From contig JAJYTC010000028.1 of assembly GCA_021793275.1 (NCBI GenBank), positions 1 through 35,276 on the forward strand: DNA of 35,276 bases, given 5' to 3'. The stretch comes from Deltaproteobacteria bacterium (GTDB lineage Bacteria > Desulfobacterota > Syntrophobacteria > Syntrophobacterales > Syntrophobacteraceae). The translations under genes and the position numbers were made by a program. Positions 1-35,276 of the stretch are shown piece by piece. The notes beneath the pieces are model-generated. The model saw only the letters and a program-made list of their open reading frames with translations, was not told the origin of the DNA and searched no databases. Positions within the stretch are counted from its first letter, which is position 1. The number at the start of each line of letters is the position of its first letter.

Positions 1-273
1 GGAATTTAGAGCCAACTTACTGTTGTGCTTATGTTTCTGGCATTTTCACCTCGGAGAAGTCTTAAACTCCTGTTTGATGTGCTGACTCTTGGAAGCGTTT
101 GAAGCTCTGCACGAGCAGCAAAAGTATGGCTATTAAAACAGAAGGACCTTCGCGACCGAAAGCTTCGGCGGGCCCCGAAGGACCGGCTGAACACATGTCA
201 CTCAGGACACACATTAAAAATTCGCCGCGCCGAAATCGCTCCGTAAATCGGTCGCCGCTGAGGTGGAGGGTGA
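1..273. other. Left-edge stretch without a recognisable gene
   Basis: No convincing coding region is seen. Open frames on both strands are short, biased in composition and lack ribosome binding sites. Around 148-178 there are short self-complementary pieces (CCTTCG against CGAAGG, and CCGAA against TTCGG around AGC) that could form a hairpin just downstream of the minus-strand hydrolase gene ending at 274. No T-run follows on the minus strand, so I do not call a terminator. Confidence 0.4.
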
Positions 274-1380
274 TCAATCGGCAAGAAAGTCAAAGTCCCC
301 CCGGTATGAGCATAGTGCCGGGTACTCCGGCACAATGTCGAGAGAGCCAGAACCTGATATCTTTATCTGTATGTCACCTTGGCATGGCACGGAAAAGGCA
401 TCTGCATTCCGATCAGGGACGCTGTTTATAAAGCGCAGCAAACCCGGTTCAATTGCATCGCTGAATTCAAGTACGTCCGCGACACTGCCCCTGCACCCTC
501 CACTCAGGCAGGTGCAATATGGTCCAATATTCAATGCCTTCAAGCGTGCCAAAACCTCAGGGTGTGGATGAGACAGGCCGTTAGCAGAAATGAGAGCAAA
601 CTTGGTTCCGTCCGCCTTGAAGAGGTGCTTGATTACGGCATCGGCACAGCCCTCGTTTGAACCATGGTGAGGTAACTTCACAGCCTCTCCGTTTAGATCG
701 GATCCACCGCGTTCGGTGAAATTACGCATCCTGTATCTCCAATTTGAATTCATTACATCTCCCCCCAAGACAATGGACCGCCCCATATACTTAATAAAAA
801 AAGCAAGGCTGATATCGTTTTCACCTTCGCTCGCTACGACATCCAATGTTCCTTTCTCGAGCATTTGGAAGTAGGTACCTTTAACCCTCGAGTGTGGCTG
901 AATGACAGCAATTTCGATTCCATTAAACCCGGCGGGCGTAATAGAGCTAAGGTGACCTTTAGGCTCGCTCCAATTGTCAAGCCCGATATACTTTTTTGCA
1001 AAATGAAGAATTTTAATTAGCTCTATCAGATTCCCGCGAATGGTCTTACTATCGGTCTCCTCAAGCAACCTCTGGTACAGTTTGACCGAGTCCTTAATCC
1101 TTCGCTGTCTATCGAGCGGAAAGGTATAAAATCCGTCTATCTTACCCCGATATGCTTCAAGTATTTTAAGAAAGCCTCTGTAATGATCAGCGTGCGGGTG
1201 GGTAATGGCAGCAAAACTGAGCCTCTCAGCTTCAAGGGATTGTAGCTTAGTTAGGGCGGGAGGATCGCCTTCGGTTACCTGGTTTGAATCAATAACCGCA
1301 AAATACCGATTGGAGGAGATGTCATACTCCAATATTATTGAATCACCATGTGCAACCTGTAGAATATGGATTATAAGCAC
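274..1380 (-). CDS. ComEC/Rec2-like metallo-beta-lactamase-fold hydrolase
   Basis: The 368-residue protein carries the MBL-fold metal motif T60-H-P-H-A-D-H66, a GGD segment in its middle, and the HHGS and SHPHPE motifs typical of the ComEC/Rec2-like MBL subfamily (stand-alone hydrolases resembling the C-terminal domain of the DNA-uptake protein ComEC). No signal peptide or membrane segment is seen, so it should be cytoplasmic. Family members cleave phosphodiester or ester bonds; the substrate here cannot be read from sequence. It starts with GTG 9 bp after the stop of the 169-residue gene and is the last gene of a three-gene operon. The C-terminal ~90 residues contain extra cysteines (CTCLSGGC) and do not match the core fold. 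Base composition is visibly more AT-rich than the metabolic genes to the right, suggesting transfer. Fold assignment is firm, role unknown. Confidence 0.85.
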   Translation of the reverse strand: MLIIHILQVAHGDSIILEYDISSNRYFAVIDSNQVTEGDPPALTKLQSLEAERLSFAAITHPHADHYRGFLKILEAYRGKIDGFYTFPLDRQRRIKDSVKLYQRLLEETDSKTIRGNLIELIKILHFAKKYIGLDNWSEPKGHLSSITPAGFNGIEIAVIQPHSRVKGTYFQMLEKGTLDVVASEGENDISLAFFIKYMGRSIVLGGDVMNSNWRYRMRNFTERGGSDLNGEAVKLPHHGSNEGCADAVIKHLFKADGTKFALISANGLSHPHPEVLARLKALNIGPYCTCLSGGCRGSVADVLEFSDAIEPGLLRFINSVPDRNADAFSVPCQGDIQIKISGSGSLDIVPEYPALCSYRGDFDFLAD

Positions 1381-1389
1381 CGGCCCACT

Positions 1390-1899
1390 CTATAAATCCT
1401 CTATGATAGAGTCTATCTCCTTATTCTCTGCTACCATTTTTTCAGAGAGTTCCATCTGCCGGGCGGAAACGAGCGGGCGGCGTATCCCATCTGAATCCAT
1501 TGTATAGCTTAAACTTATAGGCGATCCACAGTGTATATCTTTCGGAAAAAGACTCTCATGAAGTGTAATCTGCGTCTTTCTATTTTGCTCAACATCTAAA
1601 TATATTTCGCACAGGACATGATTTTTATGAACTCTCAACACAGCACCATCAACCTTCGTCTTCCTGTCTTTACCTGTCAGCATTTGCTCAGGCTTGACCG
1701 AAGAAATGGTGTCACTACGTAAAATTATGTCACCACTTCGACTCGCTTCGCTGGTCACAAACCGATATGGCAGTGCTTGATACTTTACGGACTGGCCTTC
1801 GTAGTCATCGTCAATTTGTCTTGTTCCTGTGGCTTTGTCCAGGTCAGATCTGTAAATAACGTGCTGCAGATCAGTTCTTAGCAGATTTTCGGTCGGCAT
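1390..1899 (-). CDS. Unrecognised protein of the MBL operon
   Basis: A 169-residue soluble protein that I do not recognise. The start is supported by a strong GGAGG 6 bp upstream of the ATG. It overlaps the end of the upstream 260-residue gene by 29 nt and is followed 9 bp later by the MBL hydrolase gene, so the three are almost certainly co-translated. The middle (about residues 60-140) looks beta-rich, with alternating hydrophobic positions, and the C-terminus is an acidic helix. It has no signal peptide, no cysteine cluster and no catalytic motif I can name. From position in the operon it could be an adaptor or substrate-specificity partner of the hydrolase; that is inference only. Confidence 0.7.
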   Translation of the reverse strand: MPTENLLRTDLQHVIYRSDLDKATGTRQIDDDYEGQSVKYQALPYRFVTSEASRSGDIILRSDTISSVKPEQMLTGKDRKTKVDGAVLRVHKNHVLCEIYLDVEQNRKTQITLHESLFPKDIHCGSPISLSYTMDSDGIRRPLVSARQMELSEKMVAENKEIDSIIEDL

Positions 1900-2653
1900 C
1901 TACTTCCTCCATTCGTTGAAAAAGCTCATTTTCATAGTACCTTATGAACTCATTTGCCTTTATTAGGATAGGACGATAAAGATTTGAGATGGTTCTTCTT
2001 GCGATGGAAAAATTATATTCATGTAAATCCAGATCAAATATCATATCAAAATCACATGCTTCCATTATCTTATCGGCAATTAAATTAAAATATTTCCGGG
2101 CCTCCGCTGATCTATATGGTCCAGACCGACAACTGTATCTGACACCGTCCTGGTCGGCTCCTTCCCAGACCGCGGCCACATCAGAAATCCTGCCAAGTTT
2201 ACCTTCGATTGACCTAATGTGGTTCGGTCTAAAAAATGAGTTGAAAGCGGCAAGGGCATCCTCAAAGCAGGTCCCAAGCTTGCCGAAGTAAAAAAGCCGG
2301 AAACCGGATCGAGAGATGGTATCGATACTGAACTCACCGCACAGTCTATCCGCCAGCTTGACTAGAGGAGCCAAAGGATCACTCTCCAATAGGTCGGGCA
2401 GCTCGATACCTTTAGCTATTTCAAAGGAACCATCGATGCTGGTTGGAGAGGCGTTGAATAGCACGCCACAGTCGCTGTCTGCAGTCTGAGTATGGACGGT
2501 CAGAATTCGAGGTGCCCTCTCACTGAGCTCTTTAATGGGAGCTCTGTCGAGGTTTAGCGTTTCCCAGAAAGTCTGGAAAATTCTACCCGGCGCTTCCATC
2601 ATCCTGAAGTTTACCGTAAAATCAAGTCGAAAGATGACCTTGCAGACTGGCAT
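1871..2653 (-). CDS. Unrecognised 260-residue protein, first gene of the MBL operon
   Basis: First gene of the operon. The ATG has a GAGG about 7 bp upstream. The N-terminus (VIFRLDFTVNF) and the later LHEYNF segment give a beta-strand-rich pattern vaguely like the TIGR04255 group of conserved hypothetical proteins, but I cannot confirm membership. The C-terminal third is helical and charged. No membrane segment or enzyme motif is visible. The 29-nt overlap with the next gene indicates translational coupling. AT-rich codon choice matches the other two genes of this operon and differs from flanking genes, so the trio probably arrived together. Confidence 0.65.
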   Translation of the reverse strand: MPVCKVIFRLDFTVNFRMMEAPGRIFQTFWETLNLDRAPIKELSERAPRILTVHTQTADSDCGVLFNASPTSIDGSFEIAKGIELPDLLESDPLAPLVKLADRLCGEFSIDTISRSGFRLFYFGKLGTCFEDALAAFNSFFRPNHIRSIEGKLGRISDVAAVWEGADQDGVRYSCRSGPYRSAEARKYFNLIADKIMEACDFDMIFDLDLHEYNFSIARRTISNLYRPILIKANEFIRYYENELFQRMEEVDADRKSAKN

Positions 2654-2689
2654 CGGACTACCTCATAAATAAGACCGACCGAGCTATTG

Positions 2690-2717
2690 ACAATACCTGA
2701 GATATCAATTTTTTCAA
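2690..2717 (-). promoter_or_regulatory. Candidate sigma-70-type promoter of the MBL operon
   Basis: On the minus strand TTGAAA (2717-2712) is followed after 16 bp by TATTGT (2695-2690), some 37 bp upstream of the first ATG of the operon. The -35 matches 5 of 6 and the -10 matches 4 of 6 consensus positions. AT-rich sequence makes chance matches likely, so this is only a candidate. Confidence 0.3.
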
Positions 2718-2860
2718 GTAAAAATCCCCCGAGGTCGATGAGAACAATATGATCGGAATGCTGGAAAATTTTGTTGAATCCTTTCGGGCTTTGCCCTTCG
2801 CATCGGCTGAACGTTCACGCCGCGATTTTAGCACTCGGAAATCAAGGTTTGCAAAACGGC

Positions 2861-2912
2861 AATCAGAAGCGGCAACCAGGAGCGGAAACCAGGAGCGGAA
2901 ATCAGAAGCGGC
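2861..2912 (+). repeat. 13-bp tandem repeat, four copies
   Basis: Four head-to-tail 13-mers occupy exactly 52 bp: AATCAGAAGCGGC, AACCAGGAGCGGA, AACCAGGAGCGGA, AATCAGAAGCGGC. The outer two copies are identical to each other, as are the inner two. They lie in the divergent intergenic region between the MBL operon and the coiled-coil gene. The period is not a multiple of three, which argues against a coding role. Confidence 0.9.
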
Positions 2913-3011
2913 AAAAGCGAAAACGCAACGGGAAGCGCAATTAAAATTCCTCCGGCTAATTTCTAGCCGCCGCCATCCTAGATGGGGTCCTGCTTTCATG
3001 AACGCTTTATT

Positions 3012-3040
3012 TTGCTTCGGCGCCGTTTTTCCGCTATAGT
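3012..3040 (+). promoter_or_regulatory. Candidate promoter of the coiled-coil gene
   Basis: TTGCTT (3012-3017), a 17-bp spacer, then TATAGT (3035-3040), about 90 bp upstream of the ATG at 3130. The -10 is 5 of 6, the -35 only 3 of 6, and the spacing is ideal. Confidence 0.4.
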
Positions 3041-3129
3041 AAAGGGCTTTAGCTCCTCCTGCATGAAGATTTGGGCGACTCGCCCGGAACATAGCAGGTT
3101 TTGATCCCCAACCAATGAGGAAGACGACT

Positions 3130-3207
3130 ATGGCCGCCAAAGCAGAGGATACGCCCGACATCACCGCCTCCAGCACCAAAAAAGAAATATTGGATGCGTA
3201 TGTATAA
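3130..3207 (+). pseudogene. Frameshifted 5' segment of the coiled-coil gene
   Basis: The ATG at 3130 has AGGA about 10 bp upstream and opens a 25-codon frame ending at TAA 3205-3207. The sequence GTATGTAT at 3198-3205 is a perfect 4-bp tandem duplication. Removing one GTAT joins this frame directly to the long frame that follows, giving ...KKEILDAY|NNLLKTLQ..., a natural helical continuation. I infer that 3130 is the true ancestral start and that the gene carries a 4-bp insertion, either a real mutation, a phase-variation event or an assembly error. Confidence 0.7.
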
Positions 3208-4201
3208 CAATCTTCTTAAAACGCTTCAAACCAAGGCACAAACCGAACTCAAGCCGGAAAAAGCCAAAGCGGAGCGCGAAAAGCAAGAGGTTGTACAGAT
3301 CGCCGACGCCCTCACCACACACAATGTGATCAAAACCGTCAACGAACTGATAAGTGAAACCACCAAAGCATTGTCCGATATTGCCGTAAAACTCGAAGGA
3401 GAAACCGAACGCTACAATAAGCTCAAAAAAGCCATCGAAATCAAGGAAGCCGAGTTGCGGGAGCTCTTCGAGATCGAAAAATCCGCATTTACGATGGCCG
3501 CTCTTTTCGAAGCGCAAAAGCAGCAGCGAGCGACTTTCGAGGATGAAATGGCCCGGCGCAAAGAACTGCTCGACCAGGAGATAACTCAGACAAAGGCCGG
3601 GTGGGAAACTCAAAAAAAACTGTACACCGAAGAGCTGAAAGAGCAGAAGGAGCAGGAGGAAAAACGGCGGCGACGGGAAAAAGAGGAGTATGAATATAAG
3701 CTGGCGCGCGAGAGGGAGCAAAAAATAAACGCGCTAACCGACGAAATCGATAAGCTCGAAAGGGAGCTGAGGGAAAAGAGGGAAGAATTCGATAAGCAGA
3801 CCAAAGCCAAAGAAGTCGAACTGGCGGAGCGGGAGCAGGCGGTAAGCGAAAGAGAAAAGGCGATGAACGATTTGCAGACAAAGGTGGACGTCTTTGCGAG
3901 CGAGCTTGAGGGCGCGGTGGCCAAAGCGGTCAATGAAGCAACCGCGAAAATTAGCGCCGAGGCGGCCAAAAACGAGCAACTGCTGCTAAAAGGCTTTGAA
4001 GGCGAGAAAAATGTTTTTCAAGCCAGGATCGATGCTTTTGAGCAGGCAATCGCCACCCAGAAAAGACAGATCGAAAGACTCACGGAGCAATTGGAGGGCG
4101 CTTACGGCAAGGTGCAGGACATTGCAATAAGAGCGGTAGCCGGCACGACCCGGCAGAACGCATCGCCCGGCGTAAAATCCGCATCTCCCGAACAGGAGTA
4201 G
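3194..4201 (+). CDS. Long coiled-coil protein (5' end disrupted by a frameshift)
   Basis: The 335-residue open frame is almost entirely charged heptad-like helix: Lys/Glu/Ala/Gln-rich from about residue 10 to 320, with a dense KRRRREKEEYEYKLAREREQ-type stretch in the middle and no signal peptide or membrane segment. It is therefore a cytoplasmic coiled-coil, probably structural or a scaffold; I recognise no catalytic domain. The ATG at 3194 has no ribosome binding site, and the good start is at 3130 in another frame, separated by the GTAT duplication. With the duplication removed the product would be about 356 residues. It stands alone between divergent and convergent neighbours. I recall similar N-termini in uncharacterised proteins of Desulfobacterota, but could not check this. 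Confidence 0.75.
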   Translation: MRMYNNLLKTLQTKAQTELKPEKAKAEREKQEVVQIADALTTHNVIKTVNELISETTKALSDIAVKLEGETERYNKLKKAIEIKEAELRELFEIEKSAFTMAALFEAQKQQRATFEDEMARRKELLDQEITQTKAGWETQKKLYTEELKEQKEQEEKRRRREKEEYEYKLAREREQKINALTDEIDKLERELREKREEFDKQTKAKEVELAEREQAVSEREKAMNDLQTKVDVFASELEGAVAKAVNEATAKISAEAAKNEQLLLKGFEGEKNVFQARIDAFEQAIATQKRQIERLTEQLEGAYGKVQDIAIRAVAGTTRQNASPGVKSASPEQE

Positions 4202-4316
4202 TTTCACTACCACACGTTGGTAGGGGTCGGCTGCGCTCACCCCCGGCTTACTGCACCGACCGAAAAAGCCGACAATGTCACGGCCCTCCCGGTAATCGGG
4301 ACCTGGCTCGGAAAGA

Positions 4317-4367
4317 AAAATCCCCTCCCCTCCCCTTTTGAAAGGTCAGGAGAAAAGAGGGGATTTT
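4317..4367 (+). terminator. Inverted repeat after the coiled-coil gene
   Basis: AAAATCCCCTC (4317-4327) pairs perfectly with GAGGGGATTTT (4357-4367). The A/T ends flank a GC core, so the structure could terminate transcription from either side. The loop is long (29 nt), which lowers confidence. It lies between the convergent coiled-coil gene and etfA. Confidence 0.55.
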
Positions 4368-4440
4368 AGCCGCTTGCCCCGGGAAACTTCCATTCCCGGA
4401 AAGGCTCAGACGGCAGATAACGCGAGGAAGGCAAAGTTTT

Positions 4441-4454
4441 CCGCCCTTTGGCGG
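4441..4454 (-). terminator. Short hairpin downstream of etfA
   Basis: CCGCC-CTTT-GGCGG forms a compact 5-bp GC stem 26 bp beyond the etfA stop. On the minus strand it is followed by AAAACTTT rather than a true T-run, so it is a weak terminator candidate. Confidence 0.35.
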
Positions 4455-4479
4455 CACAACTACGCTTGTTCGCACAATT

Positions 4480-5469
4480 CTACGAGCAGGTGCTTTTCAA
4501 CTTTCGTATCTCTTCCGTAAACACCGGAACGAAGCTGAAAAGGTCTTCCACGACTCCAAAATCGGCCTTGCTGAAAATCGGCGCTTCAGCGTCCTTGTTT
4601 ATCGCGACGATGAACTTGGACGAGCCCATGCCTGCAAGGTGCTGGATCGCCCCGGAAATTCCAACGGCTATGTAAAGATTCGGGTTTACGACCTTTCCGG
4701 TCTGGCCCACCTGGTCCGCATGAGGACGCCATCCCGAATCAACGGCCGCACGGGATGCTCCCACCGCCGCGCCCAGGAGCTTCGCAAGCTCTTCGAGCAT
4801 CGGGTAATTTTCCGGGCCTTTCATACCACGGCCGCCTGAAACGATGATTTCAGCTTCAGTCAGTTCCACTTTGCCCGAAGTGTCAAGGTCCATGGATTTA
4901 ACGCGGGACCTGGTCTCGGGGACGGAAAACGCTACCTTTTCCACTTCAGCTTTCCTGTCTTCCATCGGAGCAAAGCAGTCCATGACGTTTGGACGGCACG
5001 AAATGACCGGCAGCGCCCCTTCGGCCCATTCACACCAGCCGAAGCACTTGCCCGCGAAGATGGGCCTTTTGGCCTTGATCTTACCGCTTTCGCACACAAC
5101 TCGGGTGCAGTCCTGGGCCAGTCCCGCCTTCAGCCGCGCCGCCAGACGCGCCCCAAGGTCCTTGCCGTCAACGGAGGCCGGCAGAATCACAGCCGCCGGA
5201 TCGCACCCGGCGATGACATCGGCTATCGCGGGCACATAAGCTTCCGCCAGGTAGTTTTCCAGGGCCGGATCATCCACGGCGTAAACTTTATCTACAGCAT
5301 AACGGCCCAATTCGGCGGCCTTTTCGGCAACGCCCGAGCCCACCGCTACAGCGCATAAGCCGATGCCCAAAGCATCCGCAAGCCTTTTGCCCTCGCTTGC
5401 CACTTCATAGCTCACACGGCGGAAGGCGCCGTGGCGAAATTCGGCAATGATGCACACGCACTTTCCCAT
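4480..5469 (-). CDS. etfA: Electron transfer flavoprotein, alpha subunit
   Basis: At 329 residues this is a normal-length EtfA. It has the N-terminal nucleotide-binding-like domain (about residues 1-195) and the C-terminal FAD domain with the family signature from [15 protein letters not shown] through [33 protein letters not shown]. The FAD in this domain accepts electrons from acyl-CoA or related dehydrogenases and passes them to a membrane oxidoreductase. It starts 16 bp after the etfB stop with GGAG upstream, so both subunits are co-expressed as the expected heterodimer. No dehydrogenase gene adjoins it, so the electron donor is unknown. There is no N-terminal ferredoxin extension of the kind seen in some anaerobe EtfA proteins. 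Confidence 0.96.
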
Positions 5470-5485
5470 TTTTGCTCTCCTTCGC

Positions 5486-6277
5486 TCAGATCACTTTAGC
5501 TTCTTCATGCAACGCCCGAACGAGTTCCACTGCCTTTCCGGCCGTATCCTGTCCACCGTCGATGACCCTTCCCGCCGCTCTTTGGACGGGCATTTCCAGG
5601 CTTGTCATGCGGACCCTGGCCGTACCGGCCTCCGCAGCATCCACTCCCAGGTCGGCCAGCTTTTTTACGGCCAAAGGCTTTTTCTTCGCTTTCATGATGC
5701 CGGGCAAAGATGCGTATCGGGGACTCCAAACCGCGTGCGAGCCGCCAAAGGTGACCACTGCAGGCAGGCTCGATTCAAGAACTACCTTGCCTCCCTCGAT
5801 GGGTCGATCGATCGTGACGGTATTTCCGTCCGAATCTATCGTAACGGCCAAAGCCAGGTGGGGCCATCCCAGCAATTCGGCGACCATCGGGCCGCGTTGC
5901 GCAAGGTCGTAGTCCACGGCGCGCGAACCACAAAGAACGATGTCGGGATTGACCTCCTTTACGGCAGCCGCCAAGGCCGTGGCCACTCCAAGGCTGTCAC
6001 TTCCTTCCAGGGCCGGGTCGTCGATGAGAACACCGGTATCTGCGCCCATGGCCAGCGCCGTCCGAATGGATTCCACCACTCTTTGGGGTCCACAACTGAT
6101 GATCGTGACGCTTCCCCCGTGTTTTTCCTTCAAACGAAGGGCCGCCTCCACGGCGAATTCGTCATAGGGGTTGACAATCCATTTGAGATCGTCAGTCGCG
6201 ACCGATTTGCCGTCACTTGCAATGCGGATAACCGATTCAGTATCCGGAGTTTGTTTCAACAGCACTGCCACATTCAC
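5486..6277 (-). CDS. etfB: Electron transfer flavoprotein, beta subunit
   Basis: The 263-residue product has the EtfB adenine-nucleotide-binding fold: the N-terminal VAVLLKQTPDTES strand, the NPYDEFAVEAAL helix, and the GADTGVLIDD and VLCGSRAVDYDLAQRGPMVAELLGWP segments. In bifurcating complexes this subunit binds a second FAD, in ordinary ETF it binds AMP; the sequence alone does not settle which. I chose the GTG at 6277 because a perfect GAAGGAGG lies 7 bp upstream; the longer frame to 6334 has no ribosome binding site and adds non-conserved residues. It is first in the etfBA operon. Confidence 0.95.
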   Translation of the reverse strand: MNVAVLLKQTPDTESVIRIASDGKSVATDDLKWIVNPYDEFAVEAALRLKEKHGGSVTIISCGPQRVVESIRTALAMGADTGVLIDDPALEGSDSLGVATALAAAVKEVNPDIVLCGSRAVDYDLAQRGPMVAELLGWPHLALAVTIDSDGNTVTIDRPIEGGKVVLESSLPAVVTFGGSHAVWSPRYASLPGIMKAKKKPLAVKKLADLGVDAAEAGTARVRMTSLEMPVQRAAGRVIDGGQDTAGKAVELVRALHEEAKVI

Positions 6278-6341
6278 GGCTATTCCTCCTTCTAGGGTAT
6301 TGATCTGTGCAATACAGCGCAGTCTCCATTTCACTTTCTCT

Positions 6342-6390
6342 TCTATATAAAAAACTACATTTTTTCAAGGATAATAGCTATAAAATAGCT
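6342..6390 (-). promoter_or_regulatory. Candidate etfBA promoter with adjacent dyad
   Basis: On the minus strand TTGAAA (6368-6363), a 15-bp spacer and TATAGA (6347-6342) precede etfB. Just upstream lies the dyad AGCTAT-AAA-ATAGCT (6376-6390), placed where an operator could sit. The spacer is shorter than ideal and the region is AT-rich, so this is weak. Confidence 0.25.
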
Positions 6391-6532
6391 TTTCTCCTCG
6401 CACCAATCGCTGACAGCGGCAATGGCAGAAAGTACGCCCTGATTTTACCGGGTGGTTCTCTGCGGACGTCTTCATTTTTCGGACCGGTTCCTGCAAGTCA
6501 GGAGAAGCAAGAAAAGGCGAGAGCCTCGAGGA

Positions 6533-6559
6533 CCCGTTTGCTTTGCTGCGTCAAACGGG
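6533..6559. other. Hairpin in the gap between the response regulator and etfB
   Basis: CCCGTTTG (6533-6540) pairs perfectly with CAAACGGG (6552-6559) across an 11-nt loop. It lies downstream of the minus-strand response regulator gene and upstream of etfB, where it could terminate or process the regulator transcript. On the minus strand no T-run follows directly. Nothing else is recognised in the 378-bp gap 6278-6655 apart from the candidate etfB promoter. Confidence 0.4.
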
Positions 6560-6655
6560 CAGATTATCGGATATTTAGGTAAAAATGAGAAATAAAATTC
6601 GGCAGTGGTGCGCGCGCCCCACAGGAAGAGCAAACCGTTTCGAACCGCGGTCGGA

Positions 6656-7012
6656 TCAGCTGAGGGCTTTTTCGAGAAGGCCGACCATCTCGGTTAATTT
6701 AAAAGGTTTCGGAATGAATTCCATACTGCCCATTTCCATGGCCAGGGCTTTAAGCGTGGAATAGCCCGATCCGCTCATCATGATAAAGGGCAGCCCCGGG
6801 TACCTGGATGAAACATGGCATAGCAGGTCGAGTCCGGATTCACCGGGCATGCTGAAATCCGATAAGACCGCATCGAATTGCGATTGTTCCAGGCGGCGCC
6901 TGGCTTCGGCAGCATTTGAGGCAAGCTCCGATTGAAAGCCGCAGTCGCTCAAATACTCGCTCATGAGAGACAGCAATTCCTGGTCATCATCTACCAAAAG
7001 GATCCTGGCCAT
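6656..7012 (-). CDS. Single-domain (CheY-like) response regulator
   Basis: The 118-residue product is a bare receiver domain: acidic pocket D8-D9-D10, phospho-acceptor D52 in the segment VLSDFSMPG, a Ser in the switch position (MSGSG) and the conserved Lys in IPKPF. There is no output domain, so it must act by protein contact, for example in a phosphorelay or in motility. I chose the ATG at 7012 because MARILLVDDD is the canonical receiver beginning and GAAGG lies about 9 bp upstream; the frame runs further upstream to 7159 with unrelated composition. The hybrid histidine kinase 2 kb away is a possible partner but has its own receiver. Confidence 0.9.
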   Translation of the reverse strand: MARILLVDDDQELLSLMSEYLSDCGFQSELASNAAEARRRLEQSQFDAVLSDFSMPGESGLDLLCHVSSRYPGLPFIMMSGSGYSTLKALAMEMGSMEFIPKPFKLTEMVGLLEKALS

Positions 7013-7322
7013 ATGTTTGCGCCTTCTTTCAGAATCACAAACAGGACGGGCGGCCCGGGACGCAAGCGACCCGCCGCTCCACTGCGCCCTGAGGAGGGTT
7101 ATCGCTTTAATTTGCGCAAAAATAGTGGATTTCCTGGTCGCCGGACAGTAGTAAATCACTGTATTTTACCGCTGCCGGACATTTATTCTTGCGCATTGAA
7201 CATTGGAGATTGTCGGCCTTTCGTGATATGTTTATTGTTGGTTATGGTTTTTTATGCCTCTCAGGGCCTCCTGAAAGCATGAAAGAAACATCGAACCTGC
7301 TGCCTGAATGACGTAACCGGCT
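7013..7322. other. Divergent intergenic region
   Basis: This 310-bp gap separates the response regulator (-) from the aminotransferase (+). It contains a direct repeat of GCCGGACA (starting near 7140 and 7173) and two copies of TTGCGCA (near 7113 and 7190), about 33 and 77 bp apart. No consensus promoter is convincing. No small gene is apparent. Confidence 0.4.
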
Positions 7323-8195
7323 ATGGACACTTATTACATCGACGGACAATTTGTCAGCGACGACAAATCTTTTATCAGCGCCAAAGACATCATCGTACTG
7401 CGGGGTTTCGGGGTCTTCGATTTTCTCATTACATACCGCAAGCGCCCTTTCCATTTGGAAGAACACGTCGGAAGACTGGAGAATTCCGCAAAACAGATCG
7501 GCCTCGAACTTCGCCACACGAACTCCGAAATCTGCGAAATCGTGCGGGAAACAGTTTCAAGAAATCCCCGGCACACGGAATCCGCCATCCGTATGGTCTA
7601 CACCGGCGGCATCAGTTCGGACGGTCTCACCCCGGATGGCAGGGGAATTCTTATGGTGATGGTGACGCAAAAACCCGACCTGCCGCCCCACTTATACACG
7701 CAGGGCGCCAAGGTTATAACGGTCGATGCGGGCAGGTTCCTGCCGGCGGCCAAGAGCACATGCTATTTATCGGCTGTTCATGCCACACTGGCGGCCAAGA
7801 GGCAGGGGGCCGTCGAGGCCTTGTACGTCGATCGGGATGACCGCATTCTGGAGGGCGCCACCACCAATTTTTTCTGTTTTATCGGCGGACGGCTGGTAAC
7901 TCCTCCCCGGGACGTATTGTCGGGGGTTACTCGAAGCGTGGTAATCGAGCTTGTAAAAGATCTCTATGAGGTGGAAGCCAGGGACGTCCGCATGTCGGAA
8001 GCGGGACACATGCAGGAGGCGTTCATAACTGCTTCCAACAAGGAGGTGATGCCGGTTGTCGGGGTGGACGACCTGCAGATAGGAAACGGCCGTGTTGGTG
8101 AGCGTGTGCGTAAAATCATGCAGGCTTTCAGGGACTATACGAATTCCTACGGCCTGGGTGAATCCGGGTTGAGCCTGCCTGCGACTTCCGTTTAA
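7323..8195 (+). CDS. Class IV PLP-dependent aminotransferase
   Basis: This 290-residue protein belongs to fold-type IV aminotransferases (branched-chain aminotransferase, D-amino-acid aminotransferase, aminodeoxychorismate lyase). The PLP-binding Lys is K144 in AAKSTCYLSAV, the HVGRL motif with R51 lies near the start, and LEGATTNFF (E177) binds the pyridine nitrogen side. At 290 residues it is closer to D-amino-acid transaminase or short IlvE-like enzymes than to long BCATs; I cannot decide the substrate. The ATG lacks a strong ribosome binding site. The FchA-like gene follows 67 bp later in the same direction, perhaps one transcript. Confidence 0.9.
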   Translation: MDTYYIDGQFVSDDKSFISAKDIIVLRGFGVFDFLITYRKRPFHLEEHVGRLENSAKQIGLELRHTNSEICEIVRETVSRNPRHTESAIRMVYTGGISSDGLTPDGRGILMVMVTQKPDLPPHLYTQGAKVITVDAGRFLPAAKSTCYLSAVHATLAAKRQGAVEALYVDRDDRILEGATTNFFCFIGGRLVTPPRDVLSGVTRSVVIELVKDLYEVEARDVRMSEAGHMQEAFITASNKEVMPVVGVDDLQIGNGRVGERVRKIMQAFRDYTNSYGLGESGLSLPATSV

Positions 8196-8262
8196 ACCGG
8201 GCCTGCGCAACCATCCGGCAGGTGGTGAACCGGCTTGGGCAGTTCCGATCGAGTTGAATGAT

Positions 8263-8883
8263 ATGGGATTGACGGACTTATCGGTAACCGAATACGTGCA
8301 CAGGGTGGCCGAAGGCACAGCCGCTCCCGGAGGCGGCAGCGTGTGCGCTCTTGTTTGCAGCCTCAGCGCTGCCCTTTGCCTCATGGCGGCGCACCTCACT
8401 CTGGGCAGGGAGAAATACAGCGACGCCTGGGGCGTGATGGAGGAACTCAGTCGATCCATGGAGGGGCTGCTCTCGCGTTCACTCAAACTGGCGCAGCAGG
8501 ATGCCGATGCATACGGTAACGTTATGGCTGCATTCAAAATGGGCCGGGGGGACAAAACGCGGACCGAAACTATTCAGGCCGCCATGAAACAGGCCGCTCT
8601 TATCCCCATGGAAACTCTTCGAATCCTGGCAAGGATCACGGACCTTGTAGGAGATGTTATCGAAAGAGGCAATCCAAATTGCCTTTGCGACGCCGGCGTT
8701 GCAGTCCAGTTGATCCGGGCGGCGACCAAGGGCGCGGCATATAACGTCAGGGCAAATCTTTCGAAGATCGATGACAGAGACTTCGCATCCCGTATGCAAA
8801 GTGAGATGACCTCTTTGGAAAACAACATCGAGCAGGTCGCAGGCAGATTTGAATCCTTCATCGAACTTCTTCTGTCTTCCTGA
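8263..8883 (+). CDS. Cyclodeaminase/methenyltetrahydrofolate cyclohydrolase family protein
   Basis: The 206-residue protein matches the FTCD-C/FchA family: an all-helical protein opening with the signature GTAAPGGGSVCALVCSLSAALCLMAAHLT, followed by helices with GNPNCLCDAGVAVQLIRAATKGAAYNVRANL. Family members act on 5,10-methenyl- or formimino-tetrahydrofolate, linking one-carbon units to the Wood-Ljungdahl or histidine-degradation routes. Full length is normal for the stand-alone form. I chose ATG 8263; the frame could open at TTG 8254, but neither has a good ribosome binding site. No formate-THF ligase or FolD is adjacent. Cytoplasmic. Confidence 0.88.
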   Translation: MGLTDLSVTEYVHRVAEGTAAPGGGSVCALVCSLSAALCLMAAHLTLGREKYSDAWGVMEELSRSMEGLLSRSLKLAQQDADAYGNVMAAFKMGRGDKTRTETIQAAMKQAALIPMETLRILARITDLVGDVIERGNPNCLCDAGVAVQLIRAATKGAAYNVRANLSKIDDRDFASRMQSEMTSLENNIEQVAGRFESFIELLLSS

Positions 8884-8988
8884 TAACGGGAAACAAGCCA
8901 GGGGCTATGGCATGGAAGATGCTTATGCCTAAGCTGAGGGGGCGGTTGTCTCGGCCAACCCCCGAATCCAGGATAGGGAGGAAATCAA

Positions 8989-9042
8989 ATGGAGGTTGGC
9001 AGCCATTCTCTTGCACGTTGGGAGACATGCCATGGCCAATGA
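8989..9042 (+). CDS. Possible 17-codon leader ORF overlapping the histidine kinase start
   Basis: An ATG at 8989 has an excellent GGGAGG 6 bp upstream and opens a 17-codon frame (MEVGSHSLARWETCHGQ) that ends with TGA at 9040-9042, just past the likely kinase ATG at 9032. The kinase's own signal is a weaker GGGAGA. Such overlap could couple kinase translation to the leader. It may equally be chance, since the peptide has no recognisable family. Confidence 0.3.
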   Translation: MEVGSHSLARWETCHGQ

Positions 9043-11224
9043 ATCCAGACAGATATCGGGTTGTACTTTTCAGAGGATCAGCCGCGCGCTCGAAACTCTC
9101 AGGGGCTGCCATAGCGCAGTCGTTCGAGCGGAGTCTGAAGGCGGGCTGATGAAGGAAATATGCCGCACAATCGTGGAGACGGGCGGCTACAGGTTTGCAT
9201 GGGTCGGCCTTGCGGGGCAAAAGAACCAAAAGTCCATTCATCCTGCGGCACAGTGGGGCGTAGAAGACGGGTATCTCGAAAAGCTCGATTCGATGTGGTC
9301 GGATACCGAAAGGGCATGCGGCCCCACCGCAATGGCCCTTAGCTCGGATACCCCGTGCGTCATCCAGGATATCATGACGCACACCGGATGTGCGTTCTGG
9401 CGAGAGGAAGCCCTCAAGCGCAATTTTGCCTCCACGGTTTCTCTTCCACTCATGGACGAAAATGGATCGTTCGGGGCGCTTGGAATCTATGCGGAAGAAC
9501 CCGATGCCTTCGATGCCGAAGAACTCAGTCTGCTCAAGGAATTGGCCGACGATCTCTCCTACGGCATCGGGGCGCTGAGGCTAAAAACCAGGCGAGTACA
9601 GGAAGAGAAGGAACGCATGCTCCTTGCCACCGCCTGCGAACAGCTCGAAGAAGGCATCGCGATATTCGACAGCCGGGGTGTAATACGATACATCAATTTA
9701 TCGCTTGAACGGATCAGCGGTTGCGACCGCGAGTCGGCGAGCGGCAAAAATATTGCTGATCTCGGCAGGGACAGCCAAAACGGGCAGATTTTCAAGGTGA
9801 TGGCGGAAGCCATGGCTCGGGGAGGCTTGTGGCACGGCCGTTTTACCTTAACAGGCGGCAGGAACGACCGGATCTTGGAAATCGACGCAAGGGTGTCGCC
9901 CATGCTCGACGATGCCGGCGATATGACGAACTATATTTTTGTATGCCGGGACGTCTCCCAGGAGGAGCGTCTTGAAAAGCAGTTGCGGCAGGCGCAAAAG
10001 ATGGAAGCGCTCGGGACCCTGGCCGGAGGCATAGCGCACGATTTTAACAATATTCTGGGAGCGATCATATCCTGCACAGAGTTTGCGCTCGAAGAGGCGC
10101 CCGAGGGGGGTGCAGCCCGAGAGGACCTCGAGCGTGTACTAAAAGCCAGCAATCGCGGCAAACTACTCATAAAGCGGATCCTGACCTTTAGCCGGCATAG
10201 CGAGCAGGAACGGCGCCCGGTTCAAATCGGACCGCTGGTCACCGAATTTCTCAAATTCCTTCGGGCCTCCCTGCCCGCAAATGTTGAGATAAGACAGAAC
10301 ATTTCCACCGGATCGGCCATGATCATGGCCGATTCCACCCAGATTATCCAGGTGGTTATGAACCTGTGCACCAACGCGGCTCATGCGATGCGAGAAAAAG
10401 GCGGCATACTGGAGGTAAGCCTGTCCAGGGTGAGCGTCGATCCATCGAAGACCGCCCATTCCACCCAATCTCTAGCTCCAAGACCTTACCGCCTCTCCGA
10501 GGTGGTCCTAGAACCATCGAATCCGACTCGGCCGCAGGCTGTCGATACGGAGTATTGCGTAAGGCTGGCCGTAAGCGATACGGGACACGGAATGGATCAA
10601 AATACCATCGAGAGGATTTTTGACCCCTTTTTCACGACCAAGAAGCGAGGCGAGGGGTCCGGGCTCGGACTTTCCGTGGCTCATGGAATTGTCATGAGTC
10701 ATGGAGGAGATATAACCGTCTTTAGCGAACCGGGCAAAGGAACGACTTTCGAGATATTTTTGCCGGAGGTCGAACCTCCGGCCGAATTTGCCGAATCGCC
10801 CAAGTGCCGGCCGGTCCACAGGGGGACCGAGCGGGTCATGTTCGTCGATGACGAAGAAGACCTCGTGTACGCAGGCAAGAGGATGCTCAAGCGACTCGGC
10901 TACCAACCCGAAGTGTTCCGGGACGGCATGGAGGCTTTGGAAGCCTTTCGCGCCCGCGCTGATCAGTTCGATCTCATCATTACGGATCAGAGCATGCCCC
11001 GTATGACAGGCATCGAATTGGCGCGGGAAGCGCTTCGTATTCGTCCCGAGATTCCGATTGTCCTCTGCACGGGATTCGCCCCGGATTCGCCCGAGGGTAT
11101 CGCCCGCCGTGACGCCGAGTTGGCGGGCATACGGGAGGTATGGATGAAGCCCCTTGGCTGCGCTGAAATGGGTGGGATCATACGAAAAATCCTCGACGAA
11201 AAATGTAGTGAAGCGAGCAACTAG
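9032..11224 (+). CDS. Cytosolic hybrid sensor histidine kinase (GAF-PAS-HisKA-HATPase-REC)
   Basis: About 730 residues with no membrane segment. An N-terminal GAF domain (about 20-185) is followed by a PAS domain (about 200-320, with IFDSRGVIRYINLSLERISG), the HisKA helix with H336 in AGGIAHDFNNIL, an ATPase domain with N box TNAAHAM, G1 DTGHGMD and G2 GEGSGLGLS, and a C-terminal receiver with phospho-acceptor D652 in IITDQSMPRMTG and Lys in WMKPL. It should sense a cytosolic ligand or redox state. I chose ATG 9032 (GGGAGA upstream) over TTG 8996. Its TAG stop overlaps the GTG start of the sigma-54 activator by one base, which is strong evidence that the two are a cognate pair. Confidence 0.92.
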   Translation: MANESRQISGCTFQRISRALETLRGCHSAVVRAESEGGLMKEICRTIVETGGYRFAWVGLAGQKNQKSIHPAAQWGVEDGYLEKLDSMWSDTERACGPTAMALSSDTPCVIQDIMTHTGCAFWREEALKRNFASTVSLPLMDENGSFGALGIYAEEPDAFDAEELSLLKELADDLSYGIGALRLKTRRVQEEKERMLLATACEQLEEGIAIFDSRGVIRYINLSLERISGCDRESASGKNIADLGRDSQNGQIFKVMAEAMARGGLWHGRFTLTGGRNDRILEIDARVSPMLDDAGDMTNYIFVCRDVSQEERLEKQLRQAQKMEALGTLAGGIAHDFNNILGAIISCTEFALEEAPEGGAAREDLERVLKASNRGKLLIKRILTFSRHSEQERRPVQIGPLVTEFLKFLRASLPANVEIRQNISTGSAMIMADSTQIIQVVMNLCTNAAHAMREKGGILEVSLSRVSVDPSKTAHSTQSLAPRPYRLSEVVLEPSNPTRPQAVDTEYCVRLAVSDTGHGMDQNTIERIFDPFFTTKKRGEGSGLGLSVAHGIVMSHGGDITVFSEPGKGTTFEIFLPEVEPPAEFAESPKCRPVHRGTERVMFVDDEEDLVYAGKRMLKRLGYQPEVFRDGMEALEAFRARADQFDLIITDQSMPRMTGIELAREALRIRPEIPIVLCTGFAPDSPEGIARRDAELAGIREVWMKPLGCAEMGGIIRKILDEKCSEASN

Positions 11225-12633
11225 TGGCCAACGTTTTAATTATCGATGACGACGAGTCGATGTGCTATGCGCTCTCGCGCATGGTCGGCCGCCTGGGGCA
11301 CAATCCGGTTTGTGCCGATAGTATTGCGGGGGGACTCGAAAAGACACGTTCAGAGAACATCGACCTGGTATTCCTCGACGTGCGCATGCCCGACGGGAAC
11401 GGATTGGAGGCGCTGCCGGCAATTCAGGGCGCCCCCTCCTCGCCGGAGGTTATTATCATTACGGGCTATGGAGATCCGGACGGCGCCGAGATGGCCATAA
11501 AGAGCGGTGCGTGGGATTACATTGAAAAGGGCTGCTCGACCAGGGAAATGAGTCTGCCGCTGCTAAGGGCGCTCGAATATCGCCAGCAAAAGGAAAATGC
11601 GCGAGCCGGGACGAAAAGCATCATTGCGCTCAAACGCGACGGGATAATCGGCCAAAGCCCGAAGCTCATGGATTGCCTCGATCTTTTGGCACAGGCGGCG
11701 GCAAGCGAATCGAGCGTACTGATAACCGGAGAAACCGGGACCGGCAAGGAACTCTTCGCCTGCGCGATTCATGGAAACAGTTCAAGGGCAAAAGGCCCCT
11801 TTGTTGTAGTCGATTGCGCGGCGCTTCCTGAAACGCTGGTCGAAAGCGTGCTGTTCGGCCATGAAAAGGGGGCCTTTACGGGAGCCGATAAAGCCAGTGA
11901 CGGCCTCATCCGGCAAGCCTGCGGCGGAACGCTTTTTCTCGACGAAGTGGGCGAACTTCCTTCGGGACTCCAAAAATCTTTCCTGCGCGTCCTTCAGGAA
12001 CATCGGTTTCGCCCCGTCGGAAGCAAGAAGGAACTGGAAAGTGATTTCAGGCTTGTTGCGGCCACAAACCGGAACATGGATCAAATGGCCCGGGAAGGCC
12101 TTTTCCGGGACGATTTGCTTTTTCGATTGAAATCCTTTGTGATCGAGCTACCTCCTCTGCGGGAACGTTCTGAAGATATCAAGGAGATTGCCAGGCACCA
12201 CATCGACCGGTTTTGCGAAAAGTATGGGTTGAGGCCCAAGGGTTTCTCCCCGGAATTTCTCGACACTCTCAAGGCCTACCATTGGCCCGGCAACATTCGA
12301 GAACTGGTCAACACCCTGGATCGGGCGCTTGCTGCGGCCCGTTTCGAACCCACTCTTTTCCCCAAGCACCTTCCCATCGATATCCGAGTGCAAAAGGCGC
12401 GGGCTTCGATAAATCATAAAACGGTCTCCGATGAAGGCCATGGTCCTGATGCGCCGCGAGCGCTGCCCAGCATTCACGAATTTCGAGAAGCGGCATCTTT
12501 GCAAGCGGAAAAGAACTATCTAAACGAGCTGATGGGACTCTGCGAGGGCGACATCAAAGAGGCCTGCCGCATCTCGGGTTTGTCTCAATCCCGTCTTTAC
12601 GCCCTGCTCCAAAAGCATAAGATCTCGAGATAG
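11224..12633 (+). CDS. Sigma-54-dependent response regulator, NtrC family
   Basis: The 469-residue protein has the full NtrC layout: receiver domain with D8-D9-D10 and phospho-acceptor D52 in [10 protein letters not shown]; an AAA+ domain with Walker A GETGTGKE, the sigma-54 contact loop GAFTGA and Walker [12 protein letters not shown]; and a C-terminal Fis-type helix-turn-helix ([21 protein letters not shown]). The receiver's usual Lys-Pro is Lys-Gly here (IEKGCS). It starts with GTG inside the stop of the kinase gene, so partnership is near certain. The most obvious target is the -24/-12 promoter 155 bp downstream of its stop that precedes the small secreted protein. Cytoplasmic transcription activator requiring RpoN. 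Confidence 0.94.
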
Positions 12634-12634
12634 C

Positions 12635-12689
12635 TTCCTGTTAGATAATAAAATTCCTGCCAAACGGGAATTTTCCACTGAGACAGGAA
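12635..12689 (+). promoter_or_regulatory. Nested inverted repeats; possible activator site or terminator
   Basis: An inner dyad AAAATTCC (12650-12657) / GGAATTTT (12667-12674) is enclosed by an outer dyad TTCCTGT (12635-12641) / ACAGGAA (12683-12689). They lie 115-155 bp upstream of the -24 element, the usual distance for enhancer sites of NtrC-type activators. They also sit directly behind the activator's stop codon, so they might simply terminate its transcript. Confidence 0.45.
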
Positions 12690-12786
12690 AACAGGCTCGC
12701 CGAGGCAGGCGCCATCTCCGCAATTTGACCAGCTCTATCATCTTGTAATTCCTTAATAATCCAGCCATGATTCAAACCGCTGCGAC

Positions 12787-12803
12787 TTGGCATCATAGTT
12801 GCT
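12787..12803 (+). promoter_or_regulatory. Sigma-54 (-24/-12) promoter
   Basis: TTGGCATCATAGTTGCT matches the RpoN consensus (TTGGCAC-N5-TTGCA/T) closely: GG at 12789-12790 and GC at 12801-12802 are separated by exactly 10 bp, and TTGCT fits the -12 element; the one clear deviation is T for C after TGGCA. Transcription would start near 12814, about 46 nt before the secreted-protein ATG. The adjacent NtrC-type regulator makes the call functionally consistent. Confidence 0.8.
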
Positions 12804-12859
12804 CTATACCCCTGCAACGGTAAAAAAATTTCAGAATAAGAAATCAAGGAGAAAAAAAA

Positions 12860-13162
12860 ATGAAGGCGATTATGGCAGTTCTCACGTCAATGGTATTTGC
12901 AATGGTATTCGCGATAGCTCTGGTTCCCTGCGCATCTGCGGCCACATTCGCTCCGGCTAACAATATGAGCGGGGCTGTCTGCCAGGCGAACTCCGCCGCG
13001 GCGGGCCTCAACGGTTCAGTGACAGCGAGTGTCGCTCCGGCAGGGTCCGGTTATGCATGCGTCTCCTCGCCCGCCTACACCAGCTATGTCCTGGTTCACC
13101 CGGTGACTTGCAGTCCGAACGGCGCCCCCCTGCACACCCCGTCGGTAATGGGTACCTGGTAG
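12860..13162 (+). CDS. Small secreted cysteine-containing protein
   Basis: A 100-residue precursor. Residues 1-27 are a textbook signal peptide (positive N-terminus, long hydrophobic core, ASA cleavage site before ATFAP), leaving about 73 residues rich in Ala, Ser, Gly and Val with three cysteines in separated short motifs (VCQAN, ACVSS, TCSPN). There is no lipobox or membrane anchor, so it should be periplasmic or exported. The ribosome site AAGGAG is ideal. It is a single-gene unit between a sigma-54 promoter and a strong terminator. I do not recognise the family. Its role may be a stress- or nutrient-induced envelope or surface protein; that is inference from its promoter. Confidence 0.82.
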   Translation: MKAIMAVLTSMVFAMVFAIALVPCASAATFAPANNMSGAVCQANSAAAGLNGSVTASVAPAGSGYACVSSPAYTSYVLVHPVTCSPNGAPLHTPSVMGTW

Positions 13163-13188
13163 TAATATAGTAGCTTGCAGGCAGCCTA

Positions 13189-13223
13189 AACGCCCTCCCC
13201 GTAAAGGGGGGGGCGTTTTTTTT
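13189..13223 (+). terminator. Strong rho-independent terminator
   Basis: AACGCCCTCCCC, a GTAAA loop and GGGGGGGGCGTT form a long GC-rich stem followed by a run of eight T, 27 bp after the stop of the small secreted protein gene. It closes that transcription unit. Confidence 0.93.
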
Positions 13224-13493
13224 CGGCCTCGTCGCCGCCCCGTCCTCCCCCCTTCAGTTGGACCAGCTGGTGTTTTCTTCAAAGACAGGCGCGGCTGGAA
13301 TTTACTGCGCTCATTCAAGCCCTCTTACCGCACGACCCGAACCCGCCGCAAGAAGGATGGTTCCCCGTTCCCATTCAGTTGTCCCGACCAGCAGCCCAAG
13401 AAGGCGGCTGCGGATTTGAGCTTACCTCAATGCGAAGCTCTTTATCGATATAGATCCAACACCTCCGGAGCAAAGTACTCTATAATATACTTC
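13224..13493. other. Intergenic region without a recognised gene
   Basis: Between the terminator and the next promoter I find no supported coding region, repeat or RNA motif. Open frames here are short and lack start signals. Confidence 0.5.
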
Positions 13494-13521
13494 TTGACAT
13501 GTATACACGCTCCGCTATATT
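13494..13521 (+). promoter_or_regulatory. Sigma-70-type promoter of the beta-barrel gene
   Basis: A perfect TTGACA (13494-13499), a 16-bp spacer and TATATT (13516-13521). Transcription from here would give a leader of about 260 nt before the ATG at 13787. Confidence 0.65.
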
Positions 13522-13527
13522 CATTTT

Positions 13528-13786
13528 CGAAACAAATCACTCATGCAATTCGTTTCCAAGCCTTATAATGCCGTGTATAACCGACAAAAAGCAAAAAATC
13601 GGAAGCGGGCTAAGGGGCAAGAAGCGTGTAAAAAGGAGGTTTTCGGCCGCCGCCGGCCTTCCTTCGCCGGATGCAGCCAGGCGGGGAAATGGGCAGGCAT
13701 TGCCGGGAAAGGAGGGGTGTTTTGACAAAACAGTATTGAGGCTGCAGTTGGAAAAAATGCCAATGGGATTGGAGGGAGGAAAGAGT
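13528..13786 (+). other. Long 5' leader of the beta-barrel gene
   Basis: If the promoter at 13494-13521 is used, this ~260-nt leader is untranslated. It contains internal Shine-Dalgarno-like motifs AAGGAGG near 13633 and 13711 without good downstream starts, a GC-rich self-complementary stretch (GCCGCCGGCC near 13645), and then the true ribosome site GGAGGGAGGA. I do not recognise a known riboswitch. Confidence 0.4.
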
Positions 13787-14833
13787 ATGAAGAAGTACCC
13801 GATCGTTCTTGCGACGGTTTTACTGATGACGTTTGTCGTCGTCAGGCCGTCGCTCGCCGGCGAACCCGGCGCCGCTGCTGCCGCTCTTGATCAGGGCGGG
13901 GGGCAAAGCAGCTTGTACGGCGTCCTGGCAGGGGCGCAGAAAGCGCCTTTGCAGTCGGATCCGAAGCAGTCGAACTCTCATAAGACCTATAAGACCTATA
14001 GGGCTTATAAGATCTATTCGCCTTTCATCAACTTTAAGACCAAGTATGATGAGTGGCTTTCCATGGTCGAGCGCACGCACAACAAAGAGCAGCCCGACTG
14101 GATGACCCCGGTCGTGACCGTTACGCCTACGCTCCAGCAGGAAATCCGCACAGACTTCAACTTGAGTTCCAACAAAGGCCTGAATACCGATACCTTTCTG
14201 GGCAAGGGAACCGAGATAATCCCCACTGAGAACACGGAAATCATATTCGGAAATCCCACCTGGGTGACCAAGGACGTTACCAGCAACAGGCAAATCGCCG
14301 GCTGGGCCGATTGGTCAACTCTTTTCAAATACCGCCTGCTTTCCTCGCCCAGCGACGCAGGCAACTACGTAGTCACCTTCCTTCTCGGAACGTCTTTCGA
14401 TACGGGCTCAACCGACATTACCGCCGGTCACGACGCGGTTACGCCGATGCTCGGTTTTGGAAAAGGCTTCGAGACGTCGATAGGCGAATTCGACTACCAG
14501 GCTACGATAGGGCCGACCATACCGGGCGCCGAGTTCACCAAATTCGGAACGCCGGTCACATGGAACAGCGCTTTTCAATACGGAAATCGCTTCTGCATTT
14601 TCGGATATATGATCCCGCTGTGGCCGGAATTCGAAGTCACCTGGATAACTTTTCCCAATGGCGCCGCCGCTGGTCAGCAGCAGGTCTACCTGACTCCGGG
14701 TATCAATATCGGCCGCTTTCAGCTCACCCAACACACTTACTTCGTAATCGGGGCCGGATATCAGTTCGCTGCTACTTCCGACCGCTCATTTGGTAATCAA
14801 TGGATTGTAACGATGCGAATTCCTTATTTTTAA
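13787..14833 (+). CDS. Probable outer-membrane beta-barrel protein
   Basis: A 348-residue precursor with signal peptide (MKKYPIVLATVLLMTFVVVRPSLAG). After a low-complexity region at about residues 27-80, which contains four 9-bp repeats read as KTY-KTY-RAY-KIY, the remainder is beta-rich with alternating aromatic/hydrophobic residues (VVTFLLGTSFD, FCIFGYMIPLWPEFEVTWI, HTYFVIGAGYQFA). It ends in IPYF with terminal Phe, the classic outer-membrane barrel signal recognised by the BAM complex. I chose ATG 13787 because of the strong GGAGGGAGGA and the signal peptide; the frame stays open back to 13499. The family looks like uncharacterised porin-like or transporter barrels; the substrate is unknown. 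Confidence 0.82.
   Translation: MKKYPIVLATVLLMTFVVVRPSLAGEPGAAAAALDQGGGQSSLYGVLAGAQKAPLQSDPKQSNSHKTYKTYRAYKIYSPFINFKTKYDEWLSMVERTHNKEQPDWMTPVVTVTPTLQQEIRTDFNLSSNKGLNTDTFLGKGTEIIPTENTEIIFGNPTWVTKDVTSNRQIAGWADWSTLFKYRLLSSPSDAGNYVVTFLLGTSFDTGSTDITAGHDAVTPMLGFGKGFETSIGEFDYQATIGPTIPGAEFTKFGTPVTWNSAFQYGNRFCIFGYMIPLWPEFEVTWITFPNGAAAGQQQVYLTPGINIGRFQLTQHTYFVIGAGYQFAATSDRSFGNQWIVTMRIPYF
13982..14017 (+). repeat. Intragenic 9-bp tandem repeat (four units)
   Basis: AAGACCTAT, AAGACCTAT, AGGGCTTAT and AAGATCTAT follow each other without gaps inside the barrel gene, preserving frame and encoding K/R-x-Y triplets just after the signal-peptide-proximal linker. Copy number could vary without breaking the frame. 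Confidence 0.85.
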
Positions 14834-14853
14834 CTGTTTAGAGACACGCGGGC

Positions 14854-14911
14854 CCGGCGCCGAAACGCTCTTGGGAAAAACCGGCTGAGTCCGGTTGACC
14901 AACGGCGCCGG
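14854..14911. terminator. Nested inverted repeats between convergent genes
   Basis: CCGGCGCCG (14854-14862) pairs perfectly with CGGCGCCGG (14903-14911), and inside it AACCGG (14879-14884) pairs with CCGGTT (14891-14896). The structure lies between the stop of the barrel gene (+) and the end of the TAXI gene (-), so it may serve as a bidirectional transcription barrier, although it lacks a T-run. Confidence 0.5.
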
Positions 14912-14931
14912 CGTCCCGGTCCCCACTCAAC

Positions 14932-15909
14932 CTAATTCAGCGCCTTTTCTATCGCATCGAGCACCGGATTTGGCTTAAACGGCTTTTGCTCCCCCACGGG
15001 GAGCCCCAGGATTTTCTTTACGCACTCGAACTGCTTCCACCCCTTTATGTCGTATCGCAAATCGACTGTCTTCCATTTCGGATGCCCTTTTTTGACCAGT
15101 TGATCGAGATTGTCGAAAAGCACCCGGGCGAACCCGCACACATCGGGGCAATCCCCATGGGAAGCGTATGAAACAAGGACGGCTTTCACCGCTACCGTGC
15201 TGACCGGCTTATCCTGCCATGCATAGGTGGTTGCGGGGATCTCCGCTGCAGGGTAATATCGCAGGATTTTCGAGTTCGTAACGGGAACCAGGTGCAGGTT
15301 GTCGCTTTTTGTTATGTATTCGGAGAAAAGCTTCACAGGAGCGCCGGCTACGAAGAACATGGCGTCTATTTTGCCTTCTTTCAACAGTGTTAGTGCTTCC
15401 TGCGGTCCGATATTCAGCATCTGCCCGGGCTTTATTCCCGAAGCTTTGAAAAGAAGTTTCGCCGTGAGGTAAGTTCCGCTTCCATCCTCCCCGACCGCCA
15501 CGCGTCTGCCGGACAGGTCGCTGAATTGCCCGATTTCTTTTCGCGCAACGATATGCACCTCTTCATTATATAAGGGGAATACAATCCGGATTTTTCGGGC
15601 TATGCTTTTCAAAGTCTTATTTGACGCATCCTCTGCGACAAACGCCAGAACATCCGACTGGACAATCCCCAACTGGATCGAGGGGACTCTATATACCGTA
15701 TAGATATTATCGACCGACCCGGACGAGGGGTAAACGCTCAGGCGGATCCCGTGCTGCGCCATAAGATGCTTGAGGTCCAGGCCGAACCTGTAATAAGTCC
15801 CCTTTTCGTTGCCGGTCGTAATGCCCATGTCGACGGCGGCGTTGCACGTTTGTGTCCCGATCGCCAGAAAAACAAGGCACACTAATGCCGCCATGAAGTA
15901 TTTCTTCAC
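14932..15909 (-). CDS. TAXI family TRAP transporter solute-binding protein
   Basis: The 325-residue protein has a signal peptide (KKYFMAALVCLVFLAIGTQTCNA) and the TAXI binding-protein core: ITTGNEKGTYYRFGLDL, SVDNIYTVYRVPSIQLGIVQSDVLAF, and VAVGEDGSGTYLTAKLLFKASGI. TAXI proteins capture carboxylates such as glutamate or 2-oxoglutarate in the periplasm and deliver them to a fused TRAP permease. No permease gene is adjacent, so it is an orphan here. I chose GTG 15909, preceded by GGGAGG at short spacing (4 nt); the frame stays open to 15996 but the added residues precede the signal peptide. The RodZ-like gene lies upstream in the same direction. Confidence 0.9.
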   Translation of the reverse strand: MKKYFMAALVCLVFLAIGTQTCNAAVDMGITTGNEKGTYYRFGLDLKHLMAQHGIRLSVYPSSGSVDNIYTVYRVPSIQLGIVQSDVLAFVAEDASNKTLKSIARKIRIVFPLYNEEVHIVARKEIGQFSDLSGRRVAVGEDGSGTYLTAKLLFKASGIKPGQMLNIGPQEALTLLKEGKIDAMFFVAGAPVKLFSEYITKSDNLHLVPVTNSKILRYYPAAEIPATTYAWQDKPVSTVAVKAVLVSYASHGDCPDVCGFARVLFDNLDQLVKKGHPKWKTVDLRYDIKGWKQFECVKKILGLPVGEQKPFKPNPVLDAIEKALN

Positions 15910-16035
15910 GAATCCTCCCGGAACTGTGTTTTTACTTATCCCCACAGACGGTAGAGACCACAGAGAAAAAACTGTGTCAAAAAAAAGGCTGCCCAACTCT
16001 CAGCGTGCTTTGCGGCCCTGCGGTAGACTTTTCTA

Positions 16036-16839
16036 TCAGCTCCCGGAGAGCTTGAGCCTTACGACGCGCCCGACCGTTCTCGATATTTTGACAGGCTTTC
16101 CGTCCCACATGATATTCACGCCGCCACCGTTGCCCACTATCAGGTTGACTCTTTTTTGGGCCATCCATTGCCGCGTCTGGCCGGGCTGCAACAGTAGGCT
16201 TTCGGTCTTCCCGCCGTCTATCACAACCTGTATCCATGTCGTCTGGTTGGCGGCTATCCGGAGGGCATGAAGCGCAGGGACCGCTGCCTGAGCCGGTATG
16301 GCGCCCTTGGGCGCCGCAGGCGGGGCGGCAGGCGGTGAGACCGCTGGGGCAGGTGGAACGACGGCAGGCTTCTTTTTCGCTTTGGGCGTCTCGGGCTGCC
16401 GGAGAGCCGTAGCCGCCTGTTTTACTTTCGAAACGGCCGAAGCCGGGGGTGCGGGTTTTGCGGCCGAGGCTATTGGATGATGTCCGACGGGAGGCTTTGC
16501 GGAGAAAAAACTAGGCCTTAACACAATCCCGAGGCAAACGGCGGTGAGGACGACGCCCATTGCCAGCCCGATCATCACGTGGAGAAGCACCCTGCTCCCG
16601 CCGGCAGGCTTTTCCGCTTCCAGCGGCCGAGCTTCGCGTTGCCCGTCCTCCATTGCAAGGGCTGCCGAATACTTCGAGATCAAAGCGCTAACAGTGACAG
16701 CCGAACCCAACTCCGAGGTTTTCCCGGATTCGAGCGCCCTCAGGACCGTGATATTGATTCGACTCCGGTCGGAGGCGTCCTGCAGGGTCCAGCCCCGCCT
16801 CAAGCGCTCCATTTTCAAATATTGCGGTCCGTCTTTCAT
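16036..16839 (-). CDS. RodZ-like helix-turn-helix membrane protein (DUF4115)
   Basis: The 267-residue protein has a RodZ-like layout: an N-terminal XRE-type helix-turn-helix (residues ~5-60, LKMERLRRGWTLQDASDRSRINITVLRALESG), one membrane segment (~85-112), a Pro/Ala/Lys-rich periplasmic linker (~115-190), and a beta-rich C-terminal domain (~192-267, TTWIQVVIDGGKTESLLLQPGQTRQWMAQKRVNLIVGNGGGVNIMWDGKPVKI) matching DUF4115. RodZ links MreB to the cell-wall elongation machinery. Typical neighbours (ispG, MreB genes) are absent, so this may be a paralog with another task. Start ATG 16839. Confidence 0.85.
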   Translation of the reverse strand: MKDGPQYLKMERLRRGWTLQDASDRSRINITVLRALESGKTSELGSAVTVSALISKYSAALAMEDGQREARPLEAEKPAGGSRVLLHVMIGLAMGVVLTAVCLGIVLRPSFFSAKPPVGHHPIASAAKPAPPASAVSKVKQAATALRQPETPKAKKKPAVVPPAPAVSPPAAPPAAPKGAIPAQAAVPALHALRIAANQTTWIQVVIDGGKTESLLLQPGQTRQWMAQKRVNLIVGNGGGVNIMWDGKPVKISRTVGRVVRLKLSGS

Positions 16840-16978
16840 AGCGTACTCCTCGCACTCGCACGCCAGGTTCCAATCGGCAGGATGAAATTACAGGTATTCA
16901 CGCCACAGATCAAGCAAATCTCATTCCATTCGGGCCAATTTGACCTAACATCAGCCATAATTTCACCGCACCCGGATT

Positions 16979-16996
16979 TTCCTGGAACTCCAGGAA
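16979..16996. promoter_or_regulatory. Perfect 18-bp inverted repeat, operator candidate
   Basis: TTCCTGGA-AC-TCCAGGAA is a perfect dyad with 8-bp arms and 2-bp centre. It lies in the 308-bp divergent gap (16840-17147) between the RodZ-like gene and the tandem-paralog genes, where a dimeric regulator could control either side. No other gene or clear promoter is seen in that gap. Confidence 0.5.
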
Positions 16997-17147
16997 TGTC
17001 TGGACATGGGCCGGATCGTTGTGGTTAAATCAGCACCTGATAATTTCGAGAAAGCTCGACCAAGCATGCGCCAGGTCGGCCCATTTGGTACGAAACGCTT
17101 TGAAACAGCCGTTTTTATCGTTTTGTCGCCCATCAACTGGAGAAGCC

Positions 17148-17465
17148 ATGTCCAATAAGGCCGGTGATGTCGGGACAGTGAGCTGGAAGCTTTTCAACGA
17201 CCTCTATGAAAGCCAGTACGATCTTTTACGCAAACTCAAGTTCATCACGAAAGCCGGAAAGCTGAACGGGGCCGAAACGATCGCCCTGGAGCTGATCGAC
17301 GGTTATCTCGGGCAAAAAGAGAACCAACTAAAAGAGTTGAGACAAGCCGCTCTGGACGAATGGACCGGCAGGGAAACGGCGCTCGTACTCCAACCCGGCA
17401 ACGACCGGATAACGCCGAAAAATGAGGGGGGCACGGGAAACGGCGCCATCAAATCCTCAGAATAA
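17148..17465 (+). CDS. Small helical protein, first of a tandem paralog pair
   Basis: A 105-residue, mostly helical cytoplasmic protein that I do not recognise. Residues ~12-75 align with the next gene's product: LFNDLYESQYDLLRKLKF against LFDSLYDQYADFCRKLRF, then ETIALELIDGYLGQKENQL against ESLALEIIWEFLEQKEKEL. The C-terminal ~35 residues are Gly/Asn-rich and probably disordered. I chose ATG 17148, with GGAG upstream; the frame stays open to 17019. It is followed 69 bp later by its paralog. Confidence 0.72.
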   Translation: MSNKAGDVGTVSWKLFNDLYESQYDLLRKLKFITKAGKLNGAETIALELIDGYLGQKENQLKELRQAALDEWTGRETALVLQPGNDRITPKNEGGTGNGAIKSSE

Positions 17466-17534
17466 AAAACAACACCGGCCTATGGCCTCGCACTAAAGCA
17501 CCCGCCCGGAAGACGGACGAATTGGAGTTGTAAT

Positions 17535-17945
17535 ATGCCTGAAACCGTCTTGAAGGAAAAAAACACAAGCCTTCGGCTCTTCGATTCCCTCTACGATCAA
17601 TACGCAGACTTTTGCCGAAAGCTTCGTTTTCTTATCATGAGCGCATTCACGATTGGGGAGGAATCCCTGGCGCTCGAAATAATTTGGGAATTTTTGGAGC
17701 AAAAGGAAAAAGAGCTCCATGGACTGAAGGCCTCGGCCATGGATCGAATCGAGGGCAATGCCGTCGATTCGCAGTCCGTTGAACTCCTCCTGGGACGTCT
17801 TCTCATGGAGCGCGAAGACTACAGGATCTTACAACGCATAGCGCAAATAAGGCAAAACGGCGGCTCCCCGTGGGAGACGCTGCAGACCATCATCGGGGAG
17901 CATGCATCCGAAACCTCCGCCCCCCTCGGCCTGCAGGATGAATGA
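17535..17945 (+). CDS. Small helical protein, second of a tandem paralog pair
   Basis: A 136-residue helical protein paralogous to the preceding 105-residue one over residues ~12-75, sharing LF-x-x-LY and E-x-x-ALE-x-I-x-x-x-L-x-QKE patterns. It has its own C-terminal extension (~76-136) with a second helical segment (LLLGRLLMEREDYRILQRIAQI). No signal peptide, metal motif or catalytic motif. ATG has no perfect ribosome site but the start is the only good one. The pair probably arose by duplication with divergence in the C-terminal halves. Function unknown. Confidence 0.75.
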   Translation: MPETVLKEKNTSLRLFDSLYDQYADFCRKLRFLIMSAFTIGEESLALEIIWEFLEQKEKELHGLKASAMDRIEGNAVDSQSVELLLGRLLMEREDYRILQRIAQIRQNGGSPWETLQTIIGEHASETSAPLGLQDE

Positions 17946-18039
17946 TACGGATATGGGACCGTCACGATTCAAGGATGATCGCAGTTAATTTTGCAGGGCG
18001 GATTTCAAGGACTGCCAACCCGAAGCGGAGTACCGAGAA

Positions 18040-18636
18040 ATGAACGTCTACCAGGAATTCCTGAACCCCGGCGAATGCCTTCTTCTGCTGATAGATATTC
18101 AGAAGTCTATGCTCGATCTTTGTGTTGACCGCGACCGCACGGTGTTAAACACCACCACTCTCATCGAAGTCGCCCAGGTTTTCAACATCCCCGTTTTGTG
18201 CACGGTTCAAAATCCGGATAAATTGGGCGGCTTTATGCCCGAACTAACCGGCATGCTTTCTACGCCCGAATTCTTCGGCAAGATGGAGTTCAACGCTTTC
18301 GAAAATGATCAGATAGCCAGGGCCATCCGCCGGTCGGGCCGAAAAACCCTGCTCCTGGCGGGAATTGAAGCCCACGTGTGCATCTTCCACACCGCTGTGG
18401 GCGCTCTGCGTCTCGGGTACCGCGTTCATATAGCCAGCGATGCCATAGCATCGAGGAGCGACTTCGACAGGCAGACCGGCATTCATCGCATGGACAGGGC
18501 CGGCGCCGTTATCAGTTCCACCGACATGATGCTTTTCGAATTGCTGCACCAGGCGGGCACAAAGGAATTCCGCGCGCTTTTGCCGCTGCTAAAAAGACTT
18601 CAGTCAGGCGGTCATGTCTCCCCCGGCGCGCCGTGA
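18040..18636 (+). CDS. Isochorismatase-family cysteine hydrolase
   Basis: The 198-residue protein shows the family's catalytic triad: D19 in LLLIDIQKSML, a Lys in FFGKMEFNAF, and Cys in GIEAHVCIFHTAVGALRLGY. The layout matches YcaC-like or nicotinamidase-related hydrolases that cleave amide or vinyl-ether bonds through a cysteine thioester. Substrate cannot be fixed: the isochorismate-specific and nicotinamidase metal motifs are not evident. Cytoplasmic. It precedes the enoyl-CoA isomerase gene by about 140 bp in the same direction. Confidence 0.9.
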   Translation: MNVYQEFLNPGECLLLLIDIQKSMLDLCVDRDRTVLNTTTLIEVAQVFNIPVLCTVQNPDKLGGFMPELTGMLSTPEFFGKMEFNAFENDQIARAIRRSGRKTLLLAGIEAHVCIFHTAVGALRLGYRVHIASDAIASRSDFDRQTGIHRMDRAGAVISSTDMMLFELLHQAGTKEFRALLPLLKRLQSGGHVSPGAP

Positions 18637-18777
18637 AACCACCGGAAGGGCGAGAGAGGGTCAGCTTTCCACAGGAGATGGCGCGATATGGAACGGCCGG
18701 CCATAGCAGGTCGGCTCGATGAGATCGCGGACGCCTACAGCCGTCCGCCTGAAATGATATACTGGGAGGAGGAAAAG

Positions 18778-19530
18778 ATGGGATTTCTGAGCGTTTCAAA
18801 TGAAGACGGGATCGCAACCGTCACCATTTCCAGGGGCAAGGTGAACGCCTTGAATGAGCCTTTGGTGGAGGAAATGGACAAATGCTTCGCGGACATGGAG
18901 GCCGACCCCGCCGTAAACGGTGTCATTTTGAAAGGGACAGGGAGTTTTTTCTCCTTCGGCTTCGATGTCCCGGAATTCCTAAGCTATTCGAAAGACGAAT
19001 TCATCAGGTTCCTTACTAAATTCAGCGCTCTTTGCAGCCGGATATACCTTTTTCCCAAACCCGTCGTGGCCGCTCTTAACGGCCATACCGTAGCCGGTGG
19101 ATGCTTGCTCGCTCTTACGTGCGATTACAGGATCATGGTCAAAGGCAAAGCGAAGACCGGCCTGAACGAGATCACTTTCGGCGCGCCCATGTTTACAAAC
19201 GGCGTGGAGATGCTGCGAAGCCTCGTCGGGAGCAGGAACGCTGAGCGGATTTTACTTCTCGGCAGCCTGTATGCCGCAGAGGAGGCGCAGTTCCTTGGCC
19301 TGATCGATGAAGCAGTCGACGAGTCCGATCTGGAGGAACGCGCGAGAAAAGTCGCTTTTGACTACTCTCAAAAAGATTCGGCGCCTTTCAGGGTTGTAAA
19401 ACGGCTGATCAGGAAGCCGGTCGCCGATAAGATGGCGCAGGGCGGCGAGCTTTCCATCCGCGAATTTGTGGATATCTGGTATTCGGAGAAAACCTGGAGG
19501 AAGCTCCAGGAGATAAAGATTCGTGCGTGA
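18778..19530 (+). CDS. Enoyl-CoA hydratase/isomerase, ECI1-like (Delta3-Delta2-enoyl-CoA isomerase)
   Basis: A 250-residue crotonase-fold protein with the oxyanion-hole segments FSFGFDVPEF and NGHTVAGG. In enoyl-CoA hydratases two glutamates act; here the first position (GGC-E-L-A) is Leu (L110), while the second is kept as E131 in GLNEITFG. The surrounding AGGCLLALTCDYRI...GLNE pattern closely resembles mitochondrial ECI1 isomerase, which uses a single Glu to shift 3-enoyl-CoA double bonds to the 2 position, so isomerase rather than hydratase is my favoured call. Start ATG 18778 has GGGAGGAGG upstream; the frame is open to 18688. It would feed beta-oxidation of unsaturated acyl-CoA, consistent with the ETF genes in the window. 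Confidence 0.88.
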   Translation: MGFLSVSNEDGIATVTISRGKVNALNEPLVEEMDKCFADMEADPAVNGVILKGTGSFFSFGFDVPEFLSYSKDEFIRFLTKFSALCSRIYLFPKPVVAALNGHTVAGGCLLALTCDYRIMVKGKAKTGLNEITFGAPMFTNGVEMLRSLVGSRNAERILLLGSLYAAEEAQFLGLIDEAVDESDLEERARKVAFDYSQKDSAPFRVVKRLIRKPVADKMAQGGELSIREFVDIWYSEKTWRKLQEIKIRA

Positions 19531-19555
19531 CGCTGCTGCGTAAGGTATTGAAATA

Positions 19556-20224
19556 ATGGCTGAAGATACAAGGCAAAAAGCAAGAGCGATCGCGCGCAAA
19601 CACATCGAAGCCGGGGACGCGCTCGGGTGGTTCGAGGCCCTTTACGCAGGAGCTGATGGTGAGTTTTCCAACATTCCCTGGGCCGACCTTGCGCCCAATC
19701 CCAATCTGGTGGACTGGCTGGAGGCCGGGCGCATTCGCGGCGAGGGACTTAAGGCGATCGAAATCGGGTGCGGACTGGGAGATGATGCCGAGGAACTTGC
19801 TCGGCGCGGTTTCATGACCACGGCATTCGATATTTCAAAAACGGCTGTCTCCTGGTGCCGGCGCCGCTACCCGGATTCGCGCGTCGATTACCGTGTCGCC
19901 GATTTGTTCGCTGCGCCGGTTGCATGGCGGGGCGCCTTCGACCTGGTTGTCGAATCCTATACGCTTCAAGTCCTCACGCCCGGCCTGCGACCTGAGGCCA
20001 TACGGCGCATAGCCGGCCTTACAGCTCCCGGAGGAAGTCTTTTGGTTATAGCCCGGGGTCGAAACCGGACCGATTCCGAGGGCGCCATGCCTTGGCCGCT
20101 TATCAGGGAAGAATTGAGCGAGTTCGAAAATGCCGGGCTAAAAAATTTGAGTTTCGAGGATTATTTCGATAGCGAGGACCCGCCGGTTCGCCGGTTCAGG
20201 GCCGTCTATCTACGGGAAGCTTAG
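19556..20224 (+). CDS. SAM-dependent class I methyltransferase
   Basis: The 222-residue protein has the class I motif I AIEIGCGLGDDAEELA, motif II-like TTAFDISKTAVSWCRRRYP, and the acidic DLVVESYTLQVL segment. The N-terminal part with its W-x-x-L-Y helix is like thiopurine/tellurite-resistance-type small-molecule methyltransferases (TPMT/TehB group). The acceptor substrate is unknown. Cytoplasmic. It starts 25 bp after the isomerase stop and may share its transcript. Confidence 0.88.
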   Translation: MAEDTRQKARAIARKHIEAGDALGWFEALYAGADGEFSNIPWADLAPNPNLVDWLEAGRIRGEGLKAIEIGCGLGDDAEELARRGFMTTAFDISKTAVSWCRRRYPDSRVDYRVADLFAAPVAWRGAFDLVVESYTLQVLTPGLRPEAIRRIAGLTAPGGSLLVIARGRNRTDSEGAMPWPLIREELSEFENAGLKNLSFEDYFDSEDPPVRRFRAVYLREA

Positions 20225-20264
20225 GAAGTAAAATAAAAACGGTGACCGCCAACTGCGGACTTTG

Positions 20265-20669
20265 CTACATGGCAGCCAGAAACTCGGCAACGGTCTGAAC
20301 GGTAATGGAAAAAGTCGCATCAGGCCGGTTCATAAACGGTCCGAAGTGGCGCAGGTCTCCCGTCAGCAGATGAGTGGCGCGGCAGCTCTGCGCTGCTTGA
20401 AAGATAACGGCATCTTTGATTGGAAGACCACCGGGAAAAGGGGCGCAAAGGTCCGCCGTGACTAAAGTGATATTGTCCATCAAGGCTTCGAGAAATGGCA
20501 GCGAGCGGGGATATTTGGCGGCGAGATTGCGCTCGGCTTCCATGAGGGCCGCGTCGCTTGTGAACAGCAAAAAATGCCCGGCAGCCCCAAGTTCGATGAC
20601 GAAGGCCGCCTTTCCATGGGAATTATGGGCGGCGGTAAAAAGCACATTTGCGTCAAGGAAAACACGCAT
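20265..20669 (-). CDS. PIN-domain ribonuclease (toxin)
   Basis: A 134-residue PIN protein with the acidic set needed for Mg-dependent RNA cleavage: D6 in VFLDANVLF, E44 in LMEAERN, D86 in PIKDAVIFQAA and D105 in LLTGDLRHFG. The ATG at 20669 overlaps the antitoxin stop as TGATG, although GTG 20672 would also work. The gene order antitoxin-toxin and the overlap fit a type II VapBC-like module. The family also includes chromosomal housekeeping-like PIN proteins, so toxicity is inferred. Confidence 0.85.
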   Translation of the reverse strand: MRVFLDANVLFTAAHNSHGKAAFVIELGAAGHFLLFTSDAALMEAERNLAAKYPRSLPFLEALMDNITLVTADLCAPFPGGLPIKDAVIFQAAQSCRATHLLTGDLRHFGPFMNRPDATFSITVQTVAEFLAAM

Positions 20670-20920
20670 CACTTCCGCGCCGCAAGACGTCGCAGCAAGG
20701 TTTGCCGTTCAGCTTCGTCCAGACGGTCGGCTTGGTCCCACGCCAACACCTGCTCATCTGTATACATCTCGACCTCAAGCACCATCGCAGGCTTAAGGAC
20801 CAATTCATTATCCCGTTCTTCCATGATTATCGGGCCGCCGTTCTTAATGCCGAACCGCTTGCGCACATGCGCCGGCAGGGTCAACTGCCCTCGATTTGAT
20901 ACGATAAGGGTTTGCCTCAT
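20669..20920 (-). CDS. AbrB/MazE/SpoVT-type DNA-binding antitoxin
   Basis: An 83-residue protein with an N-terminal swapped-hairpin AbrB domain (MRQTLIVSNRGQLTLPAHVRKRFGIKNGGPIIM) and an acidic C-terminal helix (DEQVLAWDQADRLDEAERQTLLRRLAARK) suitable for wrapping the PIN toxin. I chose ATG 20920 because GGGAG lies at good spacing and this is the usual family beginning; the frame runs up to ATG 20947 without a ribosome site. It should repress its own operon together with the toxin. Confidence 0.87.
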   Translation of the reverse strand: MRQTLIVSNRGQLTLPAHVRKRFGIKNGGPIIMEERDNELVLKPAMVLEVEMYTDEQVLAWDQADRLDEAERQTLLRRLAARK

Positions 20921-20984
20921 GGCCGTCATCTCCCGCTTCTTATACATTGGAGTGTAGCCGAAATTCAGAAATTCGTCAATGCTG

Positions 20985-21009
20985 CATTTCAGTTACAAAA
21001 TCTGAAATG
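20985..21009. promoter_or_regulatory. Inverted repeat upstream of the AbrB/PIN operon
   Basis: CATTTCAG (20985-20992) and CTGAAATG (21002-21009) are perfect inverted copies with a 9-bp AT-rich centre. The position, 65 bp upstream of the antitoxin ATG, suits an autoregulatory operator; it also lies just beyond the end of the methyltransferase gene and could be a terminator for it, but no T-run follows. Confidence 0.45.
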
Positions 21010-21090
21010 TCCCGCAGCATCGAGATGTTTTGGCTAGCCGGATCACGTTAGCCGACGAGTTGCCAAGTGCCGTGGACCATGCAAAGGTCC

Positions 21091-22374
21091 TTATTGATAT
21101 TTGCGATTGTGATTTTTGCATCCGATCGGTCGAGCTTCAGGGTGAAGTCGCACGGTATTTTGCCTATGGGAATGTTTATCGTCGGGCCATCCGAGGAAAA
21201 ATGCGCTGGCGAGATCCATGCGGCTTAAGTGTGTTCGTGGAAGCAGAATTTCTTCGATTCTCGGCTGCTCTCCCGTCAGTATCCAGCATGCGAGATGAGC
21301 CAGTTGGTATGAGATTAGCGGTGGCACGGCATCCCCCATGTGACGGTACATATTGGAAAGCGCTGCTCCATTAAAAACAAAGGAATCAGGAAAGCCTTGC
21401 AGTGCGGCGATTTCTCTCACAGTACACAAGCGGTCCTGTTCGGGGTGAGCATAGCGCCCGTTTCCAACATGGGAACATTCCCGCTTTATCGTCTGCGCCG
21501 GTTTGTCCCAAGCCAATCGCCCATATACGTCCGGGTATGATCCGAACCGCTTGCCGGCAACGATTCGCTTCATCGAATCCGTCAAAAGGTGCTTTGCGTC
21601 GGACCGCTTCAAAAGGTCCATCCATGACCCTCCGTCTTTGGGAATAGCAGCAATTCTTTGCCGCACCGACTCGGATGAAAAATCAGGATAAGCTCTGGAA
21701 CCGTCGGCATCGGGGGAGATTGTGCTGAAAGCCCTTCTGACGGTCAAGGCTTCGTCCTTCAGGCGCCATCCATCCCACAGACTATCCAAAGTATGCAGAG
21801 GAAGATGCTGCCTTGCTGCAATTACGATCGCCCGTTCCCTGATCTGTGGCAGGCCGAATCGCGAAAGCATGTACGTCCTGCCAAAAACATTATATCCATG
21901 GCTCTCCAGATGTTTTCTGAACCACTCGTAGTGATCCTTGAAGTTTCCACGAATCAGTTCTCGCGCATTTTCCATCACCACAACGTCCACAGACAGCGCG
22001 ACGGCAAACTCTGCCGAGCGGCGCACCAGACTATTGCGGTGGTCGTCTCTGACATGATTTTCCGGAACCGCCCGACTGAACCCCGTGCAGGGGGGGCAGG
22101 TCAAAAGGACGGAAACTGAAACTTCATCAGTGAGCGAGAGGGCTGACTTCAGCTGCTTCGGCGCAATTGCCGACAAATCGAGTGAGACAGGATTTATGCC
22201 TATATTCCGTGCATACGTCCTGTTACATTGGAGCTTACCGGCGCCCGTACTGGGTTTGCCCTGTTCGGCGTCAGCTGCGGCGACGATTCTGAAGGCCGGG
22301 TGCATATGAAACCCGTAGCTCATACCACCGGCGCCTGAGAAAAGATCGACTACTGCAAACTCCTTCGCTTGCAT
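21091..22374 (-). CDS. DNA (cytosine-5) methyltransferase
   Basis: The 427-residue enzyme shows the ordered C5-methylase motifs: I DLFSGAGGMSYGF, IV with catalytic C96 in TCPPCTGFSR, VI MENARELI, VIII QIRERAIVIA, and X MGDAVPPLISYQLA. The target recognition region lies at about residues 240-330. It modifies cytosines in a specific sequence that cannot be read from the protein. The ATG overlaps the vsr stop as TAATG, so both are co-translated, as for Dcm/Vsr of enterobacteria. No restriction endonuclease gene is near, so it may be a solitary methyltransferase. Confidence 0.93.
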   Translation of the reverse strand: MQAKEFAVVDLFSGAGGMSYGFHMHPAFRIVAAADAEQGKPSTGAGKLQCNRTYARNIGINPVSLDLSAIAPKQLKSALSLTDEVSVSVLLTCPPCTGFSRAVPENHVRDDHRNSLVRRSAEFAVALSVDVVVMENARELIRGNFKDHYEWFRKHLESHGYNVFGRTYMLSRFGLPQIRERAIVIAARQHLPLHTLDSLWDGWRLKDEALTVRRAFSTISPDADGSRAYPDFSSESVRQRIAAIPKDGGSWMDLLKRSDAKHLLTDSMKRIVAGKRFGSYPDVYGRLAWDKPAQTIKRECSHVGNGRYAHPEQDRLCTVREIAALQGFPDSFVFNGAALSNMYRHMGDAVPPLISYQLAHLACWILTGEQPRIEEILLPRTHLSRMDLASAFFLGWPDDKHSHRQNTVRLHPEARPIGCKNHNRKYQ

Positions 22375-22937
22375 TATTCGTCGCCTCTCTCCCCTTTCGG
22401 CAAACTCGTAAGGGGCTTTTTGTAAGAGCTGATGCGATATTTAACTTTCTTTTCCGCCACTGAAAGCAACAGGCCACGATCCATCATGGGCTCATCGTAG
22501 TGAAGCGGCTGACTGGAGGCGGATCCGTGCTTTAACCAATGCGAAACTTTCCGGATAGTTTCAATCGTTTCCTTGATCAACTCACATTCCCATACCACCA
22601 TCACGCGCCAGCCGGCCGCTTCCAGTTCTTCTTGAATGCGCCGATCCCGTTCCACGTTTTCGGCGAATTTGCGCGTCCAGAAGTCAACGTTACTCTTCGG
22701 GGTAGTCGCGTCTTTACATCCAGGATGACGGTGCCAATAGCATCCATGAACAAACACAACAGAGCGATATTTCGGAAACACAAGGTCCGGCTGCCCCGGC
22801 AAGTGCCTGTTTCTGAGCCTGAACCTTATTCCCAACCTGTGCAAACCGGATCGGAGTATCCATTCGGGCTTCGTATCTCCGCTGCGTACCCGGGACATGG
22901 CAATGGACCGCTGATCCGGCGTAAAAATGTCCGTCAT
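22374..22937 (-). CDS. vsr: Very-short-patch-repair endonuclease Vsr
   Basis: The protein has the Vsr signatures FTPDQRSIAMSRVRSGDTKPE, PGQPDLVFPKYRSVVFVHGCYWHRHPGC and the following WxxKFxxNxxRDRR helix. Vsr nicks at T:G mismatches created by deamination of 5-methylcytosine, protecting the genome from its partner methylase. At 187 residues it is about 30-40 longer than usual: the tail (after ~150) is not family sequence and ends in KKPLTSLPKGERGDE, where the DNA contains a CCCCTT/AAGGGG inverted repeat. The extra tail could come from read-through into a repeat. It is first in the operon with the methylase. Confidence 0.92.
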   Translation of the reverse strand: MTDIFTPDQRSIAMSRVRSGDTKPEWILRSGLHRLGIRFRLRNRHLPGQPDLVFPKYRSVVFVHGCYWHRHPGCKDATTPKSNVDFWTRKFAENVERDRRIQEELEAAGWRVMVVWECELIKETIETIRKVSHWLKHGSASSQPLHYDEPMMDRGLLLSVAEKKVKYRISSYKKPLTSLPKGERGDE

Positions 22938-23229
22938 TTTATATTTGTCGCGAGCTGACGGTTTATTGACATAGCGGGCAAGGCAAAAGAGTCACTCCCG
23001 CTCACCATCACTTGCAATTTTACATCGTTGCCCCATTTAATACAATGAATCCGGGCGCCGGAATCGCGAGAAGGTATATTCCAGCCCCCGAAAAGGCCCG
23101 GCAACATCAGGTCATGTAAAGGTTGTCGCGTTAAGCAACAGGATCAAAAATATTACGTCTATTATTCTATTTTGCCTGATAATCAGGTATATTGACCGGG
23201 TCTATGGCAACCATGGCGAGGAGCGGAGC
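22938..23229. other. Divergent gap between vsr and the XRE-cupin gene
   Basis: Apart from the 13-bp palindrome near the regulator's promoter, I see no gene or RNA in these 292 bp. Confidence 0.45.
23175..23193 (+). promoter_or_regulatory. Palindrome over the -10 region of the XRE-cupin gene
   Basis: CCTGATAATCAGG (23175-23187) is a perfect 13-bp palindrome directly abutting a TATATT -10 candidate (23188-23193), 37 bp before the ATG. It is placed like the autoregulatory operator of an XRE repressor. No good -35 is seen. Confidence 0.5.
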
Positions 23230-23835
23230 ATGCAGAATAACCGTGAAGAAATAAATGAAGTTGCGACGTCCAGGATAGGCGCCAGGATTAAGGGGATCAG
23301 GGAGAAAGGCGGCCGCACTGTGGAGGAGCTTGCCACCCAGACGGGTATAGACTCGGAGGTTCTTTCACGGATTGAGACCAATGAGTTTATTCCTCCTCTC
23401 GCAACTCTTTTTAAAATTGCCAACGCGTTCGGTGTGGACATTGCCGATTTCTTTCAAGAAAGATCGAGCAGTGAAAAAATCGTCATCACACGCCGGGATG
23501 AAACGGTTCGCATAGGTCGGCGGCCCGATCACGACCAGGGGGAAGTCGATTACATTTACGAGGCGCTTGCGGTCAAACAAAACTTCAGGCACATGGAGCC
23601 CTTCCTGGTGGAGTTTCCCCTTCAGGAAATAAGCGAGATGGTTTTCAACAGCCACGAAGGAGAAGAGTTTCTCCACGTGTTGGAAGGGACGGTGGAGTTT
23701 CGATCGACAGACCGCGTGGAAGTGCTGAATCCCGGCGACAACATCTACTTCCAGTCCGATGTCAGCCACAGCTTTCGCCGCATCAGCAAAGGACCCGCCA
23801 GGGCAATTGCTGTGATTTGGAACAAACGGCCGTAA
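23230..23835 (+). CDS. XRE-family transcriptional regulator with cupin sensor
   Basis: The 201-residue protein has an N-terminal XRE helix-turn-helix (about residues 13-70, IGARIKGIREKGGRTVEELATQTG...) and a C-terminal cupin barrel (about 125-198) with HEGEEFLHVLEGTVEF and PGDNIYFQSDVSHSFRRI, including His residues that could bind a metal. This layout is shared with PuuR/ClgR-like sensors of small metabolites. It starts with ATG 23230 preceded by GGAG at good spacing. The next gene starts 25 bp downstream, so it may head an operon with the helical protein and glycosyltransferase. Confidence 0.9.
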   Translation: MQNNREEINEVATSRIGARIKGIREKGGRTVEELATQTGIDSEVLSRIETNEFIPPLATLFKIANAFGVDIADFFQERSSSEKIVITRRDETVRIGRRPDHDQGEVDYIYEALAVKQNFRHMEPFLVEFPLQEISEMVFNSHEGEEFLHVLEGTVEFRSTDRVEVLNPGDNIYFQSDVSHSFRRISKGPARAIAVIWNKRP

Positions 23836-23860
23836 ACCCACGATTTTAACTTTCAGATAT

Positions 23861-24283
23861 ATGACCGAAAATATATCCAAGGCAGTTTCTGCGCTTCAGA
23901 GTGCGGCGGAGAGGGTCAGGCGCATCGAGGACGAAGCCCGCGAAGCCCTGTTTGTAAAAGACGACCCTGAGACACACCGGCAAAAACTTCAGGAAAAAGC
24001 GATGCTCCTGATGGAACTCCCGGAGCTTGTCGGCCCGTTTTGCGGGGGACTGGACAAAAACGCCCGTACGGAAATCGAGGAGGCACTGGACTCTTTTGCC
24101 ATGAGGGCCGAGCGGGCGATGGAACTCTCAAGCATCTTCTACATGAGCGCCCTTCTATACCCGGAAGATTACAAAGAGGGCGATCCGAACGACCTGGAAC
24201 TGTTCATAGACAGGCTCCGCGCCAGGTACCTTTCGGGCCGTCAAAATCCCGGCGCTTCCACCACGTCCCGGAAAACGAGGTAG
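23861..24283 (+). CDS. Small helical protein of unknown function
   Basis: A 140-residue, strongly helical and acidic cytoplasmic protein with no recognised domain. The middle holds LMELPELVGPFCGGLDKNARTEIEEALDSFAMRAERAMELSSIF. The C-terminus is basic and probably disordered. It lies 25 bp after the XRE-cupin stop and 23 bp before the glycosyltransferase, so the three are probably one transcript. No ribosome site is striking. Confidence 0.7.
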   Translation: MTENISKAVSALQSAAERVRRIEDEAREALFVKDDPETHRQKLQEKAMLLMELPELVGPFCGGLDKNARTEIEEALDSFAMRAERAMELSSIFYMSALLYPEDYKEGDPNDLELFIDRLRARYLSGRQNPGASTTSRKTR

Positions 24284-24306
24284 ATCGGAAAGGAAATCAA
24301 TCGCTA

Positions 24307-25263
24307 ATGGAAGAGCAGTTGCTGTTTGTTTACATGGCCTACGGCGGATGGCAATTCAGAAGGCAGGCTGTACTGAGCATATTATCCCTTCTGCAATACG
24401 GACCGCTCCCCGGCAAAATTCTTGTCTATACGGACCGCCCCGGCGAATTCAAAGAGCTTCCCGTAGAGGCTGTGTTTCTCGATAAACCTACCATCAAAAA
24501 CTGGAGAGGCCCCTACGGTTATATTCACCGCATGAAAATCGAGCTGCTCGACAGTTTATTCAAAAAAAACCGCAGGCATGTGGTCTTTGTGGACAGCGAT
24601 ACTATCTGGACGCGCAGCCCTGCCGGGATATATGAATCCCTCGACAATGCTCGTGCGGTCATGCATGTGTGTGAGAATCAACTTTCCGATCGCTTCTTTC
24701 CCCAGTACCGAACGGTGCTCGAAAAAACCGAGCTGATTAAAGATGCCGGCCTGCCCTTCGTCCCCATGGAGCAGTTCTGGGTGTATAATTCAGGTGTTCT
24801 CGGCCTTCCCTCCACTCTGAATCCCGCTCTTATTAATGAGGCGCTGCGCATTTGCGACCTGATTTGCAGAAACGCTCCCTTTACAATGGAGTGGGTTGAA
24901 CAGGTTGCGTTCTCCTACATCCTCCAAGGCCACGGGGTGCGGATCGACACCTGCGGTGAGGACGTGCTCCATTACTGGCCGGACAGTTTCGAGTTCGGAC
25001 GCCGGCTGAAGAAATGCTCGTTCACAGATTTGGCGGACCTCGGCAAGGACCCCGAACGGGTTCGTGAACTGCTCAAGGAAGCAAGGAAGGGTAAAAGAAG
25101 TTTTGTTAACCAACTGCTTGTGCGCACAAAAAGGTTGGGGCGTTCGATGCGGAAGCGCAAAAGAGAATCCCTTGTTTTTCTTGAGAAACTGAGGTCGAAG
25201 ATATTAGTCCGTGCGAGGCGGGAGCAGGAGAAGAAACGCCATACAAAAGAGGGTGCGGATTAA
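24307..25263 (+). CDS. Glycosyltransferase with DxD motif
   Basis: The 318-residue protein has a GT-A-like N-terminal fold with the nucleotide-sugar/Mn motif D96-S-D98 in HVVFVDSDTIW, preceded by RMKIELLDSL and followed by conserved QFWVYNSGVLGL and the helical EWVEQVAFSYIL. The C-terminal 60 residues are very basic (Arg/Lys-rich), suggesting association with an acidic surface such as a membrane. The start ATG 24307 has AGGAAA upstream; the frame stays open back to 24040, overlapping the preceding gene. Acceptor unknown; probably surface polysaccharide or glycoprotein synthesis. Confidence 0.82.
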   Translation: MEEQLLFVYMAYGGWQFRRQAVLSILSLLQYGPLPGKILVYTDRPGEFKELPVEAVFLDKPTIKNWRGPYGYIHRMKIELLDSLFKKNRRHVVFVDSDTIWTRSPAGIYESLDNARAVMHVCENQLSDRFFPQYRTVLEKTELIKDAGLPFVPMEQFWVYNSGVLGLPSTLNPALINEALRICDLICRNAPFTMEWVEQVAFSYILQGHGVRIDTCGEDVLHYWPDSFEFGRRLKKCSFTDLADLGKDPERVRELLKEARKGKRSFVNQLLVRTKRLGRSMRKRKRESLVFLEKLRSKILVRARREQEKKRHTKEGAD

Positions 25264-25275
25264 ACCGCTATTGAT

Positions 25276-27018
25276 TCAATTCGTAGGCCCCTCGGCTAAT
25301 ACTCTCAATCTATCGAGGAAAAACTGCTCTTTTTCGCGCTGCCCCAGCGCCCTGTGGCAGGCTGCGATCTGTTGGAGCGCATTGGGTGAGTCCTGGAATT
25401 TCTCCAGGAGCAAGAGCGCGTCGTTAAACTTTCCGAGGTTCATGAAGCTAACCGCCAGGCAGATATGCAGCGGTTCACTTTCCGGGAAAAGCCGGATGCC
25501 TTCGGTAAGCAACTCTATCGCTTCCCCGTGTTCTCGATTCTTCTGCCTGATCATTGCCAGTCCCAGGTAGCCCCTGGCGTGAGGACAATAGCGCAAGGCC
25601 CTTTTGAAAAGCCTTACGGCAATAGCTTCCTTATCCGGTATGGCTTCGATCGCGGCATAATCCCCATGGCTGAAAGTCATTCCAAGTCTTGAGAGAAAAT
25701 CGGCGTGCAAGGGGTGAAATTCCCGGATATCTTCGAGCTCTATTGCATCTACAAAAGACGGCAGACCTTCATAGAAGGCCTTTCTCAAACGGTTTCTGAA
25801 TGTCAGGACCTCTTCGCTCGAAAGACCCGGGTCCGTTTCGAGGTACAGTATATCCTCTATGGGATTTAACCATACCTCATCGGTGATATGCATTCTTTCT
25901 TTCACATCGTCGTAGAGGGCGGTACCGGGAAAAACCCGCAAGACATAGAAAATAACGCTGTGAGGCTTAATCTCGCGAATGAGTTGTTCGGTTTCGCCTA
26001 TCGTTTCCGAGGACTCACCCGGGCACGCATAGATGATGTAGGCGCGGGCCAGGATGCCGTAGCGCGTCGTAAGGGAAAAAGCCCTCTTGATCTGCTCGTT
26101 TCCAATCCTTTTGTTAAGCCTGTTTCGTATCTTTTCCGACCCGCTTTCAACCCCGTAACTGATCTGAATGCATCCGGCCTTTCGCATCCAGTAAAGTATC
26201 TCTTCATCGACGCTATTGACGTGGGAAATGGCGTACCACGATATGGAGAGGCCACGGTTCAGGATTTCTTTGCACACAGCTATCGCCACGTCTTTTTTCA
26301 TCGTGAAAATGTCGTCCGAGATGTAGAAAAAACTAACCCCCTTGCGATAGAGAAGCTCCAATTGATCCACAAAATAGGAAACGGAATGGAACCTCACCTT
26401 ATGTCCCCAGAATCGAGGAGAACCGCAGTAAGTGCAATTCCCGGGACATCCCCTGGTAAGGGACAGGTGGTTGTAAGTGAAGTACACGGCGGGGTTGGGC
26501 AGTTTGTCCAAATCTTCAACGGGATCGGCAGGCGCTGTTCGAACGATCCGAGACCCATTCCTGAAAGCGATTCCCCTGATGGCGGCTGGATCGCCCCCGG
26601 CGCCCCTCTCGAGCATTCTTACCAGCTCCAGGAAACTATATTCGCCCTCTCCCAATACGACATAGTCGATCTCCGGAAAGTTTCGCAGCAAATGCTCCCG
26701 GAGAAACGTCGCGCCCACTCCCCCGAAAACGATCTTTGCCTCCGGGTTCACTTCCTTAACGATCCGCGCTGTCTCGACGCCGCCCCAACGATTGGCGTTG
26801 AATATCGAAATTCCAACGATATCGGCGTTCTTCTGCGCCAGTATTTCCCTTATTTTTTGAAGGCTGTGGCCGCTGCGGTAAAAATTCAATATTTCGACGT
26901 CGTAACCCTCGTGGAGCAGAAGTGCGGCAATGTAGTAAAGCCCTGTCGGGACAGCGCTGATGTCCTCCTCTTCAAAACGTTCCTCGAGAAAATACGGATA
27001 GATGAGTAAAATCTTCAC
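25276..27018 (-). CDS. B12-binding radical SAM protein with C-terminal TPR repeats
   Basis: The 580-residue protein starts with a cobalamin-binding-like Rossmann domain (about 1-160, KILLIYPYF...ADIVGISIFNANRWGG), followed by the radical SAM core with cluster cysteines C191, C195, C198 in RGCPGNCTYCGSPRFWG, and a C-terminal helical region with TPR-like repeats (about 475-575). Class B members methylate or rearrange unactivated carbons. Substrate unknown. The GTG at 27018 has AGGA upstream; the frame extends to 27087 without a start signal. It is 5 bp behind the zinc-ribbon gene, so it is likely an operon. Its stop is 12 bp from that of the convergent glycosyltransferase gene. Confidence 0.9.
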   Translation of the reverse strand: MKILLIYPYFLEERFEEEDISAVPTGLYYIAALLLHEGYDVEILNFYRSGHSLQKIREILAQKNADIVGISIFNANRWGGVETARIVKEVNPEAKIVFGGVGATFLREHLLRNFPEIDYVVLGEGEYSFLELVRMLERGAGGDPAAIRGIAFRNGSRIVRTAPADPVEDLDKLPNPAVYFTYNHLSLTRGCPGNCTYCGSPRFWGHKVRFHSVSYFVDQLELLYRKGVSFFYISDDIFTMKKDVAIAVCKEILNRGLSISWYAISHVNSVDEEILYWMRKAGCIQISYGVESGSEKIRNRLNKRIGNEQIKRAFSLTTRYGILARAYIIYACPGESSETIGETEQLIREIKPHSVIFYVLRVFPGTALYDDVKERMHITDEVWLNPIEDILYLETDPGLSSEEVLTFRNRLRKAFYEGLPSFVDAIELEDIREFHPLHADFLSRLGMTFSHGDYAAIEAIPDKEAIAVRLFKRALRYCPHARGYLGLAMIRQKNREHGEAIELLTEGIRLFPESEPLHICLAVSFMNLGKFNDALLLLEKFQDSPNALQQIAACHRALGQREKEQFFLDRLRVLAEGPTN

Positions 27019-27023
27019 AAGAC

Positions 27024-27311
27024 TCAGTCCTGGCGAAATTCGGCGAAACGGTATCCCGGCAATATTTCCTTCCCGCATCGGTAGCATCGAACAGGCCGGT
27101 ATTGCGAGATGCCGACGAAGACATCGTCCTCTTTCAAATCGCTTTCCGTGCGGAACCGGAACTCCAGGGGGTCATCCCACTCCTCCGGAAAGTCCTCCTC
27201 GGTTATGCAGTCCCGGCAGATGTAGATCATCTCGCCGGTGTTGCCCGGGTCCACGTCCCACATAGCTGCAATCTCATTGTCATCCAAAAAACGCTTCCAT
27301 TCCGGCTTCAT
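27024..27311 (-). CDS. Small zinc-ribbon-like protein
   Basis: A 95-residue acidic protein with two CxxC pairs, CRDC in the middle and CYRCGK near the end, spaced so that together they could bind one zinc ion. It has no membrane or signal sequence. The start ATG 27311 has GGAGG 10 bp upstream. The stop lies 5 bp before the radical SAM gene, so it is likely co-translated. Function unknown; it may be a partner or substrate-recognition accessory of the radical SAM protein, which is inference. Confidence 0.75.
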   Translation of the reverse strand: MKPEWKRFLDDNEIAAMWDVDPGNTGEMIYICRDCITEEDFPEEWDDPLEFRFRTESDLKEDDVFVGISQYRPVRCYRCGKEILPGYRFAEFRQD

Positions 27312-27418
27312 CGCATAAATTCCTCCGACAGAAAAGGGTTGCCGTTTTCGATATGCCCGAACTGATGGTGATTTTGAAGAATTTTCTACGTACGGGGCAA
27401 AAAAATATGAACTCCTGG

Positions 27419-27435
27419 TTGGCGCCTGTTTTGCA
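27419..27435 (+). promoter_or_regulatory. Candidate sigma-54 (-24/-12) promoter of the TPR-glycosyltransferase gene
   Basis: TTGGCGCCTGTTTTGCA has GG at 27421-27422 and GC at 27433-27434 with exactly 10 bp between, a full TTGGC and a full TTGCA; only the A after TTGGC is changed to G. Transcription would begin near 27446, leaving about 100 nt before the GTG start. There is no activator gene adjacent, so support is from sequence alone. Confidence 0.5.
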
Positions 27436-27542
27436 GAGGGTGCTCCGTGGCTGAAAACCGCCGGGGAGGGCTCAAATGTGGCATGAATCGTGCTTTTTGT
27501 TAGAGGCACTCAGCAATCAGGAAGAGCTATCGGAGGAGAATC

Positions 27543-29336
27543 GTGTCATTGCCCATGGGTTTCATGCCCGGTCCGCTGGATGAGACGCCGGATCGTATCG
27601 AGAGAGCCGGCAGAATTTGCCGTTCGCTTCTGGAAAAGACCCCGGATAACGTCACTTATCTGCACCTGATGGGTATCATCGAGTGCAAATTAAAGCGCTT
27701 TGTCGAATCGGAAATCTGGTTTCGGAAGTCTTTGGCCCTTAACCCGGATTCGCCTGAAATCTTATGCAGCTATGCCATGGCTCTCATGATGCGGAAAGAA
27801 TTCGCAGAGGCGATCCGTCTTTTAAAGCGGGCTACCGAAATCAAGGCCGATTTTACGCCCGCCTTGCATCATCTCGGAAATGCTTACAAAGAAAACGGGA
27901 ATCCGGCCGAGGCTGTCCGCACTTACGAAAAGCTCCTGGCTTTAAAACCCGATGATGTGGAAATCCTGTACAATCTTGCCATTATCGCCAAAGACCATGG
28001 CAATCTTCCGGCGGCCAGGGCCTATTGCGAACGCGCTGTCGGCCGGCAGCCGTCGAATCCGTCCTGTATCAATAATCTTGGCATCATTTGTTACATGATG
28101 GGAGATTATCGCGGGGCAATCATCTGCTATCGGAAGGCCCTCGAGTTGAACCCGGATTATCCTGAAGCGCTCAGCAATCTCAGCATACTGATGCACGAGA
28201 TGGGCGGTTTCGAGCAGGCCCTGGAATTAAGCAGGCGGGCCCTTGCCTTACGGCCCGAATATCCCGAAGCACTCAACAACCTCGGCATTTCCCTGAAGGA
28301 TACGGGCAAACTGGAAGAAGGCATCGATGTTTTAAGGCATGCCGCTCGCCTACACCAGACCGACCCGGAAATACAATACAATTTGTCGATAGCGCTTCTT
28401 GCGGCCGGAAGCTTTGAGGAAGGCTGGCGGTTGCACGAAGCGCGCTGGAAAACCAGGTTTCTCAAGCCTACGCACAGAAAATACCCTCGGCCCCTCTGGC
28501 ATGGCGAACCGGCTGAAGGTCGCCTTCTTTTCCTTCACCATGAACAGGGCATGGGGGATACGCTTCAGTTCTGCCGCTATGCGCCCATGGCGGCGGCGCT
28601 GGGCTTGCGCGTCGTCATGCAGGTGCAGCAGCCTCTCGTTCGCCTTATGAAATCTCTGGCAGGTGTTGAAACCGTGCTGGCAACACCTGAAGAGCCCGCG
28701 GCTTTCGATTTCCATTGCCCCATGCTGAGCCTGCCCCTGGCTATGCAGACGCGACTTGAAACGATCCCCCAGAGCGTCCCCTACCTGGCGGCCGATGAGA
28801 AAGAGGTTTTGCAATGGCGCAACAAAATGACTCCCTTCGGGTCCGGCAAGCCTCGGGTCGGGCTTGTTTGGGCCGGGAACGCACGCCTTCATGCGCCCTC
28901 TCTGGCCATGACGGATCGCCGTCGGTCGATCTCGCCGCAGATGTTGGCGCCTATTATTGAAAATGAGAACATCCAGTTCTTCAGCTTGCAGAAAGACGGG
29001 CCGAAAACGCCCGAAGCCCCGGACCTGATCGATCTGATGGACGAATGCAACGATTTTGCGGACACCGCGGCGCTCATTGCCAATCTCGATCTCGTCATAA
29101 CGGTCGATACGGCGGTAGCACACCTCGCGGGCGCTCTTGGCAAACCCGTATGGGTTATGAACCGCTTCGACACTTGCTGGCGCTGGCAACGCCAACGCGA
29201 GACAACGCCCTGGTATTCGACCATGCGCCTTTTCCATCAGCCCAAAGCCGGAGATTGGGCAAGCGTCATTGCCCATATAGCCGCTGAGCTTGCCCGGCCC
29301 GAAACGAACGCGGTGTTCAGTTGCTCGAAAAGATGA
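27543..29336 (+). CDS. TPR-repeat protein with C-terminal GT-B glycosyltransferase-like domain
   Basis: The 597-residue protein has about eight consecutive TPR repeats (residues ~15-300; e.g. NPSCINNLGIICYMMGDYRGAIICYRKALELNPDYPEALSN) and a C-terminal domain (about 310-590) with VITVDTAVAHLAGALGKPVWVMN, the nucleotide-sugar-binding signature of GT9/GT41-like folds (heptosyltransferase, O-GlcNAc transferase relatives). TPR-GT fusions often glycosylate proteins. The GTG start has GGAGGAG 3 bp upstream. It is divergent from the zinc-ribbon gene and convergent with the lipoprotein genes. Confidence 0.88.
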   Translation: MSLPMGFMPGPLDETPDRIERAGRICRSLLEKTPDNVTYLHLMGIIECKLKRFVESEIWFRKSLALNPDSPEILCSYAMALMMRKEFAEAIRLLKRATEIKADFTPALHHLGNAYKENGNPAEAVRTYEKLLALKPDDVEILYNLAIIAKDHGNLPAARAYCERAVGRQPSNPSCINNLGIICYMMGDYRGAIICYRKALELNPDYPEALSNLSILMHEMGGFEQALELSRRALALRPEYPEALNNLGISLKDTGKLEEGIDVLRHAARLHQTDPEIQYNLSIALLAAGSFEEGWRLHEARWKTRFLKPTHRKYPRPLWHGEPAEGRLLFLHHEQGMGDTLQFCRYAPMAAALGLRVVMQVQQPLVRLMKSLAGVETVLATPEEPAAFDFHCPMLSLPLAMQTRLETIPQSVPYLAADEKEVLQWRNKMTPFGSGKPRVGLVWAGNARLHAPSLAMTDRRRSISPQMLAPIIENENIQFFSLQKDGPKTPEAPDLIDLMDECNDFADTAALIANLDLVITVDTAVAHLAGALGKPVWVMNRFDTCWRWQRQRETTPWYSTMRLFHQPKAGDWASVIAHIAAELARPETNAVFSCSKR

Positions 29337-29347
29337 TCTTTCGACCT

Positions 29348-29860
29348 CTATTGTGAGGTAAGCTTGACGATCTCCTGTTCCAACCTGCTCTTTTCCTGCA
29401 TCAAGCTTTCAAGCTGCTGGCGGATCTGATCTTCGCTCAGGCCGCTCTGCTGCTCCTGGCCCTGTATCTGCACTTGCAAGGTGTCGATGTTCTTTTCCAA
29501 TTTCACCCTTCGGGCCTGTCCGGACCGGGTCCGAAGCCTGGCTTTGCGCAATCGGGCCTGCAGATTTGCCAGGTCATCATTCATCTGCGCCAGTTGACGG
29601 CGGTATGCCTTTTCTTCGGAAGAAAGAGCGGCAGAGCGCTGCGACAGGTCCTGCTGCCGGGAACGCAATTCGCTTCCGGTCTCTTTCAGCTGTTCCAGGC
29701 TGGACTGCTTTTGGTTTACCCTGTTTTGGTACTCGCCCGAAGTTAACCCTTGCACACCCGAAAAAAAGCCGCCCTTGGCCGGATTGGACGTGGTAGCGCA
29801 GCTGCAAAGCGAAAAGACGGCGAATAACAGGCCGGCCGTGCAGAAAAGAACCCTTTTCAT
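29348..29860 (-). CDS. Small coiled-coil lipoprotein
   Basis: A 170-residue precursor with a signal peptide and lipobox L18-C-S-C21. After a short Gly-rich linker the mature part is a long coiled-coil (about 50-170) rich in Gln, Arg, Leu and Glu. I expect an outer-membrane lipoprotein facing the periplasm, perhaps a spacer or adaptor. The start ATG 29860 has GGGGAGG upstream; the ATG at 29878 overlaps that site and is less likely. It lies 22 bp behind the SH3-type lipoprotein and ends 11 bp from the convergent TPR gene. Confidence 0.82.
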   Translation of the reverse strand: MKRVLFCTAGLLFAVFSLCSCATTSNPAKGGFFSGVQGLTSGEYQNRVNQKQSSLEQLKETGSELRSRQQDLSQRSAALSSEEKAYRRQLAQMNDDLANLQARLRKARLRTRSGQARRVKLEKNIDTLQVQIQGQEQQSGLSEDQIRQQLESLMQEKSRLEQEIVKLTSQ

Positions 29861-29882
29861 TCGAGATTTCCTCCCCATGGGT

Positions 29883-30824
29883 CTAAAGAGTTAGATTCTT
29901 CGTTTTCATCATCACGGATATAAGCTGGTCTCTTTCCTTTTTAAAACTCTGGATCGACTCCCGGGTGGCTGCGACTTCACTTTTGAGGGTTTCAATTTGC
30001 TGCGGGTCCGTCGTGGCGCCGGCAAGGGCTGTCTGCTGCGCATTGACTTCACCTTCCAGGGAGCCTATAGCCTTATCCATATCCTGTTTCTTTGCAGTCA
30101 TGGCCTTGAGTTCGGCCAGCGCCAATCCTTTCTTCGATTCGTTCATCGCGATTTCTTTTTTGAGCGTGGCGACACGAATTTGCTCCCGGGCTATATAACT
30201 CTTCATGTACGCGACGTCTTTTCTGGCTTCCTCGTTGTACTGGCGCGCTTGCTTGATGCACGCATCGAGGTATTCTTCTTCGTTTGCGTATTTTTGTTTC
30301 TGGTTTGCGACGTATACGCCGGCCGCCAGCCCCATCGGAGCGCCGAGCGCTGCTCCCCAGGCAGCTCCCTTGGCCGGGTTTACACCGATCAATGCAGCCA
30401 CGAGCGCACCGGCAGCCGCACCTACGGCAGCGCCCGTCAATCCCCCCTCGACGGTGGTGCGCGCCTTCATGCCGGTCAGGTCCTTGCCGCCCGTCTTCTG
30501 AACCGTGTTTTCCTGGATAAAGTTTGCCGGAACCCAGCCGGTCACCGGCTGCCCATTACCGTTGTCGATCCTCACCTGGCGCCAGTCCCCCGATTCCTGC
30601 TCGATCGCCACACTGTCTCCCGGATGCAATGTGCCGACAGGCTGACTTTGAAACGATTTGTCGGCAAAGAGCGTCACGGTTTGCGAGCCGATCACGCTAC
30701 CGGTCGGCTGAGGGGGCCGGCTCCCCTGCATGCTCGACATACCTGAACCAGCGCATGAAGTCAGAAAAACCAACATCATCACTATTGCAATGCTTCCTCT
30801 TAATACCCCACAGGCCCTCATCAT
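29883..30824 (-). CDS. Lipoprotein with SH3 domain, glycine zipper and coiled coil
   Basis: A 313-residue precursor with lipobox LTSC24. The mature part has, in order, a bacterial SH3-like domain (about 43-105, TVTLFADKSFQSQPVGTLHPGDSV...GWVPANFI), a glycine-zipper membrane-like segment (about 122-172, GAAVGAAAGALVAALIG and GAAWGAALGAPMGLAAGVY), and a long coiled coil (about 180-313). SH3 domains of this kind often bind peptidoglycan; glycine zippers sit in the outer membrane. The start is either of the tandem ATGs at 30824 and 30821 (GGAGG upstream). It follows the kinase cluster after a 71-bp gap. Confidence 0.82.
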   Translation of the reverse strand: MMRACGVLRGSIAIVMMLVFLTSCAGSGMSSMQGSRPPQPTGSVIGSQTVTLFADKSFQSQPVGTLHPGDSVAIEQESGDWRQVRIDNGNGQPVTGWVPANFIQENTVQKTGGKDLTGMKARTTVEGGLTGAAVGAAAGALVAALIGVNPAKGAAWGAALGAPMGLAAGVYVANQKQKYANEEEYLDACIKQARQYNEEARKDVAYMKSYIAREQIRVATLKKEIAMNESKKGLALAELKAMTAKKQDMDKAIGSLEGEVNAQQTALAGATTDPQQIETLKSEVAATRESIQSFKKERDQLISVMMKTKNLTL

Positions 30825-30865
30825 CAATCCTCCCCTCCTGCTTTTTCCAAATCCCCATCTCCAGA

Positions 30866-30883
30866 CCGGCCATTTTCAGCCGG
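30866..30883 (-). terminator. Short hairpin between kinase 2 and the lipoprotein gene
   Basis: CCGGC-(8 nt)-GCCGG lies in the 71-bp gap after the kinase stop. It may be a partial terminator or processing site; no T-run is evident on the minus strand. Confidence 0.35.
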
Positions 30884-30895
30884 CCGTGCAAACAA

Positions 30896-32512
30896 CTAGT
30901 TATCGCCTTGCGTAATGATCTCGCTTTTCCATATGTCCCTGTTCGTCTTGTCGTACCTCTGGAGGTGCGACCATATGAGCTTTGTCATGGCAACCTTGGC
31001 CTTATCCTTTTCCTCGGCATGGATCACACTGTCAAAGGCCGCCTTGACATTTTCCGGGCTTATGCCGTTTGCCTTATGAAGGGCCTGCAACTGGCGGACA
31101 TAGACTCCCATGTTATGATCTATGGCATGGCGCAACAGAGGAATTTTTTTCTCCATTTGTTCCCGGTAAGTCTCGTCCACATCGGGGGTATTGACGAACT
31201 CCTCCGCGGTATGCAACGTATCTGTCTCACTCTTCACCAGAAGCGCGCTGGCCGTACCCATTCGAAAAGAGTATTCCATGTCGGTAAGTTCGGTTTGCGC
31301 GTTTTTTTTGATCAGAAACTGGTTGAGGTCCCGCGAGTTTTGGAGGCCCACTTTCGCCAACCGGCCCTGCCCCCCCGACGCCGCCGCGAAGTGCCTGAAA
31401 ATCGAGGGGACAATGAAAACAAGGGCCGCGACGATCAGCACCGCAGAGGCAAACACGATCCGGAATTTCCCATTTGAAAAAAGGCCCGACAAATTATTCT
31501 TGAGTCCCTCCGGGATGCCGAGCCCGCCCGAAAGTTCGTCGCCGGTGCTCGCCGCTTCGCCGTAATCAGCACTTGTGGTGAAAGCGGGATATGCGGCTGT
31601 GGGTTGAAAATCGGAGGTTGGGGGATAGATGGGATCGGCTACAAGGCGAGTTTCCGGACTCGTCCGCAGAGCGCGCGTTGGCGCGGCTGGAGCGCCGGCG
31701 GCCTGCATGGATTCTTCCAGGCTCGCGAGAAAAGCGGCCGCGGTCGGGTGGCGATTTTCGGCGCTTTTTTCCAGAGCCTTCAATATGGATTTCTCTATTG
31801 CCTCCGGGACGTCGGTCCGAAGAAGGTGAATGTCGGTAGGCCGCTCCTCTATCTGTGCCCTTATGATCTCATAATCGGTATTCCTCTGAAAGGGCGTGTG
31901 CCCCGTCAGGGCCTCGTATCCAACGACGCCGAGCGAATAGATATCCGTTCTTGCGTCCGTTTCAAGCCCCTGTATGTGCTCTGGGGACATGTATTCGAGC
32001 GTGCCCACCATGTGGCCGGTGCGTGTCAGCCGCGCGCGCTGCAGGATGCGAGCGATCCCGAAATCCATCAGCTTTACCGAACCGGAGGGCGTAATCATGA
32101 GGTTGGACGGCTTGATGTCCCTGTGGACAACCCCGAGCCTGTGCGCATGTTCGAGTCCATCGAGCGCCTGGCAAAGGATGGAAACGCACTCCTGCCACGG
32201 TATGGGGCCGCGCCGCGATATTACCTTGTCCAGGGTTTCGCCTCGAACGAACTCCAGGACCATGTAATACTGGTCGCCGTGAAGGAGGAAGTTGTATACC
32301 ATGGCGATGTTGGGATGATTCAGCCTGCCCAGGGCGACGGCCTCGGAGCGAAACCGCGTTACGATGTCCTCACGCTTGCTCAACTCCGGGCGCAACGACT
32401 TGATCGCCACTTCTCTTTCGAGCATGGTGTCGAGGCCTCTGAAGACCTCTCCCATCCCGCCTTCGCCTATCTTTTCCAATATTCTGTAGTTGCCGATAAC
32501 CTGGTCATACAT
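30896..32512 (-). CDS. Hanks-type Ser/Thr protein kinase with periplasmic domain
   Basis: The 538-residue protein has a complete kinase domain (about 8-265): P-loop GEGGMGEV, VAIK, catalytic HRDIKPSN, DFG and a GTLEYMSPE substrate-pocket motif. A proline/threonine linker precedes one membrane segment (about 354-377, FRIVFASAVLIVAALVFIVPSIF) and a ~155-residue helical C-terminal part outside the membrane. It senses an unknown envelope signal and phosphorylates cytoplasmic targets. The start ATG 32512 overlaps the phosphatase stop (ATGTATGA), which fixes the start and implies coupled translation. Confidence 0.92.
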   Translation of the reverse strand: MYDQVIGNYRILEKIGEGGMGEVFRGLDTMLEREVAIKSLRPELSKREDIVTRFRSEAVALGRLNHPNIAMVYNFLLHGDQYYMVLEFVRGETLDKVISRRGPIPWQECVSILCQALDGLEHAHRLGVVHRDIKPSNLMITPSGSVKLMDFGIARILQRARLTRTGHMVGTLEYMSPEHIQGLETDARTDIYSLGVVGYEALTGHTPFQRNTDYEIIRAQIEERPTDIHLLRTDVPEAIEKSILKALEKSAENRHPTAAAFLASLEESMQAAGAPAAPTRALRTSPETRLVADPIYPPTSDFQPTAAYPAFTTSADYGEAASTGDELSGGLGIPEGLKNNLSGLFSNGKFRIVFASAVLIVAALVFIVPSIFRHFAAASGGQGRLAKVGLQNSRDLNQFLIKKNAQTELTDMEYSFRMGTASALLVKSETDTLHTAEEFVNTPDVDETYREQMEKKIPLLRHAIDHNMGVYVRQLQALHKANGISPENVKAAFDSVIHAEEKDKAKVAMTKLIWSHLQRYDKTNRDIWKSEIITQGDN

Positions 32513-33395
32513 TCGCACAAACCCCATCAGTCCTGGTGACCGGCGCCGGCCTGTCCTCTTTGCCCGGCTCGCCGATGCGCACAATAATTAGAGAAATATT
32601 GTCATGTCCCCCGCGACTTTTCGCCAACTCGACCAGAAGCTCACAGGCCCGCTGGGGCGTTCGGCCGGCGACGGCTTCCCGGATATCGTCGCTGCTCACC
32701 AGGTCGTGCAGCCCGTCCGAGCAGAGGATGAAAAGATCGTCGATCTTAAGCTCGATGCCTTTTTCCGGCGTCATGATCTCCACACTGGGGTGAGAACCGA
32801 GAGCACGTGTGATGACGTGACGATCCGGAAAGTTCTTCGCCTGTTCTTCGGTGAGAGAACCACTCTTCAGCAGGGCCATGAGCAGCGTGTGGTCTTCGGT
32901 CAACAGCTCGATGACGCCCTCGCGCACGCGGTACATGCGAGAATCCCCCACATGGGCGAAATATGCCCTGCCCTGCCGCAAAGCCAAAACGGTCGCAGTA
33001 GTCCCCATTCCACTAAGGTTGGAATCCGTCGAGGCTTCGCGATATATCCTGCTGTTGGCCTCCTGTAGAGAACGTACGAGGTCTTCAAGAGGCTTTTTGC
33101 TTACGTCCGCATAATAGCATTGACTTATGGCCTCCACGGCCAGTTGGCTCGCATACCCTCCACCCCGATGCCCCCCCATGCCGTCGGCAACGATGGCGAG
33201 CATTCCTTTTTCCGAGCTATAATTGCCGCCGGGCCGCACAACGGCGATGCTGTCCTCGTTTCGCTCCCGGATGCATCCCCGGTCCGTGAGCATTCCCACT
33301 TCGATATCCAACCCGAGGCCGCCATCAGTTGTTCTGCCGGCAGAACTCACCCTGCTTGCAGAGCGTGAAAGTAAAGACTTCATCTTCTTGAACAT
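32505..33395 (-). CDS. PP2C-type Ser/Thr protein phosphatase
   Basis: The 296-residue enzyme has the metal-binding and catalytic motifs of PPM phosphatases: RERNEDS, VADGMGGHRGG, GTTATVL, HVGDSRMYRV, CSDGLHDLV and GGHDNISLIIV. It should reverse phosphorylation by the flanking kinases. The long N-terminal ~28 residues come from the region that overlaps the upstream kinase gene by 71 nt; the start could instead be a GTG at 33350. It overlaps the downstream kinase gene by 8 nt. Cytoplasmic. Confidence 0.92.
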   Translation of the reverse strand: MFKKMKSLLSRSASRVSSAGRTTDGGLGLDIEVGMLTDRGCIRERNEDSIAVVRPGGNYSSEKGMLAIVADGMGGHRGGGYASQLAVEAISQCYYADVSKKPLEDLVRSLQEANSRIYREASTDSNLSGMGTTATVLALRQGRAYFAHVGDSRMYRVREGVIELLTEDHTLLMALLKSGSLTEEQAKNFPDRHVITRALGSHPSVEIMTPEKGIELKIDDLFILCSDGLHDLVSSDDIREAVAGRTPQRACELLVELAKSRGGHDNISLIIVRIGEPGKEDRPAPVTRTDGVCANV

Positions 33396-34641
33396 CGAAA
33401 GAACCTTTTTTGTTCTGGTATCCGGAAAGCTTCAAAAGATATTGCACCCTGCTTCCGGCAGGCACGGAAAATGAGTAGGGGACCGCATAAGGCCCTGTGC
33501 GTTTGCCTTCGTAGGCAAGATAGAGCTTTGCTGGTCCGCTGTTGATGACGCCTATGCTGATAGTGCAAAGAGGCCCCCTCACACGCCGCTTCGCCGGCTC
33601 CGGAGTCACGAGGGGCCGAGCCGCCGCAGGAAAGACCCGGGGAGAAGGCTGAATCGCCGATGGAAAAGAGACCGAGGAAGGACCGGAGTACATGGAGTAT
33701 ATAAACCCTGCTCCAGCCGCCAGAAGCAAAAGGACCGGGACAGCGAGCCAGTACTTTTTCAGCAGTACGGAAGAGCTGAAGGGACCGGTGAAAATCGATC
33801 GTTTTCCAACAAGTTGATCGTTGGAACGAACAATGGCTTCCATATCTTCGAGCAGGGCCATTGCAGAGGGATACCGGTGGGACGGATTTTTTTTCAGGCA
33901 GCGCTCGATGATGACTTCCAGCCGCCCGGGAATGGAGGGAACAAGAACGGAGGGCGCTACATAGCAGACATCGGTTATCTTCCTGTACAACTCGCCCCAT
34001 GAGGTCGCATCGAATGCCGCTTTGCCCGTAGCCATCTCGTAGAGCAGGGCGCCCAGCGCCCATATGTCCGACTGGACCGTCGCGGGCTTGCCCTGCAGTT
34101 GTTCGGGGGAAAGATACTGTTCGGTGCCTATGAAAGTTCCCTGACGGGTAAGGTTCGCACTGAAGGATGCCTTGGAGATCCCGAAATCGAGGAGCTTGAC
34201 TTCCCCGCGGGAGTTTACCTTGACATTGTTCGGCTTGATGTCACGATGGATGATCCCGCATTCGTGGATGTATCCAACGGCATCGACAATCCTGGTGAAA
34301 ATAGGGAGCGTGTCGGGGATGGGAAATCTCCCTTTTGTTCTAATCCGCTCACTCAAGGTTTCGCCATCGACAAACTCCATGATAATGCAAGGAAATCCGC
34401 CCGTTTCGCATAACTCGTAGAGAACGGCGATATTGGGGTGGCTGAGGGCCGCCTGGATGCGCGCCTCATTCATGAATCTATCCAGGGCCGCACGGTCCGA
34501 ATCCATGTGCTTGAGCACCTTGAGAGCAACCGTACGGCCCAGGCGGGCATGGACGGCACGGTAGACGTCCCCCATGCCTCCTGCCCCCAGATGTTCGACC
34601 ACCCTGTATTCGTTTATGGAACGTCCGACAAGTGTGTCCAT
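33325..34641 (-). CDS. Hanks-type Ser/Thr protein kinase with periplasmic PEGA-like domain
   Basis: The 438-residue protein has a kinase domain (about 10-265: GAGGMGDVYRA, VALKVL, HRDIKPNN, DFGISKA, GTEQYLSPEQ), one membrane segment (about 295-318, YWLAVPVLLLLAAGAGFIYSMY), a Pro/Ser/Arg-rich linker, and a small C-terminal beta domain (about 355-438, GPLCTISIGVINSGPAKLYLAYEG...) resembling PEGA-type extracytoplasmic modules. It starts 21 bp after the protease stop and overlaps the phosphatase by 71 nt, so kinase 1, phosphatase and kinase 2 form one unit. Confidence 0.92.
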   Translation of the reverse strand: MDTLVGRSINEYRVVEHLGAGGMGDVYRAVHARLGRTVALKVLKHMDSDRAALDRFMNEARIQAALSHPNIAVLYELCETGGFPCIIMEFVDGETLSERIRTKGRFPIPDTLPIFTRIVDAVGYIHECGIIHRDIKPNNVKVNSRGEVKLLDFGISKASFSANLTRQGTFIGTEQYLSPEQLQGKPATVQSDIWALGALLYEMATGKAAFDATSWGELYRKITDVCYVAPSVLVPSIPGRLEVIIERCLKKNPSHRYPSAMALLEDMEAIVRSNDQLVGKRSIFTGPFSSSVLLKKYWLAVPVLLLLAAGAGFIYSMYSGPSSVSFPSAIQPSPRVFPAAARPLVTPEPAKRRVRGPLCTISIGVINSGPAKLYLAYEGKRTGPYAVPYSFSVPAGSRVQYLLKLSGYQNKKGSFDVQEDEVFTFTLCKQGEFCRQNN

Positions 34642-34662
34642 AAGACAAGCTTCCGCTTCGGC

Positions 34663-35276
34663 TTATTGTATCGCCGGCTGGATGTGCAACAGTTCCTCCC
34701 CGTATTTGATCGGAAGTGCGGCCGTAACCTTGGTTCCGGCATAGTCGGACCATGAAGCGTCGAAAATACCCACCACTTCCCCCTTGGAATTAAAGACAGG
34801 GCCTCCGCTGTTTCCCGGACCGGTAGTGTTGATCCCGAGTTCGATATAGTTACCGTTCGGGCTAAAGAACGTCATCAAAGACGAATCCATGACCTTCACG
34901 CTCGAACTGAGCACCCTCTGGACGGTGCCCGTAGAGACCGTAGGCTCGGGAACCTCGCTTATGAATGCCCCGGGATGAAAGACATCCGCGGATTGCTGGG
35001 CTACGTACTGCGTCTTCGAAACGGCCGGATAGCCGAGAACGGTTACCTGGTCACCCTGATTTACACCCTGGTCGCTCAGCTTGACCGTTTTGAGCGCGCT
35101 CGGAACTTCTATTTTTATGAGGGCGACGTCGGCTTCCTGGGAGTAGCTTACCAATTTCGCCCGAATGGGCTGCGAGGTGTTGGGGAACTTCACATCGAGG
35201 ACTTCGTTCTTGCCGCTAAGGGAATGAGTCACACCGACATACGCTCCGCCAAGATAGGAGGTAGTGGCCGGGACCC
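34663..35276 (-). CDS. Trypsin-like serine protease (S1C), N-terminus beyond window
   Basis: The frame is open to the right edge, so the 5' end is missing. The visible ~204 residues show the catalytic Asp in EADVALIKIE and the catalytic Ser in TGPGNSGGPVFN, with GEVVGIFDASWS after it, as in HtrA/DegP-like S1C proteases. The catalytic His should be in the missing N-terminal part. No PDZ domain follows: the protein ends 45 residues after the catalytic Ser. It lies 21 bp upstream of kinase 1 and is probably co-transcribed. Likely periplasmic or secreted, but the signal sequence is not visible. Confidence 0.85.
   Translation of the reverse strand, partial: VPATTSYLGGAYVGVTHSLSGKNEVLDVKFPNTSQPIRAKLVSYSQEADVALIKIEVPSALKTVKLSDQGVNQGDQVTVLGYPAVSKTQYVAQQSADVFHPGAFISEVPEPTVSTGTVQRVLSSSVKVMDSSLMTFFSPNGNYIELGINTTGPGNSGGPVFNSKGEVVGIFDASWSDYAGTKVTAALPIKYGEELLHIQPAIQ

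What the first reader, a model, noticed from the sequence alone, without database searches (positions are those of the whole stretch)
274..2653. Three-gene MBL-fold operon, candidate for an undescribed conflict or processing system
A ComEC-like MBL hydrolase (THPHADH, HHGS and SHPHPE motifs) is encoded with two proteins that I cannot name, overlapping or separated by 9 bp. The block is visibly AT-richer than its neighbours. Known knowledge: ComEC-like MBL proteins recur in defence and conflict islands. Inference: the two partners supply substrate recognition and control, and the trio moves as a unit.
Basis: partly seen in the sequence, partly recalled or inferred. Interest (0 to 1): 0.62.

Follow-up and report, generated by a model that had tools for sequence, protein, structure and literature searches.

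The report
Rare mobile three-gene MBL-nuclease cassette
A rare trio of neighbouring genes, one encoding a probable DNA-cutting enzyme and two encoding helper proteins with no name of their own, is kept together in distantly related bacteria and in a phage, usually beside antiviral genes, so it is a good but untested candidate for a new bacterial antivirus system.

Summary
Three minus-strand genes, A (260 aa), B (169 aa) and an MBL (368 aa), form a tight operon. Its GC is 0.46 against 0.546 ± 0.017 elsewhere in the window, and the operon is absent from ten congeners. The same ordered trio, with gaps of 16 bp or less, occurs in five other bacterial genomes (Desulfobacterota, alpha-, beta- and gammaproteobacteria). 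Its B–MBL end also occurs in a P2-like phage, exactly in the gpA–gpQ defence hotspot. In every host the block is AT-richer than its flanks. Neighbours include type III and type I restriction systems, a TOTE primase-helicase, a resolvase, and glmS. The MBL keeps all ComEC-type catalytic motifs; its best library match is the Lamassu effector LmuA. It adds a ~45-residue insertion and a four-cysteine C-terminal domain. B is an OB-like barrel related to DUF3006, the small protein I found encoded directly after many ComEC-like MBLs. A has a confident predicted two-repeat alpha/beta (TBP-like) fold and no family. No ATPase, protease or STAND partner is present, so it is not Lamassu, AVAST or canu. 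Best reading: a mobile defence cassette with a DNase effector and A/B as sensor and adaptor. Defence activity is inferred, not shown.

The parts
1871..2653 (-). Gene A, 260 aa, first gene of the operon; predicted two-repeat alpha/beta (TBP-like) fold plus long C-terminal helix; no known family
   Evidence: ORF; homologues in 5 other bacterial genomes; AF2 pLDDT 84, pTM 0.80; weak VIA Z 7-8 to TBP/guanidino kinase/AdoMetDC; no Pfam, NCBIfam, PADLOC, PHROG or PDB sequence hit
1390..1899 (-). Gene B, 169 aa: disordered N-terminus, OB-like barrel, acidic C-terminal helix; DUF3006-like partner of the MBL
   Evidence: ORF; homologues in all loci; AF2; profile match to DUF3006
1462..1656 (-). OB-like five-stranded barrel of B (aa 82-146), the part that matches DUF3006
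   Evidence: AF2 strands 82-146; VIA Z 7.4 to aIF5A OB, 6.2 to CspA; hhalign 32.4 vs shuffled 12.1 +/- 2.3 and reversed 12.3
1396..1443 (-). Conserved acidic/hydrophobic C-terminal helix of B (aa 153-168)
   Evidence: AF2 helix 153-168; alignment
274..1380 (-). Gene MBL, 368 aa, ComEC-like metallo-beta-lactamase-fold hydrolase without membrane part, predicted cytosolic DNase; last gene of the operon
1183..1200 (-). Metal motif HPHADH (aa 61-66); H61, D65 and H66 invariant
961..1107 (-). Approximate ~45-residue insertion between HxxxDH and the GGD motif (aa ~92-140), characteristic of the trio MBLs
   Evidence: HPxxDH-to-HHG spacing 174-178 in six trio MBLs vs median 131 in 84 other MBLs, of which one is >=165; gap against ComEC 9ic4
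757..765 (-). Metal motif GGD (aa 206-208), Asp invariant
661..672 (-). PHHG motif (aa 237-240), invariant
565..573 (-). SHP motif (aa 270-272), His and Pro invariant
310..516 (-). C-terminal domain with four invariant cysteines (C289, C296, C333, C357), probable structural zinc site (inference)
   Evidence: all six full-length trio MBLs keep them; a spacing-pattern search hit one of 84 non-trio MBLs, which on reading is cysteine-rich elsewhere
2654..3116 (.). Non-coding/variable stretch between the operon and the first gene shared with congeners; holds a 13-nt tandem repeat (2857-2914)
   Evidence: homology with congeners starts only at 3117-3160; repeat

Best explanation
It is a horizontally mobile three-gene defence (or inter-element conflict) cassette. 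SHOWN: A, B and MBL are a conserved, tightly spaced operon that appears intact in unrelated hosts, and at least its B-MBL end lies in the defence hotspot of a P2-like phage. The MBL keeps every ComEC-type catalytic motif and starts directly at the fold, with no membrane segment before it. B is a DUF3006-like OB barrel. INFERRED: the MBL is a cytosolic DNase effector held inactive at rest. Its conserved ~45-residue insertion and its four-Cys C-terminal domain are the likely docking or gating surfaces. B docks on the MBL through its acidic C-terminal helix and delivers it to nucleic acid through the OB barrel. A, whose invariant residues include R9, D11, E78, R115, R119, D158, D207, D209 and E212 and no Ser, Cys or His, is the sensor or inhibitor that responds to a phage-derived ligand and releases the nuclease, which degrades invader (and possibly host) DNA. 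Because no protease, ATPase or STAND protein is encoded, activation would be by binding or release rather than by the proteolytic cut used by HamM, Avs1a and CanC.
For: Conserved order and spacing: six bacterial trios with gaps from -29 to +16 bp, and B plus MBL on phage contig L085. G083 was found with A alone, and MBL and B then proved adjacent, an independent test of linkage. P2-like phage contig: the MBL lies next to portal gpQ and terminase gpP, with gpO, a P2-family capsid, and gpA at the far end; PMC9122126 defines the defence hotspot as the region between gpA and gpQ. Other contexts: type III RM and a DruE-like fragment; type I RM and a serine resolvase; TOTE primase-helicase; 460 bp downstream of glmS. 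AT-rich in all hosts; absent from ten congeners, variable site. MBL best matches: LmuA 5e-19, RTasMBL 2e-11, Avs1a 1.5e-8, against ComEC/Rec2 2e-5. Related MBLs are DNases in defence (PMC12799240). B is DUF3006-like, and DUF3006 directly follows an MBL in 11 other loci.
Against: No activity has been shown for any member. Only seven independent locations are known, and defence enrichment was not tested against a random-gene control. The window's own neighbourhood has no defence gene closer than the Dcm/Vsr pair at 21-23 kb, and Lichenibacterium shows none on a 5.8-kb contig. A has no functional homologue. Gene A itself was not seen on the phage contigs, which end before it. The trio MBL has one conserved insertion rather than the two disordered gating loops described for HamM and CanC.
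Confidence: 0.5

Rival explanations
1. Addiction (toxin-antitoxin-like) or element-stabilising module: the MBL is a toxic nuclease and the upstream A and B neutralise it; it is kept on mobile elements for its own maintenance rather than for defence.
For: Putative effector is last after smaller partners; mobile contexts; a Gp49/HI1420-type toxin-antitoxin pair sits beside it on the phage; defence and TA loci co-cluster (general knowledge).
Against: Two partners with folded domains, one of them DUF3006-like, are more than a simple antitoxin needs; the DUF3006-MBL pair also exists without A and with the barrel gene after the MBL.
Confidence: 0.2
2. The MBL is not a DNase but a phosphodiesterase or processing enzyme (RNA, cyclic nucleotide or another phosphoester), with B as an RNA- or ligand-binding subunit; the cassette acts in signalling or RNA processing.
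For: The MBL fold covers many phosphoesterases; B's OB barrel resembles cold-shock and IF5A domains that bind RNA; NCBIfam also gives weak matches to RNase Z and GloB.
Against: The best matches are all to defence nucleases and ComEC; the related HamM cuts DNA and not RNA.
Confidence: 0.15
3. Degenerate or divergent relative of Lamassu, AVAST or the nuclease-protease systems that has lost, or keeps elsewhere, its ATPase or protease.
For: MBL scores best to LmuA and above noise to Avs1a and RTasMBL.
Against: No SMC, STAND, protease or RT gene was seen flanking the trio in the loci read, and the same trio recurs without them; A has no invariant Ser, Cys or His, so it is not an obvious protease.
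Confidence: 0.08
4. Housekeeping DNA-uptake or DNA-processing operon.
For: MBL shares the ComEC nuclease fold.
Against: Patchy, absent from ten congeners and nearly all sampled relatives; atypical composition in every host; phage-borne copy.
Confidence: 0.05

Closest known systems
Gated MBL pro-nucleases of Hachiman (HamM), AVAST type 1 (Avs1a) and canu (CanC); PMC12799240
   Same: ComEC-like MBL nuclease of similar size as effector in a small mobile operon; insertion relative to ComEC
   Different: No trypsin-like protease or caspase partner; one conserved insertion instead of two disordered gating loops; four-Cys C-terminal domain; A and B match no family model of these systems in PADLOC, NCBIfam or Pfam
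Lamassu with MBL effector (PADLOC LmuA, PDLC03854)
   Same: Best-scoring library family for the MBL (5e-19)
   Different: No LmuB (SMC) or LmuC; A and B have no PADLOC hit
DUF3006 (PF11213) protein paired with a ComEC-like MBL
   Same: B's barrel aligns to DUF3006 (hhalign 32.4 vs 12 for controls); both are encoded next to an MBL
   Different: B carries a ~78-residue disordered N-terminus, lies upstream of the MBL and misses the Pfam threshold; the one DUF3006-linked MBL read here in full (L102) begins with a hydrophobic segment, the trio MBL does not; gene A is absent there
TIGR04255 'sporadically distributed' family
   Same: Similar length and apparent order of strands and helices; also found in defence islands (BREX-like, type III RM)
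   Different: No HMM hit; profile score 25.6 is matched by a reversed-profile control (24.7), so homology is not shown

Membership tests
ComEC-like MBL hydrolases | HxxxDH, GD, PHHG and SHP metal/phosphate motifs in ComEC order | tested here: met
   Invariant in all full-length trio MBLs; ComEC MBL domain alignment
ComEC/Rec2 competence protein | Equivalog TIGR00361 score >=190 bits with competence membrane domain | tested here: not met
   22.9 bits, MBL part only; protein begins at the MBL fold
AVAST type 1 (Avs1a) | NF041809 equivalog cutoff 420 bits | tested here: not met
   42.9 bits
AVAST type 1 (Avs1a) | Adjacent Avs1b/STAND NTPase genes | tested here: not met
   No such gene among the neighbours read and scanned in the loci
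Lamassu | LmuB SMC-like ATPase in the operon | tested here: not met
   Operon is three genes in every complete locus; A and B have no PADLOC or Pfam hit
Gated nuclease-protease systems (PMC12799240) | Protease encoded with the nuclease | tested here: not met
   No protease family hit in A or B; no invariant Ser/Cys/His in A
Gated nuclease-protease systems (PMC12799240) | Disordered insertions gating the MBL active site | tested here: inconclusive
   One conserved ~45-aa insertion; MBL structure not predicted
DUF3006 (PF11213) | Score above Pfam gathering threshold (32.3 bits) | tested here: not met
   No PF11213 hit for any B
DUF3006 (PF11213) | Homology of the barrel domain by profile comparison | tested here: met
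   B profile finds a DUF3006 protein at E 4.4e-4 among 17,942 frames; hhalign 32.4 vs shuffled max 19.4, reversed 12.3
DUF3006 (PF11213) | Gene adjacent to a ComEC-like MBL | tested here: met
   All B genes adjoin the MBL; 12 of 13 DUF3006 frames follow an MBL by -52 to +157 bp (two of the 12 are the same contig)
TIGR04255 | HMM score above 30 bits or clear profile homology | tested here: not met
   No HMM hit; hhalign 25.6 vs reversed control 24.7
TATA-binding-protein-like fold | Clear structural match to A | tested here: inconclusive
   Z 7-8, 4.7-5 A rmsd over ~165 residues, tied with kinases and AdoMetDC

The most novel reading that the evidence does not exclude
A protease- and ATPase-independent immune system in which a ComEC-like DNase is controlled by a DUF3006-like OB adaptor and a previously unnamed TBP-like-fold sensor. 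It would give a function to a DUF3006-type partner and would extend MBL-nuclease immunity to direct, non-proteolytic activation.
Probability: 0.35. Interest if true: 0.7.

Novelty: new variant of a known kind. Interest (0 to 1): 0.5.

Why it matters
MBL nucleases have recently been shown to be shared effectors of several immune systems, switched on by a partner protease (PMC12799240). A compact operon with the same class of nuclease but no protease would show a second way of controlling it. It also gives a testable role to DUF3006-type proteins, which sit next to many ComEC-like MBLs and for which the literature library held no paper.

Tried and rejected
(1) A as TIGR04255: gathered 30 members; the profile match looked placed correctly but a reversed profile scored nearly the same, so it was rejected as evidence. 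(2) A by fold: no match stands clear in PDB; the viral-library hits have low TM-scores. (3) Phage and plasmid records: no relative of A or of full-length trio MBLs; viral-contig scans with A found none. (4) Wider genome sampling in the class, order or family of known hosts found only the hosts themselves. (5) Chthoniobacter locus L019, whose MBL has the same insertion length: its upstream 257-aa protein looks B-like by eye, but the score (16.6) is within shuffled controls (max 18.4). (6) Promoter/terminator scan near chance. (7) No tRNA in the window. (8) B full model is poor (pLDDT 64.5) outside the barrel. (9) Literature searches for such a trio returned only the nuclease-protease paper as relevant.

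Full report
OBSERVATION. The window is one whole contig (C53) of a 4.65-Mb, 278-contig assembly. On its minus strand, in transcription order, lie A (1871-2653, 260 aa), B (1390-1899, 169 aa) and an MBL-fold gene (274-1380, 368 aa, GTG start). A and B overlap by 29 bp and B and MBL are 9 bp apart. GC of the block is 0.460; the rest of the window in 2380-bp pieces is 0.546 (sd 0.017, minimum 0.510). GC3 is 0.43-0.48 against 0.60-0.66 in five neighbouring genes. The trio ends 273 bp from the contig end, so what follows it downstream is not visible here.

IS IT A UNIT? A search with A alone found one other genome in the phylum sample, G083. Fetching its surroundings showed B and MBL immediately after A, in the same order and with almost the same lengths (260, 165, 368 aa). 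A genome-collection scan with the two MBLs then gave four more: Woeseiaceae, Lichenibacterium, Haliea and Sideroxydans. All have A and B directly upstream of the MBL (Sideroxydans MBL cut by its contig end). Two near-identical viral contigs carry the MBL (38% identical over its whole length), with B's last 97 residues just upstream on one of them; both contigs end before A would be reached. Gaps between genes are -29 to +16 bp everywhere. MBL identity to the window is 36-46%, A 25-29%, B 13-24%. No A was found without the MBL. The family is rare: class-, order- and family-level samples around known hosts returned only the hosts.

MOBILITY AND CONTEXT. None of ten congener genomes has A. Three congeners share the neighbouring coiled-coil gene, and homology with them stops at 3117-3160, just outside the block. 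In every host the trio is AT-richer than its flank, by 5 to 20 points (window). Contexts: G083, type III restriction-modification genes and a DruE-like fragment; Haliea, serine resolvase upstream and a type I system downstream; Sideroxydans, TOTE primase-helicase and an AbiEii-like nucleotidyltransferase; Woeseiaceae, 460 bp downstream of glmS, the place that Tn7 uses (from general knowledge; no transposase was looked for systematically); P2-like phage, beside portal gpQ and terminase gpP, with gpO and a P2-family capsid, and gpA at the contig's other end. Rousset et al. define the P2 defence hotspot as the region between gpA and gpQ (PMC9122126). Lichenibacterium shows nothing on its short contig. 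In the window the nearest defence-type genes are a Dcm-like methylase and Vsr at 21-23 kb. No random-gene control was made for the defence enrichment.

THE MBL. All ComEC-type motifs are invariant: HxxxDH, GGD (Asp), PHHG and HP. Best library matches are defence families: LmuA 4.9e-19, RTasMBL 2e-11, Avs1a 1.5e-8. ComEC/Rec2 follows at 2e-5, far below its cutoff. The protein starts at the first strand, so it should be cytosolic (inference). Two features set the trio MBLs apart. First, there are 174-178 residues between HPxxDH and HHG against a median of 131 in 84 other MBLs, only one of which is as long. Second, a C-terminal domain carries four invariant cysteines. A spacing-pattern search found a match in only one of those 84, and on reading, that protein (L054) is cysteine-rich outside the MBL domain and has no such domain. 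Tuck et al. showed that related MBLs (HamM, Avs1a, CanC) are pro-nucleases opened by a partner protease, and HamM is DNA-specific (PMC12799240).

B. No library names it. AlphaFold2 gives a disordered first ~78 residues, then a confident five-stranded OB-like barrel and a C-terminal helix; Z 7.4 to aIF5A and 6.2 to CspA are ordinary for small barrels. Scanning 17,942 translated frames from all fetched loci with the B profile, the first hit outside the trio (E 4.4e-4) was a small protein encoded 11 bp after another ComEC-like MBL. Pfam identifies it as DUF3006 (6e-24); two of the next three weak hits are also DUF3006 proteins. Profile-profile comparison scores 32.4, against a shuffled mean of 12.1 (sd 2.3, max 19.4) and 12.3 for the reversed profile. 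DUF3006 directly follows an MBL in 11 loci. So B is a DUF3006-like partner, and MBL-barrel pairing is wider than the trio.

A. No sequence relative outside the trio was found. The AF2 model is good (pLDDT 84, pTM 0.80): two alpha/beta repeats and a long C-terminal helix. The best structural matches (double-domain kinases, TBP, AdoMetDC; Z 7-8) are tied and weak. Invariant residues are mainly charged and glycine; no Ser, Cys or His is invariant, which argues against a protease. A TIGR04255 relationship was tested and not supported, because a reversed-profile control scored almost equally.

MECHANISM. Shown: a mobile operon, a catalytically complete nuclease-type MBL, a DUF3006-like OB partner, no protease or ATPase. 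Inferred: the MBL is the effector DNase; B recruits or positions it through barrel and acidic helix; A senses or inhibits; activation is by binding or release. Defence is preferred over addiction because of the P2 hotspot, the restriction and TOTE neighbours and the close kin of the nuclease, but both fit.

NOVELTY. MBL-nuclease immune operons are a known kind. This one differs in both partners and in lacking the activating protease, so it is graded a new variant, with a moderate chance that it is a distinct immune system.

Noticed in passing
L102 10025-10234; L070, L088, L105, L056, L103, L107, L049, L033, L101, L100: DUF3006 genes directly follow a ComEC-like MBL gene (gap -52 to +157 bp) in 11 loci from Firmicute-type MAGs and viral contigs: a conserved pair, with no paper mentioning DUF3006 in the library.
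   Followed up: partly
window 21091-22937: Dcm-like cytosine methylase (also matches Druantia DruM models) with a Vsr endonuclease, overlapping by one base.
   Followed up: no
L117 5684-6463 (G033) and L116 5512-6270 (G026): TIGR04255 genes in defence islands: with a 126-aa gene and a PIN-like gene between Mod and Res of a type III RM system, and among genes that look like BREX PglZ and BrxL (by eye); the small partner gene recurs beside both.
   Followed up: partly
L019 3952-8026: Chthoniobacter locus: STAS-containing 505-aa protein, 257-aa protein with a possibly B-like C-terminus, MBL with the same long insertion as the trio, and a PIN gene; possibly a related MBL system.
   Followed up: partly
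window 2857-2914: Four head-to-tail copies of a 13-nt unit in the gap between the trio and the coiled-coil gene.
   Followed up: no
L004 12005-16511: A 556-aa protein with no Pfam or PADLOC hit lies directly beside the type III Res and Mod genes in G083.
   Followed up: no
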